This document shows positions 1 to 64,000 of a stretch of 64,000 nt of DNA, in pieces; the first letter of the stretch is position 1; each line of letters begins with the position of its first letter. The translations under genes and the position numbers were made by a program. The DNA is taken from positions 1 to 64,000 of the forward strand of contig NZ_FNPW01000015.1 of assembly GCF_900107395.1 (NCBI RefSeq), given 5' to 3'. The notes beneath the pieces are model-generated. The model searched no databases. It worked only from the letters and a program-made list of their open reading frames with translations, and was not told where the DNA came from. The DNA comes from Pseudomonas sp. NFIX28. GTDB lineage: Bacteria; Pseudomonadota; Gammaproteobacteria; Pseudomonadales; Pseudomonadaceae.

Positions 1-203
1 ACGGCTGCGCCGCCGATCGCAGCCTGCGGCAGCGGCTACAGGGACCGCGATGCCTGTGTAGCCGCTGCCAAGCTTGCGAGGCTGCGAACGGCAACGCAGT
101 TGCCGCAAAACCTCAGTCCGCGATCTGCCTGGAAAACCACATCGCCTGGTTTTACAACGGCTGCGCCGCCGATCGCAGCCTGCGGCAGCGGCTACAGGGA
201 TCG
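1..203. repeat. Cluster of Pseudomonas REP sequences
   Basis: Three copies of the REP core GATCGCAGCCTGCGGCAGCG, or its complement with degenerate ends, are seen at about 14-44, 57-92 and 171-201. The core is an imperfect palindrome and copies lie in opposite orientations, as in REP doublets. The same core recurs at many intergenic sites in this window. No gene is seen in this stretch. Confidence 0.85.
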
Positions 204-218
204 CGCTGTCCGCGAGGC

Positions 219-246
219 AAAAAAATGCCCGCACGAGGGCGGGCAT
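219..246 (-). terminator. Rho-independent terminator of the YcaC-like gene
   Basis: Read on the minus strand, ATGCCCGC, a 6-nt loop and GCGGGCAT are followed by a run of T. It sits about 28 nt after the stop of the gene ending at 274. Confidence 0.85.
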
Positions 247-273
247 TCGTTTGCGGCAGCCGTGCAGCGCGGC

Positions 274-897
274 TTACTTGGCGGTCAGCGCCGAGTAGCT
301 GTTCATCAGGTTGCGATAGTTGGGAATGCGCTGGGACAGCAGGTTGCCCAGGCCTTCGATGTCGTTGCGCCAGTCGCGGTGCAGCTCACAGGCCACCGAG
401 AACCAGTTCATCATTTGCGCGCCGGCTTCGGTCATGCGCACCCAGGCCGCCTGCTGCACGGTCTCGTTGAAGGTACCGGAAGCGTCGGTCACCACGAACA
501 CGTCGAAGCCTTCGGCCAGCGCCGACAGGGTTGGGAACGCCACGCACACGTCGGTCACCACACCGGCGATGATCAGCTGCTTGCGGCCGGTCGCCTTGAT
601 CGCCTTGACGAAGTCTTCGTTGTCCCAGGCGTTGATCTGGCCCGGACGCGGAATGTAGGGCGCATCCGGGAACATTTCTTTCAGCTCGGGCACCAGCGGG
701 CCGTTCGGGCCGGATTCGAAACTGGTGGTGAGGATGGTCGGCAGCTCGAAGAACTTGGCCAGGTCCGCCAGGGCCAGGACGTTGTTCTTGAATTCGTTGG
801 GCGAGAAATCCTGCACCAGCGAAATCAGGCCGGTCTGGTGGTCGACCAGCAGCACCACGGCGTCGTCTTTGTTCAAACGGTTGTAAGTCTTGCTCAT
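274..897 (-). CDS. Isochorismatase-family hydrolase, YcaC type
   Basis: 207 aa, the usual length of YcaC-like cysteine hydrolases in the isochorismatase superfamily. Asp19 lies in the motif LLVDHQTGL and the candidate nucleophile Cys118 in AGVVTDVCV. The third triad position falls near a basic residue (Arg84). Substrates of YcaC proteins are not settled, though amide or ester hydrolysis is expected from the fold. It is the last gene of a leftward run with an amidohydrolase (71-nt gap), an ABM-domain protein and a DoxX protein, which suggests a shared detoxification or xenobiotic role. The start has a good AGGAG-like site (reverse of gactcctt). A terminator follows at 219-246. Confidence 0.88.
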   Translation of the reverse strand: MSKTYNRLNKDDAVVLLVDHQTGLISLVQDFSPNEFKNNVLALADLAKFFELPTILTTSFESGPNGPLVPELKEMFPDAPYIPRPGQINAWDNEDFVKAIKATGRKQLIIAGVVTDVCVAFPTLSALAEGFDVFVVTDASGTFNETVQQAAWVRMTEAGAQMMNWFSVACELHRDWRNDIEGLGNLLSQRIPNYRNLMNSYSALTAK

Positions 898-967
898 GGG
901 ATGACTCCTTGTTTAGGGATAAGGCTTAGGCGCCGACACCGGCGCCTGGACAGGAAATTCACGTGAC

Positions 968-2935
968 TCAGAAGGCGAAGCAGGAGCAGCCGAACGCCCC
1001 CCAGAAACCCTGGAAGTCGCTGACCGGCACGTTCGACAGGCGCGCCCGCTCATGGCTGTGCGAATGCACCGCACAGGGGCCGCTGCACTGGTGCACCTGG
1101 GCCGCCAAGGGCGAGGTCGGGCGCCAGTGGCCCGGCACCTTGACCACCGGCGACCAGTCGGGCATCACCGGCAGGCTGGCCGGGCCGAGCTTGGAGAAAT
1201 CGCCGGCGGCATACACCACCTTGCCGTCGACCACCGTCAGCACCGACTCGATCCACTTGATCGCCTCTTCCTCGACGCTGAAGAAGTCCGCGGACAAGGC
1301 CGCCAGGTCCGCCAGCTGGCCGACCTTGATCTGGCCCTTCTTGCCCTGCTCCGAGGAAAACCAGGCGCTGCCATGGGTGAACAGCTCCAGCGCGGTCTGC
1401 CGTGGCAGGCCCTCGGCGTGCAGCTCCATGCCGCCCACGGTCTTGCCGCTGACCATCCAGTACAGCGAGGTCCAGGGGTTGTAGCTGGAGACGCGGGTGG
1501 CGTCGGTGCCGGCGCCCACCGGCACGCCTTCGGCGAGCATGCGCTTGATCGGCGGGGTCTGTTCGGCGGCCTTGGCGCCGTAGCGGTCGACGAAGTATTC
1601 GCCCTGGAACGCCATGCGGTCCTGGATCGCGATGCCGCCGCCCAGCGCCCTCACCCGCTCGATGTTCTTCGGAGTGATGGTTTCGGCGTGGTCGAAGAAC
1701 CACGGCAGGCCATTGAACGGAATGTCGCGGTTGACCTTCTCGAACACGTCGAGCATGCGCGAGATCGATTCGTCGTAGGTGGCGTGCAGGCGGAACGGCC
1801 AGCGCTGCTCCACCAGGTGGCGCACCACCGGCTCCAGCTCCTGCTCCATGGTCTGCGGCAGGTCCGGGCGCGGCTCGAGGAAGTCCTCGAAGTCCGCCGC
1901 GGAGAACACCAGCATTTCCCCGGCGCCGTTATGCCGCAGGAAGTCGTCGCCCTGGTGCAGCTTGACGCTGCCGGTCCAGTTCTTGAAGTCGGTGAGTTCT
2001 TCCTTGGGTTTCTGGGTGAACAGGTTATAGGCGATGCGCACCGTCAACTGCTGCTCGCGGGCCAGTTGCTCGATCACCGCGTAATCGTCCGGGTAGTTCT
2101 GGAAACCGCCGCCGGCATCGATGGCGCTGGTCAGGCCCAGGCGATTGAGTTCGCGCATGAACTGGCGCGTCGAGTTGACCTGGTATTCCAGCGGCAGCTT
2201 CGGCCCCTTGGCCAGGGTCGAGTACAGGATCATCGCATTCGGCCGCGCCACCAGCATGCCGGTGGGGTTGCCATTGGCATCGCGGACGATTTCGCCGCCC
2301 GGCGGGTTCGGCGTGTCGCGGGTGTAGCCGGCCACGCGCAGCGCGGCGCGGTTGAGCAGCGCGCGGTCGTACAGGTGCAGCACGAACACCGGGGTGTCCG
2401 GCGCGGCCTGGTTGAGTTCTTCCAGGGTCGGCATGCGCTTCTCGGCGAACTGGAATTCGTTCCAGCCGCCCACCACCCGCACCCATTGCGGCGCTGGCGT
2501 GCGTTCGGCCTGGTCCTTGAGCATGCGCAGCGCGTCGGCCAGCGACGGCACGCCTTCCCAGCGCAGTTCCAGGTTGTAGTTCAGGCCGCCGCGGATCAGG
2601 TGCAGGTGCGAGTCGTTGAGGCCGGGAATCACCGTGCGGCCCTTGAGGTCGATGACCTGGGTGCCGCTGCCACGCAAGGCCATGGCCTCGGCATCGGTGC
2701 CCACTGCGACAAAGCGTCCCTGGCTGATGGCTACCGCACTGGCGCGGGGTTTCTCGCGGTCGACGGTATGGAATTGACCATTGAACAGAATCAGATCGGC
2801 GTTCATCGGATGTCCTTCTGAATGGGAAGAGGCAAGGGACAGCCGCGGCCAGAAAGCCGCCGCGGCGCTGAGCAAGGATCCGGCCGCGAGCAAGTGGCGG
2901 CGCAGCGGATCGGTCGGTTCGTCGTTATTGGCCAT
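968..2935 (-). CDS. Exported amidohydrolase (amidohydrolase-3 / YtcJ-like)
   Basis: 655 aa. The N-terminus has a twin-arginine-like stretch (RRHLL followed by a hydrophobic Ala/Leu segment, about residues 12-38), which suggests Tat export to the periplasm. The catalytic body begins near residue 44 (MNADLILFNGQ) and shows the metal-ligand motif DSHLHL, a mid-protein HATYDES segment and GTDATR, all typical of amidohydrolase-3 enzymes related to YtcJ. These are Zn-dependent amide or imide hydrolases of varied substrate. The last roughly 45 residues form an unusual His/Cys-rich tail (HQCSGPCAVHSHSH and GCSCFAF) beyond the normal fold. The start overlaps the end of the upstream ABM gene by 11 nt, indicating co-translation. 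An alternative start at the internal Met (MNADL) would give a cytosolic form. Confidence 0.86.
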   Translation of the reverse strand: MANNDEPTDPLRRHLLAAGSLLSAAAAFWPRLSLASSHSEGHPMNADLILFNGQFHTVDREKPRASAVAISQGRFVAVGTDAEAMALRGSGTQVIDLKGRTVIPGLNDSHLHLIRGGLNYNLELRWEGVPSLADALRMLKDQAERTPAPQWVRVVGGWNEFQFAEKRMPTLEELNQAAPDTPVFVLHLYDRALLNRAALRVAGYTRDTPNPPGGEIVRDANGNPTGMLVARPNAMILYSTLAKGPKLPLEYQVNSTRQFMRELNRLGLTSAIDAGGGFQNYPDDYAVIEQLAREQQLTVRIAYNLFTQKPKEELTDFKNWTGSVKLHQGDDFLRHNGAGEMLVFSAADFEDFLEPRPDLPQTMEQELEPVVRHLVEQRWPFRLHATYDESISRMLDVFEKVNRDIPFNGLPWFFDHAETITPKNIERVRALGGGIAIQDRMAFQGEYFVDRYGAKAAEQTPPIKRMLAEGVPVGAGTDATRVSSYNPWTSLYWMVSGKTVGGMELHAEGLPRQTALELFTHGSAWFSSEQGKKGQIKVGQLADLAALSADFFSVEEEAIKWIESVLTVVDGKVVYAAGDFSKLGPASLPVMPDWSPVVKVPGHWRPTSPLAAQVHQCSGPCAVHSHSHERARLSNVPVSDFQGFWGAFGCSCFAF

Positions 2936-3557
2936 GGCCGGGCTCCAGGTGTCGATCGGCGACAGAGGCTTGCAACCAGGGGGCGAACAGCCGGGTCGCC
3001 AGGGGCATGCACAGGTAGACCACCGACAGCACGATGGTCAGGGTGATCAGAAAGGTCGCGACCACGTAGTTGGCAAGCAAGGGGTTGAGTTGCAGCACAG
3101 GCCCCCAGATCAGCGGCACCAGCAGGGTGTGCGGCAGAATCACCAGCATAGTCAACAGCGCCTGCTTCCAGCGTGGCGGTGCCGAGGCGCCATCGTCCTG
3201 GGCGGTAAACCAGAACTCGTGGACCGGGTGGACTTCGGTCTGGTCGCCGTCGGCCAGCATCGGCGCGGCCTCGGCCACCAGCGCCTGGCGCTGCGGCGAG
3301 TCGAGCCAGCGCTGCATCGCCGCGGTGGAGCAGAAACGCAGCACGCAGGTGAACAACGCGAGGCCGCCGCTCTTGCCGCGGATCACGTCCACGCCCAGGT
3401 GCCCCTCGTACTGCCCGGCGACCCCGACGATGCGCCGCAACCAGGCTTCATAGGGCGCCTCGGCACCGGCCTTGACCCGGTGCTTGACGATCAGGGTCAC
3501 GACCTCGTCGGCACCCGGCAGCGCGCTTGCCGCGTCGCGGCGATTGGCATCAGACAT
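2925..3557 (-). CDS. ABM-domain (antibiotic biosynthesis monooxygenase-like) membrane protein
   Basis: 210 aa. The first roughly 110 residues resemble the dimeric ferredoxin-like ABM fold (VTLIVKHRVKAG, YEAWLRRI, GHLGVDVI). The C-terminal half has two hydrophobic helices (about 130-155 and 160-185), an arrangement known in Pseudomonas proteins annotated as ABM with a membrane anchor. The chosen ATG at 3557 overlaps the stop of the DoxX gene. A longer in-frame start at 3584 would lie inside DoxX. It is second in a DoxX-ABM-amidohydrolase-YcaC operon. The substrate is unknown. A quinone or reactive-metabolite role is inference from the DoxX partner. Confidence 0.75.
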   Translation of the reverse strand: MSDANRRDAASALPGADEVVTLIVKHRVKAGAEAPYEAWLRRIVGVAGQYEGHLGVDVIRGKSGGLALFTCVLRFCSTAAMQRWLDSPQRQALVAEAAPMLADGDQTEVHPVHEFWFTAQDDGASAPPRWKQALLTMLVILPHTLLVPLIWGPVLQLNPLLANYVVATFLITLTIVLSVVYLCMPLATRLFAPWLQASVADRHLEPGHGQ

Positions 3558-3966
3558 AACGCAAGGCTCCAGCAAAACGATCATTGAGGGCCAGCCGTCC
3601 AGGGCCGGCGATAAGGATGCTGCCGAACAGGATCAACAGCAGCCAGGCGAACTGCCCTTCGGCCAGGCTCCACTGCGGATGCACCACCAGCAGCGCCACC
3701 AGCAGCACCGCCAGGATCGGCAGGCACGCCAGGCGCACCGCGACCCCGGCGACGATCAGCAAGGGGCACAGCACCTCGGCGAAGATCGCCAGCAGCAGCG
3801 TCGGCTGCGCGCCCAGCTGGAACGGGTCTTCGATGCGCTGCAGTTCGGCGTGGTAATCCAGCAGCTTCGGCAGGCCGTGCACCCAGAGCAGGAACAGCCC
3901 GGCACTGACTCGCAGAAACAGCAGCCCGAGGTCCCGGGCCCGGTCATCCCATGGTGAAGCGATCAT
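3550..3966 (-). CDS. DoxX family membrane protein
   Basis: 138 aa with four hydrophobic segments, matching the DoxX family: GLLFLRVSAGLFLLWVHGLPKLL at the start, then LLAIFAEVLCPLLIVAGVAVRLA, LPILAVLLVALLVVH and FAWLLLILFGSILIAGPG. DoxX proteins are small inner-membrane proteins linked to redox or thiol/quinone metabolism, with exact roles unsettled. First gene of the four-gene leftward operon. Its stop overlaps the start of the ABM gene. The LysR gene lies 112 nt upstream on the same strand and is the obvious candidate regulator. Confidence 0.85.
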   Translation of the reverse strand: MIASPWDDRARDLGLLFLRVSAGLFLLWVHGLPKLLDYHAELQRIEDPFQLGAQPTLLLAIFAEVLCPLLIVAGVAVRLACLPILAVLLVALLVVHPQWSLAEGQFAWLLLILFGSILIAGPGRLALNDRFAGALRYV

Positions 3967-4078
3967 TGGCGCCCCCGCTCAACGTGAAGAATCTTCGGCG
4001 TCTACACCGAGATTGCATGGTGCCGCCCCAGGGGCGGGAAAAATTGAATGGATGTGCTCTCTTCGCCAGCGGCAACGC

Positions 4079-5002
4079 CTAGGCGTTGTGGCCAGCCAAG
4101 GGCTCGGACATGAACCGGGCGATTCGCGAGCGCAGCCAGCGCTCGGCCGGATCGTTGTCGTGCACCCCGCTCCAGGCCATGGACAGCTGCGCCGCTTCGA
4201 TCGGGAACGGCGGGTCCTCGGCACGCAAGGCGCAGCCTTCGACCAGCGCGCAGGCCGCGTAGTCCGGCACGGTGGCGATCATCTCGGTGCCGGCGAGCAA
4301 GGCCCGCAAGCCACTGAATTGCGGCACCCCGAGCACCACGCGGCGGCTGCGCCCGACCTTGGCCAGGTCGAGGTCGATGTTGCCGCTCAGGTCGCCGGAG
4401 AACGACACCATGGCGTGGGGTCGCCGGCAGTATTCATCGAGCGTCAGCGGCTCGGGCCGGGTGTCGCCGCGCAGCACCTTGCAGCCGATATCCCGCAGCT
4501 TCTTGCGCTTGGCGTTGGCCGGCAGTTCGGTGGTGTAGCTGACCCCGACGGAAATCTCGCCGGAGGCCAGCAAGGCCGGCATCAACAGGTAATTGGCCCG
4601 GCGCACCACCACCACGATGCCCGGGGCCTCCTCGCGCAACTGGCTCAACAGCGGCGGAAACAGACCGAACTCGGCATCGTCCGACAGGCCGATGCGAAAC
4701 AGGTCGCAGCTGCTCGCTGGGTCGAATGCCTTGGCCCGGCTGACCGCGCCGGAAATGGCATCCATCGCCGGTTGCAGCTCCTTGAGGATCACCAGCGCGC
4801 GGGCCGTCGGCTCCATACCGCGGCCGTTGCGCAACAGCAGCGGATCGTCGAACAGGTCGCGCAGGCGCCCCAGCGCGGCACTCACCGCGGGCTGGCCCAT
4901 GAACAGTTTCTCGGCGACCCGGGTCAGGTTTCTCTCGAACATCAGGGCCTCGAAAATCACCAGCAGGTTCATGTCGATGCGGCGCAGGTCGTTACGGTTC
5001 AT
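4079..5002 (-). CDS. LysR-family transcriptional regulator
   Basis: 307 aa. The N-terminal winged helix-turn-helix spans residues 8-67 (LLVIFEALMFERNLTRVAEKLFMGQPAVSAALGRLRDLFDDPLLLR) and is followed by a periplasmic-binding-protein-like effector domain of typical length. It sits in a leftward run between the MBL hydrolase (46 nt upstream) and the DoxX operon (112 nt downstream), so control of either is plausible. No operator was identified. Effector unknown. Confidence 0.92.
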   Translation of the reverse strand: MNRNDLRRIDMNLLVIFEALMFERNLTRVAEKLFMGQPAVSAALGRLRDLFDDPLLLRNGRGMEPTARALVILKELQPAMDAISGAVSRAKAFDPASSCDLFRIGLSDDAEFGLFPPLLSQLREEAPGIVVVVRRANYLLMPALLASGEISVGVSYTTELPANAKRKKLRDIGCKVLRGDTRPEPLTLDEYCRRPHAMVSFSGDLSGNIDLDLAKVGRSRRVVLGVPQFSGLRALLAGTEMIATVPDYAACALVEGCALRAEDPPFPIEAAQLSMAWSGVHDNDPAERWLRSRIARFMSEPLAGHNA

Positions 5003-5048
5003 GGGGCAGTCCCTTTGTGGTTGCGGCCAGGGGCGGGTCGGGCGGGCG

Positions 5049-6038
5049 TTACTCGATCAGTGGCACCTTGGCCGCCCGCTGGTACGGCCCGTACTCACCC
5101 GGCACCCACTGGAAATGCCCGTCCTGCGCGGCGATATGGCCCACGCCCGGAAACGGCAGGTGCGCCGCCGCGACCCAGGTCTTGCTGCTGGCCGCCTCGC
5201 TGAAGACCTCGGCCCGGCTCTTGATCGCCTGCTGGTTGTCGACGTCGAAGCGGATCGACACTTCGGGATGCTCGAACTGCACCGCCAGGTTATGCACCAG
5301 GTCGCCCATGAACAGGATGCTCTGGCCCTGGGACGTAAAGCGGTAGGTGCTGCTGCCCGGGGTATGCCCGGCCTCCAGCCGCGCCTCGATGCCCGGCAGC
5401 GGCGACTGACCGCCGGCGAAGGTCTTGAAGCGCCCGGCGGCGCGGTAAGGCGCGGTGGAGTCCTGGGCGATCTTGAAGTATTCGCGGGCACCGGCCGGCG
5501 CCTTGGCCAGCGCCTGCGGATCGAGCCAGTAATCGGCTTCGGCCTGCGCCGCGTAGACCGTGGCGTTGGCGAACAGCGGCTGTTGCTTGCCGTCCACCAG
5601 CCCGCACACGTGGTCCAGGTGCAGGTGCGTGAGCAGGATCGCGTCGACCTGCTCCGGGCGATAGCCGGCGGCCTGCATGTTCGCCGTGAGCATGCCGGCC
5701 GTGGCGCCGATGCACTGGCCGGCGCCGCTGTCCACCAGGATCAGTTGCTTGCCGGTGTTGACCAGGAAGGCATTGAAGGCGGTCTGTACCCCCGGCGCCT
5801 CGAGCGCACGGCGGGCCAGCAAGGCGCGGATCTGGCCCTGGCTCAGGCCTTCGAGCAGCTTCGGCGACAGGTCGTTGTAGCCATCGAACAACGCCGTCAC
5901 TTCGTAATCCCCCACCGCCAGCCGGTAATAACCGGGGACCTGGGTGGCCTGGAGCGGCGCCTGCGCCTGGGCGCCAAGCGACGTCAGGGCCAATGCCAGG
6001 GCTGCTGCGCGCAGCGTGCAAACCAGAGAATGCTTCAT
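5049..6038 (-). CDS. Secreted MBL-fold metallo-hydrolase
   Basis: 329 aa from the ATG at 6038, chosen because a classical signal peptide follows directly (MKHSLVCTLRAAALALALTSLGAQAQA). The metal-binding HxHxDH motif lies at about residues 138-143 (THLHLDHVCG), with later ligands in EAGHTPGS and LFMGDLVH. This is a beta-lactamase-like metal hydrolase of the type annotated as MBL-fold or quorum-quenching-like. Whether it cleaves a lactone cannot be told from sequence. An in-frame extension to 6278 exists but lacks a better start. A GlxA-type regulator gene lies upstream on the same strand and a LysR gene downstream. Confidence 0.88.
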   Translation of the reverse strand: MKHSLVCTLRAAALALALTSLGAQAQAPLQATQVPGYYRLAVGDYEVTALFDGYNDLSPKLLEGLSQGQIRALLARRALEAPGVQTAFNAFLVNTGKQLILVDSGAGQCIGATAGMLTANMQAAGYRPEQVDAILLTHLHLDHVCGLVDGKQQPLFANATVYAAQAEADYWLDPQALAKAPAGAREYFKIAQDSTAPYRAAGRFKTFAGGQSPLPGIEARLEAGHTPGSSTYRFTSQGQSILFMGDLVHNLAVQFEHPEVSIRFDVDNQQAIKSRAEVFSEAASSKTWVAAAHLPFPGVGHIAAQDGHFQWVPGEYGPYQRAAKVPLIE

Positions 6039-6285
6039 GCCTTCACCTTTGATCGAATCAGTAAAAAACGGCCACAGCAGCACTGGCCGGACGAGTTCGA
6101 TCATGCACCGGCCCTCTCCTTGAGAATTGCAAGCATGTGCTGAGTTGGCGCCCGCCCCGCCTGGCAGCGCGCCCCCCCCCGCGTGACCGGGAGTCGCCGA
6201 CCATCTTGGCAGGCATCGATGACGGCACAACCGCCCTGGAGGGAGCGCAGCGGCCAACGCGCTGCGCCAGACGGACAAGCGGGCT

Positions 6286-7236
6286 TTAGCTGAACTGTTC
6301 GCGGTATTGGCTGGGGGTCAGGCCGAGTTTTTCGCCGAACAGGAAACGCATGTGCCGCACGCTGCCGAACCCGCTTTTGTAGGCCACGGTCTTGAGCGGC
6401 AGGTCGCTGGTCTCCAGCAGGTGCCTGGCGCGGTCGATGCGCGCGCTTTGCAGGAACTCCATGGGCGTCATCTTCACTTCACGGGCAAACACCCGGGCGA
6501 AATGCCGCGCGCTCATGTTCGCCAGGCTGGCCATGCGTTCGATGCCGAAGGCTTCGTCCAGGTGTTCGAGCACATAGTTCTGCACCCGCGTCACGGGCGT
6601 TTCCTGCGGCGCCACCTCGGCCATCAGCGGGCTGAACTGCGCCTGCCCGCCCTGGCGCTTCATCACCACCAGCAGCACCTTGGCCACGTCCTGGGCGACC
6701 TGCTTGCCGTGGTCCCGGGCGACCACCGCCAGGGCCAGGTCGATGCCGGCGGTGACCCCGCCCGAGGTGATCAGGTTGCGGTCCTCGACGTAGATCTGGT
6801 CGGTCTCCACCGTCGCCTTGGGGAAGGCCCGGATCAAGCGTTCCGTGTAATGCCAGTGCGTCGTCACCCGATAGCCATCGAGCAAACCGGCATGCCCGAG
6901 GATGAACGCCCCGGTGCAGATCGAGCCATACACGGCCGAGCGCTCCACGGCCCCCGGCAGCCAGTCGAGCAACGACGGATATTTTTCGTTGTAGGCCCCC
7001 GGGCCGCCCGGCACCAGCAACAAGTCATAGCGCTCGCACGCCTGGTCCAGGTGCACATCGGCCTGGACACTGACGCCGTTGGAAGCGCGCAACGCGCCGT
7101 GCTCGGTGCCGATGGTCGACAGCCGATAATGCGCGTCCGGCGGCAGGTAGCGATTGGCGATGGAAAACACCTCCATGGGCCCGGCCATATCGAGCAGGAG
7201 AAAGTCTGGAAACAGCACCATTGCCACGGTTTTCAT
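6286..7236 (-). CDS. GlxA-family AraC-type transcriptional regulator with DJ-1/PfpI domain
   Basis: 316 aa. Residues 1-185 form a DJ-1/PfpI-like domain (VAMVLFPDFLLLDMAGPMEVFSIAN; nucleophile-elbow-like SICTGAFILG). Residues about 210-315 carry two AraC helix-turn-helix motifs (MASLANMSARHFARVFAREV and VAYKSGFGSVRHMRFLFGEKLG). This is the GlxA architecture, whose PfpI-like domain usually senses small metabolites and is not a protease. It is transcribed toward the MBL hydrolase gene about 250 nt away, which is a possible target. Confidence 0.92.
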   Translation of the reverse strand: MKTVAMVLFPDFLLLDMAGPMEVFSIANRYLPPDAHYRLSTIGTEHGALRASNGVSVQADVHLDQACERYDLLLVPGGPGAYNEKYPSLLDWLPGAVERSAVYGSICTGAFILGHAGLLDGYRVTTHWHYTERLIRAFPKATVETDQIYVEDRNLITSGGVTAGIDLALAVVARDHGKQVAQDVAKVLLVVMKRQGGQAQFSPLMAEVAPQETPVTRVQNYVLEHLDEAFGIERMASLANMSARHFARVFAREVKMTPMEFLQSARIDRARHLLETSDLPLKTVAYKSGFGSVRHMRFLFGEKLGLTPSQYREQFS

Positions 7237-7431
7237 GGGTTGGACATCACTGGAATCAAGAGGATGGAAGGTCTACGCCGACGCGGCACAGTATGCCCGG
7301 ACGAGGTCTGGACTTCGGGCAAGAATACGTGATTCGGCGCACAAAATTGTCAACCAGCGAGGGACAGTCTTTCGCTTTCCAGCCACTTATTGCGCCGCTG
7401 GGTAAACATTAACCTTCTCCCCAAACGGGCC

Positions 7432-7637
7432 CATCAAAGCGCCACCCTGCACCTCGCCCCCCAGCGCTCCGCCTATGTGCACATGGCCCGCGGCTCGGTC
7501 GAGCTCAATGGCCTGCTCTTGCAGGAAGGCGATGGCGTGCGGGCCGCGAGGAACAGGCGCTGACCTTGAGCAACGGCGTGGATGCCGAAGTGCTGGTGTT
7601 CGACCTGCGGGCGCAGGAACTGCCGGAAATGCCTTGA
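7432..7637 (+). pseudogene. Frameshifted C-terminal remnant of a pirin-family protein
   Basis: One frame reads SATLHLAPQRSAYVHMARG, then VELNG and LQEGDGV. After a frame change near 7540-7551 the next frame reads EEQALTLSNGVDAEVLVFDL and ends at 7637. Together these reproduce the last third of a pirin/YhaK-type bicupin (pattern YVHxARGxVxLNGxxLxEGDG ... DAEVLVFDL). The N-terminal two thirds are absent and the intact terminator still follows. The remnant and its frameshift are seen directly. The family call is from the C-terminal pattern. Confidence 0.72.
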
Positions 7638-7645
7638 CCGGCAGC

Positions 7646-7680
7646 GGCCCGGGGGCTTGGGGCCCCCGGGGCTTTTTTCC
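7646..7680 (+). terminator. Rho-independent terminator after the pirin remnant
   Basis: GGCCCGGGGGC, a short loop and GGCCCCCGGGGC are followed by TTTTTT, 9 nt after the remnant's stop codon. It survives although the gene is broken. Confidence 0.85.
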
Positions 7681-7724
7681 CCTGCCCCGCTGCGGCCGTT
7701 CGGCGGGCGGGCGATGCTCCCTTC

Positions 7725-8129
7725 TCAAGACGTCTGCGCGTCTCCCTGCCTTCGCGCGCCATCGAGCAACGCATCCACCACCGCTCGCGCCATCTCCACC
7801 GAATGGATCATCGACCAGATCAAGCCCCGCTCGATCCCGCTGGCACTGGTGATCTCATCCGCCGTTTCCTCGGCGCACTTGAGCAACAACGACACATGCA
7901 ACAACGCCTCCTCGGCACTGACGCCGGGGCGAACGGCGAATAGCGGACGGCCGTTGCCGTCGCGACAGCCGAAAGAGCTGCTGCCGGTTTCCTGCAAGCT
8001 ACGGTGCAACGGCTCGCCGCCATCGCTGCGTTCCAGCGCCTGACGCAGGGTTTGATTGGGGATTTCCAGTTGGACGATCCGCTCGCGGCTGGGCGAAAGC
8101 ATGGGCGGATCGGGGACGATCTTTTTCAT
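7725..8129 (-). CDS. DUF6124/DUF3077-type small Pseudomonas protein
   Basis: 134 aa from the ATG at 8129, preceded by AAGGAGCTGCGTC, a strong ribosome site. It starts MKKIVPDPPMLSP and continues with the pattern FAVRPGVSAEEALLHVSLLLKCAEETADE and a C-terminal helix (WSMIHSVEMARAVVDALL). This looks like the Pseudomonas families DUF6124/DUF3077, of unknown function. No membrane segment or signal peptide. The gene is preceded by a structured leader (8183-8261) and a hairpin (8332-8359) that both recur upstream of the DUF3077-like gene at 56290. A longer in-frame start at 8252 would lie inside the structured element and is not favoured. Confidence 0.68.
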   Translation of the reverse strand: MKKIVPDPPMLSPSRERIVQLEIPNQTLRQALERSDGGEPLHRSLQETGSSSFGCRDGNGRPLFAVRPGVSAEEALLHVSLLLKCAEETADEITSASGIERGLIWSMIHSVEMARAVVDALLDGARRQGDAQTS

Positions 8130-8182
8130 GACGCAGCTCCTTCTTTGATGAAGACCGCCAGCATCACTTGCAGATGATGGGT

Positions 8183-8261
8183 GGCGGCTACGTGCAGGTC
8201 TGCAAGACCGGGAAGAAGAAGCAAACCCGGCAGACCCGAAAGTCTCCCGCACGCAGCCACC
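8183..8261 (-). ncRNA. Structured 5' leader (three-way junction), copy 1
   Basis: On the minus strand GGTGGCTGCGTGCGGG (8261-8246) pairs over 16 positions, three of them G-U, with CCTGCACGTAGCCGCC (8198-8183). Inside lie a UUCG-capped hairpin AGACU-UUCG-GGUCU and a second hairpin CCGGG...CCCGG. The element ends 53 nt before the start codon at 8129. The same architecture is present at 56157-56231 before another gene of the same kind. Structure was read by eye. Function (attenuation, binding, stability) is unknown. Confidence 0.6.
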
Positions 8262-8331
8262 ATAAATCGAGCTGATATCTCAACGATTCTGGGTGTGCGT
8301 CTAGCGCTTCTTGCTTGTTCGGGCTTGCAGT

Positions 8332-8359
8332 CCCGGTCGCTGATTTTGCAGCGACCGGG
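8332..8359 (-). promoter_or_regulatory. Perfect 11-bp hairpin upstream of the structured leader, copy 1
   Basis: CCCGGTCGCTG, a 6-nt loop and CAGCGACCGGG form a perfect inverted repeat. On the minus strand the inner part reads GTCGCTG-CAAAAT-CAGCGAC. A near-identical hairpin (loop CAAATT) sits at 56049-56068 in the same relative place before copy 2. It could be a transcript element, a terminator-like block or a protein site. Confidence 0.6.
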
Positions 8360-8520
8360 GCAGCCTAGCCCCGAACATTCAACAGGCACAAGACGCCAAA
8401 ACCGCAGAAATGTAACCCCGCGATTCTCTCGGAAATACCTTACAAATCAAAGAGAAAAACCGTACAAGCCGCGAGCTTTTTTCCGCAAAAAATCGAGCAT
8501 CGACCGCCTGCTCAAAGGAC

Positions 8521-8712
8521 AAATGCACAACCTGAAAACGCCATCCCTGTAGCCGCTGCCGCAGGCTGCGATAGGACCGAAGGTCCTCCAGCGCTCTCAA
8601 GCCCCAGCGCCCGCCACCCGGGCAAATGCACAACCTGAGAACGCCATCCCTGTAGCCGCTGCCGCAGGCTGCGATAAGGCCGAAGGTCTTCAACGATCTC
8701 AAGATCCAACGC
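8521..8712. repeat. Two direct 103-bp repeats containing REP cores
   Basis: The string AAATGCACAACCTG starts at 8521 and again at 8624. Each is followed by GCCATCCCTGTAGCCGCTG, a REP core, and a variable stretch ending near CTCAAG. The offset is 103 nt. No coding potential is credible in the roughly 600 bases between the hairpin at 8332 and the porin gene. Besides these repeats the area 8360-8520 shows no recognisable feature. Confidence 0.8.
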
Positions 8713-8962
8713 GCGCGACGTTGGTCCCGACGCTGCTCAAGGCGATGGCCGCGGGCAATTCAGCGGCGGGCACCCGTTCCGGGGTCCAACCGCCGAAGGC
8801 AGCACAGCCGTACAAGCCGCGCGCCCTGGAATACGCAACCATGCCTGGCCTCGATCCGATGGCCACGCCGAGCGGACGCGGGCAGACCGAAGGCGTGCCG
8901 ACAGCCGCCGGAAACCAAGCCACGCGCGTTCCGGGCCGCCCACTTTGACGCGGGAACCAAGC

Positions 8963-10324
8963 ATGCCGCTTGCATCGAAACACTGCACTGCGCCGGGCGC
9001 TGCGGGCTCCTGCCTGAAGCCGCTCTGGCTGCTGGCCGCGCTCACCGCCAGCGCCACGCCGGCATGGGCAACAGAGCCCGGGCAAAGCACGCCCGGCTTT
9101 CTCGAGGGAGCGCGGCTCGACGTGCTCGGCCGCAACTTCTACCTCAACACCGACTATCGCTCCCCGCCCCCGGGCGGCAAGAGCTACCAGCAGGAATGGG
9201 CCCAGGGTTTTATCGCTTCGTTCGAGTCCGGCTTTACGCCGGGCACGCTGGGCGTGGGCGTCGATGCCCACGGCTTTTTGGGCTTGAAACTGGACGGCGG
9301 CAAGGGGCATTCCGGGACCGGGCTGCTGCCGCTGGACCACGACGGGCGCAGCGAAAGCAGCTATTCCAGCGCCGGCGGCGCGCTGAAGTTCAAGGCCTCG
9401 CGCACCACCCTGGCGCTAGGGGAAATGACCGTGGCGACCCCGGTGTTCGACACCGCCGACAAACGCCTGCAACCGGAATACGCCAGCGGCCTGCTGCTCT
9501 CCAGCAAGGAAATCGAGGGGCTCGACTTGCAGGCCGGTCACTTCAGCGCCTTCAAGAACCAGGACGCCTCGACCGCCAGGGGCGATTTTTCCGGCTACGG
9601 GGCCACCACCCGCCACGCCAGCATCGACTTCATCGGCGCCGACCTGTTCGCCGGCCAAGCCGTGGGCGGCGCGCTCTACGCTTCGGCGCTGAGCGACACC
9701 TGGCGCCAGTACTACGCCAACCTGCACGCCAGCCTGGGTGCGCTGTTGCTGGACGGCAACCTGTACCGCAGCCGCGACCAGGGCCAGGCCAAGGCCGGCG
9801 CCATCGACACCACCGCCTACAGCCTCAGCGGCCAATACCGGCTCGGGGCCCAGGCGTTCACCCTGGCCTATCAGAAAATCCATGGCGACACGCCGTTCGA
9901 TTTCGTCGGCGGCGACTCCATCTACCTCGCCAACTCGATCAAATACGCCGACTTCAACGGCCCGGGCGAACGCTCCTGGCAAGCGCGCTACGACCTCGAC
10001 CTGGGCGCCCTGGGCGTTCCCGGCCTGAGCTTCATGAGCCGTTATGTGAGCGGCCGCGGCATCGACGGCAGCCATGCGCCCCAGGGCGGCGCCTACAACC
10101 TCTTCGATAGCCAGCGCGGCGCCTATAGCCCGCAACAGGGGCGCGGCGGACGCCATTGGGAACGCGACCTGGACCTGCGCTACATCGTGCAATCGGGCCC
10201 GGCCAAGGGCCTGTCGCTGCAGCTGTCCCATGTCAGTCACCGGGCCAACGCCGCCCAGGCCGGCGACGACATCGACCGGCTGTACCTGGTCATCCAGTAC
10301 CCGCTCAAGTTCGGGCCTTTCTAA
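8963..10324 (+). CDS. OprD-family outer-membrane porin
   Basis: 453 aa from the ATG at 8963 (a TTG at 8945 is also in frame). A signal peptide spans about residues 1-35 (LWLLAALTASATPAWA). The mature protein shows the OprD pattern: GFLEGARLDVLGRNFYLNTDYR, EWAQGFIASFESGFTPGTLGVGVDAHGFLGLKLD, RTTLALGEMTVATPVFDTADKRLQPEYASG, and a C-terminal beta-strand ending in Phe (LYLVIQYPLKFGPF). OprD porins are 16-to-18-stranded channels for small organic substrates such as basic amino acids or aromatic acids. The substrate here is not evident. No transporter or catabolic operon is adjacent, and the next gene is a convergent TetR regulator. Confidence 0.93.
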   Translation: MPLASKHCTAPGAAGSCLKPLWLLAALTASATPAWATEPGQSTPGFLEGARLDVLGRNFYLNTDYRSPPPGGKSYQQEWAQGFIASFESGFTPGTLGVGVDAHGFLGLKLDGGKGHSGTGLLPLDHDGRSESSYSSAGGALKFKASRTTLALGEMTVATPVFDTADKRLQPEYASGLLLSSKEIEGLDLQAGHFSAFKNQDASTARGDFSGYGATTRHASIDFIGADLFAGQAVGGALYASALSDTWRQYYANLHASLGALLLDGNLYRSRDQGQAKAGAIDTTAYSLSGQYRLGAQAFTLAYQKIHGDTPFDFVGGDSIYLANSIKYADFNGPGERSWQARYDLDLGALGVPGLSFMSRYVSGRGIDGSHAPQGGAYNLFDSQRGAYSPQQGRGGRHWERDLDLRYIVQSGPAKGLSLQLSHVSHRANAAQAGDDIDRLYLVIQYPLKFGPF

Positions 10325-10396
10325 AACCGCGCGGGGCTGCGCGGCCTGCGGGCCGGGGGCGGCGCGGGTTCAACGCCCTTCAGGCGAAGCGCGCGC

Positions 10397-10996
10397 CTAG
10401 CCGTTGTCCTGCGGCTCGCCGGCCGTGGCCGCTGGCAATGCGGCCATGATCCGCGCCCGGCAAACGTCGAGAATCTCATCCGCCAAGGGCGAATCATCCG
10501 GGCAGGCACGCGACAGGATGAGCGCCCCGACGGCCTGCGCGAGCAGGTCGATCATGTCGGCCCGCACACCGGATTGCCCGCCGTCCTGCCCTGCCTCGTA
10601 GGGTTTGCCGAGTGCGGCCAGGGTGTGTTCCATGCCGCTGGCGAAGGTCGCCTTGAGGTCCGCGGGCTGACGCGCCGCGTCGCCGCACAGGGCCGCCATG
10701 GTGCAACCGCTGCCCCGGGCGTCGCGGTGTTCCCGCGACATATACCGATTGAAGAACTCCGGCACGCCAACGTCCGCGTGGTTGTGCAGCGATTGCGCAA
10801 GGCTGTGCGCGGCCGCTTCGGCCATCAGGTCGGCCTTGGACCCGAAATGCTTGTAGAAACCGCCATGGGTAAAGCCGGCGGCCGCCATCAGATCCGCCAC
10901 GCCTACACCGTCGAAGCCTCGCTCGCGAAACAGCACTGAAGCCGTCTCGACGATGTGTTCCCGGTTTGCCTGTGCCTGGGCTTTGCTCACGCGCAT
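10397..10996 (-). CDS. TetR/AcrR-family transcriptional regulator
   Basis: 199 aa from the ATG at 10996. N-terminal helix-turn-helix: VETASVLFRERGFDGVGVADLMAAAGFTHGGFYKHFGSKADLM. The C-terminal ligand domain begins near residue 65 and has GSGCTMAALCGDAARQ, typical of the group that regulates neighbouring oxidoreductase genes. It is divergent from the SDR gene at 11143, with a 146-nt intergenic region that probably holds shared control sites. The likely role is local repression of the SDR/hydrolase/oxidoreductase trio. Confidence 0.93.
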   Translation of the reverse strand: MRVSKAQAQANREHIVETASVLFRERGFDGVGVADLMAAAGFTHGGFYKHFGSKADLMAEAAAHSLAQSLHNHADVGVPEFFNRYMSREHRDARGSGCTMAALCGDAARQPADLKATFASGMEHTLAALGKPYEAGQDGGQSGVRADMIDLLAQAVGALILSRACPDDSPLADEILDVCRARIMAALPAATAGEPQDNG

Positions 10997-11065
10997 TTTC
11001 CATCCCTCCGTACCGCGCTGAAATCTGCCGCCATGATACATAGATGTCGACCATAATCAAAACCG

Positions 11066-11094
11066 TTGACAGTTTAGATTTCGATCATCATCCT
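11066..11094 (+). promoter_or_regulatory. Candidate sigma-70 promoter of the SDR gene
   Basis: A perfect -35 hexamer TTGACA at 11066-11071 lies between the divergent TetR and SDR genes. A 17-nt spacer leads to a weak -10 (CATCCT at 11089). The region is distinctly more AT-rich than its flanks and is where a TetR repressor would be expected to bind. No clear operator palindrome could be fixed by eye. Confidence 0.4.
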
Positions 11095-11142
11095 AATGAA
11101 AAGCAGGTGAATCCCCCGTCCAATCCTCAAGAGAATGAGCCC

Positions 11143-11931
11143 ATGAACACTCGCCCAACGGTCCTTATCACTGGCGCCTCCACCGGCATAGGCGCCACTT
11201 ACGCCGAGCGCTTTGCGCAACGCGGGCATGACCTGATCCTGGTTGCCCGCGACCAGGCGCGGCTGGAGGCGCTGGCAGCGCGGCTGCGCGACGCGCACAA
11301 GGTAGCGATCGAGGTGCTGCAGGCCGACCTGACGCGGATCGACGACCTGGCAGCCGTCGAGGCCCGCCTGCGCGATGACGCGCGTATCGGCATCCTGGTG
11401 AACAATGCGGGCACCGCGCAGGCCGGCAGCTTTATCGAGCAGACGCCCGACAGCGCCGCCCATCTGGTCTCGCTCAACACCACCGCCCTGGTACGGCTCG
11501 CCAGCGCCATTGCCCCGCGCCTGGCGCAGGCGGGTGACGGCGCGATCATCAATATCGGCTCGGTGGTCGGCCTCGCGCCGGAGTTCGGCATGTCGATCTA
11601 CGGCGCGACCAAGGCGTTCGTGCTGTTTCTCTCGCAAGGCATGAGCCTGGAACTGGCGCCCCGCGGCGTCTACGTGCAAGCCGTCCTGCCGGCCGCGACC
11701 CGCACCGAAATCTGGGAACGCGCGGGCATCGATATCAATACCCTGACCGACATCATGGAGGTGGGCGACCTGGTCGACGCCGCGCTGGCCGGTTTCGATC
11801 GTCGCGAGCCGGTGACCATTCCACCCCTGCACGACGGCGCCCGCTGGGATGCGCTGCAGGCCGCCCGCCAGGGGCTGCTCGGGGAGATCAGGCAGTCCGA
11901 GGTCGCCGCGCGGTACCTGGCAGACGCCTGA
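11143..11931 (+). CDS. Short-chain dehydrogenase/reductase
   Basis: 262 aa from the ATG at 11143. Rossmann motif TGASTGIG at residues 10-17, NNAG motif (LVNNAGTAQAG), and catalytic Ser/Tyr/Lys in NIGSVVG and YGATK. This is a classical SDR using NAD(P)H. The substrate is unknown. It is divergent from the TetR gene and followed on the same strand by an alpha/beta hydrolase (about 100 nt) and a zinc-less MDR oxidoreductase. A longer in-frame start at 11044 overlaps the putative promoter and is not used. Confidence 0.92.
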   Translation: MNTRPTVLITGASTGIGATYAERFAQRGHDLILVARDQARLEALAARLRDAHKVAIEVLQADLTRIDDLAAVEARLRDDARIGILVNNAGTAQAGSFIEQTPDSAAHLVSLNTTALVRLASAIAPRLAQAGDGAIINIGSVVGLAPEFGMSIYGATKAFVLFLSQGMSLELAPRGVYVQAVLPAATRTEIWERAGIDINTLTDIMEVGDLVDAALAGFDRREPVTIPPLHDGARWDALQAARQGLLGEIRQSEVAARYLADA

Positions 11932-11936
11932 ATAGC

Positions 11937-11980
11937 CAGGCGCCTGCGGGGCGAGGGTTGATCCCCGCTGCAGGCGCCTG
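11937..11980. repeat. Inverted repeat between SDR and hydrolase genes
   Basis: CAGGCGCCTGC (11937-11947) and GCAGGCGCCTG (11970-11980) are perfectly complementary, and the stem continues through GGGG/CCCC. There is no T-run, so it is not a standard terminator. It may stabilise or separate the transcripts. Confidence 0.6.
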
Positions 11981-12033
11981 CTCCAAAGCCTTCCATGGGC
12001 ATTCGCACTTCGCATCAGGGGCACGCAACAGAC

Positions 12034-12897
12034 ATGACGACCACAGACCAACACTCAGGCCCCGGATCGCCGTTCGCAGCGGCGGTGAATCGCTCGATCA
12101 CGGTCGACGGCAGCGCCTTCGCCTACCGCGACATCGGGCCCCAGGGCGGCGTGCCGCTGGTGCTGCTGAACCATTGGGGCGCGGTTCTGGACCATTTCGA
12201 CCCGCGGCTGGTCGACGGCCTGGCACGCACGCGGCGCGTCATCGCCACCGACTACCGGGGCATCGGCGCATCGGCGGGCACGGCGCCCACGACGGTCGCT
12301 GAAATGGCCGACGATGCGCTCCGGGTGATGCACGCGCTGGGCCTGGAGCAGGTCGACCTGCTGGGCTTTTCGCTCGGCGGTTTCGTGGCCCAGGAGATTG
12401 CGCTGAAAGCCCCGGAGCGGGTGCGCAAGCTGATCCTGACCGGCACCGGGCCGGCCGGCGGCGCAGGCATCGAGCGGGTCTGGTCGGTGGCGTGGCCATT
12501 GATGCTCAAGGGTCTGCTGACCCTGCGCGATCCCAAGTTCTATCTATTCTTCACGCCTACGGCCCAGGGCCGACAAGCCGCCACGGCGTTCCTGCAGCGG
12601 CTTAAGGAAAGAAAACGACAGCGTGACAAAGGCCCGACGCCCCGCGCCTTCCTGCGCCAGCTGCGAGCCATTGGCGCCTGGGGCCGGCAAGCGCCCCAGG
12701 ACCTCGGGCGCCTGCGGATGCCGACGCTGATCGCCAATGGCGACAGCGACATCATGGTGCCCACCGCGAACTCCATTGAACTGGCGAAGCGGATCGCCCA
12801 TTCGCAACTGATCATTTATGAAGACGCCGGGCATGGCGGCATCTTCCAGTACCACGCCGACTTCGTGGCCAAGGCCCAAGCCTTCCTCGATGCCTGA
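12034..12897 (+). CDS. Alpha/beta hydrolase
   Basis: 287 aa from the ATG at 12034. Nucleophile elbow GFSLGG places Ser113 as the nucleophile. The oxyanion segment is LLNHWGAVLDHFDPRL, the acid is probably in NGDSDIMVP, and the catalytic His is in EDAGHGG. The pattern is that of the haloperoxidase/esterase-like branch. Substrate unknown. Lies between the SDR and the MDR oxidoreductase on the same strand, so all three probably act on related compounds under TetR control. Confidence 0.9.
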   Translation: MTTTDQHSGPGSPFAAAVNRSITVDGSAFAYRDIGPQGGVPLVLLNHWGAVLDHFDPRLVDGLARTRRVIATDYRGIGASAGTAPTTVAEMADDALRVMHALGLEQVDLLGFSLGGFVAQEIALKAPERVRKLILTGTGPAGGAGIERVWSVAWPLMLKGLLTLRDPKFYLFFTPTAQGRQAATAFLQRLKERKRQRDKGPTPRAFLRQLRAIGAWGRQAPQDLGRLRMPTLIANGDSDIMVPTANSIELAKRIAHSQLIIYEDAGHGGIFQYHADFVAKAQAFLDA

Positions 12898-12975
12898 CGA
12901 GGCGACCCGGCCGTTGGCCCATGCCGCGTCTTGACCGCCCCGCCACCGCCACTTGAAACCACAGAGCCTCTCAAC

Positions 12976-13974
12976 ATGAAAGCATTCTTCATCGACCGCT
13001 ACGGCAAGGACACCGGACGCATTGGCGAGGTCCCCGACCCGCAGGTGGGGCCCAACGATGTCCTGGTCCAGGTCCACGCCGCCAGCGTCAACCTGCTCGA
13101 TTCGAAAATAAGGGCCGGCGAATTCAAGGCGATCCTGCCGTATTCCCTGCCGCTGATACTGGGCAACGACCTGGCCGGCGTGGTGCTGCGCGTGGGTTCG
13201 GCGGTACGCCGCTTCCAGCCGGGCGACGAGGTCTACGGGCGCCCGCCCCAGGCGCGCATCGGCACCTTCGCCGAGCTCGTTTGCGTAAACGAACAGGCGC
13301 TTGCCTTGAAGCCGAGAAACATCGGCATGCAGGCCGCCGCGTCCATCCCGCTGGTCGCGCTGACGTCCTGGCAGGTACTGGTCGAGACCGCCCGCCTGCA
13401 AAAAGGCCAGAAGGTGCTGATCCATGCCGGTTCTGGCGGCGTCGGCAGCCTTGCCATCCAGCTGGCCAAGCATCTGGGCGCCTTCGTTGCGACCACCACC
13501 AGCACCGACAATGTCGAGTGGGTAAAGGCGCTCGGCGCGGACGTGGTCATCGACTACCGCAAGCAAGACTTTGCACAAGTGCTGCAGGGCTATGACGTGG
13601 TGTTGAACAGCCTGGGGGCCGATGTGCTGGAAAAATCGCTCAAGGTCCTGAGGCCGGGCGGCCAGCTCATTTCCATCTCGGGCCCGCCGACCCCGCAGTT
13701 CGCCGAAGAGCAGGGATTGTCCTGGGTGCTCAGGCAGGCCGTGCGCCTGTTGAGTAGCGGTATCCGAAGGAAAGCGCGCAGCAGGAATCTGCGCTACGCC
13801 TTTGTGTTCATGCGGGCGCAAGGTGCCCAGCTGGGTGAAATCACCAGCCTTGTCGAGGCCGGCGTGATCAGGCCGGTGGTCGACCGGTCTTTTCCACTGG
13901 AGGCCACGGCCGATGCGCTGGCCTATGTCGAACAGGGACGGGCCAAAGGCAAGGTGGTGATTGAAGTCAGGTAG
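12976..13974 (+). CDS. NADP-dependent MDR-family oxidoreductase (quinone-reductase-like)
   Basis: 332 aa from the ATG at 12976. Medium-chain dehydrogenase/reductase fold: N-terminal GroES-like domain (KAFFIDRYGKD, ILGNDLAGVVLRVG, FQPGDEVYGR) and a cofactor domain with GSGGVGSLAIQLAKHLGAFV. It lacks the cysteine/histidine set that binds catalytic zinc, which fits the quinone oxidoreductase or zinc-less branch. Last of the TetR-divergent trio. Confidence 0.92.
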   Translation: MKAFFIDRYGKDTGRIGEVPDPQVGPNDVLVQVHAASVNLLDSKIRAGEFKAILPYSLPLILGNDLAGVVLRVGSAVRRFQPGDEVYGRPPQARIGTFAELVCVNEQALALKPRNIGMQAAASIPLVALTSWQVLVETARLQKGQKVLIHAGSGGVGSLAIQLAKHLGAFVATTTSTDNVEWVKALGADVVIDYRKQDFAQVLQGYDVVLNSLGADVLEKSLKVLRPGGQLISISGPPTPQFAEEQGLSWVLRQAVRLLSSGIRRKARSRNLRYAFVFMRAQGAQLGEITSLVEAGVIRPVVDRSFPLEATADALAYVEQGRAKGKVVIEVR

Positions 13975-14142
13975 CTGCCCGCCCCGGCCAGCCATTGGGC
14001 ATATCGCCGGAACAACTGCCCATGCCCGGCGTCGCTATAGATACGTGGTTGCGACAAAAGCAGCCCGCCTGGCCAGCGCCCGTCAGGCAACCTGGCCATT
14101 GAGCAGCCCATGAACGCCCGTCGAAACCCCACAGGTGAACTC

Positions 14143-14328
14143 ATGAACAGCCGGCATAAAAACCCGGGCAAAGACCACTTACCCAAGCCGCCGCCGCAGC
14201 TTGAGACCGAGGATCGCGGCGTTGGCTTGACCGACGATCAACGCGTGAGCCGCGAAACAGCGAAGGCGCAACAAGGCCCGCGGGTGCTGCCGGGGCCCGC
14301 CGACCTCGAGCGGCAGAAAAAGCCCTGA
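14143..14328 (+). CDS. Small hydrophilic protein of unknown function
   Basis: 61 aa starting MNSRHKNPGKDHLPKPPPQ. The ATG at 14143 has AGGTGA five bases upstream. The alternative Met at 14110 does not. The protein is almost entirely charged or polar and Pro-rich with no hydrophobic core, so it is probably disordered. It stands among other genes of this style (14621, 17340). Function not recognised. Confidence 0.55.
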   Translation: MNSRHKNPGKDHLPKPPPQLETEDRGVGLTDDQRVSRETAKAQQGPRVLPGPADLERQKKP

Positions 14329-14620
14329 GCCTGTTCATGTCGCTCGGCCATTGCGCCCACCTTTGAGCCTGCGTCGCGAGGATCGGGCTTCATGGCAGTC
14401 ACCTCCTCGGCCAAAGCCCGCCGCTGGCGGTGCCACGGGCTTATCAGGATGGACGTTGCGCAAGGGACGACAGTTCGGTTTTTTTGCCGCGCGCCCTGCA
14501 GATGGCACGCCCGCGGCGCGGCAGGCGCACGAAGGCGGCCGCCAATGCGAGGCGGATGGTTCTACACCAGCGCCAACAGCCGGTGGCCATTCATGCCACC
14601 GGCGCTATGCAAGACGGCTT

Positions 14621-14797
14621 TCAGCGCTCCTTGCCGTCGCGGTTGCCTCCATGGCTGTGCTGCCCACCGATACGCGCCTTTTCAGCGCGGTCGGTCTTGA
14701 TCTCGGGCGCCGGATCGATTTTCTTGTCGGCGTTCTTCACTTTCTCGGGGTCGTCGGCAAAGGAATGGTCACTTCCAGGCTTGTCGTTCTTGTTCAT
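14621..14797 (-). CDS. Small Lys/Asp-rich hydrophilic protein
   Basis: 58 aa starting MNKNDKPGSDHSFADDPEK. The ATG at 14797 has a GAGGAAAC ribosome site. Composition is dominated by Lys, Asp, Glu and Gly and ends in a His/Gly/Asn-rich tail, so it is probably disordered. An upstream in-frame ATG at 14848 is less likely. Function not recognised. It resembles stress-associated small proteins of Pseudomonas in composition only. Confidence 0.55.
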   Translation of the reverse strand: MNKNDKPGSDHSFADDPEKVKNADKKIDPAPEIKTDRAEKARIGGQHSHGGNRDGKER

Positions 14798-14848
14798 TGG
14801 GGTTTCCTCTTTCAAGGCCGCCTCGCCTGATGCCTCGCGGAACAACAC

Positions 14849-15198
14849 TACGCTCTATGCAATTCCTTGACGGCAGCCAGCGATAACACAAGGTTAACAT
14901 CGCCGTTACGCCAGGCTTCACACGACACTAACAGACTCGACGAAAGGCAACTTTGCCAACGATCGCGAGAAGGCTTCGCAGGCAGGTAGAAAAGGCGGTC
15001 AGGCATGTTTCGCCTTAAACACATCAGGCGCGACAAACTTAAATAGCTGCAAACTGGATTTCATAAACCCGACTTTACACACCCCATAAAACCACCCATA
15101 ACCCTTCAAATAATTCAGACAAATAATCACATCATGCTTTCCAACTAACCATACACTTTCAACCCACATCCAAACCTAAAACCAAAGTGCTTCCTAAT
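14849..15198. other. AT-rich gene-free stretch with a G-depleted segment
   Basis: No credible gene. From about 15065 to 15190 the plus strand is rich in A and C and nearly free of G. Nothing recognisable as a known sRNA was identified. Confidence 0.5.
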
Positions 15199-15220
15199 CT
15201 TCAAAGCTATAACTTTGAAG
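15199..15220. promoter_or_regulatory. Perfect 8-bp inverted repeat upstream of the metallothionein gene
   Basis: CTTCAAAG-CTATAA-CTTTGAAG, an operator-like palindrome about 190 nt before the metallothionein start. Metal-responsive control is inference from position only. Confidence 0.4.
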
Positions 15221-15410
15221 AGCAGATAACGGCGCTATTATGCCGCCCCTTCATAAACACCGTTTATTCCCATCCGCTGCGACTTCGTTCCCCGGGCAAG
15301 ACCATTCGTCAGGGCGATCGGATCTGGAAAAAACCTCTGCCGCTCGGCTCTTTCAAAGGATTAAGCGGCTGCAGATTTCTGCATCTGCCGATTGGATCTT
15401 CGGAGGAAAC

Positions 15411-15671
15411 ATGTCGACTTCCAGCCCCGGCCAACATTGCGCCTGTCCCGGCTGCTCCTGCCTCTGCCCTGAAGACCAGCCTTACCAGCGCGACGGAAAA
15501 TACTATTGCAGCCAGGCTTGCGCGGACCTGCACCCGCAGGGCCAGCCTTGCCCCGCCGAAGATTGCCACTGCGAACAAGGCGTCAAGCTGCAAGAGCGCA
15601 CCATCAGCGATTCGAAGCTGGATTCGGCGGTCGAGGAAACCTTCCCCGCCAGCGATCCCATCTCACCCTGA
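15411..15671 (+). CDS. Bacterial metallothionein
   Basis: 86 aa from the ATG at 15411, preceded by CGGAGGAAAC. Ten cysteines and several histidines in the family-14/BmtA pattern: CACPGCSCLC near residues 9-18, YYCSQAC, then PCPAEDCHCE. Such proteins bind Zn or Cd in the cytosol. The C-terminal tail (SKLDSAVEETFPASDPISP) extends beyond the metal-binding core and is a motif shared by other Pseudomonas stress proteins. The reading frame runs upstream without stop but the Shine-Dalgarno site fixes this start. Homospermidine synthase follows 159 nt later. Confidence 0.9.
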   Translation: MSTSSPGQHCACPGCSCLCPEDQPYQRDGKYYCSQACADLHPQGQPCPAEDCHCEQGVKLQERTISDSKLDSAVEETFPASDPISP

Positions 15672-15830
15672 GCGATGGGCTCGCCTGCGCGGTGAGTGGC
15701 GCAGCTGCCCGCAAGGCCAGCAGCCAAGAACAGGAGGCAGTCGAAACGCTTATTGCAGACCGTCTTCGATGCCGCCTCGGGCAAGCCCGGGGCACCGCCG
15801 GGGCGCAACCTGCGGAGCAGGAGACAGATT

Positions 15831-17246
15831 ATGAAAGCCGTTGCGCAACAGCCTTTTTCCGGACGCCTGCTGATGATCGGTTACGGCAGCATCGGACGAG
15901 GCGTATTACCGCTCCTGCTGCGTCATATCGCGCTCGAACCGGCGCGGGTGTGCATTATCTGCCCCTCCCCGGCCGCCCGCGAGGCGGCGCGTGAATATGG
16001 CGTCCAGGTGCAGGAGGAGGCGTTGACCGAAGAGAACTTCCATCAATGCCTGGAGCCGTGGCTGCAACCCGGCGACTTCTTGCTCAACCTCTCCGTGCAG
16101 GTATCCAGCCAGGCGTTGCTCGCGTTTTGCCAGGCACGCCAGGTGCTGTACCTGGACACCTGCACCGAACCGTGGGTCGGTGGCTACGACAGTGACGAGT
16201 TGCAACCGCAGGAGCGCACCAACTATGCCTTGCGCCATGCCTTGCTGGCGTTGCGCGGCAGCACCGATACCGCGACGGCGATCATCACCCACGGCGCCAA
16301 CCCCGGCCTGGTCTCGCACCTGGTCAAGCAGGCTTTGGAGAATATCGCCCGCGACCTCGGCCAGACGCGCCCCTCGCCCACCCGCCGCGAGGAATGGGCG
16401 CAATTGGCCCGCTCGCTGGGGGTCAAGGTCATCCACATTGCCGAGTACGACTCGCAATATGCCGAGCGCCGCAAGGAGCCGGGGGAATTCGTCAACACCT
16501 GGTCGGTGGAAGGCTTTATCGCCGAGGCACGGCAACCCGCCGAACTGGGCTGGGGCAGCCACGAACGGGGCCTGCCGCCCGATGCGCGCCGACACCCTTA
16601 CGGCAGCCATGCGGCGATTTACCTGCAACGACCGGGCGCCGCCACGCCCGTGCATACCTGGACACCGGGCGTGGGGCCGACCCTGGGGTTCCTGGTCACC
16701 CACAGCGAGGCCATTTCCATCGCCCAGTACCTGACAGTCGGTGAAGGCCCGCATCCGGTTTACCGGCCCACGGTGCATTACGCTTATCGGCCGTGCGATG
16801 ACGCGCTGCTTTCGCTTCACGAGCTGGCAAGCCGTCACTGGCGGCCGCAACCGCGCCAGCGACTGCTGGACGACGATATTGTCGGCGGCCGCGACGAACT
16901 CGGCGTGCTGTTAATGGGGCACGCCCGCAACGCTTACTGGTACGGCTCCCGGCTGGCAATCGAAGAAGCCCGCGCGCTGTGCCCGCACAACAGCGCCACC
17001 AGCCTGCAGGTCACCGCCGGGGTGATGGCAGGCGTGATCTGGAGCCTGCGCAACCCGCAACGCGGCATCCTCGAGCCGGATGAACTGCCGCACCGGGAAA
17101 TCCTCGACCTGTGCGCGCCCTACCTCGGCAAGCTCGAAGGTTTCTACAGCGACTGGACGCCTCTCGCGCAACGCCCGCCGCTGTTCCCCGAACCCGGCCT
17201 TTGTGAGGACGATCCCTGGCAATTTCGCAATTTCCGTGGCGGCTGA
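15831..17246 (+). CDS. hss: Homospermidine synthase
   Basis: 471 aa from the ATG at 15831. Shows the NAD-binding start GRLLMIGYGSIGRGVLPLLL and the family-specific segments LYLDTCTEPWVGGY, ITHGANPGLVSHLVKQAL, HIAEYDSQ and NAYWYGSRL. The enzyme makes sym-homospermidine from two putrescines, or from putrescine and spermidine, with NAD. Length matches bacterial Hss. No other polyamine gene is adjacent. The gene lies between a metallothionein and small stress-like genes. Confidence 0.93.
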   Translation: MKAVAQQPFSGRLLMIGYGSIGRGVLPLLLRHIALEPARVCIICPSPAAREAAREYGVQVQEEALTEENFHQCLEPWLQPGDFLLNLSVQVSSQALLAFCQARQVLYLDTCTEPWVGGYDSDELQPQERTNYALRHALLALRGSTDTATAIITHGANPGLVSHLVKQALENIARDLGQTRPSPTRREEWAQLARSLGVKVIHIAEYDSQYAERRKEPGEFVNTWSVEGFIAEARQPAELGWGSHERGLPPDARRHPYGSHAAIYLQRPGAATPVHTWTPGVGPTLGFLVTHSEAISIAQYLTVGEGPHPVYRPTVHYAYRPCDDALLSLHELASRHWRPQPRQRLLDDDIVGGRDELGVLLMGHARNAYWYGSRLAIEEARALCPHNSATSLQVTAGVMAGVIWSLRNPQRGILEPDELPHREILDLCAPYLGKLEGFYSDWTPLAQRPPLFPEPGLCEDDPWQFRNFRGG

Positions 17247-17256
17247 CCGCTGGCGT

Positions 17257-17303
17257 TGGGCTTGGGCTTGGAGCTGGAGCTGGAGCTGGAGCTGGAGCTG
17301 GAG
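17257..17303. repeat. Hexanucleotide tandem repeat after hss
   Basis: Two GGCTTG-like units followed by five full GAGCTG units and a partial one, beginning about 11 nt after the hss stop codon. A similar hexamer array follows the DUF3077-like gene at 56593. Confidence 0.85.
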
Positions 17304-17339
17304 CGAGGCAAGCTGCGCGGCGGCGCTTGGCAAAGCCCC

Positions 17340-17636
17340 TCAGGCGTCTTTTTCGCCCCTGGGCGGCGTGTCGACGGCCGGCTGCTGGTCGTTATCCTGG
17401 GGCGGCCGGACGGCGGGCGGCGCCCGGTCGTCAGCAGGCCGTGGCGAAGAGCCGGAGGAGCCCTGGGCGTTTGCCCCTGGCTGGCGAGCGTCCGCGCTGG
17501 CGCCCTTCTTGCCCCAGTCGGTGGTGGCGTTGGGATCTTCGTCACGACCCGCCGTACCCAGCACGCAACCGTCGTCGTTGGGGTTGCTCAGATCCTCGGC
17601 GGGTTGCTCCTTGATGCTCGATGGATGCCGTTTCAT
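17340..17636 (-). CDS. Low-complexity, probably disordered protein
   Basis: 98 aa starting MKRHPSSIKEQPAEDL from the ATG at 17636. Rich in Pro, Asp, Gly, Ala and Gln with no hydrophobic segment (DDRAPPAVRPPQDNDQQPAVD). The upstream Met at 17717 would fuse extra residues that read as non-coding. Convergent with hss. No function recognised. Confidence 0.5.
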   Translation of the reverse strand: MKRHPSSIKEQPAEDLSNPNDDGCVLGTAGRDEDPNATTDWGKKGASADARQPGANAQGSSGSSPRPADDRAPPAVRPPQDNDQQPAVDTPPRGEKDA

Positions 17637-17726
17637 GGAAGCCTCCAAGGCACGAGTGGGCTTCGCGGTTGAATGACGCCAGGGCCCGACGCAACGCCGG
17701 GCCCTGGTATTGGCCATTGGCTGGCC

Positions 17727-17981
17727 TCAGGCCTGCCGACACATCGGGCTGGCACTCGCATGCCGGGCCCTGGCTTCCTCTTTCAGCTCGGCGACGAAGT
17801 TGGCAATGGCGTGCGCAGTGCACAGTGTGGAGGCATCGATACCGGTCACCGTAAGTTCTTCGCGCGTATCGGCGTCGAGCAGTTGAACGGTCATGGAGTT
17901 GTCAGCGCTGATATGGCAGATGCACTTCATCGGCAGGAACGCCGCTTCGATAATATGTCGCAACTCTAGATGCGAAATCAT
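17727..17981 (-). CDS. DUF1652 family protein
   Basis: 84 aa with the family pattern MISHLELRHIIEAAFLPMKCICHIS, then MTVQLLD and LTVTGIDASTLCTAHAIANFVAELKEEARA. DUF1652 proteins are short Pseudomonas proteins of unknown function. A good GGAGTC site precedes the ATG. Upstream are two 18-nt direct repeats (18002-18045). Confidence 0.85.
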   Translation of the reverse strand: MISHLELRHIIEAAFLPMKCICHISADNSMTVQLLDADTREELTVTGIDASTLCTAHAIANFVAELKEEARARHASASPMCRQA

Positions 17982-18001
17982 GGAAGACTCCTTATCCAGT
18001 T

Positions 18002-18045
18002 TTGATACAGGCGCACCGCCTCCAAGATTGATACAGGCACACCGC
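18002..18045. repeat. Two 18-nt direct repeats upstream of the DUF1652 gene
   Basis: TTGATACAGGCGCACCGC at 18002-18019 and TTGATACAGGCACACCGC at 18028-18045, one mismatch, spacing 26 nt. They lie 21-64 nt before the DUF1652 start codon, a position suited to a regulator site. Confidence 0.7.
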
Positions 18046-18417
18046 TGGTATCCGTTGGTAGGCCTGTCAATTATAGGTCGGCGTCGGCCATGTTTTGTGC
18101 TGTTCGTCAGCCAGTAATGCGGGGGCTGGCCCGGTTTTCAAGGCCCTTTCGCGGCCTGCGCACGGGCAACGATCGCAACGCCTTCGCGGGCCTTGCTGGC
18201 TTGCGGGCCAGGGCTCTTTTTCGACCGACGGCGGGTGCCGCGCGAGCCTTGCCAAGCCGTTCTCGCCTTCGACCACTCGTCTTCCCAAGCCTGCTCCGGA
18301 TTGAACAGAAGGCTGCCGGCGTGCTTCGAAAAACCATGGCGACCCTGTATTCAGCAGGTTTTATGGCCGTATGCCAGGCGTCGCTGGCGTCGTTTTTTTC
18401 GACAGGACGCAAGCCTT
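18046..18417. other. Gene-free interval before the Nudix gene
   Basis: Several short frames are open here but none has a credible start or protein-like composition. No terminator or known RNA was recognised. Confidence 0.4.
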
Positions 18418-18801
18418 ATGAAACGAAACAGACAGCGCGCGACAATCATTTGCTGCCAGGGACGCCATTGGCTGTATGTCCGCAAACCCAACGCTAGCTG
18501 GACCTTGCCCGGCGGCAAGATCGAAGACGGCGAATCTCCCGCGCAGGCGGCCTGGCGCGAACTGCGCGAAGAAACCGGCATGCACGCCGAAGACCTGAGG
18601 TTCCTCATGCTGTATCAGGTCGGCGACTCGGTGCACTACGTGTTCCAGGCTCGACTTGGCGATTGGGAGGCCGCCGCGCCCAATAACGAGATTGCCGACT
18701 GCCAGTGGGAAAAGGTCGACCGCCAGCCCTACGTGAAGCGGCGCATTCGCAAGCTGATCGATTCGGTGCTGGTGCAATACCCCGAGCTGCCGTCGGAATG
18801 A
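18418..18801 (+). CDS. Nudix hydrolase
   Basis: 127 aa from the ATG at 18418. The full Nudix box runs from residue 32 to about 54 (GGKIEDGESPAQAAWRELREETG), so the enzyme should hydrolyse a nucleoside diphosphate linked to another group, with Mg. It starts MKRNRQRATIICCQGRHWLYVRK, like small MutT-like housekeeping Nudix proteins. Frames open further upstream (18193) but lack a suitable start. Substrate not predictable. Confidence 0.9.
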   Translation: MKRNRQRATIICCQGRHWLYVRKPNASWTLPGGKIEDGESPAQAAWRELREETGMHAEDLRFLMLYQVGDSVHYVFQARLGDWEAAAPNNEIADCQWEKVDRQPYVKRRIRKLIDSVLVQYPELPSE

Positions 18802-18933
18802 AGGCACGCTGCCGCCCCATGTGCGTTAACGGCGCGGGCGCGATCGAGCATGCGCCGGCCCGCCTTATCTCGATCACAGGAGGTACGTAACGATGTTCAG
18901 CCCCACGTCAATGGGCGCCACCCGGGAGGCGCC

Positions 18934-19458
18934 ATGAACAGCCTGTTATCACGCGGATTGCTGCTCGGGCTGCTGAGCCTCGGCCTCCTGGCCGCCAGCC
19001 ACGCGGTCACCCTGAACGCCTTTGTCGAAGCGGCGGCGCAACAGAACATCGCCGAAATGCAGAACGCCAGGATCGCCCTGGATAAAAGCCACGATGAGCA
19101 AGTCAAGACCTTGGCGCAGCAGATGCTCGACGAGCATGCCAAGGACCTGGCGGCGCTGAAGGCCCTGGCGAAAAAACTGAAGATGGACGTGCCCACCGAG
19201 GCCTCCCTGCTTGCCAAGGCGAATACCCTGAGGCTGGAAAGCCGCGACGAGTCGTTCGAGCGGATCTACCTCGACAATCTGGCCAACGGGCTTGAACAAA
19301 GGCTTGCATTGTTCAAGAAAGAGGCCAATTCCTCGGAAAACCCCGAGCTCAAGGGCTTCGCCCAACAGGCCCTGCCGCATATTTCCGCACAACTGGAGAA
19401 GGCCCGGCGGCAACATGCGCGCTTCAAGGCGTCCGCCAAGCAGCTGAGCCCGCCCTGA
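18934..19458 (+). CDS. Exported DUF4142 protein, copy 1
   Basis: 174 aa with a signal peptide (LLLGLLSLGLLAASHAVT). The mature part is a four-helix DUF4142 bundle: FVEAAAQQNIAEMQNARIALDKSHDEQVKTLAQQMLDEH and LKALAKKLKMDVPTEA. DUF4142 proteins are ferritin-like helical bundles of unknown function, mostly exported. A paralogue follows at 19687 on the same strand. A GC hairpin (GAGCCCGCC...GGCGGGCTC) overlaps the stop codon and may end or stabilise the transcript. Confidence 0.88.
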   Translation: MNSLLSRGLLLGLLSLGLLAASHAVTLNAFVEAAAQQNIAEMQNARIALDKSHDEQVKTLAQQMLDEHAKDLAALKALAKKLKMDVPTEASLLAKANTLRLESRDESFERIYLDNLANGLEQRLALFKKEANSSENPELKGFAQQALPHISAQLEKARRQHARFKASAKQLSPP

Positions 19459-19686
19459 GGCGGGCTCGCTGGTCGAGCGACAGCCTCGGGCGCTCCAGGA
19501 GGCTTTGGTTGTGAACCCTGGCCAGGGCGAAAGTTGGGGAAAAACCCCGCGCCGCGTGACGAGCGGTCAGGCCTTCCGGCAAGCGGTAGGTGCGGGCAAA
19601 AAACCCTGGAAAAAAGTTAAACCTTTGGCCGCAGCCTTCTATCAACAGTCAGGCGACAACATGATCGCGTCACTCGGAGAAACGAC

Positions 19687-20187
19687 ATGAACAACCTGCT
19701 GATGAAACGATTGGGGCTGTTTTTCCTGCTGAGCGCGGGGAGCCTTTCGGGCGCCCTGGCGGCAACGTCCAGCGAGTTTGTCGAAGACGCCGCGCAGGGC
19801 GGCATCAACGAGGTCGAAAGCAGCAAGCTGGCCCTGGAAAAAAGCGCTTCGGCGGACATCAAGGCCTTTGCCACGCAGATGGTCAACGACCACACGCAGG
19901 CCAACCAGGAATTGATGGCGCTGGCCAAGAAGCTCGATATCCAGGTGCCGGACGAGGCTTCGCTGACGGCCAAGGCGAAGAAAATGATCCTGGAAATGCG
20001 CGATGAGTCCTTCGACAAAGCGTATATCGATAACCAGGTCCTGGCCCATGAGCACACCGTGGAGTTGTTCAAGAAAGAGGTGGCCTCCTCGGACAAGCCG
20101 GAACTCAAGGCCTTTGCCGAAAAGACCCTGCCCAAGCTGACCCATCACCTGGAGATGGCGAAGCAGTTGCAGGCGAAAACCAAGTGA
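19687..20187 (+). CDS. Exported DUF4142 protein, copy 2
   Basis: 166 aa with a signal peptide (LGLFFLLSAGSLSGALAA). It keeps the same helical pattern as copy 1: EFVEDAAQGGINEVESSKLALEKSASADIKAFATQMVNDH and MALAKKLDIQVPDEASLTAKAKK. It is clearly a tandem duplicate that has diverged. A strong GGAGAAACG site precedes the ATG and a terminator follows at 20214-20236. Confidence 0.9.
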   Translation: MNNLLMKRLGLFFLLSAGSLSGALAATSSEFVEDAAQGGINEVESSKLALEKSASADIKAFATQMVNDHTQANQELMALAKKLDIQVPDEASLTAKAKKMILEMRDESFDKAYIDNQVLAHEHTVELFKKEVASSDKPELKAFAEKTLPKLTHHLEMAKQLQAKTK

Positions 20188-20213
20188 CGCAGCACAGCGA
20201 TTGCTGCCATCAA

Positions 20214-20236
20214 GCCCCGCCTTGCGCGGGGTTTTT
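20214..20236 (+). terminator. Rho-independent terminator after DUF4142 copy 2
   Basis: CCCCGC, a 5-nt loop and GCGGGG followed by TTTTT, 27 nt after the stop codon. Confidence 0.85.
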
Positions 20237-20552
20237 CGTTTGTCGCGCGCGGTGGTGCCTGAGGTTTTAGCCTGCGGCTCGATCGCCCGCCAGCCATTCA
20301 GCTGGCCGTCCGGCTACCCGCCGACAAAGGCCGCCACCGGCCAACCACTCGTCAGTCCGTGGAACATTGCAATAAACCTTTGCCGACTGTCCTCCTCCAC
20401 CGTTGTATAACGAGCGGCATAGGACTGCTGCCAAAGCGCGCGAGCATATTTACCCTGGATGGCGTTATCCTGATTTATCCTTGCCGCCTCATCTGGAACT
20501 CCCATTTTGATGCGGCAACGTCCGATCCTTGCGTTGCTCCAAGGCCCTTACT
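20237..20552. other. Intergenic region upstream of the CheB-CheR hybrid gene
   Basis: No gene is supported. A 63-codon minus-strand frame (20314-20505) has no ribosome site or recognisable motif. The segment is moderately AT-richer than its surroundings and presumably carries the promoter of the 4.2-kb gene that follows, but no consensus promoter was clear. Confidence 0.4.
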
Positions 20553-23500
20553 ATGAAGTCCTCCGTCAAGCGCTCCGCCAACGTCCCTCAACGCAGGGAA
20601 CTGACGCCCAATACCATCCCGTTTCCTGTGGTGGGTATCGGTGCCTCGGCCGGCGGCCTGCAGGCCGTGAAGGCCTTTTTCGAGCATATGCCCAACGATA
20701 ACGGCATGGCCTTCGTGGTTGTCCTGCATTTGTCTCCCGACCACCAGAGCGTCGCCGACCGGATCATCCAGGAATCCACCCGGATGCCGGTGCAGCAGGT
20801 GGAAGACACGACCCGCATCGAAAAGAACCGGGTGTACGTCATTTCACCGGGCCGGAACCTGACGATGAACGACGGTTACCTGGCCGTTACGCCCTACGTG
20901 CGTGAAGCCGGGCCGCACACGGCGATCGACCTGTTTTTCCGCGACCTGGGGGATGTGCACAAGGAGCGGGCATTCTGCCTGGTGCTGTCGGGCACTGGCT
21001 CCGACGGGGCGGTCGGTCTCTCGCGAATCAAGGAGCAAGGCGGCATTACCCTGGCGCAGGCCCCTGAAGACGCCGAATTCGATGACATGCCGCGCGCGGC
21101 CATCGACACGCAAATGGTCGACCTGGTGCTGCCGGTGGTCGAAATGCCGCAGAAGCTGCTGGAGCTGTGGCGCAACTCTCAGCTCATCACCCTGCCGACC
21201 GCCAACGATCCGCAAATCAAGGTCTCGGCGCCGGTGTCCAAACGCGATGCCGCGGCGGCGGAACAGCAGCTGCAAGACATCCTGATGCTGTTGCGCACCG
21301 GCACCGGCCACGACTTCAAGCATTACAAGCGCGCCACGGTGCTGCGGCGGATCGAGCGCCGCCTGCAGGTCACCGCCCAGCCGGACCTCGCCGCCTATCA
21401 CGATTACCTGCAGATGCACCCTGAAGAAACCAAGGCGCTGCTGGGCGACATGCTGATCGGCGTGACCAATTTCTTTCGCGACCGCGAGGCCTTCGAAGCC
21501 CTGGAGCGCAATGTCATTCCCGCCCTGGTGAAGTCCTTGCAGGACAGCCAACCGCACCGTGAAGAGCTGCGCATCTGGTCCGCCGGCTGCTCCACGGGTG
21601 AAGAGGCCTATAGCCTGGCAATGCTCGCCAGCGAGCAGATGACCCTGGAGACCTGCAACGCCAAGCTGCAGGTATTCGCGACCGATATCGACGATCGTGC
21701 CATCGCCCAGGGACGCAAGGGGGTCTATCCCGAAGCGATCGTTACCGATGTGCCTCCGCAGCGCATGCGCCAGTACTTTTCCCGGGAAAACCAGCATTAC
21801 CGGGTGCGCAAGGAGATTCGCGAAAAGGTGCTGTTCGCCAAGCACAGCCTGCTGGCGGATCCGCCGTTTTCGCAGATCGACTTGATCGTCTGCCGTAACC
21901 TGCTGATCTACCTGGACCGCGACGTGCAACGGGAGATCCTGCAGATGTTCCACTTCGCCCTGCGTCCTGGAGGCTACCTGTTCCTCGGTTCCTCCGAATC
22001 CGCGGACGGCTGCCAGGATCTGTTCATGCCGGTCGACAAGCGCAACCGCATTTTCCGGGTACGGCCCAACTCGGCCACGGTTCGCCGCGCGCCCACCATG
22101 CCGCGAGGCGGCTACATGCGCACCATCGGCAACCCCCACCCCGTGGAAACCAAGGTCTCGCGCAAAACCTCGTTCGCCGACATCCACCTTCGCGCCCTGG
22201 AAAAGTGCGCGCCGCCGAGCATGATCGTCGATGCCAACGCCGACATCCTGCATATGAGCGAAGGCGCCGGCCGGTTCCTGCGCTATGTCGCGGGGGAAAT
22301 CACCCGCAACCTGCTGACCCTGATCCAGCCCGAGCTGCGCCTTGAACTGCGCACCACGCTGTTCCAGGTGCAACAGTCCGGTGTTGCGGTGACCGCGCGC
22401 CGGGTGCGCATCGAGCGGGAAAAGAAGCCTTGTTTCATCGACCTCACAGCCCGCCCCTTCAAGGACGAGGAAACCGACAACGAATATGTGCTGGTGGTGT
22501 TCGAGGAGACCGAGGCCGACCCACGGGAGCTGCGCGAGACCAGCGCCAGCCAGACGGAAAACCAGATGCTGGCCAACCTCGAGCGGGAGTTGCAGCGGAC
22601 CAAATTGCATCTGCAGGACACCATCGAGCAATCGGAAGTCTCCAGCGAGGAGCTCAAGGCGTCGAACGAAGAAATGCAGGCGCTCAACGAAGAGCTGCGC
22701 TCGGCCACCGAAGAGCTGGAAACCAGCAAGGAAGAGTTGCAGTCGATCAATGAAGAGCTGCTGACGGTCAATTACGAGCTGAAAACCAAGGTCGAGGAAA
22801 CCGACAAGATCAACGACTACCTGACCAACCTGATCGCCTCCACCGACATCGCCACGGTGTTCGTCGACCGCAACATGCGCATCCGCTGGTTCACCCCGCG
22901 CGCCACCGACATTTTCAGCATGCTGCCGGTGGACACCGGACGCTCGTTGCTGGACATCACCCACCGCCTGAACTACCCGGAAATGGCCGAGGACGCCGCG
23001 ACCGTGTTCGAGTCGTTGAGCATGATCGAGCGTGAAGTCAACAGCGACGATCAGCGCTGGTACATCGCACGCCTGTTGCCCTATCGCTCCAGCGAAGACC
23101 ATATCGACGGCACCGTGCTGACCTTCATCGATATCACCAAGCGCCGGCTGGCCGAGGAAGAATTGCGCCTGGGCGAAGAACGCATGCGCCTGGTCGCCGA
23201 AAGCACCCATGATTTCGCCATCATCATCCTCGACAACCAGGGCCTCATCACCGACTGGAACACCGGGGCGCAACTGATCTTCGGCTACACCAAGGACGAA
23301 GTGCTGGGCGCCTATTACGACCTGATTTTCGCGCCTGAGGACCGAGCCGGCGGCGTGCCGGAAAGCGAGCTGCTCACCGCCCGCGAACACGGCCGCAGCG
23401 ACGATGAACGCTGGCATGTACGCAAGGACGGCGAGCGCTTTTTCTGCAGCGGCGAAGTCACGCGGCTCAAGGGTGACAGCCTGCAAGGCTACGTGAAAAT

Positions 23501-24710
23501 AGCCCGCGACCTGACGGGCCACAAACGCATGCAGGACGAGCAGAACCAGAAGCTGATGGAGACCCAGACCCACAGCCACCTCAAGGATGAGTTTTTCGCG
23601 GTGATGTCCCATGAACTCAAGCATCCGCTCAACCTGATCCAGCTCAACGCCGAGTTGCTGCGTCGCCTGCCGACGACCAAGGCGGCCGCCCCTGCCCTCA
23701 AGGCGGTCAATACCATTTGCGAGGCTGTCTCCAGCCAGGCGCGGATCATCGACGACCTGCTGGATGTGGCGCGTTTGCGCACCGGCAAGCTCAAGCTGAA
23801 GAAACAGCCGGTGGATCTTGGCCGGATCCTGCAGGACATCCATACCGTGGTGCTCAGCGAAGGGCATCGCTGCCAGGTGACGCTGCAAGTGCCGTTGCCA
23901 CCGCAACCGCCGTTAATGATCGATGCCGATGCGACGCGGCTGGAGCAGGTGATCTGGAACCTGGTGAACAACGCCCTGAAATTCACCCCGGCCAATGGCC
24001 TGGTCCAGTTGATCGCCCAGCGGGTCGAGGATAAGGCGCAGCTGGATGTCATCGACAGCGGCGTGGGCCTGGCCGAGGAAGACCAGAACAAGGTGTTCGA
24101 CCTTTTCGGCCAGGCGGCCAACCAGCACGGCACTCATCAGCGCGACGGGCTGGGCATCGGCCTGTCACTGGTGCGCCAGCTGGTGGAAGCCCACGGCGGC
24201 TCGGTCAGCGTGCAGTCGAAGGGGCTGGGCCAGGGATGCACCTTTACCGTGCTCTTGCCCCTGAGCCACCCCAACGACAGCGCTCCCAAACAGCCCGCGC
24301 CGGGCGGTGTCGAACGCCTTGCCGGCATCAAGGTGCTGCTGGTGGACGACTCGCGGGAAGTCATGGAGGTCCTGCAACTGCTGCTGGAGATGGAGGGCGC
24401 GCAAGTCGAGGCCTTCCATGACCCGCTGCAGGCCTTGGGCAATGCCAGGAACAACAGTTACGACCTGATCATTTCAGACATCGGCATGCCGATTATGAAC
24501 GGCTACGAACTGATGCAGAACCTGCGCCAGATCGCCCACTTGCACCATACGCCAGCGATTGCGCTGACCGGTTACGGCGCCAGCAGCGACCAGAAGAAGT
24601 CCCAGCATGCGGGATTCGATCGGCATGTGAGCAAACCCGTCGCTCAGGACCCGCTGATCGACCTGATCAGGGAGCTGTGCAGCTCGGGCTTGCGCTCGGC
24701 TGAGCACTGA
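20553..24710 (+). CDS. CheB-CheR-PAS hybrid sensor histidine kinase with receiver domain
   Basis: 1385 aa from the ATG at 20553. Domains in order: CheB-type methylesterase (about 25-205; active Ser32 in GIGASAGGLQ, His in HLSPDH, Asp in GTGSDGAVG); CheR-type methyltransferase (about 245-505; HYKRATVLRRIERRL, SAM motif SAGCSTGEEAYSL); a long coiled coil of SEELKASNEEMQALNEEL-type repeats (about 675-770); two PAS domains (about 770-1010); HisKA (phospho-acceptor His in FFAVMSHELKHPL); HATPase (NLVNNALKF, GLGIGLSLV); C-terminal receiver (phospho-Asp in ISDIGMP). This architecture is known in Pseudomonas. It is probably cytosolic since no membrane segment is seen. Because CheB and CheR have opposite activities on chemoreceptors, their fusion may act as a sensor and not as an adaptation device. 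No chemotaxis genes are adjacent. Confidence 0.93.
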   Translation: MKSSVKRSANVPQRRELTPNTIPFPVVGIGASAGGLQAVKAFFEHMPNDNGMAFVVVLHLSPDHQSVADRIIQESTRMPVQQVEDTTRIEKNRVYVISPGRNLTMNDGYLAVTPYVREAGPHTAIDLFFRDLGDVHKERAFCLVLSGTGSDGAVGLSRIKEQGGITLAQAPEDAEFDDMPRAAIDTQMVDLVLPVVEMPQKLLELWRNSQLITLPTANDPQIKVSAPVSKRDAAAAEQQLQDILMLLRTGTGHDFKHYKRATVLRRIERRLQVTAQPDLAAYHDYLQMHPEETKALLGDMLIGVTNFFRDREAFEALERNVIPALVKSLQDSQPHREELRIWSAGCSTGEEAYSLAMLASEQMTLETCNAKLQVFATDIDDRAIAQGRKGVYPEAIVTDVPPQRMRQYFSRENQHYRVRKEIREKVLFAKHSLLADPPFSQIDLIVCRNLLIYLDRDVQREILQMFHFALRPGGYLFLGSSESADGCQDLFMPVDKRNRIFRVRPNSATVRRAPTMPRGGYMRTIGNPHPVETKVSRKTSFADIHLRALEKCAPPSMIVDANADILHMSEGAGRFLRYVAGEITRNLLTLIQPELRLELRTTLFQVQQSGVAVTARRVRIEREKKPCFIDLTARPFKDEETDNEYVLVVFEETEADPRELRETSASQTENQMLANLERELQRTKLHLQDTIEQSEVSSEELKASNEEMQALNEELRSATEELETSKEELQSINEELLTVNYELKTKVEETDKINDYLTNLIASTDIATVFVDRNMRIRWFTPRATDIFSMLPVDTGRSLLDITHRLNYPEMAEDAATVFESLSMIEREVNSDDQRWYIARLLPYRSSEDHIDGTVLTFIDITKRRLAEEELRLGEERMRLVAESTHDFAIIILDNQGLITDWNTGAQLIFGYTKDEVLGAYYDLIFAPEDRAGGVPESELLTAREHGRSDDERWHVRKDGERFFCSGEVTRLKGDSLQGYVKIARDLTGHKRMQDEQNQKLMETQTHSHLKDEFFAVMSHELKHPLNLIQLNAELLRRLPTTKAAAPALKAVNTICEAVSSQARIIDDLLDVARLRTGKLKLKKQPVDLGRILQDIHTVVLSEGHRCQVTLQVPLPPQPPLMIDADATRLEQVIWNLVNNALKFTPANGLVQLIAQRVEDKAQLDVIDSGVGLAEEDQNKVFDLFGQAANQHGTHQRDGLGIGLSLVRQLVEAHGGSVSVQSKGLGQGCTFTVLLPLSHPNDSAPKQPAPGGVERLAGIKVLLVDDSREVMEVLQLLLEMEGAQVEAFHDPLQALGNARNNSYDLIISDIGMPIMNGYELMQNLRQIAHLHHTPAIALTGYGASSDQKKSQHAGFDRHVSKPVAQDPLIDLIRELCSSGLRSAEH

Positions 24711-24782
24711 TGGTCTAGACCCGGCGAACCCACCTCGTCGCGCCTTGAGCGCGGCGAGCGCCATCGCCTGCTGGGCAGCTAT

Positions 24783-25025
24783 TCACGCTTGCGGATCGTC
24801 GCGCCTGCGGGCCACCGCCTCTTTGATGGCTTGCTCATAGGCGGCGTTGGCCTGGTCCTTGAGCTTGAGCCAATCGTCCCAGTCGATCACGCCATTGCGC
24901 AGCAACTCCTCGGCCGCGCTTAACAGCGCCTGATGCCAGGCGTCCGGCGAGCCGGAACGGTAGTCACGGTCTTCCAGCAGGCCCCGCCAGGCGTCCAGTT
25001 CCGGTGTCTTGCGTTCATTGACCAT
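24783..25025 (-). CDS. Small acidic helical protein of unknown function
   Basis: 80 aa from the ATG at 25025 (a GTG at 25034 is also possible). It reads VNERKTPELDAWRGLLEDRDYRSG and then AAEELLRNGVIDWDDWLKLKDQANAAYEQAIKEAV, which looks like a compact helical fold. Composition is protein-like and the frame is well used. No family recognised. Confidence 0.6.
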   Translation of the reverse strand: MVNERKTPELDAWRGLLEDRDYRSGSPDAWHQALLSAAEELLRNGVIDWDDWLKLKDQANAAYEQAIKEAVARRRDDPQA

Positions 25026-25129
25026 GGCAGCCACGGCCTTCGTTCATTGCCGATAAATCGGCGAGTGGGTGGTGGGTTTCTCGGATATGCGCCCTGTCCT
25101 GCTCGAGAACGGCCAGGCCGCGACATTGC

Positions 25130-25414
25130 TCAACGGTCGGCGACCGGATGGAGCTCGAGCGGCATGCCATCGACCAGCGTCAAGGTCAGGTTCTCGATGG
25201 TGCCGGCGATCCGGTCCTTGAATACGGGTTCGCCGTCCGGATCCAACTCATCGTAGAAAAAGCGCGTGCCTTCGAGCCAGCCAATGGTCGTTTGCAGGTC
25301 CGGCCCAAGGTAATACTTGCCGTCAAGGAAAAACCCGGTAAAGGGCTCCACCCGCTCGCGATTCTCGATGACATAACGTATTCCAGCGTGCATACCTGTC
25401 GATTTATCGAGCAT
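25130..25414 (-). CDS. Hypothetical protein
   Basis: 94 aa from the ATG at 25414 (MLDKSTGMHAGIRYVIENRERVEPFTGFFLDGKYYLGPDL). Balanced, soluble composition with aromatic residues typical of a real fold. A longer in-frame start at 25522 is less likely. Same strand as the small gene at 24783. No family recognised. Confidence 0.6.
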   Translation of the reverse strand: MLDKSTGMHAGIRYVIENRERVEPFTGFFLDGKYYLGPDLQTTIGWLEGTRFFYDELDPDGEPVFKDRIAGTIENLTLTLVDGMPLELHPVADR

Positions 25415-25650
25415 GGCGTCGATCTCCCAGCAGATGAATCCGGTAGACCGCGTGGCTTTTTCACTGTTCCTTTTGATTGCCCGCCCGACGCTGACGTCCT
25501 TGCTCACGCGTCCTGGCCGCATTGCGCGGCGAATGGGCGACGTCGAATCCGATCTGCAAGTGCCCAGCTAGCGGCCCGGCCAAGGCAATACGGGCTTCAG
25601 GTACGGCTTAGAAAGAAGAATGACGATTGGCTCGACATTATTTTTACGCA

Positions 25651-25684
25651 AAAAAATGGACCTCTTTTCAGAGGTCCATTTTTT
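25651..25684 (-). terminator. Terminator of tRNA-Gly (bidirectional)
   Basis: AAAAAATGGACCTC, a 6-nt loop region and GAGGTCCATTTTTT form a long perfect stem with A/T tails on both sides, 6 nt beyond the tRNA 3' end. Confidence 0.9.
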
Positions 25685-25690
25685 AATATT

Positions 25691-25766
<76 letters not shown>

Positions 25767-25781
25767 GTCTTGGTGGTGTGC

Positions 25782-25809
25782 ATTCTATAGAAATTCGAAA
25801 CTGCGTCAA
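25782..25809 (-). promoter_or_regulatory. Promoter of tRNA-Gly
   Basis: On the minus strand -35 TTGACG (25809-25804), a 16-nt spacer and -10 TAGAAT (25787-25782), with the tRNA 5' end 15 nt further on. Confidence 0.75.
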
Positions 25810-25829
25810 CCCCTTGATTCAAAAAAGTT

Positions 25830-26390
25830 TTATTTCTTTTCTACATCGGTCTTCAGGTGCGGCCAGGCAGCGCGCAGGTACTGCAACATCGACCACAGGG
25901 TCAGCCCTCCGGCGATCAGCAGCAAGGCATAACCCAACAGCACCCAGAAGGTGAAGGCCGGCGGATTGGCCAGCAGGATCACCAGCGCCAGCATCTGCGC
26001 GGCAGTTTTCCATTTGCCCATGTTGGACACCGCCACCTGGGCGCGTGCACCGAGCTCGGCCATCCACTCGCGAAGGGCGGACACCACGATTTCACGCCCG
26101 ATGATCACCGCTGCCGGCAGGGTCAGCCACAGGTTGCCGTGCTCTTGCACCAGCAGCACCAGGGCCACCGCCACCATCAACTTGTCGGCCACCGGATCGA
26201 GGAAGGCCCCGAACGGCGTGCTCTGCTCCAGACGCCGCGCCAGGTAGCCATCGAGCCAGTCGGTGGCCGCGGCGAACGCAAAGACGGAACTGGCGGCCAT
26301 GTAGCTCCAGTTGTAAGGCAGGTAAAACAGCAAAATGAAGATCGGGATGAGCAGAACGCGTAGAACGGTGATCAGATTAGGGATATTCAT
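25830..26390 (-). CDS. pgsA: CDP-diacylglycerol--glycerol-3-phosphate 3-phosphatidyltransferase
   Basis: 186 aa from the ATG at 26390. Makes phosphatidylglycerol-phosphate from CDP-diacylglycerol and glycerol-3-phosphate at the inner membrane. The CDP-alcohol phosphotransferase signature is complete (DGYLARR...[11 protein letters not shown], with the three key Asp residues). Four or more hydrophobic helices are visible ([20 protein letters not shown] and later). The order gacA-uvrC-pgsA-tRNA-Gly is the standard Pseudomonas arrangement. Confidence 0.96.
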
Positions 26391-26611
26391 CGGCACAACT
26401 GGCTACGAGGTGAGTTGGCAATCTACTCGGAAAAGACAGCAGATGAGGTAGGCACGGCCATTCTACGGGCTTCTCGCACAGCGTGTCTAACACTGTTCCA
26501 AGACTTCGGGCCGCTCGAAAGAGCAACTTCAGAAGGTCTACACGCGCAAAATAAGACATTCAGTTCTTCTGTAAGTACCGTGTAGATCGGAATCTATCAG
26601 CGGTGCCCCGC

Positions 26612-26637
26612 CAAAAAGGAAGCCTTGAAGCTTCCTT
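26612..26637 (-). terminator. Terminator downstream of uvrC
   Basis: On the minus strand AAGGAAGC, loop TTCAAG and GCTTCCTT run into a T tract, 11 nt past the uvrC stop. This separates uvrC from pgsA transcription. Confidence 0.75.
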
Positions 26638-26647
26638 GGGCGCTCCC

Positions 26648-28471
26648 CTACTCGCTATGCAAGTTTGCATAAATCAGCTCAGCGAGCTTTTTACTGATCC
26701 CCGGCGCTTTGGCGATTTCCTCGATACTGGCGCGAGACAGTTCCTGCAACCCACCAAAGTGTTTAAGCAAGTCGCGGCGGCGTTTGGGGCCGACGCCGGC
26801 CACGCCTTCCAGCGTCGAGGTGCGGCGGGTCTTGCCGCGACGGGCGCGGTGGCCGGTGATGGCGAAGCGGTGAGCCTCGTCGCGGATCTGCTGGATCAGG
26901 TGCAGCGCCGGCGAGTCGCCCTTGAGGGTGAACTCATGGGCGGCATCGTTGAGGTAGAGGGTCTCGAAACCGGCCTTGCGTGTCGCACCCTTGGCCACAC
27001 CCAGGAGGATCAGGTCAGGCACCGCCAACTCGTTGAGCACGTCGCGGGCCATGGACAGCTGGCCCTTGCCGCCGTCCACCAGCAGGATGTCCGGCAACTT
27101 GCCCTCGCCGTCCTTCAGTTTGCTGAAGCGCCGTGTCAGGGCCTGGTGCATCGCCGCATAATCATCGCCGGCGGTGACGCCTTCGATGTTGTAGCGCCGA
27201 TAGTCGGACTTCAGCGGCCCTTCCGGACCGAACACCACGCAGGACGCCACGGTCGCCTCGCCGCTGGAGTGGCTGATGTCATAGCACTCCAGGCGTTGCG
27301 GCGGCTCGTCCAGGTTCAGCACTTCGGCCAGGGCCTCGAAACGCGCCGCCACATGCTGCCGGTTGGCCAGGCGTGCACTCAGCGCCTGTTCGGCGTTGGT
27401 CACTGCCAATTGCTGCCAGCGCGCCCGCGTGCCGCGCACCCGGTGGCTGATGCTCAGCTCGCGGCCACGCAGCTCCTGGATCGCCGCGATCAGGGCCGGG
27501 AAATCCTCATGGACCACGTTGACGATCAGCTCGCTGGGCAGGTCGCGCTCCGGGCTGCTGAGAAAGTACTGACCGAGGAAGGCCGACATGACTTCGGCCA
27601 CCTCTTCCTCGATGCCCACCTGGGGAAAGAAATTCTTGCTGCCCAGCACCCGCCCGCCCCGCACGCTGATCAGGTGCACACAGGCGCCGCCCGGGTTGAC
27701 GAAAGCGGCGACCACGTCGACGTCGCCGCTGCCGCCTTCCATGCTCTGCTGGTCCTGGACCCGTCGCAGCAGGGAAATCTGGTCGCGCAGCTCGGCGGCC
27801 TTTTCGAAGTCCAGGGTGCTGGCAGCCTGCTCCATGCCGGCCGACAGTTCGTCGGTCAGGGCATTGCTGCGGCCTTCGAGGAACATCACCGAGTGGCGCA
27901 CATCCTCGGCGTACACCTCGGCCTCCACCAGGCCGACGCACGGCGCCTTGCAGCGCTTGATCTGATATTGCAGGCACGGCCGGGTGCGGTTCTTGTAGTA
28001 GCTGTCCTCGCACTGGCGGACCATGAAGGTCTTTTGCAGCAGGCTTAGGCTCTCGCGAATGGCTCCGGCGCTGGGGTACGGGCCGAAATACTTGCCCTTC
28101 TGCTTCTTCGCCCCACGATGGATGCTGAAACGCGGAAACTCGCCGTCCGAGAGAAACACATAGGGATAGGACTTATCGTCGCGCAGCAGGATGTTGTACG
28201 GCGGCCGCCATTCCTTGATCAGCGTCTGCTCGAGCAGCAGGGCTTCGGTCTCGTTGGCGGTGATGGTGGTTTCGATCTGCGCGATGCGCCCCACCAGGGC
28301 AGCGGTCTTGGGCGCCAGGCCGGTCTTGCGAAAGTAGCTGGCCAGGCGGCTCTTCAGATTCTTGGCTTTACCGACGTACAGCAGACGCGTATCGCTGTCG
28401 AACATGCGATACACGCCAGGACGGCCACTGCAGGTGGAAAGAAAAGCACTGGGATCAAACGGGTCGGTCAT
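26648..28471 (-). CDS. uvrC: UvrABC excision nuclease subunit C
   Basis: 607 aa, the normal UvrC length. N-terminal GIY-YIG nuclease ([28 protein letters not shown]), UvrB-binding UVR segment ([34 protein letters not shown]), the RNase-H-like C-terminal nuclease (LVDGGKGQL) and terminal helix-hairpin-helix motifs ([21 protein letters not shown]). Makes the dual incisions in nucleotide excision repair. Starts 3 nt after the gacA stop, so the two are co-transcribed, as in other Pseudomonas. Confidence 0.97.
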
Positions 28472-28473
28472 TG

Positions 28474-29115
28474 TCAGGCACTGGCATCGACCATGCCGTG
28501 GCGAACCGCCAGCAATGTCAGTTCAACATCGCTGCTGATCGAGAGCTTTTCGAAGATGCGGTAACGGTAGGTATTAACGGTTTTCGGAGACAGGCACAGC
28601 TTGTCGGAGATGATCTGCACTTTCTGGCAGCCGACAATCATCAGCGCAATCTGGATTTCCCGCTCGGACAAGGCGTCGAACGGTGAATCACTGGAAGGCT
28701 GGAATGACTTGAACACCAACTGCTGGGCAATTTGCGGGCTGATGTAACGCTGGCCGGCAAACACCAGGCGAATGGCCTGCACCATTTCATTGAGGCCCGC
28801 ACCTTTGGTCAGGTAACCCGCCGCACCGGCTTGCAGCAAGCGGGTCGGGAACGGATCTTCTTCACACACGGTGACGGCCACGACTTTGATATCCGGGTGA
28901 CTGCGCAACAATTTGCGCGTGGCTTCAAGACCGCCGATCCCGGGCATCTTGACGTCCATGAGGACCACATCGGGTTTCAACTCCCGGGCCTTGAGCAGGG
29001 ATTCCTCCCCTGACTCGGCCTGGCCGACCACTTGCAGGCCATCGATGTCAGCCAGCATTCGTGTAATACCTGTACGAACGAGATCATGGTCATCGACTAC
29101 TAGCACCCTAATCAA
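28474..29115 (-). CDS. gacA: GacA response regulator (TTG start)
   Basis: 213 aa. The start is TTG at 29115 (reads [16 protein letters not shown] if taken literally), with GAGGTG upstream. This unusual start is established for Pseudomonas gacA. Receiver domain with phospho-acceptor Asp54 ([10 protein letters not shown]). C-terminal LuxR-type helix-turn-helix ([43 protein letters not shown]). Phosphorylated by GacS, it activates rsm small RNAs and so secondary metabolism and biocontrol traits in this group. Followed directly by uvrC. Confidence 0.97.
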
Positions 29116-29260
29116 GCAGACACCTCGCGATTTGGTCTTATAGGTTGCCGGACACCTTAGCAAAAAAGCAGCGTGCTGACCTAATGACAAACACCATATA
29201 AAAAGCACTTGTTCATCAGGGGTATCCGGTGGATGGTTGATGCGCTGCGAACGCCCTGCC

Positions 29261-29626
29261 CTAAGGCTCTCGGGCGTCCGCCTTTCTTTTCATGAGGCTG
29301 GAAACCGAAAGCTCGGCAAGGGTATGGGTCAGGTGCCGGATCGCGTCCTGATCTTCCTTGTACAAGGCCCGATAACTGACGAGGATTTTCTCTTCGCTCT
29401 GGCTGAGGTTCTCAGCCCTGGTCGGGGTCCGCCTGCCGGTCACTATATAAAGGACATCGACCCCTTTTGCCGCCACCCGGGACAAGTAATCCGCCTTGGG
29501 CACACGGTCTCCACTTTCATATCTGCCTTGGGCATTGGCTTCCACGCCGCCAACTTCACCAAATTTTTTCTGCGACAACCCCAGGCGTTCCCTTTCCTGT
29601 CTCAACCGCGAACCGATTCCACTCAT
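29261..29626 (-). CDS. XRE-family transcriptional regulator (phage-repressor-like)
   Basis: 121 aa from the ATG at 29626 (MSGIGSRLRQERERLG). Helix-turn-helix at about 5-60 (RLGLSQKKFGEVGGVEANAQGRYESGDRVPKADYLSRVAAKGVDVLYIVTG), the form seen in small Mu-like phage repressors. The C-terminal helix is short and there is no LexA-type protease domain. Divergent from the gp16-like gene, with a perfect palindrome between them. Confidence 0.85.
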   Translation of the reverse strand: MSGIGSRLRQERERLGLSQKKFGEVGGVEANAQGRYESGDRVPKADYLSRVAAKGVDVLYIVTGRRTPTRAENLSQSEEKILVSYRALYKEDQDAIRHLTHTLAELSVSSLMKRKADAREP

Positions 29627-29650
29627 TTGGATGTATGATCCTTTTTTATG

Positions 29651-29664
29651 CACCCCTAGGGGTG
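29651..29664. promoter_or_regulatory. 14-bp perfect palindrome, likely operator of the XRE/gp16-like switch
   Basis: CACCCCTAGGGGTG, followed 1 nt later by a half-site-like TTACACCC. It lies between the two divergent start codons, 25 nt from the XRE start and 44 nt from the gp16-like start. Confidence 0.6.
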
Positions 29665-29707
29665 TTACACCCTTCAAGCATTGAACAAATTTGAACGGTT
29701 TTGAACT

Positions 29708-29938
29708 ATGCCCGGTATCCGCACTGCCGCACAAGCCAAGGCCTGGCTTGAACATCAAGGTAAATCGGTTCAACAGTTCGCTCGGGAACACGGGGTCGAT
29801 CCAGCCACCACTTATCAGGTATTGGCTGGCCGCAAGAAAGGACGGCGCGGCGAGGCGCACAAGGTGGCCGTATTGCTGGGCATGAAAGACGGCGTCATCC
29901 TGGCCGAACCCGAGGGTCCCGACCAGACGCCCGCCTGA
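29708..29938 (+). CDS. BcepMu gp16-like DNA-binding protein
   Basis: 76 aa (MPGIRTAAQAKAWLEHQGKSVQQFAREHGVDPATTYQVLAGRKKGRRGEAHKVAVLLGMKDG). The segment YQVLAGRKKGRRGEAHKVAVLLGMKDG is diagnostic of the phage-associated BcepMu gp16 family, a helix-turn-helix protein encoded next to the repressor in Mu-like phages. No other phage gene is nearby, so this is a leftover or domesticated early-control pair. Confidence 0.8.
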   Translation: MPGIRTAAQAKAWLEHQGKSVQQFAREHGVDPATTYQVLAGRKKGRRGEAHKVAVLLGMKDGVILAEPEGPDQTPA

Positions 29939-29980
29939 TCTTCGAATGCCATCATCCTGCCGGGAAGAATCAACTGGCGG

Positions 29981-30427
29981 CTACGCCTCCACGGCGCTGC
30001 TTCGCTCCATCCGCAGAAAACACTCGTCTTCCCCGACCACTCTCAGCCCCATCCGCCCATAAAGCGCCTGCGCCGGATTGTCCTTGAACACCGTCAGCCG
30101 CAGCAGCCCACGCCGCTCGTCATGCGCCATCGCACGCACCTGTTCGATGGTCCAGGCCCCGACGCCTTGCCCGCGCGACGCCTCGAGCACATGCAATTCA
30201 CGAATGTACAAAGCCTTGGCATCGCGACTCAGGCTGACGAATCCCAGCACCCTGGCGCCCTGGCAGATCAACAGGTTCTGCCGACCGGCCCAGGCCACAT
30301 CGAAGGCCTCATCCAGCCACAACAGGTCGTGACAAATGTGATAACCCAGCATGGTGCTGCGGGTCAGGTCGCGGGCGAACACCAGATCCTCGTGGCTGCC
30401 GGCCGGACGTAGCTGCAGGCCGTTCAA
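29981..30427 (-). CDS. GNAT-family N-acetyltransferase
   Basis: 148 aa with TTG start at 30427. Acetyl-CoA binding motif LEASRGQGVGAWTIEQV and the C-terminal FKDNPAQALYGRMGLRVVGEDE are clear GNAT features. The start codon overlaps the stop of the upstream nitrilase-like gene (TTGA), so translation is coupled. Substrate unknown. Confidence 0.9.
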   Translation of the reverse strand: MNGLQLRPAGSHEDLVFARDLTRSTMLGYHICHDLLWLDEAFDVAWAGRQNLLICQGARVLGFVSLSRDAKALYIRELHVLEASRGQGVGAWTIEQVRAMAHDERRGLLRLTVFKDNPAQALYGRMGLRVVGEDECFLRMERSSAVEA

Positions 30428-31182
30428 GGCGCGTCAACCGGCAATGACTGGCCGCTCCAGCGCCCGGCATTGCGCCGGGCAATCAGCAGTTCGTCGCCTG
30501 TACCGGCCGAAGCCACGATCAGCCCGCCGTCGGCGCCCCAGATCGCGCTACGCCCCGCCGACACCCAGCCACCGGTCGGCCCACCGTGGTTGGCCATCAG
30601 CACCAGCATTGCATGCTCGGCGGCATACCCCTGCAACAAGGCACTGTCCGCGGCATAGCCTGCTTCGCCGATCAAAACGCCAGCGGCATAGATGCCGGCA
30701 CCGGACTGCGCCGCCGCACGCGCGTGGCTGGCCTGGGAGAAGTCGGCGCACACCGCCAGGGCTACCTGGTCTTCGGCGAACCTCAGGTTTGCGCCACCGG
30801 TGCCGGGGCTGAATACCCGCTCCTCGCCGGCATGCAGATGCTGCTTGCTGTACACCGCCAGCGAACCATCGGCGGCCAGCACCAGGGCGCCGATCAACAG
30901 CGGCCCCTCGGCCGACAGGCGAATGGGCATGCCCACCACCGTTGTCACACCCAGCTCCCGGGCCAGGTCGCGCAACGGTTGCAACAGCGGGCTCTGCGGC
31001 AGTATCGCCAGCTCGACCGCCAGCGTGGGCTCATAACCGGTCAGGGACAGCTCGGGAAATACCAGCAATTGCACGCCCTGCTCCGCCGCGACGCGGATAA
31101 AGGCCTGGTGCCGGGCGATATTGCCCGGCAGGTCTCCGGCAACGGAAATCGACTGGGCGGCGGCAAGGGTCCGCATGGTCAT
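30424..31182 (-). CDS. Carbon-nitrogen hydrolase (nitrilase superfamily)
   Basis: 252 aa from the ATG at 31182. Catalytic triad of the superfamily: Glu in VFPELSLTGYEP, Lys in YSKQHLHAGEE, Cys in ALAVCADFSQ. The form resembles short amidase-like members. Substrate not predictable. A second ATG two codons in (31176) is possible. The ribosome site AGGTTG favours the first. Coupled to the GNAT gene. Confidence 0.9.
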   Translation of the reverse strand: MTMRTLAAAQSISVAGDLPGNIARHQAFIRVAAEQGVQLLVFPELSLTGYEPTLAVELAILPQSPLLQPLRDLARELGVTTVVGMPIRLSAEGPLLIGALVLAADGSLAVYSKQHLHAGEERVFSPGTGGANLRFAEDQVALAVCADFSQASHARAAAQSGAGIYAAGVLIGEAGYAADSALLQGYAAEHAMLVLMANHGGPTGGWVSAGRSAIWGADGGLIVASAGTGDELLIARRNAGRWSGQSLPVDAP

Positions 31183-31341
31183 GGTTCAACCTGAATCGGC
31201 ATTCGGGAGGGCGTGGCGAGTGTGTCATAAAAAACTCAAAGCGCTTCACTCATAGACAGCGACTGAAAACGCAATAGGATTTTCTGATTGAACCGCGCCC
31301 CCGGCCTCTAGTAAGCTCGGCCCACTTCACGGAGAAACAGC

Positions 31342-31476
31342 ATGTCGTCCCTCACCCTTACCATGCATCGTCACACTGCCAGCGCCGCGCGCTCCGGTGC
31401 GGCTGCCTGGGTGAAAAACGCCTGCGCTCCGGCGAGCTTTTATTTTGGGTATTGGTTTAGCCACTGGCGCGCCTGA
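31342..31476 (+). CDS. Aromatic-rich leader peptide of DAHP synthase (attenuator)
   Basis: 44 codons with GGAGAAACAGC before the ATG. It ends SFYFGYWFSHWRA, where 7 of 13 residues are Phe, Tyr or Trp, then TGA. A Rho-independent terminator follows 50 nt later. This is the layout of ribosome-mediated attenuation: stalling on aromatic codons when charged tRNA is scarce would prevent the terminator and allow transcription of the DAHP synthase gene. Seen directly: ORF, codon run, terminator. Mechanism is inference from the family of such leaders. Confidence 0.8.
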   Translation: MSSLTLTMHRHTASAARSGAAAWVKNACAPASFYFGYWFSHWRA

Positions 31477-31525
31477 TACCCAAACGGCGCCCACTTGAAC
31501 GGGTCGCCTACCAGAGAAAATCTCA

Positions 31526-31561
31526 CCCCCGGTCGGCCTCCCGACCGGGGGTTTTGTTTTT
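31526..31561 (+). terminator. Attenuator terminator after the leader peptide
   Basis: CCCCCGGTCGG, loop CCTC, CCGACCGGGGG followed by TTTTGTTTTT. An 11-bp perfect stem within the leader of the DAHP synthase gene. Confidence 0.9.
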
Positions 31562-31625
31562 CTGGGCCGAAGATTTTTAACCGCAATTTTTTAAGCAACA
31601 CACCGAACTTACCGAGGATTGAACC

Positions 31626-31778
31626 ATGAACTACGCCACCTATTACCGTTACGACACTTGCACCACCTGGCGATTTAGCAGCCTCCGTTCGGGACAGCCT
31701 GCCGCCTCCGATCGGTCACCTACTGGTGGCAAACATACCTGCACAGCCAATCCGGCCAATTGTCGAACACCCCAGTAG
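31626..31778 (+). CDS. Second aromatic-rich short ORF before DAHP synthase
   Basis: 50 codons with GAGGATTG before the ATG. It begins MNYATYYRYDTCTTWRF, with four Tyr, one Trp and one Phe in 17 codons, then loses this bias. It lies between the attenuator and the DAHP synthase start and ends 47 nt before it. It could be a second stalling ORF or a relic of one. The bias is seen. Translation is not proven. Confidence 0.5.
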   Translation: MNYATYYRYDTCTTWRFSSLRSGQPAASDRSPTGGKHTCTANPANCRTPQ

Positions 31779-31825
31779 GGCCGCGCGCGGGAAATCACCC
31801 GCCGCCTGCCCAGGAAGCCTTGAAC

Positions 31826-32917
31826 ATGAATTCGTCCGTATCCGCCCTGCCGCTGTCCACCCGCAACTGCGCCAATGAATCCCTGACCCAGCGCCTGCCC
31901 AGCTCGCTGGAGCTCAAGCAGCAACTGCCGATCAGCCTGGCCCTCGGCCAGCAAGTCGCCGCCCATCGCCAAGCGGTGCGCGCCATCCTCAACGGTGAAG
32001 ACTCCCGTTTGCTGGTCGTCGTCGGCCCCTGCTCGATCCACGATCCCCAATCCGCCCTGGAATACGCCAGCCACCTGGCCAGCCTGGCCACCGAGCTCAG
32101 TGACGAGCTGCTGCTGGTGATGCGTGCCTACGTCGAAAAACCGCGCACCACCGTCGGCTGGAAAGGCCTGGCCTACGACCCGCGCCTGGATGGCAGCGAC
32201 GACATGGCCGGCGGCCTGACCCTGTCCCGTGAGCTGATGCGGGAAATGCTCCGCCTGGGCCTGCCGATCGCCACCGAGCTGCTGCAACCCATGGCCGCCG
32301 GCTATTTCGACGACCTGCTGAGCTGGGTCGCCATCGGCGCGCGCACCACCGAATCGCAGATCCACCGCGAGCTGGCCAGTGGCCTGGGCATGCCTGTGGG
32401 CTTCAAGAACGGCACCGACGGCGGCGTCGGCATTGCCTGCGACGCGATGCGCTCGGCGGCGCACCCGCACCGCCACTTCGGCATCGACAGCCAGGGCCAT
32501 CCGGCGGTGATCCAGACCCCGGGCAACCCCGACACGCACCTGGTGCTGCGCGGCGGCCATCGCGGCCCGAACTACGATCGCCAGAGCGTGGCCCAGGTGC
32601 AGCACGACCTGCAGAAGCTGAAGATCCCCGCGCGGATCATGGTCGATTGCAGCCATGCCAACAGCGGCAAGGACCCGTTGCGCCAACCGGCGGTGTTCGA
32701 CGAGGTCCTGGCGCAGCGCCTGCAAGGCGATTCGTCCCTGGTCGGGGTGATGTTGGAAAGCCATCTGTTCGAAGGCTGCCAGCCCCTGAGCCCGACGCTG
32801 CGCTACGGGGTTTCGGTGACGGACGGTTGCCTGGGCTGGGACGCCACCGAACAGCTGCTGCGCAATGCCGCCCGGCAGCTGCACAGTGCCCGCCAGAGCG
32901 CTCCGGCCTCCGCCTGA
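31826..32917 (+). CDS. 3-deoxy-7-phosphoheptulonate (DAHP) synthase, class I
   Basis: 363 aa from the ATG at 31826. Condenses phosphoenolpyruvate and erythrose-4-phosphate, the first step of the shikimate pathway. Class I (AroF/G/H) motifs: VVVGPCSIHDP, MRAYVEKPRTTVGWKGL, GFKNGTDG and MVDCSHANSGKD. Feedback specificity cannot be read here. The upstream leader peptides suggest control by aromatic amino acid supply. The reading frame is open to 31760, but the start at 31826 fits the family N-terminus. Confidence 0.94.
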   Translation: MNSSVSALPLSTRNCANESLTQRLPSSLELKQQLPISLALGQQVAAHRQAVRAILNGEDSRLLVVVGPCSIHDPQSALEYASHLASLATELSDELLLVMRAYVEKPRTTVGWKGLAYDPRLDGSDDMAGGLTLSRELMREMLRLGLPIATELLQPMAAGYFDDLLSWVAIGARTTESQIHRELASGLGMPVGFKNGTDGGVGIACDAMRSAAHPHRHFGIDSQGHPAVIQTPGNPDTHLVLRGGHRGPNYDRQSVAQVQHDLQKLKIPARIMVDCSHANSGKDPLRQPAVFDEVLAQRLQGDSSLVGVMLESHLFEGCQPLSPTLRYGVSVTDGCLGWDATEQLLRNAARQLHSARQSAPASA

Positions 32918-32925
32918 CCCCGGCA

Positions 32926-33015
32926 CGTAGGAGCGAGGCTTGCCCGCGATCCAGGCGACGCGAAAGATCAGTTACAGCGCGTCACCGTTCATCGCGGGCA
33001 AGCCTCGCTCCTACA
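32926..33015. repeat. Inverted pair of REP-like elements (GTAGGAGCGAGG type)
   Basis: GTAGGAGCGAGGCTTGCCCG at one end and its complement CGGGCAAGCCTCGCTCCTAC at the other, about 45 nt of unrelated sequence between. The same doublet occurs at 39098-39184, 40828-40880 and 49842-49912. Confidence 0.85.
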
Positions 33016-33128
33016 GAATAAATGCCATCGACCGGCCATCTCTTGCGGCAACGTCTTGACGGAACTTTGGCGAGAAATAGGTCACACAATCCGGTAGGCT
33101 CACCACTTTCTTGAAAGGAGCAACCCCC

Positions 33129-33410
33129 ATGGCCAAAGCCACCGCCCGTCATATCCTCGTTGCCAGCGAAGCCAAGTGCAACGAACTGAAAGCCGAGATC
33201 GAAGCCGGCGCCGACTTCGCCGAAGTCGCCAAGAAGCACTCCACCTGCCCATCCAGCCGTGACGGCGGCAACCTCGGCTCGTTCGGCCCAGGCCAGATGG
33301 TCAAGGAATTCGACACCGTGGTGTTCAGCGCCCCGGTCAACGTCGTGCAAGGCCCGGTGAAGACCCAGTTCGGCTATCACCTGCTGGAAGTGACCAGCCG
33401 CCAGGACTGA
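33129..33410 (+). CDS. ppiC: Peptidyl-prolyl cis-trans isomerase, small cytosolic parvulin (PpiC type)
   Basis: 93 aa, the length of E. coli PpiC. Parvulin pattern ARHILVASEAKCNELKAEIEAGADFAEVAKKHSTCPSSRDGGNLGSFGPGQMVKEFD and KTQFGYHLLEV. No signal peptide, so cytosolic prolyl isomerase. Strong AAAGGAGC site before the ATG at 33129. A similar protein is encoded at 48414. Confidence 0.95.
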   Translation: MAKATARHILVASEAKCNELKAEIEAGADFAEVAKKHSTCPSSRDGGNLGSFGPGQMVKEFDTVVFSAPVNVVQGPVKTQFGYHLLEVTSRQD

Positions 33411-33433
33411 TCCTGTCGCGATTCGCATGAACG

Positions 33434-33460
33434 ACGGCCCACCCTTTGGTGGGCCGTTGT
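33434..33460 (+). terminator. Terminator after ppiC
   Basis: ACGGCCCACC, loop CTTT, GGTGGGCCGT followed by a TG-rich tail, 23 nt after the stop. The T-run is weak. Confidence 0.65.
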
Positions 33461-33511
33461 GTTTGGGCTACGGCCCGCGCTGGTCAGCAGCGCGCCGGTA
33501 GCGTACAAATC

Positions 33512-33526
33512 GTGATCATCGATCAC
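33512..33526. promoter_or_regulatory. Inverted repeat upstream of yejA
   Basis: GTGATC-ATC-GATCAC, 19 nt before the yejA start. Could be an operator. No regulator is known from sequence. Confidence 0.35.
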
Positions 33527-33545
33527 CCGGCTCTTAAGGCTGACA

Positions 33546-35414
33546 ATGCGACTGCTTTTCCCCTCCCTGATCTTCACCACCCTGGCCCTGCTGCTGGGGG
33601 CCGCGAGTGCCGGCGCCGCACCGCAACACGCCTTGACCGTCTATGGCGAACCGGCCAAATACCCCGCCGGCTTCAGCCACTTCACCTACACCAACCCACG
33701 GGCGCCCAAGGGCGGGAGCATGCGCCGCTCGGCCATCGAGATCGGCCGCTTCGACCATGTATTGCCTTATATCGACAAAGGCATCGGCGTCTCGCAACTC
33801 GACGGCTATATCTACTCGCCCCTGGCCCAGCGCTCGCTGGACGAGCCCTACACCGTCTACGGCCTGGTGGCAGAGAAAATGGAGCGCGCCGAGGACGGCC
33901 TGTGGCTGCGTTTCTACCTCAACCCCAAGGCCCGCTTCGCCGACGGCCAGCCCATCAGCGCCGAAGACGTGCGCTACACCTACAACTTGCTGATGACCCA
34001 GGGCAGCCTGCGCTATCGCACCCAGTTCGCCGACGTCAAAGGTGTCGAAGTCGAGTCGCCGCAGGTCATCCGCTTCGATTTCAAGAGCAACGAAAACCGC
34101 ACCCTGCCCCTGGATATCGCGACCCTGCCGGTGCTTCCCGAGCACTGGTGGAAGAGTCGCGACTTCGCCGGCGGCGGTGGCTATGAAGCGCCCCTGGGCA
34201 GCGGCCCGTACAAGGTGAGCAAGGTCGACAACGGCAACAGCATCACCTTCACCCGCGATGCCGACTGGTGGGGCAAGGACCTGCCGGTCAGCCGCGGCCT
34301 GTACAACTTCGACCGCTTCAGCATCGAGTACTTCGGCGACACCGACGTGGCGCGCCAGGTGCTGCGCGGCGGCGCCTACGATTACAACCGCGAGTTCTCC
34401 GCCACCGGCTTCTCCATCGGCTACGACGGCCCGGCCCTGGCCGACGGCCGCCTGCAAAAGGCCCACCTGGCCAAGCAGGCGCCGCAATCGGCCCAGGGCT
34501 TTGTGTTCAACCTGCAAAAGCCGATGTTCCAGGACCGCCGCGTGCGCCAGGCCCTGGCCATGCTCTGGGACTTCGAGTGGAGCAACCGGCAGATGATGCG
34601 CGACATGTATATCCGCCAGCAGAGCTTCTTCTCCAACAGCGCCCTGGCCGCCCGGGCACTGCCGGATGCCGAGGAGCTGAAAATCCTCGAGCCGTTGCGC
34701 GGGCAGGTTCCCGACGAAGTCTTCAGCAAGGTCTTCGAAGCGCCGAAAACCGACGGCAGCGGCCTGATCCGCGATAAACAGCTGCAAGCCCTGGCCCTGC
34801 TCGAAGCGGCCGGCTGGAAGCCCGACGGCGACCAACTGGTCAATGCCGACGGCGAGCCGCTGCGCTTCACCTTCCTCAACAGCCAGAACGGCATCGAGCG
34901 CCTGCTGCTGCCCTACAAGCGCAACCTGGCGCAGATCGGCATCACCCTGGAGATCCGCCGCATCGACGCCTCGCAATACGTCAACCGACTGATGGCCCGC
35001 GACTACGACATGATCGTCACCGGCTACCCGGTGACCACCTCGCCGGGGCTGGAGCTGTACAATTACTTCGGCTCGGCGGCGGCCAACGACCCCGGCTCCA
35101 GCAACCTGATGGTGCTGAAAAACCCGGCGGTCGACAGCCTGATCACCGGCCTGGTCAAGGCCACCACCCAGCCGCAGATGCTGCGCTACGCCCACGCCCT
35201 GGACCGGGTGCTGCAATGGAATTACTACTGGATTCCCAATTACTACCCGCCGGGCACCTCCACCGTGTGGTGGAACCGCTTCGGCATGCCGGCCATTCCC
35301 GCCAGCAATGACGAAGCCATCGAAAGCTGGTGGGAAGTCAGCCGCACGCCCCTGACCAACGAACAAATGGCTGCCGAACGCATCCGGCGCGGCAAGCCCG
35401 GAGGGCCGCACTGA
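33546..35414 (+). CDS. yejA: Periplasmic peptide-binding protein YejA
   Basis: 622 aa with a signal peptide ([23 protein letters not shown]). Extracellular solute-binding protein family 5, with the YejA-type start [29 protein letters not shown]. Captures peptides for the YejBEF ABC importer, which in enterobacteria also takes up microcin C. Its stop overlaps the yejB start (TGATG). First gene of a tight four-gene operon. Confidence 0.93.
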
Positions 35415-36475
35415 TGCTGGCGTATATCCTGCGGCGCCTGCTGCTGATCATCCCGACCCTGCTGATCATCCTGCTGGTCAACTTCGCCATCGTCCAGGCC
35501 GCCCCCGGCGGCCCGGTGGAACAGGCCATCGCCCGCCTGCAAGGCATAGGGGGCGGCGGCAACCTCGGCGGTTCCAGCGACGCCGTCAGCGGCAACTCGC
35601 GGGCCAGCCGTGGCCTCGACCCGCAGCTGATCAAGGACATCGAGAAACAGTACGGCTTCGACAAACCGGCCCACGAGCGCCTGTGGCTGATGCTCAAGAG
35701 CTACGCGCAGCTGGACTTCGGCAAGAGCTTCTTCCGCGGCGCCACGGTCACCGAGCTGATCCTGCAGAAGATGCCGGTCACCCTTTCCCTCGGCCTCTGG
35801 GCGACGCTGATCACCTACCTGGTGTCGATCCCCCTGGGAATCCGCAAGGCGGTGCACCACGGCAGCCATTTCGATATCTGGAGCAGCACCGCGATCATCA
35901 TCGGCTACGCCATGCCGGCCTTCCTGTTCGCCATGTTCCTGATCGTGATGTTCGCCGGCGGCACCTCGCTGAACTGGTTCCCGGTGCGCGGGCTGGTCTC
36001 GGAGAACTTCGAGCAACTGAGCACCGTCGGCAAGATCGCCGACTATTTCTGGCACCTGGTGCTGCCGGTGACCTCCCTGGTGATCGGCGGCTTCGCCACC
36101 CTGACCATCCTCACCAAGAACTCGTTCCTCAACGAGATCACCCGCCAGTACGTGGTCACCGCCCGGGCCAAGGGCCTGAGCGAACGCCGGGTGCTCTACG
36201 GCCATGTGTTCCGCAACGCCATGCTGCTGGTGGTCTCGGGCATTCCCCAGGCCTTTATCAGCGTGTTCTTCGCCGGCTCCCTGCTGATCGAGGTGATCTT
36301 CTCCCTCGACGGCCTCGGGCGCATGAGCTACGAGGCCGCGGTGTCGCGGGACTACCCGGTGGTGTTCGGCTCGCTGTTCATCTTCACCCTGTTCGGCCTG
36401 CTGATAAAACTCATCGGCGACCTCTGCTACACCCTGGTCGACCCGCGTATCGACTTCGCCGCGAGGAACGCCTGA
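35414..36475 (+). CDS. yejB: Peptide ABC transporter permease YejB
   Basis: 353 aa starting [24 protein letters not shown], an OppB-type permease with about six transmembrane helices. The coupling motif lies near [31 protein letters not shown]. The start overlaps the yejA stop by one base and its own stop overlaps the yejE start in the same way. Confidence 0.94.
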
Positions 36476-37497
36476 TGCTCAACCTCTCCCCGCTGGCGCG
36501 CCGGCGCTTCGAACGTTTCAAGAAAAACCGCCGTGGCTGGTGGTCGCTGTGGCTGTTTATCGGCCTGTTCGGCCTGACCCTGGGTGGTGAGCTGATCGCC
36601 AACGACAAACCGCTGGTGGTCAGCTACCAGGGCTCGCTGTATTTCCCGGTGTTCAAGCGCTACACCGAGCAGGAGTTCGGCGGACAGTTGCCATTCCAGG
36701 CCGACTACCGCAGCGACTACGTGCAGCAACTGATCCGCCGGGACGGCGGCTGGCTGCTGTTCCCGCCGATCCCGTTCAGCGAAGACACGCCCAACTACGA
36801 CCTCAGCCGTCCGGCCCCGAGCCCGCCGAGCGCGGTCAACTGGCTGGGCACCGACGACCAGGCGCGCGACGTGCTGGCCCGGGTGATCTATGGCGCCCGG
36901 GTGTCGATCCTGTTCGCCCTGGCGCTGACCTTTATCAGCGCCCTGATCGGCATCGCCGCCGGTGCCCTGCAGGGCTATTACGGCGGCTGGGTCGACCTGC
37001 TGGGCCAGCGCTTGCTGGAAGTCTGGTCGGGGCTGCCGGTGCTGTACCTGCTGATTATCCTTTCCGGTTTCGTCGAGCCGAACTTCTGGTGGCTGCTGGG
37101 GATCATGGCGCTGTTTTCCTGGCTGGCCCTGGTCGATGTGGTGCGCGCCGAGTTCCTCCGTGGGCGCAACCTGGAATACGTCAAGGCCGCCCGCGCCCTG
37201 GGCCTCAACGACCGCAAGGTGATCGTGCGGCACATCCTGCCCAACGCCATGAACGCCACCCTGAGCTACCTGCCGTTCATTCTCACCGGGGCGATCTCCA
37301 CCCTCACCGCGCTGGACTTCCTCGGCTTCGGCATGCCCGCCGGTAGCGCCTCGCTGGGCGAGCTGATCGGCCAGGGCAAACAGAACCTGCAAGCGCCCTG
37401 GCTGGGCCTCACGGCGTTTTTCACCCTGGCGCTGATCCTCTCGCTGCTGGTGTTTATCGGCGAGGCGCTGCGCGATGCCTTCGATCCACGATCTTGA
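36475..37497 (+). CDS. yejE: Peptide ABC transporter permease YejE
   Basis: 340 aa, OppC-type permease. A first membrane helix (WWSLWLFIGLFGLTLGGELIA), a large periplasmic loop, then five helices with the EAA-like coupling segment RGRNLEYVKAARALGLNDRKVIVRHILPNAMNATLSYLP. Overlaps yejB by one base. The reading frame extends upstream but inside yejB. Confidence 0.94.
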   Translation: MLNLSPLARRRFERFKKNRRGWWSLWLFIGLFGLTLGGELIANDKPLVVSYQGSLYFPVFKRYTEQEFGGQLPFQADYRSDYVQQLIRRDGGWLLFPPIPFSEDTPNYDLSRPAPSPPSAVNWLGTDDQARDVLARVIYGARVSILFALALTFISALIGIAAGALQGYYGGWVDLLGQRLLEVWSGLPVLYLLIILSGFVEPNFWWLLGIMALFSWLALVDVVRAEFLRGRNLEYVKAARALGLNDRKVIVRHILPNAMNATLSYLPFILTGAISTLTALDFLGFGMPAGSASLGELIGQGKQNLQAPWLGLTAFFTLALILSLLVFIGEALRDAFDPRS

Positions 37498-37514
37498 ATG
37501 AAGCGGCCCCTGAA

Positions 37515-39089
37515 ATGACTGACAACCTGATCGAAATCCGCGACCTCAACGTGGCCTTCAACGGCCAGAAGGTGGTGCGCGACCTGTGCCTGGACATCCG
37601 CCCCGGCGAGTGCCTGGCCCTGGTTGGCGAGTCCGGTTCGGGCAAGTCGGTGACCGCCCACTCGATCCTGCAACTGCTGCCCGACTGCGATACCCAGAGC
37701 AGCGGCAGCATTCGCTATCGAGGCCAGGAATTGCTCGGCGCCGACGCGCGGACCTTGCAGAAGCTGCGCGGCGACCGCATCGCCATGATCTTCCAGGAGC
37801 CGATGACCTCGCTGAACCCGCTGCACAGCATCGAAAAGCAGATCGGCGAAACCCTGCTGCTGCACAAAGGGCTGGGTGGCAAGGCGGCCCAGGCGCGGAT
37901 CCTCGAGCTGCTGCGCCTGGTGGGCATCCAGAAACCCGAGGAACGGCTCAAGGCCTATCCGCACCAGCTTTCCGGCGGCCAGCGCCAGCGGGTGATGATC
38001 GCCATGGCCCTGGCCTGCGAGCCGGAACTGCTGATCGCCGACGAACCCACCACCGCCCTCGACGTGACGGTGCAGCGCAAGATCCTGCTGTTGCTCAAGT
38101 CCTTGCAACAGCGCCTGGGCATGTCGCTGCTGCTGATCAGCCACGACCTCAACCTGGTGCGCAGCATCGCCCAGCGCGTGTGCGTGATGAAGGCCGGGCA
38201 GATTGTCGAGCAGGCGCCCTGCGAAACCCTGTTCACTGCGCCTAAACATCCCTACAGCTGCGTGCTGCTCAACGCCGAGCCCGAAGGCGAAGCCCTACCC
38301 CGGGACGAGCGCGAAGTGGTGCTGCAGGTGGACGACCTCAACGTGCAGTTCCAGATCGGCGGCGGGCTGTTCCGCCGCAAGCAATACCTGCGGGCGGTCG
38401 ACGGCATCAGCCTGAGCCTGCAGCGCGGCAAGACCCTGGGCATCGTCGGCGAGTCCGGCTCGGGCAAGTCGACCCTTGGCCAGGCGATCCTGCGTTTGCT
38501 CGACTCCGAAGGCAGCATCCGCTTCCAGGGCGAGGCGCTCGACGGCCTCAACCAGAAGCAGTTGCGGCCCTGGCGCAAACAGATGCAGGTGGTGTTCCAG
38601 GACCCGTTCGGCAGCCTCAGCCCACGGATGTCGGTGCAACAGATCATCAGCGAAGGGCTGGAGGTGCACAGCCAGTCCACCGCCCAGCAATGCGAGCAGC
38701 AGGTGATCCAGGTGCTGGAGGAAGTCGGCCTCGACCCGGCCAGCCGCCACCGCTACCCCCACGAGTTCTCCGGTGGCCAGCGCCAGCGCATCGCCATTGC
38801 CCGTGCCCTGGTGCTCAAGCCGGCGCTGATTTTGCTGGACGAACCGACCTCGGCCCTCGACCGCACCGTGCAGAAACAGGTGGTGGCGCTGCTGCGCCAG
38901 CTCCAGGAACGCCACGGCCTGACCTACCTGTTTATCAGCCACGACCTGGCCGTGGTCCGCGCCCTGGCCCACGACATGCTCGTGATCAAGGACGGCAAAG
39001 TGGTCGAACGCGGCCCCAGCCACGAAGTGTTCGAAGCGCCGCAGCATCCCTACACCCGCGAACTGCTGGCCGCCGCCCACCCCGCCTGA
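37515..39089 (+). CDS. yejF: Peptide ABC transporter ATPase YejF (double ATP-binding)
   Basis: 524 aa with two ABC domains, each having Walker A (GESGSGKS), signature ([18 protein letters not shown]) and Walker B ([16 protein letters not shown]). Drives the YejABEF importer. The ATG at 37515 matches the usual N-terminus ([14 protein letters not shown]). A TTG at 37494 overlapping the yejE stop is also in frame. Confidence 0.94.
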
Positions 39090-39097
39090 CCCCAACC

Positions 39098-39300
39098 GTA
39101 GGAGCGAGGCTTGCCCGCGATTCAGACATCGCGGTATTGCAGGCCCACCGCGTCAAGCCTATCGCGGGCAAGCCTCGCTCCTACAGAATCCCACCTGTAG
39201 CCGCTGCCGCAGGCTGCGATCGACCGGAACGGTCGTGGCGATATCACTGACGCCGGAAGACCCTGCGGGTCTTATCGCAGCCTGCCGCAGCGGCTACAAG
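39098..39300. repeat. REP-like doublets of both types
   Basis: 39098-39184 is an inverted pair of the GTAGGAGCGAGG type. 39195-39300 is an inverted pair of the GTAGCCGCTGCCGCAGGCTG type. Together they fill the gap between yejF and the sigma-54 activator gene. Confidence 0.85.
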
Positions 39301-39363
39301 GCAAGAGCCAGCCGTGAGGATTCCCGGCATAATCGGCGCCGCGCTCCCTCAAGGACCTAGCCC

Positions 39364-40782
<1,419 letters not shown>

Positions 40783-40827
40783 AGAGACACGAATCCCCAT
40801 ACAGAGAAAGGCCCAGCGCTACGCGCT

Positions 40828-40880
40828 GATCGCGGGCAAGCCTCGCTCCTACAGACTCGTAGGAGCGAGGCTTGCCCGCG
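40828..40880. repeat. Compact inverted REP-like pair
   Basis: CGCGGGCAAGCCTCGCTCC, then TACAGACTCGTA, then its complement GGAGCGAGGCTTGCCCGCG: a nearly continuous hairpin between the activator gene and the sigma-54 promoter. Confidence 0.85.
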
Positions 40881-40983
40881 ATAACGCCCTCCCAACCAAC
40901 AAAAGTCTCAAAACAGAGACAAAACTCTATCTCCACTCTCCAGACCCATAAAAATATCGTTATTTATCAAACACTTACGTATA

Positions 40984-40999
40984 TGGCACAAAACTCGCT
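40984..40999 (+). promoter_or_regulatory. Sigma-54 (RpoN) promoter of the hydroxybutyrate operon
   Basis: TGGCAC-AAAAC-TCGCT with GG and GC elements exactly 12 nt apart, matching the -24/-12 consensus with one change (TC for TT). It lies about 60 nt before the permease start and just after a sigma-54 activator gene. Confidence 0.72.
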
Positions 41000-41057
41000 A
41001 TAGCCCCTCCCACACCCGCAACACCCTACAAAAATAACAATCCTGGAGAGACACACC

Positions 41058-42449
41058 ATGAGTGTGATCATTGCCCTAGCAGCCCTCGCGCTGCTGATGT
41101 TGGCTGCTTACCGTGGCTACAGCGTTATTCTCTTTGCCCCCATCGCCGCCCTCGGCGCCGTCCTGCTCACCGACCCGTCCGCCGTGGCTCCAGCCTTCAC
41201 CGGCGTGTTCATGGAGAAAATGGTCGGCTTCATCAAACTCTACTTCCCGGTGTTCCTGCTCGGCGCGGTGTTCGGCAAGCTGATCGAGTTGTCGGGCTTC
41301 TCCCGCTCGATCGTCGCGGCGGCCATCCGCCTGCTCGGCACCCGCCAGGCGATGCTGGTAATCGTGCTGGTCTGCGCCCTGCTGACCTACGGCGGCGTGT
41401 CGCTGTTCGTGGTGGTGTTCGCGGTCTATCCGTTCGCCGCGGAAATGTTCCGCCAGAGCAATATCCCCAAGCGGCTGATCCCGGCGACCATCGCCCTCGG
41501 CGCGTTCTCCTTCACCATGGACGCCCTGCCCGGCACGCCGCAGATCCAGAACATCATCCCCAGCACCTTCTTCAACACTACCGCCTGGGCCGCGCCCTGG
41601 CTGGGGGTGATCGGCACCGTCTTCGTGTTCTGCGCCGGCATGCTGTTTCTCCAGCACCAGCGCAACAAGGCGCACAAAGCCGGTGAAGGCTACGGCAGCG
41701 ACCTGCGCAACGAGCCGGAAACCGCCGCCGACATCCAGCTGCCCAACCCCTGGATCGCCCTGTCGCCGCTGCTGCTGGTGGGCCTGATGAACCTGCTGTT
41801 CACCCACTGGATTCCGCAGTGGTACGGCAAGACCCACAGCCTGGCCCTGGCCGGCATGGCCGCTCCGGTGCAGACCGACGTCGCCAAGCTCACCGCCATC
41901 TGGGCGGTCCAGGCCGCCCTGCTGGTGGGCATCATCATGGTCCTGGTGTTCGGCTTCTCGGCCATTCGCGGCAGGCTCGCCGAGGGCAGCAAGAGCGCGG
42001 TCAGCGGCGCCCTGCTGGCGGCGATGAACACCGCTTCGGAATACGGCTTCGGCGCGGTGATCGCCTCCTTGCCGGGCTTCCTGGTGCTGTCGGACTGGCT
42101 GAAGAGCATCCCCAACCCGCTGGTCAACGAAGCCATCACCGTGACCCTGCTGGCCGGCATCACCGGCTCCGCCTCGGGCGGCATGAGCATCGCCCTGGCG
42201 GCCATGTCCGAGACTTTCATCAGCGCCGCCCACGCCGCCAACATCCCGCTGGAAGTGCTGCACCGCGTGGCCGCCATGGCCAGCGGCGGCATGGACACCC
42301 TGCCGCACAACGGCGCGGTGATCACCCTGCTGGCGGTCACCGGCCTGACCCACCGCCAGGCCTACAAGGACATTTTCTGCATTACGCTGATCAAGACCCT
42401 GGCCGTTTTCGTCGTGATCGCCACTTTCTACGCCACCGGCATTGTGTGA
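41058..42449 (+). CDS. GntP-family permease, probably for 3-hydroxybutyrate
   Basis: 463 aa, about 12 to 14 hydrophobic segments. GntP-family look (YGGVSLFVVVFAVYPFAAEMFRQSNIPKRLIPATIALGAFSFTMDALPGTPQIQNIIPSTFF and a Gly/Ser/Ala-rich core GITGSASGGMSIALAAMSETF). Next to 3-hydroxybutyrate dehydrogenase (7-nt gap) and behind a RpoN promoter, so D-3-hydroxybutyrate is the expected substrate. This is inference from context. AGAG site before the ATG. Confidence 0.88.
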   Translation: MSVIIALAALALLMLAAYRGYSVILFAPIAALGAVLLTDPSAVAPAFTGVFMEKMVGFIKLYFPVFLLGAVFGKLIELSGFSRSIVAAAIRLLGTRQAMLVIVLVCALLTYGGVSLFVVVFAVYPFAAEMFRQSNIPKRLIPATIALGAFSFTMDALPGTPQIQNIIPSTFFNTTAWAAPWLGVIGTVFVFCAGMLFLQHQRNKAHKAGEGYGSDLRNEPETAADIQLPNPWIALSPLLLVGLMNLLFTHWIPQWYGKTHSLALAGMAAPVQTDVAKLTAIWAVQAALLVGIIMVLVFGFSAIRGRLAEGSKSAVSGALLAAMNTASEYGFGAVIASLPGFLVLSDWLKSIPNPLVNEAITVTLLAGITGSASGGMSIALAAMSETFISAAHAANIPLEVLHRVAAMASGGMDTLPHNGAVITLLAVTGLTHRQAYKDIFCITLIKTLAVFVVIATFYATGIV

Positions 42450-42456
42450 GGTATTC

Positions 42457-43242
42457 ATGAGCAATCTTGCGGGCAAGACCGCCCTCGTCACCGGCTCCAC
42501 CAGCGGCATCGGCCTGGGAATCGCCCTGAGCCTGGCCAAGGCCGGCGCCAACCTGATCCTCAACGGCTTCGGCGATGCCTCGACGGTGCTCGCCGAGGTC
42601 GCGCAACTCAATAAAGACAGCGGCGGCAAGGTCGGCCACCACCCGGCCGACGTCAGCGACCCGGCGCAGATCGCCGACATGCTGGCCTACGCCGAGCGCG
42701 AGTTCGGCGGCGTCGACATCCTGGTCAACAACGCCGGCATCCAGCATGTGGCGGCGGTCGAGGAATTCCCGGTGGAGCGCTGGGACTCGATCATCGCCAT
42801 CAACCTGTCGTCGGTGTTCCACAGCACCCGCCTGAGCCTGCCCGGCATGCGCGCCAAGGGCTGGGGGCGGATCGTCAACATCGCTTCGGTGCATGGCCAG
42901 GTCGGCTCGGTGGGCAAGGCCGCCTATGTGGCGGCCAAGCACGGGGTGATCGGCCTGACCAAGGTGGTCGGCCTGGAAACCGCCACCAGCAACGTCACCT
43001 GCAACGCCATCTGCCCGGGCTGGGTCCTGACCCCGCTGGTGCAAAAACAGATCGACGACCGCATCGCCGCGGGGGTCGACCCGCAACAGGCGCAGCACGA
43101 CCTGCTGGCGGAAAAACAACCGTCGCTGGAGTTCGTCACGCCTTCGCAGCTGGGCGAGTTGGTCCTATTCTTGTGCAGTGAGGCCGGCAGCCAGGTGCGA
43201 GGCGCGGCCTGGAATATCGACGGCGGCTGGCTGGCGCAGTAA
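42457..43242 (+). CDS. hbdH: D-3-hydroxybutyrate dehydrogenase
   Basis: 261 aa SDR. NAD motif TGSTSGIG at 12-19, NNAGIQHV, catalytic Tyr/Lys in YVAAK, C-terminal GAAWNIDGGWLAQ. These are the typical motifs of 3-hydroxybutyrate dehydrogenase, which oxidises 3-hydroxybutyrate to acetoacetate with NAD. It follows the permease closely and precedes acetoacetyl-CoA synthetase, completing the route to acetoacetyl-CoA. Confidence 0.93.
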   Translation: MSNLAGKTALVTGSTSGIGLGIALSLAKAGANLILNGFGDASTVLAEVAQLNKDSGGKVGHHPADVSDPAQIADMLAYAEREFGGVDILVNNAGIQHVAAVEEFPVERWDSIIAINLSSVFHSTRLSLPGMRAKGWGRIVNIASVHGQVGSVGKAAYVAAKHGVIGLTKVVGLETATSNVTCNAICPGWVLTPLVQKQIDDRIAAGVDPQQAQHDLLAEKQPSLEFVTPSQLGELVLFLCSEAGSQVRGAAWNIDGGWLAQ

Positions 43243-43246
43243 ACCG

Positions 43247-43540
43247 CTGTCGCCGCTGCCGCAGGCTGCGATCGGCTCCGCAGGAGACGTGCTCTTCAGG
43301 GCCCCGGAAGGCGCTGCGCGCCTTATCGCAGCCTTCGGCAGCGGCTACAGGGAGCTTCGTGCGGCATGGATATCGTCGGTGGCTGGCATGTGTAGCCGCT
43401 GCCGCAGGCTGCGATCGGCTCCGCAGGAGACGTGCTCTCGAGGCCCCGGAAGGCGCTGCGCGCCTTATCGCAGCCTTCGGCAGCGGCTACAGGGAGAGTT
43501 TGTGCAACGTGGATATCGACGGCAGCGGCTACAGGTAGAG
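43247..43540. repeat. Array of REP sequences
   Basis: At least four REP cores (GCCGCTGCCGCAGGCTGCGA and its complement) with repeated spacers of the GGAAGGCGCTGCGCGCCTTA type, in alternating orientation. They form two near-identical 90-nt doublets between hbdH and the acetoacetyl-CoA synthetase gene. Confidence 0.88.
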
Positions 43541-43582
43541 TTTGAACAGTTTTGTGTGCATTAGAAAAACAAGAGGCCACCC

Positions 43583-45538
<1,956 letters not shown>

Positions 45539-45549
45539 CCCTTGCCCCG

Positions 45550-45800
45550 GTAGCCGCTGCCGCAGGCTGCGAGCGACCCGCAGGGGCGCGATCTCAGGAC
45601 CGCTGAAGGCCCTGCGGGCCTTTACGCAGCCTCGCAGGCTCGGCAGCGGCTACAAGGGCTGGGCGCGGTGCCAGTTGTAGCCGCTGCCGCAGGGGCCGCA
45701 AAACCGGGCGACCCGGTCCACCTGCTGGGCCGGGGAGACCGCCCTCGCACGGTCTACGCCGTCGATCGCAGCCTGCGGCAGCGGCTACAATGCCGGCGTG
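45550..45800. repeat. REP doublets
   Basis: Inverted pairs of the GTAGCCGCTGCCGCAGGCTG type at about 45549-45655 and 45676-45789, filling the gap before the hybrid kinase gene. Confidence 0.85.
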
Positions 45801-45823
45801 ATGCACGCTCAGGACACCCCGAC

Positions 45824-48361
45824 ATGAACGCCTCCCCCTCCGGCAGCGAAGCCGAAACCCTGATTGCCCGGCTGGACTGGGCCGCCACGCCGCTGGGCGC
45901 GGTCGACCACTGGCCGCAGAGCCTGCGCACCGCGGTGGACATCGTGATCCATTCGCCCATGCCGATGCTGCTGTTGTGGGGCGCGCAGCTGACGCAGATC
46001 TACAACGACGGTTTCGCCCTGCTGGCCGGCAACAAGCACCCTGGCGCCTTCGGCCAATCGACGCACCTGACCTGGCCGGAACTCGAGGACTTCACCGCGC
46101 CGATCTACCAAGCCGTGCTGCAAGGCCAGGTGCGTACCTTCAGCGAAAAACCCTTCACCCTGCAGCGCCACGGCCGCGAGTCGGACGTCTGGCTGGACCT
46201 GACCTACAGCCCGATCCGCGACGAGAGCGGCGAGGTCGCCGGGATCCTCGTCACCAGCATCGAAACCAACGAGCGCCGGCGCATCGCCCTGGAGCTGGAG
46301 CAGCGCTCGGCGGCCAGCCTCAAGGCCCAGCACGAAACCGAAGAGCGCCTGCAACTGGCCCTGGCGGCGACCGACGCGGTCGGCACCTGGGACTGGGACA
46401 TCGGCGACGACCGCTTTATCGCCGACGCCCACTTCGCCCAGCTACACAGCATCGACCCGGCGCTGGCCGGGCAACTGCCCATCAGCGAATACCTCAAGGG
46501 CGTGCACCCGGAAGACCGCGGCATGGTGGCGCGCAGCATCAAGCACTGCATCACCCATGGCACCGAATACGCCGAGGAATACCGCCTGCAACAGCCCGAT
46601 GGGCAGATCCGCTGGGTCTTCGCCCGCGGGCGCTGCTACAAGGATCACCACGGCCGGCCGGTGCGTTTTCTCGGCGCGGCCCTGGACCTGACCGACCGCA
46701 AGCAGATGGAACAGGCGCTGCGCCAGAGCCAGACCGAGCTGCAGCTGATCATCAACGCCATGCCGGTGCTGATCGGCTACGTCGACCACGAAGAGCGCTT
46801 TCGCCTGAACAACAGCGCCTACCTCGACTGGTACGGCCTGACCCCGCAGGAGCTGTACGGGCGGACCATCCGCGAGGTGGTGGGCGATGAAATCTACGCT
46901 ACCCGCGCCGACAAGATCGCCGCCGCCCTGGCCGGCAAGCCTTGCAGCTTTGAAGCCAGCTCGCCGCACCGCGACGGGCGCGCGCGGCATGCGCTGATGA
47001 AGTACCTGCCGCGCTACGGCGCCGACGGCGCGATCAATGGTTTCTACATCTTCGTGATCGACGAAACCGAGCGCAAACAGACCGAGGAAGCCCTGCGCAA
47101 CCTCAACGAAACCCTGGAAGAACGCGTGGCCGAGCGCACCCAGGCGCTGGCCGCCGCCAACCAGCGCCTGCAGAGCGAGATGTTCGAGCGCGAGCGCGCC
47201 GAAAACGCCCTACGCCATGCGCAGAAGATGGAAGCCGTGGGCCAGCTCACTGGCGGCATCGCCCACGACTTCAACAACATGCTCACCGGCATCATCGGCA
47301 GCCTGGAGCTGATGCAGCGCTACATCGACGCCGACCGCAGCGCGGAGATCGGCCGGTTCACTGAAGCCGCGATGTCCTCGGCCAAGCGCGCGGCGGCCCT
47401 CACCCACCGCCTGCTGGCGTTCTCCCGGCGCCAGTCGCTGGACCGCCAGCCGCTGGAGCCGAACCAGCTGGTGCGCTCGCTGCACGACCTGTTCAACCAC
47501 ACCAAGGGCGAACACATCGAGCTGAAGCTGGACCTGGACGCCAACGTCTGGCCGATCAACAGTGACGCCAGCCAGCTGGAAAACGCCCTGCTCAACCTGG
47601 TGATCAACGCCCGCGACGCCATGCCCGACGGCGGCGTGCTGACCATCGAGACCGCCAACAGCTACCTCAACGGCAGCGACCTGGGCACCCTGGAGCCGGT
47701 CAAGGCCGGCGACTACGTGATGCTCGGCGTGCGCGACAACGGCACCGGCATGACCCCGCGAGTGCTGGCCAAGGCCTTCGACCCGTTCTTCACCACCAAG
47801 CCCATCGGCCAGGGCACGGGCCTGGGGCTGTCGATGATCTACGGCTTTGCCCAGCAGTCCGGCGGCCACCTGACCATCACCAGCGAACCCGGCCAGGGCA
47901 CCTGCGTGCGCCTGTACTTGCCGCGCCTGCACAGCACCGCGCCGATCGACAGCACCGGGCAAACCAGCCTGGCGGCGCCCTACGCGGTGGCCGGCGAATC
48001 GGTGATGCTGGTGGAGGACGACCCGGCGGTGCGCATGCTGGTGCTCAATGTGCTGGGCGAGTTGGGCTACGCCGCCTTCGAGGCCGAGGACGCCAAGAGC
48101 GCGCTGCCGCTGCTGGAGTCCGGGCGACGCATCGACCTGCTGGTAACCGACGTCGGCCTGCCGGGCATGAACGGCCGGCAACTGGCGGAAATCGCGCGCC
48201 AGCAGCGGCCAGGGCTCAAGGTGTTGTTCATGACTGGCTACGCGGAAAAGGCCGCCGAACGCCAGGGCTTTCTCGACGCCGGCATGGACCTGATCGCCAA
48301 GCCGTTTTCCATCGAGGCGCTGGCCCAGAAGATTCGCCAGATGATCGGCCGGCAGGGCTGA
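45824..48361 (+). CDS. PAS-domain hybrid sensor histidine kinase
   Basis: 845 aa from the ATG at 45824, inside-cell protein with no membrane segments. An N-terminal PAS/GAF-like domain ([38 protein letters not shown]...[11 protein letters not shown]), two further PAS domains (about 180-310 and 320-440), HisKA (His in [21 protein letters not shown]), HATPase ([26 protein letters not shown]) and a C-terminal receiver (Asp in [13 protein letters not shown]). It belongs to the phytochrome-less hybrid kinases common in Pseudomonas. Signal and partner not evident, no response regulator adjacent. Confidence 0.93.
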
Positions 48362-48413
48362 TTTCAGGCATAATCCGCGCCCGCCGTCCGCACCGTTCCA
48401 AGGTAATTGCCCC

Positions 48414-48689
48414 ATGAAAGCCCAAGCCCGCCACATCCTGGTGAAAACCGCCGAAGAGGCCGAACAGCTCAAGCAACGCATCGCCAAGGGCGAAGCCTTC
48501 GACGTGCTGGCGAAGAAATACTCCACCTGCCCCTCCGGCAAACGCGGCGGCGACCTGGGCGAAGTGCGCCCGGGGCAGATGGTCGGGGCCATCGACCAGG
48601 TGATCTTCAAAAAGCCCCTGCGCACCGTGCACGGGCCGATCAAGAGCAAGTTCGGCTACCACTTGGTGCAGGTGTTCTACCGCGACTGA
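48414..48689 (+). CDS. Second small parvulin-type prolyl isomerase
   Basis: 91 aa, MKAQARHILVKTAEEAEQLKQRIAKGEAFDVLAKKYSTCPSGKRGGDLGEVRPGQMVGAIDQVIF and KSKFGYHLVQV. Same fold and length as the PpiC at 33129 but clearly divergent. Cytosolic. Follows the kinase gene by 52 nt on the same strand. Confidence 0.93.
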   Translation: MKAQARHILVKTAEEAEQLKQRIAKGEAFDVLAKKYSTCPSGKRGGDLGEVRPGQMVGAIDQVIFKKPLRTVHGPIKSKFGYHLVQVFYRD

Positions 48690-48719
48690 CCGCGTCGCTC
48701 ACCACGCTTCGACCACGCC

Positions 48720-48872
48720 CCTGTAGCCGCTGCCGAGCCAAGGCGAGGCTGCGATCGACGGCGCAGCCGGCGCAAGGGCGGTATCCCCGATTTTTCAGCT
48801 AGGTCGCGTCGCCAGGTTTTGCGGCACCTGCGGTGCCGATCGCAGCCTCGCAGGCTCGGCAGCGGCTACAGG
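48720..48872. repeat. REP doublet
   Basis: GTAGCCGCTGCCGAGCCAAG... at 48723 and the complementary GCAGCCTCGCAGGCTCGGCA... ending near 48870. A variant core with GAGCC/GGCTC in place of GCAGG. Confidence 0.8.
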
Positions 48873-48878
48873 CTGGCG

Positions 48879-49796
48879 TCAGGGTCTTGGGATAAGGGCC
48901 CCCGGCACCTGGATCACCCGGCTCGCCAGGCGATGCCCGGCCTCTGCCGCTTGCTGCGGGCTGCCGCCCTTCAAGCGACACGCCAGATAGGCGGCGCTGA
49001 ACGAATCCCCTGCCGCCGTGGTGTCCACCACCTGCTCCACCCGCTGCGCCGGCACCTCGAACAACTCGTCGCCACAACGGATCAGGCAAGGTTCGGCGCC
49101 ACGTTTGAGCACCACTTCCGGCGTGTCTGCGTAGGCCGCCAATACCGCCTGGCTGTCGGCATAACCGAACAATGCCTGCTCGTCATCCTCCGTCAGCAAC
49201 GCCAGATCGACATAGGCCAGCACCTGGCGATACGCGGCCTGTGCCTGCTCCAGCGAGGCCCAGAGCCGTGGCCGATAGTTGTTGTCGAAGACGATCCACG
49301 CCCCGCGCTTGCGTGCTTCAACCAAGGTCTCGACCAACTTTTTGCGACCCAGCTCGCCGAGCACCGCCAGGGTGATGCCGCTGAAATACAGCACCGCGTA
49401 ATCCGGTAGCGCCGCGAGGATCGGCTCGGCCGCCGGCGTGGTGAAACAGTCGCGCACCGCCGCTTCGTTGCGCCAATAGAGAAAGCGCCGCTCGCCCCGG
49501 GCGTCGGTCTGGATGCAATACAACCCGGGCAAGCGCCCTGGCAGGCGCTGGACCAGGCCCAGGCCGATGCCTTCCTCGGCCCAGCTCTGGCACATCGCAT
49601 CGCTGAAACTGTCGTCGCCCAGGGCGGTGACATAGTCGACATGGGCGCCCTCGCCCAATTCACGGGCCAGGTACACCGCGGTGTTCAGGGTGTCGCCGCC
49701 GAAGCTCTGTTGCAGGCTGCCGTCGGCGCGGTGTTGCAGTTCGATCATGCATTCGCCGATCAGGGCGATGCGTTTCCCGGTGGTGAAGGTGTTCAT
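48879..49796 (-). CDS. PfkB-family sugar kinase (2-dehydro-3-deoxygluconokinase-like)
   Basis: 305 aa from the ATG at 49796. Ribokinase/PfkB fold: IALIGECMIELQHR, FGGDTLNTAVYLARELG, and the catalytic signature DTTAAGDSFSAAYLA with its general-base Asp. The N-terminus and the RRFLYWRNEAAVRD segment resemble KdgK, which phosphorylates 2-keto-3-deoxygluconate. Clustered with a PLP aldolase-like protein, an IclR regulator and RidA, a set seen in other Pseudomonas. The exact substrate is uncertain. Confidence 0.86.
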   Translation of the reverse strand: MNTFTTGKRIALIGECMIELQHRADGSLQQSFGGDTLNTAVYLARELGEGAHVDYVTALGDDSFSDAMCQSWAEEGIGLGLVQRLPGRLPGLYCIQTDARGERRFLYWRNEAAVRDCFTTPAAEPILAALPDYAVLYFSGITLAVLGELGRKKLVETLVEARKRGAWIVFDNNYRPRLWASLEQAQAAYRQVLAYVDLALLTEDDEQALFGYADSQAVLAAYADTPEVVLKRGAEPCLIRCGDELFEVPAQRVEQVVDTTAAGDSFSAAYLACRLKGGSPQQAAEAGHRLASRVIQVPGALIPRP

Positions 49797-49841
49797 GGTG
49801 GAGGTGTCTCTGACGATTTTTTGTTGTTGGAAAGGACGTCT

Positions 49842-49912
49842 TCGCGGGCAAGCCTCGCGCCTACAAGGTTGGTGTCGTTTCCCATATCCGTAGGAGCGAG
49901 GCTTGCCCGCGA
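49842..49912. repeat. REP-like inverted pair (GTAGGAGCGAGG type)
   Basis: GCGGGCAAGCCTCGCGCCTA followed 30 nt later by TAGGAGCGAGGCTTGCCCGC, between the kinase gene and the aldolase-like gene. Confidence 0.8.
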
Positions 49913-49941
49913 TCACCTGCGCAGCAGGTGCCAGGCCTGCC

Positions 49942-51174
49942 TCAGAAACAGGTCTCCATGCTCTCCAGCACATCCAGCCGCTCATCCACCAGCAACCCGG
50001 TGCGCCACTTGTCGAAGGTCAAACACGGGTGCGAAGTGCCAAAAGAAATAATGTCCCCCACCCGCAACTCAACCCCCGGCGCCACCGTCATGAACGCATG
50101 CTGGTCCATCACCGCCGTGACCTTGCAGGCGCTCACATCATCGCCCTTGGCCGGCAGCACACCCGGCTTATAGCGCAACAACGGCACCGGCAAGCCGGCG
50201 TCGTAAGCCACGTCGCGCTTGCCCAGGGCGATCACCGCGAACCCCGGCTCCGGCAGGGACTGCACATGGGCCCAGACTTCCAGCGCCGGGCGCAGGCCTT
50301 CGTGCAGGTCGCTGCGGCGGTCGAGCACACAGCATTGCGCCTCTTTATAGATGCCATGGTCGTGGGCCACGTAACTGCCGGGGCGCAGCACGCTGAGGAA
50401 ACGCCCCTGGGCGTTCTGCGCCTCGAAGGACTCGGCGATCAGGTCATACCAGGCCGACCCCGAGGCGGTGATGATCGGCCGGTCGATGGCGAACAGCCCG
50501 TCGTCCTGCAACTGCACCGCCAGGCGCACCAGGGACGCGGCAAACTCCCGAATGCCAGTCACCGCATGATCGCCATGGATCACCCCTTCGTAGCCCTCGA
50601 TGCCGCACAAGGCCAGGGCCGGCTGCGCCTGGATCGCCTTTGCCAGCGCCAGCACTTCCTGCTCGCTGCGGCAACCGCAGCGGCCGCCGACCACGCCGTA
50701 CTCGATCATCACGTTCAGGCGCACCCCGCGCGCGGCGAAGAACTGCCCGAGGTCGGCGACGTTGTCCGGGTGATCGACCATGCAATAGAAATCGAACGTC
50801 GGGTCGGCCAGCAGCTCGGCGATCAGCCCCATGTTCGGCGTGCCCACCAGCTGGTTGGCCATCAGCACCCGGCGCACGCCGTGGGCGTAGGCCGCGCGGG
50901 TCTGCACCGCGGTGGCCAGGGTGATGCCCCAGGCGCCCGCCTCCAACTGCCGGCGGAACAGCGCCGGGGTCATGCTGGTCTTGCCGTGGGGCGCCAGCTT
51001 GGCGCCGCTGTCGCTGACGAACTTTTGCATCCAGCGGATGTTGTGTTCCAGCGCCGCGCGGTGCAGCACCAGGGCCGGCAAGCTGACGTCGCGCACCAGG
51101 CTGACGCCGGGCTGGGCGGCGCCCTTTTCCACCAGCGCATGTTCCACCGCGGCATTGATCAAGGCAGAAGACAT
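49942..51174 (-). CDS. PLP-dependent D-threonine aldolase / D-serine dehydratase-like protein
   Basis: 410 aa. Alanine-racemase-type N-terminal barrel with the PLP lysine in KLAPHGKTSMTP (about Lys65) and a C-terminal domain ending with SFGTSHPCLTFDKW, whose His and Cys are the metal ligands of the DSD1/D-threonine aldolase group. Such enzymes act on D-amino acids. Pseudomonas copies are often labelled amino acid deaminase. RidA nearby fits, since these enzymes release 2-aminoacrylate-type imines. Substrate unproven. Confidence 0.85.
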   Translation of the reverse strand: MSSALINAAVEHALVEKGAAQPGVSLVRDVSLPALVLHRAALEHNIRWMQKFVSDSGAKLAPHGKTSMTPALFRRQLEAGAWGITLATAVQTRAAYAHGVRRVLMANQLVGTPNMGLIAELLADPTFDFYCMVDHPDNVADLGQFFAARGVRLNVMIEYGVVGGRCGCRSEQEVLALAKAIQAQPALALCGIEGYEGVIHGDHAVTGIREFAASLVRLAVQLQDDGLFAIDRPIITASGSAWYDLIAESFEAQNAQGRFLSVLRPGSYVAHDHGIYKEAQCCVLDRRSDLHEGLRPALEVWAHVQSLPEPGFAVIALGKRDVAYDAGLPVPLLRYKPGVLPAKGDDVSACKVTAVMDQHAFMTVAPGVELRVGDIISFGTSHPCLTFDKWRTGLLVDERLDVLESMETCF

Positions 51175-51210
51175 ATTCGAACTCCTTATGGCGCAGCCAC
51201 TGGGCCGGCG

Positions 51211-51975
51211 TTAATCGTTGATGCGACGGGCCAGGTTATTCGCGCTGTCGATCAGCACCCGGCGGTAGTCGGCGTAATTGTTCTGGGCATCGGCCCGTGG
51301 CGCGACGATGCACAGGGTGCAAATGCACACCCCGCGCTCGTCCCGCACCGGCGCGGCGAAGCAGTGGGTAAAGGTGTCGGCCACGCTGTCGAAGGAAAAG
51401 AAACCGTCCTCGGTGGCCTGGCGGATTTCCTTGAGGAAAGTCGCCACCGGCAGGCGCTCACCGTTGGGAAGAATGAAGTCGCGCTCGTCGATCAACTCGA
51501 CAATCTGCTCATCGCTCAAATGCCCCAGCAGCAGCCGCCCGGAAGCGGTCCAGGGAATCGGCGCGTTCTCGCCGATATTCGAGGAAATGCGGAAATGCCG
51601 CTCGCCCTCCTTCATCAGCGCCACCGTGTATTTGCGCCCGTTGAGCAGGCACATCTGCGCGGTCTCGCGGGTCTGGCTGACGATCTCCTGCAAGGCCGAG
51701 TCGGCCTCGCGGGTCAGGTCGAAATGGCGCAGATGGGCCTGCCCCAGGAAGTACAACTGCCGGCCCAGGTACACATGCCCGTCCTGGCCCACCGGCTCGA
51801 GAACCCGCCGCTCCAGCAAGGACGCCACCAGCTCGTACACCGTGGACTTGGGGCTGCCGATGCCCTTGGCGATATCGTTGGGCCGCAGCGGCTGGCCGAT
51901 CTCCTTGAGGAAATCGAGAATATCGAACGCCCGGTCCAACCCCTTGGCTCGGCGCTTGATGGTGTCTTCGGTCAT
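51211..51975 (-). CDS. IclR-family transcriptional regulator
   Basis: 254 aa. N-terminal winged helix (LDRAFDILDFLKEIGQPLRPNDIAKGIGSPKSTVYELVASLLERRVLEP) and C-terminal IclR effector domain (TASGRLLLGHLSDEQ, VCICTLCIVAP). Lies 36 nt upstream of the aldolase-like gene on the same strand, so it probably regulates this cluster including itself. Confidence 0.93.
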   Translation of the reverse strand: MTEDTIKRRAKGLDRAFDILDFLKEIGQPLRPNDIAKGIGSPKSTVYELVASLLERRVLEPVGQDGHVYLGRQLYFLGQAHLRHFDLTREADSALQEIVSQTRETAQMCLLNGRKYTVALMKEGERHFRISSNIGENAPIPWTASGRLLLGHLSDEQIVELIDERDFILPNGERLPVATFLKEIRQATEDGFFSFDSVADTFTHCFAAPVRDERGVCICTLCIVAPRADAQNNYADYRRVLIDSANNLARRIND

Positions 51976-52040
51976 ATCTGTGCCATTTCCTACAAATCAC
52001 GAAATTCCCGGCGCGCCCAAAATCCGGCATTGCCCCTATC

Positions 52041-52165
52041 CCTGTAGCCGCTGCCGAGCCTTAGCGAGGCTGCGATCGACCGCAACGCGGGCGCATGGAT
52101 CTCAAAATCGCCGCGTCCCCTTCGGGACCGATCGCAGCCTCGCCAAAGCTCGGCAGCGGCTACAG
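52041..52165. repeat. REP doublet between IclR and RidA genes
   Basis: GTAGCCGCTGCCGAGCCTTA... and the complementary GCAGCCTCGCCAAAGCTCGG... in opposite orientation. Confidence 0.8.
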
Positions 52166-52172
52166 GTCCGCG

Positions 52173-52562
52173 TCAGGCCTTCTTCTTGTAAGCCACGCAA
52201 TCGATCTCCACCTTGCAATCCACCATCATGCTGGCCTGCACACAGGCCCGCGCCGGCGCATGCTCCGGCTTGAAATACTCCCCGAACACCTTGTTGAAAC
52301 TCCAGAAATCCCGCGGATCCTCCAACCACACCCCAACCCGCACCACATCCTCCAGCCCGTACCCCGCCTCCTCCAGAATCGCCACCACATTGCGCATCGT
52401 CTGATGGGTCTGCTCAACGATCCCGCCATGAATAATTTCGCCATCCAGTGCCGGCACCTGGCCGGACACATACAACCAGCCATTGGCCTCAACGGCACGA
52501 GCGAAAGGACGAGGCTGGCCACCGCCGGCGGTGCTGCCGGTGCCGTAGCGAGTGATGCTCAT
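52173..52562 (-). CDS. RidA-family imine/enamine deaminase
   Basis: 129 aa from the ATG at 52562. RidA pattern with the catalytic Arg105 (PARACVQ) and Glu at about 119 (VEIDCVAY). Hydrolyses reactive 2-aminoacrylate-like intermediates from PLP enzymes, which suits the PLP aldolase-like protein encoded downstream. Strong GGAGAAAC site. Frames extending to 52769 lie in the AT-rich flank and are not used. Confidence 0.94.
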   Translation of the reverse strand: MSITRYGTGSTAGGGQPRPFARAVEANGWLYVSGQVPALDGEIIHGGIVEQTHQTMRNVVAILEEAGYGLEDVVRVGVWLEDPRDFWSFNKVFGEYFKPEHAPARACVQASMMVDCKVEIDCVAYKKKA

Positions 52563-53206
52563 GGGTGTTTCTCCTGATTGAAAAATGAATGGGTTGAAAA
52601 CCTGGGTTTCTCTGAGACCGGACCAAATGCAGAGCCTAGCCTTCCAACAGCTACTGCTTGGCACCAGCGCTCTGCCAATTGCTATCCGCTCCCTGAAAAT
52701 CCAGCAGTGCATAGGTACTGCTCCTGCCCAAAACCAAACTCCCGCACGGCAACACATCCTGAATAACATTCAGAACCGCCATCACAGAAACACACGCTCT
52801 TAACCAGAAAGATTCATGACTCATAACAAGCACTCTCGAATAACACTTTATCCGCTATAACGGAATAAAAAGCGTAGTAACAGAATAATTACTAAAGAGT
52901 GTGCCATGGGAAGTCGAGGAGAGAAATAGGAGGATGGGAAAAATCTTGGCCATCAAGGGAATTATGGTTGTATTCCGGAGGGGGATACGATAGGGACGGG
53001 ATTTGTAGGGATCAACACAGTGCAATAGAGGCCCTGCTCGATAATACTCGCTCTTTTAGAATCTTAGATTTTAGATTAGAAAACACACCCGACCTAAGAA
53101 CATTCACTCCTACTCCAGAAAGCAAGTACTCACTGCCTCATCTAATTTAATAGATCAAGGCAGCTCAACAGAAATTACGAAAAATAAAAACTCACCAACT
53201 ACTCCC
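52563..53206. other. AT-rich left flank of the accessory island
   Basis: Composition shifts visibly to AT here. Short open frames (for example 52899-53150, plus strand) have no ribosome site and unlikely composition. No tRNA, direct repeat or integrase was found that would explain the boundary. Confidence 0.5.
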
Positions 53207-54187
53207 TCAAACCTCAAATATTTCATACCAAACAGAATCAGCCGCAGCTTTTTCTATTTCCATCGCACTGCTCTCGTATAACATCTTCACCGTAAAGCTT
53301 GTAGCCGGAACACCATGGCGTTCAAAAATTGACATCCCAACTCCTACTTGACAGACATGTTTATCAAATCTTAAATATCGATCATGAGCAAATCGCTTAA
53401 ACTTTAACGTTTCCATAGACATCAACTTCAACCTTGATATCTTTTGCGCTAAAGGCGACGAGCCCATCACATATTTAGTAAAATAATTACAGACCTCATC
53501 ATGCCTTGCACTGCCCTTAGCATCGCCATCCGAGAGAATTGTAATATTAAATTTCCTGCCAAGCGGGAGCATCTCTATAAATTTAACTATGCTGCTTTTA
53601 CTATAGCCGCACTGCAGATCCCTAACAACACTTTCAAAAACATATCTATCAGAAATATATATCTTATTTTGACGCCTTACAAAGCCTTCAAATTTTTTCA
53701 TCCAGACATCATTTATGTCTGCCCCATACCTGATATCCGTTATAGAACTTTCCCTAGATGCTTTGAAATTTTGCGACTCCGTAATAGAGCCAACACCAAC
53801 CATTTCAAACAAAGTACTAGGACATTGCCTGAGCGTTTTATCATTATCGCAAATAACAGCACTCAAGGTGTCTTCCGCCACGGCCGTTTCAAAAAAACAG
53901 AAAAGCTCACATGCATTTTGAAAGGTAGAATATGAGTCGCACTGCCCCCAGCTATTTTCAGACTGATATTTAGAGTTGGCTGTAAAAGCCCCAACCCACC
54001 GCTGATGGAATTTTGGCGGGAGCTTCTTAATAGACTGAAGATAAGATGCTGCAGCACCGTCTGGCATTACTAAGACACCATACCTCTTCCAATAATCTAT
54101 TATTGTGTCATGCACAGCACAAAATGACTCATCCTTCAATAAACCGGCTTCGAAAACACTTTCATCAAGATAAAAATCAGTCAACAT
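53207..54187 (-). CDS. Putative PIN-like / PLD-like effector paired with an ATPase
   Basis: 326 aa, AT-rich gene. Residues 1-150 start FYLDESVFEAGLL with acidic residues placed as in PIN-like nucleases (Asp near 4, PDG near 42, and VICDNDKTL near 110). Residues about 165-326 carry WMKKFEGFVRRQNKIYISDRYVFE, ITILSDGDAK, and RFAHDRYLRFDKHVCQVGVGMSIFE, a pattern like a PLD-type or MIT-C-type domain (HDR-x-L/I ... G-x-G-x-x-x-F). Both calls are by eye and uncertain. It begins 2 nt after the stop of the ATPase gene, so they form one operon. Its role as effector is inference from pairing. Confidence 0.5.
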   Translation of the reverse strand: MLTDFYLDESVFEAGLLKDESFCAVHDTIIDYWKRYGVLVMPDGAAASYLQSIKKLPPKFHQRWVGAFTANSKYQSENSWGQCDSYSTFQNACELFCFFETAVAEDTLSAVICDNDKTLRQCPSTLFEMVGVGSITESQNFKASRESSITDIRYGADINDVWMKKFEGFVRRQNKIYISDRYVFESVVRDLQCGYSKSSIVKFIEMLPLGRKFNITILSDGDAKGSARHDEVCNYFTKYVMGSSPLAQKISRLKLMSMETLKFKRFAHDRYLRFDKHVCQVGVGMSIFERHGVPATSFTVKMLYESSAMEIEKAAADSVWYEIFEV

Positions 54188-54189
54188 GA

Positions 54190-55623
54190 TTACAATCCAA
54201 AGGTTTCTTTAAAGCGCTCTTCAAAAAAACCCTCAGGCCATTCGACCAGAAAGTCCCCATCATCATCCATAGGAATCTCTATTATCTGAGCACCCGACTT
54301 AGTCGGCTGAACATATATCACCGAAACATCCGAAGGTGCTATTTCTTTCTGCCTAATCTTATTCTGCATTCTAAGCATTAAAGACTCACTATGAGTCTCT
54401 ATAATCCATTGATTCGTTTTACTCGTCTCGATAAAAAAGTTCGCAAGGTGAGCTTGAAGCCTCGGATGCAAATGTATCTCAGGTTGTTCGACACATATAG
54501 TACTTTCACCCCTAACTATCCCTTCAACAATGATAGGCAACAGTTGGCCAATTCCAAAGCCGACATCCGAAGGCCCAACAACAACATCTGTCCTAAGGTC
54601 CTTTAACTGCAGACAAATTACTGAACCAGTAACAGCCGAACCAATGCTTTCCGCAGTCAACGTGTAAGGAATTTCAAAATTAGAAAACCACTCATTAATC
54701 TTCCCCGTTATATCCGGAGATTTTTCATATATAAATCTTGCTGTATTTTCACCCTGCTTACCTACAGAGCCACTCTGATCACCTTTCGGAGCATAAAATC
54801 TACTAGGATGACTTCTTAGAGGCCCCAAGTAAGTAATAGAATTAAATGCCTCCTGAATCTCCTTAGCAACTATAGTTACTAAATTATTCATTAGCGCGGC
54901 ACCAAAGCCACTTTCAATTTTATCCTTTATCGTTACAGAAGATGGTGTAGCATAGTTAAGATCACTGCGAAAACTTACATCATTCAGACCTTTAACTATC
55001 TCTTTATGGTAGTCCTTAGATATACCCTTCATCCTAGAAAAAAAAGAGAAAATAGAGTCCCTACTTTCAGCAGTTGTAAAATGAAATCCTCGTGCGTGCT
55101 TCAGCCTTTGTGTTTTCTCTGCATTCTCCCTACTAATAAGATCCGACCGCAAATTTAGCTCAAAGGCATTATTTTTATCGTCACCATATGAGGTCTTTAT
55201 ATTACTTAAGTATGTAAATTCTTCATTCTTGCTTTTCTTACCCTTACCAGAAAGCATGTAAGTTAATTCATGAGTCGCTATCTGCCCTTTAGATCCTTTC
55301 GGTAGAGAAACTGATCCGGCGAACCAATCATGCCTGAACACATTTGACAAAGTGGAATAAGAATATGAGAACTTCATTTCACTATCAACGCTGTGATTAT
55401 GCGCCATTGCTGCGTAATCACCCAAATCAACGTACTCACCATTTGAGACCAAACCACCTTGCTCACTTGGGCGAGTAAGCGACTGCTTCAACAACATCAA
55501 ACTCTGTATCAGAGAGCTTTTACCTGATGAGTTAGGTCCATATATTAGAGTTATAGGCGCAAGCTTAACACTTTGTTTTGCCGAGAAACTTTTGAAATTC
55601 TCAACACTCAACATGTGAAACAT
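54190..55623 (-). CDS. AAA family ATPase with DUF3696-type C-terminus
   Basis: 477 aa from the ATG at 55623 (AGGAG six bases upstream). SMC/OLD-like single-polypeptide ATPase: MLSVENFKSFSAKQSVKLAPITLIYGPNSSGKSSL with Walker A at about 29-36, then a long helical insertion, SDVGFGIGQLLPIIVEG, Walker B ICVEQPEIHLHPRLQAHLANFF and the switch WIIETHSESLMLRMQNK. The tail GDFLVEWPEGFFEERF is the DUF3696 hallmark. Such ATPases are commonly paired with nucleases in phage-defence loci. First gene of the two-gene operon. Codon and base use differ sharply from neighbours, which suggests horizontal gain. Confidence 0.85.
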   Translation of the reverse strand: MFHMLSVENFKSFSAKQSVKLAPITLIYGPNSSGKSSLIQSLMLLKQSLTRPSEQGGLVSNGEYVDLGDYAAMAHNHSVDSEMKFSYSYSTLSNVFRHDWFAGSVSLPKGSKGQIATHELTYMLSGKGKKSKNEEFTYLSNIKTSYGDDKNNAFELNLRSDLISRENAEKTQRLKHARGFHFTTAESRDSIFSFFSRMKGISKDYHKEIVKGLNDVSFRSDLNYATPSSVTIKDKIESGFGAALMNNLVTIVAKEIQEAFNSITYLGPLRSHPSRFYAPKGDQSGSVGKQGENTARFIYEKSPDITGKINEWFSNFEIPYTLTAESIGSAVTGSVICLQLKDLRTDVVVGPSDVGFGIGQLLPIIVEGIVRGESTICVEQPEIHLHPRLQAHLANFFIETSKTNQWIIETHSESLMLRMQNKIRQKEIAPSDVSVIYVQPTKSGAQIIEIPMDDDGDFLVEWPEGFFEERFKETFGL

Positions 55624-56048
55624 GTCGAACTCCTGAATATCCTTAGAAAACACTATAAGCAACTAGACCAATTGGTCTATTGCTCTCGACTTCCTGATAA
55701 GCGACCAAGCAATCGAAAAAGCAAGAAATTGATAACCATCAGTCTTCTTGCATATCAACTCCAGACATTAGAACCAGAATTAGAAGCGAAGAAAACACGC
55801 GACATTCCGCAACAGCATATAGTGCACATATTCTGCATGATCAAAAATTCCCTTTTCATAACAGCATCCACTCAGGTGATGGCCAGTTGCCAAATGTGAA
55901 TCCCTGTCCGCAACCTGTCAAGTGCAAGGGGGGAGCCATCCTGATACACACAATCATACTAATAACCATTTCATATGCACCTCAATCGTATTTATGCAGG
56001 CAATCCATCCACTTGCGCACGTCCCTCTCCCCCCCCTATAGTTCGCTA
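55624..56048. other. AT-rich right flank of the island
   Basis: No gene supported. Presumably contains the leftward promoter of the ATPase operon. A clean consensus was not identified. The AT bias ends near 56070. Confidence 0.45.
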
Positions 56049-56068
56049 GTCGCTGCAAATTCAGCGAC
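56049..56068 (+). promoter_or_regulatory. Hairpin upstream of the structured leader, copy 2
   Basis: GTCGCTG-CAAATT-CAGCGAC, perfect 7-bp stem. Matches in stem and almost in loop the element at 8332-8359 read on the minus strand. It lies 88 nt before the three-way-junction element. Confidence 0.6.
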
Positions 56069-56156
56069 CTGACTTGGCCGTCAGCATTCCCGTAGCGCAC
56101 AGGCGCTCACCATCCGAAAGGCAAGCGCTTTTTTTGCGCCTGCACGTTCGTGTTAT

Positions 56157-56231
56157 GGCGACTGTGCGTGGGACACCTTCGGGTGTGCCGGGATGCTTCG
56201 GGCCCGGTCGGCCAACCCGCGTACAGTTGCC
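56157..56231 (+). ncRNA. Structured 5' leader (three-way junction), copy 2
   Basis: GGCGACTGTGCGTGGG (56157-56172) pairs with CCCGCGTACAGTTGCC (56216-56231), 16 bp with three G-U. Inside are ACACC-UUCG-GGUGU (56173-56186) and CCGGG...CCCGG (56188-56207). It ends 58 nt before the start codon at 56290. Compared with the copy at 8183-8261, base pair 2 of the first inner hairpin changes from C-G to G-C, a compensatory change. Confidence 0.62.
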
Positions 56232-56289
56232 ACCCTCCTTCGCTTGGCCGCGAACGGTGGTAACTCCCGAAGTTATGGAGTGTTACCCA

Positions 56290-56562
56290 ATGGATTACCA
56301 AGCGTTTAGCTCCTCCAACACCACCGACCACCCTGTCGCCTTTATCAACCCTCAAGCTCCTTTGCTTGACCTGCTGACCTACGCCGGCCTGCGCATCCGT
56401 GCAGCCCGGGACATGCTGGACAGCGTGTCTGGCATGACCAGCCGCAACACCGACGACCTCGACCTGATGCGCTTCTCCAGCGTGGCAACCTTGTTGTTGC
56501 AGGACGGATGCGATGTGTTGCACGTGGTTGAACAACGGGCGATGGAGCTGCCAGAGCCTTAA
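56290..56562 (+). CDS. DUF3077-like small Pseudomonas protein
   Basis: 90 aa from the ATG at 56290 (MDYQAFSSSNTTDHPVAFINPQAPLLDLLTYAGLRIRAARDMLDSV). An alternative ATG lies at 56275. Soluble helical protein, resembling short DUF3077/DUF6124-type proteins, with a C-terminal helix SVATLLLQDGCDVLHVVEQRAMEL like the end of the protein at 7725. Function unknown. Shares its upstream RNA architecture with that gene. A hexamer array follows its stop. Confidence 0.65.
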   Translation: MDYQAFSSSNTTDHPVAFINPQAPLLDLLTYAGLRIRAARDMLDSVSGMTSRNTDDLDLMRFSSVATLLLQDGCDVLHVVEQRAMELPEP

Positions 56563-56592
56563 ACCACCGCGCCTAGCCTTTGCTCTTGCTGT

Positions 56593-56658
56593 GCTTTGGC
56601 TTTGGCTTTGGCTTTGGCTTTGGCTTTGGCTTTGGCTTTGGCTTTGGCTTTTTTTTTT
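56593..56658. repeat. GCTTTG hexanucleotide array with T-tract
   Basis: Nine perfect GCTTTG units (56593-56646) followed by GC and ten T, starting 31 nt after the DUF3077-like stop codon. On the minus strand it would encode Lys-Ala repeats. Confidence 0.9.
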
Positions 56659-56869
56659 GATCTTGATCCACCCGCCCCATCGGGAGGCCGAGTGGAGGTT
56701 CTGCGCAGTGGGCAACTCGGCAGGGATGCCGAGTTAGCCGCCCCAGGCCATGGATGGCCTGTGGCGGCGGCCCACGGAGCAGGACCGGAGCGAGGGAACC
56801 TGAGCGCAGCGAAGGCCGTACGCAGGGGCAAGCGTTTTTGCTTACTTTTTGCTGGGCCGGCATTCCGGC

Positions 56870-57141
56870 GTCTGAAAAAAGTGAGTCGCCGTAAGGGCGA
56901 AACCATAAGCCGCCATAACCGCAGGAATGGATATGTACCCCGTCCAAAAAAATACAGCGCCAGAGCGGGCGTCATCGCGGGCAATCGAGCGTCGACCGGC
57001 CGCTCCTACGGCAGCCGACAAAACGTGACTCGCCGTAAGGGCGAAACCGTAAGCCGCCGTGACCGCAGGAACGGATATGTACGCCGTCCGAAAAATGCAG
57101 CGCCAGCTAAGACGCCATCGCGGGCAAGCCTCGCTCCTACA
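56870..57141 (+). repeat. Two direct repeats of a block with an SRRKGET...RRNGYV-like reading frame
   Basis: Blocks at about 56878-56980 and 57022-57126 align over about 100 nt with few changes (GTGAGTCGCCGTAAGGGCG versus GTGACTCGCCGTAAGGGCG). Each contains a frame reading SRRKGETxSRxxRRNGYV, a string common at the ends of hypothetical Pseudomonas ORFs. It ends with a GTAGGAGCGAGG-type REP element. Whether it is translated is doubtful. The interval 56660-56870 has no feature beyond a similar low-value open frame. Confidence 0.7.
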
Positions 57142-57210
57142 AAACCGGCAAACCAAAACCGGGCTACCCTGCACGCTCTGAACCCACTCTCACCCAAGGA
57201 AGGACCACCC

Positions 57211-57783
57211 ATGACCCGTGCCATTACCCTCATCAGCGAAAACTTCGCCGACTGGGAAACCGCCCTGATCAACGCCACCGGTCGTAGTTTTTACGGCTTC
57301 GATTGCCGTTACGCCGCCCCCCAAGGCGCCCCCGTCACCTCCATGGGCGGCCTGCGGGTCACCCCGGACCTGGGCCTGGAAAACCTCGACCTCGATGACG
57401 TCGATCTGTTGATGGTCTGTGGCGGCACGATCTGGCAGAGCCGCCAGGCGCCCGATATCAGCGATCTGCTGCAAGCGGCCCGGGAAAGAAACATCGTCCT
57501 CGCCGGCATCTGCGACGGCACCCGGGTGCTAGCCCAAGCCGGGGTGTTGGACCATGTGCGGCATACCTCCAACTCGGCGCAAAACCTGCTGGCGGTGAAT
57601 TACCGCGGCGCCGCTCACTATCAGGATGTGCCTTATGCCGTGGCCAACCAGCGGGTGATCACCGCCCCCGGCAGCGCACCGGTCAGTTTTATGGCGGAGA
57701 TTTTGCGCACCCTGGGCATCTGCGATGAAAACCTCACCGCCTATATCGGAATGCATGCGGCTGAGCACAGCAAGGCTGTGTGA
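57211..57783 (+). CDS. DJ-1/PfpI family protein
   Basis: 190 aa from the ATG at 57211, with AAGGAAGGA upstream. Glutamine-amidotransferase-like fold: ITLISENFADWETALINATGR, VDLLMVCGGTIWQSRQAP, and nucleophile-elbow segment NIVLAGICDGTRVLAQAGVLD with Cys. Members include YoaZ/YraA-like proteins. Catalytic role uncertain. The long upstream frame starting at 56596 runs into this gene but covers repeat sequence. Confidence 0.88.
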   Translation: MTRAITLISENFADWETALINATGRSFYGFDCRYAAPQGAPVTSMGGLRVTPDLGLENLDLDDVDLLMVCGGTIWQSRQAPDISDLLQAARERNIVLAGICDGTRVLAQAGVLDHVRHTSNSAQNLLAVNYRGAAHYQDVPYAVANQRVITAPGSAPVSFMAEILRTLGICDENLTAYIGMHAAEHSKAV

Positions 57784-57809
57784 ACTGAGGGGCAACGAGG
57801 GGTCGGTCA

Positions 57810-57950
57810 CCGGCCATCACGGGCGAGCGTCGACCGGCCACTCCTACAAGTCAGCGGTACAAGCCATCGCCCGACCCCATCAATCAGATCGCGGATTCAG
57901 GTCTGACGGGCGCAAGCGCCCGATCGCAGCCTGCGGCAGCGACTACAGGA
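57810..57950. repeat. REP elements
   Basis: A GTAGGAGCGAGG-type half element near 57818-57848 and a CGATCGCAGCCTGCGGCAGC core near 57919-57948. No gene in the interval 57784-58056. Confidence 0.7.
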
Positions 57951-58056
57951 TTCGCGGTGTTACCTATGTGCTTGAACGAATCTGTTACCCCTGTGGGTGA
58001 ACTCGGTAGGGTTTAGGGACTGGCATCAACGCTATCGCGAACAAAGCCCGCACCTG

Positions 58057-58290
58057 TCAGTGACAACCAATAAACAGTGCCAGCCCCTCTATCGCAGGCT
58101 CCCCCAACAAACGAGCAATAAGCCTTGCCTGGTTTGGCGTCAGCTCCGACTCACCCACCAGGCCCTCAAGAGAGGACCACCCCATGATCTCAAGCACGGA
58201 GGGCTCCAACTCTTTCTGGACCACTTTTTTATATTGCAACAAATCATCTTCGTTCGGTTCTGGGAAAAAGCCCGTAATTCGCAGGTACAT
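58057..58290 (-). CDS. Small acidic protein, possible immunity-type
   Basis: 77 aa from the ATG at 58290 (MYLRITGFFPEPNEDDLLQYKKVVQKELEPSVLEIMGW, then ARLIARLLGEPAIEGLALFIG). Acidic and compact, with no recognised family. The upstream Met at 58359 overlaps the preceding ORF. It follows a 62-codon ORF by 19 nt. Size and charge resemble immunity proteins, but no toxin gene was found. Confidence 0.55.
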   Translation of the reverse strand: MYLRITGFFPEPNEDDLLQYKKVVQKELEPSVLEIMGWSSLEGLVGESELTPNQARLIARLLGEPAIEGLALFIGCH

Positions 58291-58309
58291 GATGCTGGTG
58301 TCTCTCCCA

Positions 58310-58498
58310 TTACTTGATCGTCTTTTTTCCTTGATTTGCTGGCTTGGCTTTTGGCTCATCGGGTACGTAGCCGCTCATCCATGCATGTCCTTTTCCGGGC
58401 TGATTCTGACCAGACAGCACGCTACTGAAAGCTGACGCTCCAGGCTTTAAGGCCATCGCCCTTCCCCACGCATTATTGCAATCCCCGCAACAGCTCAT
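58310..58498 (-). CDS. Small Cys/Gly-containing protein, possible remnant
   Basis: 62 aa (MSCCGDCNNAWGRAMALKPGASAFSSVLSG, ending Lys-rich). Weak ribosome site. It could be the end of a decayed larger gene or a short independent gene partnered with the one at 58057. No family recognised. Confidence 0.4.
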   Translation of the reverse strand: MSCCGDCNNAWGRAMALKPGASAFSSVLSGQNQPGKGHAWMSGYVPDEPKAKPANQGKKTIK

Positions 58499-58630
58499 TT
58501 CAAATGATAGCTAGCTAACTATCTTCGCTTCTGATTACCCTTCTGACCTCCAGCCAAAAACTGTCCGAAGGCCCTAGGCCAGCCATTACGAGCCAACGGA
58601 CAGCCCCCGACTCCCCCGATGAGGTCACCC

Positions 58631-59113
58631 ATGGAACCAGGCAGTTATCAATTGAGCATGAGCGTGCTCATGACGCCCGACAAAGCCAATTTCTCCGGCA
58701 ACGTGCACGGCGGCGCCCTGCTCAAGCTGCTCGACGAGGTGGCCTTCGCCTGTGCCAAGCGCTATGCCGGTCGCTATGTGGTCACGCTGTCGGTGGATCA
58801 GGTGATCTTCAAGGAGCCGATCCATGTCGGCGAATTGGTGACCTTCCTCGCCTCGGTCAATTACACCGGGCGTACCTCGATGGAGGTCGGGGTCAAGGTG
58901 ATGACCGAGAACATTTACGAACGCACGGTGCGCCACACCAACAGCTGCTACTTCACCATGGTCGCCGTCGACCCCGACGGGCGTCCGCATCCGGTGCGCG
59001 CCTTCGTGCCGGAAACCGCCATCGAACAACGCCGCTACGCCCAGGGTTTGCTGCGCAAACAGCAGCGCCAGGAGCTGCAGGAGCGCTATCGGCAGATCCG
59101 CAACGCGGATTGA
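58631..59113 (+). CDS. Acyl-CoA thioesterase (hotdog fold, YciA-like)
   Basis: 160 aa from the ATG at 58631. Hotdog motif MTPDKANFSGNVHGGALLKLLDEVAFACAKRYAGRYVVTLSVDQVIFKEPIHVGELVTF, with the catalytic Asp/Glu and Gly of the acyl-CoA hydrolase group. Releases free fatty acid and CoA. A 52-nt gap leads to the next gene on the same strand. Confidence 0.92.
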   Translation: MEPGSYQLSMSVLMTPDKANFSGNVHGGALLKLLDEVAFACAKRYAGRYVVTLSVDQVIFKEPIHVGELVTFLASVNYTGRTSMEVGVKVMTENIYERTVRHTNSCYFTMVAVDPDGRPHPVRAFVPETAIEQRRYAQGLLRKQQRQELQERYRQIRNAD

Positions 59114-59165
59114 GCCCACCCTACCCGCCTGAACCCATGCCTCGCGATTTGCCCAAGGAACGACC

Positions 59166-60815
59166 ATGAAGATATCGCTGCTCAGTCGCTACGCGACCCT
59201 GACCCTCTGCCTTGCCCTTACCTTGTTCGGCCTGCTGTTCTGGCCCGCCAGCCTCTGGGGCCAGGGGGTGATTATCCTGGCCGGGGTGCTCAGCCTGGTC
59301 GGCCTCAACGACCTGCTGCAAAGCCACCATGCGGTGCGCCGCAACTACCCGATCATCGGCAATATTCGCTACCTGATCGAGTCGATTCGCCCGGAGATCC
59401 GCCAGTACCTGCTGGAAGGCGACGACGAGAAGCTGCCCTTCTCTCGCTCGCAGCGTTCGATGGTCTACGCCCGCGCCAAGAACCAGCCCGCGGAAAAGGC
59501 CTTTGGCACCCTGGCCGACGTCTATCAGCCCGGCTTCGAGTTCATCAGCCACTCCATGGTCCCGGCCGATGCCTGCGACCCCAGCCAGTTCCGCGTGGTG
59601 GTCGGCGGGCCGGATTGCCTGCAGCCTTACAGCGCCTCGGTGTTCAACATTTCGGCCATGAGCTTCGGCGCACTGAGCGCCAACGCCATCCGCGCCCTGA
59701 ACAAAGGCGCCCGGCTCGGCGGCTTCGCCCACGACACCGGGGAAGGCAGCATCAGCCCCTATCACCAGGAATTCGCCGGCGACTTGATCTGGGAAATCGG
59801 CAGCGGCTATTTCGGTTGCCGGACCCTGGACGGCCGTTTCGATGCCCAGCGCTTCTCCGAGCAGGCCAGCCATCCGCAAGTGAAGATGATCGAAATCAAG
59901 CTCAGCCAGGGCGCCAAGCCCGGCCATGGCGGCATCCTGCCCAAGCACAAGGTCACCGCCGAAATCGCCAAGACCCGTGGCGTGCAGATGGGCCATGACT
60001 GCGTGTCGCCGGCGCGGCACTCGGAGTTCAGCACGCCCATGCAACTGCTGGAGTTCATCGTCAAGCTGCGCAACCTGTCCGGCGGCAAGCCGGTGGGCTT
60101 CAAGTTCTGCGTGGGTCATCCCTGGGAGTTCATGGCCATCGTCAAGGCCATGCTCGAGACCGGCATCCAGCCAGACTTTATCGTGGTTGACGGCAAGGAA
60201 GGCGGCACCGGCGCCGCGCCTCGCGAGTTCACCGACAACATCGGCATGCCCATGCGCGAGGGCCTGCTGTTCGTGCATAACACCCTGGTCGGCGCCGGCC
60301 TGCGTTCGCAGATCAAGCTGGGCGCCAGCGGCAAAGTGGTCAGCGCGTTCGACATCGCCAGCGTGCTGACCATCGGCGCCGATTGGGTCAACGCCGCGCG
60401 CGGCTTCATGTTCGCCATCGGCTGCATCCAGTCGCAAAGCTGCCACACCAACAAATGTCCCACCGGCGTCGCCACCCAGGACCCGCTGCGCCAGAAAGCG
60501 TTGCAGGTCACGGACAAGGCCGAGCGGGTACACAACTTCCATCGCAACACCCTGGTCGCCCTCGGCGAGATGCTCAGCGCCGCCGGCCTCGACCACCCCG
60601 CGCAGCTGCAAGCCAAGCACCTGGTACGGCGCATGACCACCACCGAGGTCCGGTTGTTCTCGCAGATCCATGTGTTCCTCGAACCCGGCGAGCTGTTGCA
60701 ACGCCCCATCAGTTCGGAGTTCTACGCACGCATGTGGAACATGGCCCAACCCCACAGCTTCGCGCCACTGGTTGTGGCTACGCCCGCCAGGATTGAGCGG
60801 CTGACGCCGGCTTAG
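59166..60815 (+). CDS. FMN-binding glutamate-synthase-like protein
   Basis: 549 aa. An N-terminal pair of membrane helices (ATLTLCLALTLFGLLFWPASLWGQGVIILAGVL) is followed by the GltB-type FMN barrel (MSFGALSANAIRALNKGARLGGFAHDTGEGSISPYH, GAKPGHGGILPKHKV, VDGKEGGTGAAP) and the iron-sulfur ligands CIQSQSCHTNKCPTGVATQDP. It lacks the amidotransferase domain, as in the membrane-anchored Pseudomonas family, whose reaction is not established. Confidence 0.9.
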   Translation: MKISLLSRYATLTLCLALTLFGLLFWPASLWGQGVIILAGVLSLVGLNDLLQSHHAVRRNYPIIGNIRYLIESIRPEIRQYLLEGDDEKLPFSRSQRSMVYARAKNQPAEKAFGTLADVYQPGFEFISHSMVPADACDPSQFRVVVGGPDCLQPYSASVFNISAMSFGALSANAIRALNKGARLGGFAHDTGEGSISPYHQEFAGDLIWEIGSGYFGCRTLDGRFDAQRFSEQASHPQVKMIEIKLSQGAKPGHGGILPKHKVTAEIAKTRGVQMGHDCVSPARHSEFSTPMQLLEFIVKLRNLSGGKPVGFKFCVGHPWEFMAIVKAMLETGIQPDFIVVDGKEGGTGAAPREFTDNIGMPMREGLLFVHNTLVGAGLRSQIKLGASGKVVSAFDIASVLTIGADWVNAARGFMFAIGCIQSQSCHTNKCPTGVATQDPLRQKALQVTDKAERVHNFHRNTLVALGEMLSAAGLDHPAQLQAKHLVRRMTTTEVRLFSQIHVFLEPGELLQRPISSEFYARMWNMAQPHSFAPLVVATPARIERLTPA

Positions 60816-60904
60816 TTTTTGAAGGACGCGGTGGCCGCTCGCGCTGGATGATGGGTATCAGGTCCAGGGTTGAAGGGTGGCGGCTGCCGGCGTCAGCGCA
60901 TTCC

Positions 60905-60965
60905 AGAAGTCAGATCGTGACGGGCGCAAGCGCCCGATCGCAGCCTGCGGCAGCGGCTACAGGGG
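60905..60965. repeat. REP element
   Basis: GACGGGCGCAAGCGCCCGAT followed by the core CGCAGCCTGCGGCAGCGGCT. Same unit as at 57912. No gene in 60816-61007. Confidence 0.75.
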
Positions 60966-61007
60966 CCACAGACCATTGCGCGGATAGTTTGAGCTTCTCC
61001 TGGCTGA

Positions 61008-61289
61008 CTAACGCTTCCTAGCTTGCTGATAGACACTCCCCCGCTCCCGCTTGCCCACGGCAATGACCGTCACCACCAACACCTCATCCACCACCCGATA
61101 CACCAGGCGGTAGCCCGCCGTACGCAATTTGATTTTGTAGGCATTGCCCAAACCGCTCAGGCGATCAGCCGGAACATGGGGGTTGACGAGTCGTTCCTGC
61201 AGCTTCTTCTTGAATTGCTCTTTCAGCGTGGGGCCCAGCTTTTGCCATTCCTTCCAGGCTTTCTCGGAGAACTCCAGCTCATAAGTCAT
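61008..61289 (-). CDS. RelE/ParE-superfamily toxin
   Basis: 93 aa from the ATG at 61289 (MTYELEFSEKAWKEWQKLGPTLKEQFKKKLQERLVNPHVP, then GLGNAYKIKLRTAGYRLVYRV and VVTVIAVGKRERGSVYQQA). This is the RelE fold; mRNA cleavage at the ribosome is the family's usual activity. Its start overlaps the end of the antitoxin gene by 11 nt. Confidence 0.93.
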   Translation of the reverse strand: MTYELEFSEKAWKEWQKLGPTLKEQFKKKLQERLVNPHVPADRLSGLGNAYKIKLRTAGYRLVYRVVDEVLVVTVIAVGKRERGSVYQQARKR

Positions 61290-61527
61290 CGAGCGAAACC
61301 TTGATGGTCGGATCATTCTCTCGCTCACGGCACAAGGCGAGCAGCTCCATATCCTCCAGACGCTCCATCATCGCTTCATATTCCTTGGCCGGAACGCAAT
61401 AAAACGCCGGTTCATTGCGATTGAGAATGGCCACGGAGGAACCACCACCGGCCGCAACGGTGCCCATGGGGTTTTTCTTGAGCTCGGAAATGCTCGCGAC
61501 GACATTGGACAGAAGAACATGGGTCAT
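61279..61527 (-). CDS. Phd/YefM-type antitoxin (RelB-like partner)
   Basis: 82 aa: MTHVLLSNVVASISELKKNPMGTVAAGGGSSVAILNRNEPAFYCVPAKEYEAMMERLEDMELLALCRERENDP. Phd/YefM DNA-binding N-terminus and toxin-binding C-terminus. First gene of the pair. The upstream inverted repeats are its probable autoregulatory operator. Confidence 0.92.
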   Translation of the reverse strand: MTHVLLSNVVASISELKKNPMGTVAAGGGSSVAILNRNEPAFYCVPAKEYEAMMERLEDMELLALCRERENDPTIKVSLDDL

Positions 61528-61528
61528 G

Positions 61529-61572
61529 GAGTGCTCTCACGAGTGCTGTTAAGAGCACTCAAAATAGCACTT
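61529..61572. promoter_or_regulatory. Operator of the toxin-antitoxin pair
   Basis: GAGTGCTCT (61529-61537) and AGAGCACTC (61552-61560) form a perfect inverted repeat directly before the antitoxin start. A further GAGTGCT (61541) and AGCACT (61566) lie between and beyond. The core AGTGCT thus appears four times in 44 nt. Confidence 0.7.
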
Positions 61573-61623
61573 TTTCGTAGGCAAGTACCTTGAGAGCAGA
61601 CGAGAAGTGTCAGGGAACGAGCG

Positions 61624-62412
61624 CTAGCGGAAGAATTCTCCAGGCGTGGCATCGAACTGCTGGCGGAACGCCGCGATAAAGGCCGAGGTCGAGTCGTAGC
61701 CGCAGGCCAGCGCCACGTCCGTCACCCGTTCGCCTTTCTCCAGCGGCGTCAGTGCGCCCAGCAGCCGCAGGCGCTGGCGCCAGGCGCGGAAGGTCAGGCC
61801 GGTGTCCTGCAGGAACAGGCGGCTCAGGGTTTTCTCCGCCACGCCCAGCTTCTCGCTCCACTGCCCCAGGGTGGTCGGCTGGTCCGGGTGCGCTTGCAGG
61901 CTGCGGTAGATCTGCCGCAGGCGCGGGTCCTGGGGCAGCGGCAGCATCAGGTCCAGCTGCGGAGCGGCGGCCAGCTGGTCCAGCAGGACCTGGGCCAGGC
62001 GCCCGTCGGCGCCGTCTTCGGCGTATTCCACCGGCAGCTCGCTGAAAGTGCGGATCAACTCGCGCAGCAGGTTACTCACCGCCAGCACCTGGCAGCTTTC
62101 GCCGGCCCAGGCGGTGACGCGGCAATCCAGGTACAGGCTGCGCATTTCGGTACGCGGCGAGCTGAACACCTTGTGCGGCATGCCGGCGGGAATCCACACC
62201 GCACGTTGTGGCGGGGCAATGAAACGCCCGGCGCTGGTCTGCACTTCCAGCACGCCCTGGATGGCGTAGGACAATTGCACCCAGGGGTGGCTGTGGCGCC
62301 GGGTCAGCGCCCGATTAGGCAGCGATTCGGTGCGGCCGTACACCGGTCGAGGCAGGCTCGGTAGACCGGGAATACTGCGTTGGACGATCTTTTCATGTCC
62401 TTTAGGCGGCAT
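61624..62412 (-). CDS. AraC-family transcriptional regulator
   Basis: 262 aa with an N-terminal cupin-like sensor (HSHPWVQLSYAIQGVLEVQTSAGRFIAPPQRAVWIPAGMPH) and a C-terminal pair of helix-turn-helix motifs (LGQWSEKLGVAEKTLSRLFLQDTGL; VTDVALACGYDSTSAFIAAFRQQFDATPGEFF). Divergent from the SBF-type transporter gene with 84 nt between, which makes that gene its likely target. Confidence 0.94.
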   Translation of the reverse strand: MPPKGHEKIVQRSIPGLPSLPRPVYGRTESLPNRALTRRHSHPWVQLSYAIQGVLEVQTSAGRFIAPPQRAVWIPAGMPHKVFSSPRTEMRSLYLDCRVTAWAGESCQVLAVSNLLRELIRTFSELPVEYAEDGADGRLAQVLLDQLAAAPQLDLMLPLPQDPRLRQIYRSLQAHPDQPTTLGQWSEKLGVAEKTLSRLFLQDTGLTFRAWRQRLRLLGALTPLEKGERVTDVALACGYDSTSAFIAAFRQQFDATPGEFFR

Positions 62413-62496
62413 TTACTGGCTCATTGGCGTTAGTCGGCAGTCGATCATCACGTTAGAGTCGGCCAACCGCTCTGGCAACCCTTGGATGGTCCCATT

Positions 62497-63495
62497 ATGA
62501 GTCGCTCACGTCTTTTGCCCGACAATTTCACCCTGACCCTGATTGGCGTAGTGGTGCTGGCCAGCTTTCTGCCCGTCAACGGCCAGGCGGCGCAGGGTTT
62601 TGGCTGGCTGACCAACGCCGCCATCGCCCTGCTGTTTTTCCTCCACGGCGCCAAGCTGTCGCGCGAGGCGATCATTGCCGGGGCCGGCCATTGGCGCCTG
62701 CACCTGCTGATCTTCAGCCTGACCTTCGTGCTGTTCCCGCTGCTGGGCCTGGCGCTCAAGCCGCTGCTGTCGCCGCTGATCGGTAACGATCTGTACCTGG
62801 GCATGCTCTACCTCTGCGCCTTACCCGCCACCGTACAGTCGGCGATTGCCTTCACCTCGCTGGCGCGGGGCAACGTGCCGGCGGCGATCTGTAGCGCCGC
62901 GGCGTCCAGCCTGTTCGGGATCTTCCTCACGCCGTTGCTGGTGACCCTGTTGCTGAATGTGCACGGCGACTCCGGCTCGACCATGGATGCCATCATCAAG
63001 ATCAGCCTGCAATTGCTGTTGCCCTTCATTGTCGGGCAGATCGCCCGCCGCTGGATCGGCGCCTGGGTGGGCCGCAACAAGAACTGGCTGAAATTCGTCG
63101 ACCAGGGCTCGATCCTGCTGGTGGTCTACGGCGCCTTCAGCAAGGCGGTGAACGAAGGCATCTGGCAACAGATTCCGTTGTGGAACCTGGGCGGGCTGGT
63201 GCTGGCCTGCGGCGTGCTGCTGGCGCTGGCACTGCTGACCTCCAGCCTGCTGAGCAAGCTCTTGGGCTTCAACCAGGAAGACCGCATCACCATCCTGTTC
63301 TGCGGCTCGAAGAAAAGCCTGGCCACCGGCGTGCCCATGGCCCAGGTGCTGTTCGCCGGCAGCACCATCGGCGTGCTGATCCTGCCACTGATGCTGTTCC
63401 ACCAGATCCAGCTGATGGTCTGCGCCATGCTGGCCCAGCGTTACGCCAGACGCCCCGAGTCGGTGCCGGAGCTGATGGCGCAGGTCGATCCCTGA
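62497..63495 (+). CDS. Bile acid:sodium symporter-family transporter (SBF-like, YfeH type)
   Basis: 332 aa with about ten hydrophobic segments and the SBF-like signature features LTNAAIALLFFLHGAKLSREAI and CGSKKSLATGVPMAQVLFAGS. YfeH-type members move organic anions. Substrate unknown. Divergent from an AraC regulator. Terminator at 63552-63581. Confidence 0.92.
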   Translation: MSRSRLLPDNFTLTLIGVVVLASFLPVNGQAAQGFGWLTNAAIALLFFLHGAKLSREAIIAGAGHWRLHLLIFSLTFVLFPLLGLALKPLLSPLIGNDLYLGMLYLCALPATVQSAIAFTSLARGNVPAAICSAAASSLFGIFLTPLLVTLLLNVHGDSGSTMDAIIKISLQLLLPFIVGQIARRWIGAWVGRNKNWLKFVDQGSILLVVYGAFSKAVNEGIWQQIPLWNLGGLVLACGVLLALALLTSSLLSKLLGFNQEDRITILFCGSKKSLATGVPMAQVLFAGSTIGVLILPLMLFHQIQLMVCAMLAQRYARRPESVPELMAQVDP

Positions 63496-63511
63496 AGCAC
63501 TGGAACACTTT

Positions 63512-63541
63512 CTGTAGAAGCGAGCCTGCTCGCGATCAGAC
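63512..63541. repeat. REP-like half element (third type)
   Basis: CTGTAGAAGCGAGCCTGCTC followed by GCGATCAG, related to but distinct from the GTAGGAGCGAGG type. Confidence 0.6.
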
Positions 63542-63551
63542 AACCAGCCAG

Positions 63552-63581
63552 GCCCGGATGAAACATGACATCCGGGCTTTT
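63552..63581 (+). terminator. Rho-independent terminator after the SBF transporter
   Basis: GCCCGGATG, 8-nt loop, CATCCGGGC followed by TTTT. Confidence 0.85.
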
Positions 63582-63651
63582 GTTGGGGGCGGCAAATCGA
63601 TAGCATAACGCCATCTTTTGCGTCGCCCGACGATCCTACATGGAAGTTTTT

Positions 63652-63789
63652 ATGCGTTTTCTGCTCGAGCTTAGCTCTGCGCTTCTTTCTGCTGATTGCC
63701 ACATCAAACAGCAACTTCCTACTGCGTTTTCCCTGCCATTAAAAATGGTCACCGCTGTCCTTGAGCCTGTTCAGGTGCGGACGCCATGA
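63652..63789 (+). CDS. Short ORF coupled to the next gene
   Basis: 45 aa from the ATG at 63652 (GGAAG six bases upstream); another ATG lies at 63640. Reads MRFLLELSSALLSADCHIKQ and then a Leu/Val/Pro-rich end. Its TGA overlaps the ATG of the following gene (ATGA), a coupling arrangement. No family recognised. May be a leader ORF. Confidence 0.35.
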   Translation: MRFLLELSSALLSADCHIKQQLPTAFSLPLKMVTAVLEPVQVRTP

Positions 63790-64000
63790 CGATTACTGCA
63801 GACAGGAAACTTCAACACTACCTGCCATTAAGCTCCGTCGAGCAAAAACTGCTGGCCTACGGCACAACAGGAGCACGGTTCAGCATTGCTACCGAAAGGC
63901 CTGTAGCGGGCACGATTGAAAATACTATTCGTGCCCGTTTCCTGCGGTTCCTGATCCTTGGTGGCGACGATAAAAACCCGATCAATCTAAATGGCTTGCA
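63786..64000 (+). CDS. Start of a gene cut by the window edge
   Basis: At least 71 aa, open to the last base: MTITADRKLQHYLPLSSVEQKLLAYGTTGARFSIATERPVAG, then IRARFLRFLILGGDDKNPINLNG. The segment RARFLRFLxLGGD resembles the N-terminus of long Pseudomonas hypothetical membrane proteins. This is memory of a pattern, not a family assignment. Base composition here is lower in GC than the transporter gene before it. Confidence 0.6.
   Translation, partial: MTITADRKLQHYLPLSSVEQKLLAYGTTGARFSIATERPVAGTIENTIRARFLRFLILGGDDKNPINLNGL

Follow-up and report, generated by a model that had tools for sequence, protein, structure and literature searches.

The C4 elements described here very probably act as antisense RNAs, each encoded in one unit with the small gene it controls and repressing the translation of that gene, as if a phage immunity device had been multiplied in bacterial chromosomes. 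C4 is usually filed as a phage RNA. As described for phages P1 and P7, it is an antisense RNA of phage immunity, with a1b1 and a2b2 targets and icd/ant genes (PMC8198154, PMC8546580, PMC5320573). The c4-a1b1 RNA is already known as well, as a table entry in PMC2864571, and 21 chromosomal Group 1 C4-like sRNAs, expressed and apparently processed, were reported in Acinetobacter baumannii, their targets being left open in the passages cited here (PMC5320573). Thus, C4 in P1/P7, c4-a1b1 and multi-copy Acinetobacter C4s are known, and new here are the scale and the wiring. A search of the open-licence literature, supplements excluded, returned no paper on a Pseudomonas C4 expansion, on DUF6124/DUF3077 genes as C4 targets or on private cis codes, and users of Rfam may well have seen the Pseudomonas copies already.

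C4 elements of the NFIX28 window

The window is a 64,000-nt stretch of DNA from Pseudomonas sp. NFIX28, in which RNA families were identified by cmscan against Rfam. A preliminary description had pointed to two RNA elements, 56157-56231 (+) and 8183-8261 (-), and both were found at these positions. It had also predicted that they would have no Rfam match; both match RF01695 strongly (80.4 and 68.4 bits), and, as both are over the cut-off of this family, a new RNA motif is ruled out. Judged by their sequence, both are C4 antisense RNAs, each with its partner c4-a1b1 upstream. The observation largely holds, and the claim of novelty does not. The segments exposed in the C4 family structure are the hairpin 2 loop (b') and the three-way junction (a'). 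Their counterparts were sought in the 27-30 nt before the next ATG (b2), in the first 25-28 nt after C4 (a2) and in two upstream regions (b1 and a1).

Features of the 56-kb locus:
56013-56018 and 56037-56042 (+): promoter-like -35 (TTGCGC) and -10 (TATAGT), 18-nt spacer
56036-56088 (+): c4-a1b1 (RF03163), 47.3 bits, cut-off 46.7, upstream of the 56-kb C4
56049-56135 (+): isrK-like sRNA region (RF01394), 44.5 bits, below the cut-off of 50, E 1.3e-8
56074-56080 (+): a1 (TTGGCCG), 7-nt complement of a'
56103-56128 and 56129-56135 (+): intrinsic-terminator-like hairpin and T7, from a terminator scan, coordinates counted by hand
56151-56237 (+): C4 antisense RNA (RF01695), 80.4 bits, cut-off 45
56196-56202 (+): b' (CTTCGGG), hairpin 2 loop, 7-nt complement of 56266-56272
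56209-56215 (+): a' (CGGCCAA), three-way junction, 7-nt complement of a1 and a2
56244-56250 (+): a2 (TTGGCCG), pairs 7 nt with a'
56266-56272 (+): b2 (CCCGAAG), 18-24 nt before the ATG, just 5' of GGAG
56290-56562 (+): target gene, 90 aa, two-helix model, no Pfam match

Features of the 8-kb locus:
8422-8435 (-): motif TTTCCKAGARAMTC, upstream of the promoter-like boxes
8391-8386 and 8367-8362 (-): promoter-like -35 (TTGTGC) and -10 (TAGGCT), 18-nt spacer, placed by alignment on a1
8368-8316 (-): c4-a1b1 (RF03163), 58.4 bits, cut-off 46.7, upstream of the 8-kb C4
8330-8324 (-): a1, pairs with 7 bases of a'
8312-8306 (-): b1, 7-nt complement of b'; c4-a1b1 plus b1 span 8306-8368
8177-8267 (-): C4 antisense RNA (RF01695), 68.4 bits, cut-off 45
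8221-8213 (-): b' (CTTCTT in two registers), complementary to b2 over 6 nt and to b1 over 7 nt
8206-8199 (-): a' (CTTGCAGA), pairs 8 nt with a2
8174-8167 (-): a2 (TCTGCAAG), 8-nt complement of a'
8145-8140 (-): b2 (AAGAAG), within the Shine-Dalgarno sequence AAGAAGGAG
7725-8129 (-): target gene, 134 aa, DUF3077/DUF6124 by Pfam profiles

Most structural details of the preliminary description were recovered. In each element the closing stem comprises 16-17 bp with three G-U pairs (counted on the Rfam alignments) and a UUCG-capped 5-bp hairpin is present; pair 2 of the inner hairpin is C-G in one element and G-C in the other, and the distance to the start codon is 58 nt in the 56-kb element (from 56231, ATG at 56290) and 53 nt in the 8-kb element (from 8183, ATG at 8129). 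The CCGGG/CCCGG hairpin belongs to the family fold but is absent from the minimum-energy fold of the 8-kb copy, which is refolded there and lacks hairpin 2. The full elements fold better than all 200 of their dinucleotide shuffles (z -3.67 for the 56-kb and -5.61 for the 8-kb copy). Among 99 non-redundant C4s, standard pairs fill 99.3% of pair cells, two-sided changes occur at 19/27 pairs, and the covariation score is 0.376, as compared with 0.191 for shuffles; slid versions reach 0.13 at most. The three-stem fold of RF01695 with covariation is thus found for the family, the minimum-energy fold of the 8-kb copy departing from it in hairpin 2. Both window copies have a GG where the stem starts. 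In P1/P7 C4 this motif is the RNase P site, and the mature RNA is about 77 nt long (PMC5320573). The mature 56-kb C4 probably extends from about 56157 to 56231 (75 nt), beginning at GG, with its end placed by analogy with the RNase P site in PMC5320573.

When 90 loci were aligned on a1, 'tt' and 'ta...t' columns, each shared by half of the loci or more, appeared upstream of it and point to a probable RNA start at the a1b1 hairpin; the 56-kb transcript would start at about 56049, at the a1 hairpin. The 75 nt before C4 contain a terminator-like hairpin with a tail of five or more T in 51/99 loci, where it mostly lies some 20 nt from C4, as compared with 13/493 control windows taken from these loci. 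In NFIX28 the hairpin occurs in 8/21 loci, among them the 56-kb copy and not the 8-kb copy. The isrK family (RF01394) scores 50.8-55.2 bits in three of four phage loci, overlapping a1b1; the window copy (44.5 vs 50 bits) falls short of membership. In a folding comparison of attenuation closed by C4, blocking a1 and b1 raised terminator-arm pairing from 0.41 to 0.59 (0.44 with a control segment); pairing rose in 25 of 45 loci and fell in 6, as compared with 16 and 17 for the control, the other 6/51 terminator loci, with a run under 6, being left out. Folding thus leans weakly, and in a suggestive way only, to C4 closing the leader over a1b1 soaking up C4.

The motif upstream of the promoter-like boxes of the 8-kb locus, TTTCCKAGARAMTC, occurs at 7 places in the 6.73 Mb of the genome, all upstream of NFIX28's seven C4-led DUF6124 genes, and a reversed-pattern control at 0. 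As the motif was drawn from those loci, its absence elsewhere is the news. It is a candidate shared operator.

The chromosomal neighbours look ordinary, with DJ-1/PfpI genes near both window copies and an AAA ATPase adjoining the 56-kb copy. A perfect hexamer repeat (GCTTTG, 56593-56651, 9.8 copies) lies 30 nt past the stop of the 56-kb target gene, and a partial TwoAYGGAY RNA (RF01731, 46 bits, cut-off 43) at 56711-56773, downstream of this gene. Elsewhere in the window, the Pseudomonas sRNA P15 (RF00627) was found at 31434-31551 (126.1 bits).

Pairing between C4 and the adjacent gene

As a measure of pairing, we took the longest Watson-Crick run of a' or b' against the four places, and compared own with swapped locus pairs in the 21 NFIX28 loci and in 97/99 non-redundant loci (2 were dropped, with no ATG in range). 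In the 97 loci, b' paired with the ribosome-binding region of the next gene in runs of 7.6 nt on average in own pairs, and 4.4 nt in swapped ones, and a' paired with the segment just after C4 in runs of 7.0 and 4.4 nt, respectively; 0/5000 permutations reached either mean. Runs of at least 7 between b' and the Shine-Dalgarno (SD) region were found in 69/97 own pairs, as compared with 4.8% of swapped pairs, and those between a' and a2 in 93/97, as compared with 9.6%. The region-swapped controls were flat (b' vs the a2 region 3.94 vs 3.98; a' vs the SD region 3.59 vs 3.61). The b2 runs usually cover about -18 to -10 relative to the ATG, which is the position of the Shine-Dalgarno sequence. As counter-evidence, the b'-SD run was shorter than 6 in 16/97 loci.

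In the 21 NFIX28 loci, the mean runs of own and swapped pairs were 7.05 vs 4.07 nt for b'-SD, 7.19 vs 4.40 nt for a'-a2, 6.71 vs 4.64 nt for b'-b1, and 7.19 vs 5.33 nt for a'-a1, and the mean duplex energy at each of the four sites was reached by 0/20000 permutations. As to the window copies, a' and b' are complementary to a2 and b2 over 8 and 6 nt in the 8-kb copy, and over 7 and 7 nt in the 56-kb copy, and a1/b1 lie upstream of C4 in both, the b1 of the 56-kb copy being weak (own b'-b1 run 5). The b2 of the 56-kb copy is farther from the ATG than in most loci and lies upstream of the Shine-Dalgarno sequence, not on it. At both a' and b', the two copies have different codes. As its loops are complementary to the ribosome-binding region of the next gene, C4 is most readily understood as an antisense RNA that is encoded together with its target.

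The pairing is largely private within a genome. In NFIX28, both runs were at least 6 in 18/21 own pairs, as compared with 4/420 foreign ordered pairs. The same held for G401 (own 16/24, foreign 3/552) and for the loci included from three other genomes: G049 (own 9/14, foreign 0/182; 14 of 55 loci), G062 (own 11/14, foreign 4/182; 14 of 47 loci) and G111 (own 9/11, foreign 1/110; 11 of 45 loci). Ranked by energy, the own leader came first in 12/21 NFIX28 rows with b' alone, and in 13/21 with a' and b' summed. Several NFIX28 loci have a' in common (e.g., L003, L004, L008 and L009), and specificity must therefore rest on the a'/b' combination. Selection for insulation between the codes of one genome was not evident, as cross-matches were not clearly rarer within genomes (1.5% of pairs) than between them (2.3%). 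Only the bin with scaffold identity of at least 0.9 leans to insulation (0/22 vs 9/53, with similar downstream sequences removed), where shared ancestry is possible.

Target genes, copy number and phage relatives

The preliminary description spoke of two related small genes of the DUF6124/DUF3077 type. This holds for the 8-kb gene, the protein of which matches PF11275 (1.4e-7, 32.1 bits, cut-off 21) and PF19619 (2.2e-6, 27.9 bits, cut-off 27), but the 56-kb protein has no Pfam match at E 0.01. Nor did their relatedness find support: BLASTP gave no alignment between the two proteins, and comparison of the profiles of the two target groups gave a probability of 9.9% over 36 columns (E 0.0032, for a single comparison). 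The AlphaFold model of the 56-kb protein consists of two helices (mean pLDDT 82.3), and that of the 8-kb protein of a beta hairpin and two long helices (mean pLDDT 87.2). With the latter, Foldseek returned no PDB or viral match at E <=0.001, and a second fold comparison returned mostly helical, unrelated chains with Z of at most 7.7, which is uninformative on function.

Among 130 loci, C4 was followed directly by a gene in 80, by a short leader ORF that abuts or overlaps the next start in 41 and by neither in 7, and 2 had no ATG in range; one locus (L114), the leader ORF of which is an artefact, was counted with the direct-gene loci. The main frame has at least 60 aa in 121/128 loci, and some target frames look shifted or broken (e.g., L053). 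The 118 distinct targets include 46 DUF6124, 37 DUF3077 (the two sets may overlap) and 8 Bro-N antirepressor-type proteins, and PHROGs 6327 and 36471 match 23 and 24 of them. PADLOC gave two marginal matches only (E 0.0091) among the 118. A tblastn search of phage records at E 0.01 gave no match for one DUF3077 and one DUF3077/DUF6124 protein.

The linkage was also evident from the side of the genes. C4 was found just upstream, on the same strand, in 35/46 relatives of the two window proteins (themselves included; 46 of the 55 listed relatives were covered), and in 24/32 relatives outside NFIX28. The 11 relatives without C4 comprised four adjacent to PrrF, three NFIX28 copies with an a1b1 match, and four with neither. 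In the complete genome G401, as counted from coordinates, a DUF6124 match lies within 200 nt after 19/24 C4s, and 19/22 DUF6124 matches have a C4 before them. In a family-wide sample, DUF6124 was present in 6/119 genomes, all six belonging to the same genus. Taken together, covariation, pairing of the codes and gene-side linkage to C4 bear out the view that this is a selected RNA tied to small Pseudomonas genes.

The three NFIX28 copies with a1b1 (L132, L248 and L255) score 45.0, 58.2 and 33.4 bits, one of them over the cut-off of 46.7, and have no C4 match, which suggests that C4 is dispensable for some of these genes; they are possible natural C4-loss variants. In five genomes (L131, 931-1284; L262; L263; L264; L265), the iron sRNA PrrF is immediately preceded by a DUF6124-type gene that has no C4 match, the DUF6124 profile being matched for the NFIX28 copy only.

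The preliminary description saw two copies of the element; over the cut-off, 21 C4s were found in the NFIX28 genome (6.73 Mb in 42 contigs). In 119 sampled genomes of the genus, NFIX28 included, 110 had a C4 match, 109 of them over the cut-off, with 1 to at least 33 copies per matching genome (33 being the number of candidates scored per genome). When 150 candidates were scored in each of 12 high-copy genomes, 35, 36, 38, 41, 41, 42, 42, 43, 44, 45, 47 and 55 C4s were found. In a phylum-wide sample, C4 matches were present in 62/398 genomes and 41/212 genera, with 10 candidates scored per genome, so that copy numbers there are floors. Named control genomes gave a C4 match in 0/14. In two loci (L260 and L275), a single target gene is preceded by a tandem array of three C4-like elements, of which one in L275 is weak.

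The module also occurs in phages. Parts of the 56-kb leader of about 110-210 nt are about 73-78% identical to 10 phage and 8 plasmid records, and nine of these ten phages are named for Pseudomonas. C4 is present in phages PAJU2, phiAH14b and U10, as in the window, with the next start codon about 52-54 nt on, and a1b1 is over the cut-off in PAJU2 and U10. Unlike in the window, the targets are a Bro-N gene in PAJU2, where the a'-a2 run is only 4, and ORFs of 52 and 66 aa in phiAH14b and U10; in Phipami28, C4 precedes an ORF of 82 aa. The b'-SD runs in phiAH14b, U10 and Phipami28 are 9, 9 and 7. Viral contigs contain 51 stretches with a Pseudomonas-type C4 pattern, some of them near stretch ends, where they may be host flank, and many of these C4s are followed by leader ORFs or DUF3077/DUF6124-like genes (families read by eye). 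The same 52-aa leader ORF occurs in the C4-led modules of a chromosomal locus (L024) and phage phiAH14b (L237), and the former contains a chain of short ORFs with stop-start overlaps. The C4 module is thus common to phages and chromosomes, and the direction would be from phage to host.

The Pseudomonas C4s resemble those of P1/P7 in their fold, in the order of the RNAs, in a'/b' pairing near the next ribosome-binding site and in the position of C4 before its target and, in part of the loci, in a short leader ORF touching the next start. Unlike those of P1/P7, they are chromosomal and present in 21 copies here and up to 55 elsewhere, and the window targets are not icd or ant: the immI order of P1/P7, C4 and then icd and an antirepressor, was not found, the targets being a DUF3077/DUF6124 gene and an unmatched gene. 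With the Group 1 sRNAs of A. baumannii they share the many chromosomal copies and the variable a'; unlike there, where no cis target is named in the passages cited (PMC5320573), the target here is the next gene, tested against swapped pairs. The plan of the loci is also like that of IsrK-orf45-anrP of Salmonella Gifsy-1, where a short RNA terminates upstream, the read-through transcript includes an RNA that is processed, and a leader ORF is coupled to the antirepressor-like anrP; there, unlike in the present reading, orf45 is silenced by the mRNA's own fold and not by a C4 (PMC4825925). The plan likewise resembles the seqA/CI/seqC system of P4, for which the same paper describes closing of the leader by CI and seqA (PMC4825925).

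Proposed mechanism, alternatives and meaning

Transcription would run from the a1b1 hairpin, as the promoter-like boxes suggest, through C4 into the gene. RNase P, by analogy with P1/P7, would excise C4 at GG. The junction segment a' would pair with a2 just downstream, and the loop b' with b2 at or near the Shine-Dalgarno sequence of the next gene, pairings that are supported statistically, and translation would be blocked until C4 becomes limiting. In about half of the loci, a terminator-like hairpin between a1b1 and C4 would give rise to a short a1b1 RNA acting as a decoy for C4, or to an attenuator closed by C4. The slot of the antirepressor would now be occupied mostly by DUF6124, DUF3077 and other small genes.

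The chromosomal C4s might instead mainly silence antirepressor-type genes of incoming phages sharing the a2/b2 code, the neighbouring gene being incidental. Only a few bases of this region distinguish P1 from P7, and phage targeting was proposed by Weiss et al. as one role of Acinetobacter C4 (PMC5320573); the 51 viral-contig stretches and several phages carry a Pseudomonas-type C4, and single neighbours of NFIX28 loci match KilA-N (2), BstA, HicB-like and AAA_15 (46 frames scanned). However, the adjacent gene matches the code in most loci, which a purely trans-acting RNA need not keep, and code overlap is not clearly lower within genomes than between them. We thus regard this explanation as unlikely. 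We give about the same small credence to a type I toxin-antitoxin-like system, in which C4 would be the RNA antitoxin of a toxic small protein. This would explain the many copies; the targets are small and multi-copy, and Icd of P1, in an operon with c4 and ant1/2, inhibits host cell division (PMC8198154). Yet target relatives without a C4 match persist in NFIX28, as does a DUF6124-type gene without C4 beside PrrF in the five genomes, and PADLOC gave only its two marginal matches among the targets.

It is decidedly improbable that the elements are functionless prophage relics. The occurrence of the module in phages and viral contigs, and the three NFIX28 relatives of the window genes that keep a1b1 only, would fit such an origin, but nearly all pair cells are kept, with two-sided changes, the codes are matched at up to four sites per locus, and almost all main frames have at least 60 aa. 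The possible cis-regulator of the preliminary description does not look like one of the ligand type, as its loops are complementary to the ribosome-binding region of the next gene. The compact three-way junction at a fixed distance from the start codon would suit a ligand-sensing element, but it is the junction and the loop, where a conserved pocket would be expected, that vary, and they do so in step with the target, which makes ligand sensing the remotest of these alternatives.

Most C4s carry a code of their own that matches the start of the adjacent gene, which makes them look like a bank of separate switches, not remnants of a single virus. Although single segments may recur between loci, the combination of a' and b' is for the most part private, and the modules within a chromosome would therefore be expected to work largely independently of one another. 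We tentatively propose, as a possibility that we hold with less than even confidence, that Pseudomonas chromosomes carry a bank of about 20-55 mutually orthogonal antisense switches, each silencing its own DUF6124/DUF3077-type gene in cis and part of them wired by a shared upstream motif, so that a phage lysis-lysogeny device would have become a host regulon. As part of the bank has this motif, one signal could set many separately insulated genes.

If 20-55 C4s act as private chromosomal switches, they would form a natural collection of orthogonal antisense regulators of unusual size, the targets of which could be listed from sequence. The cis targets may offer an answer to the question left by the Acinetobacter study, as it stands in the passages cited (PMC5320573), and DUF6124 and DUF3077 would be placed in a regulatory context, with a probable phage origin that could be tested.
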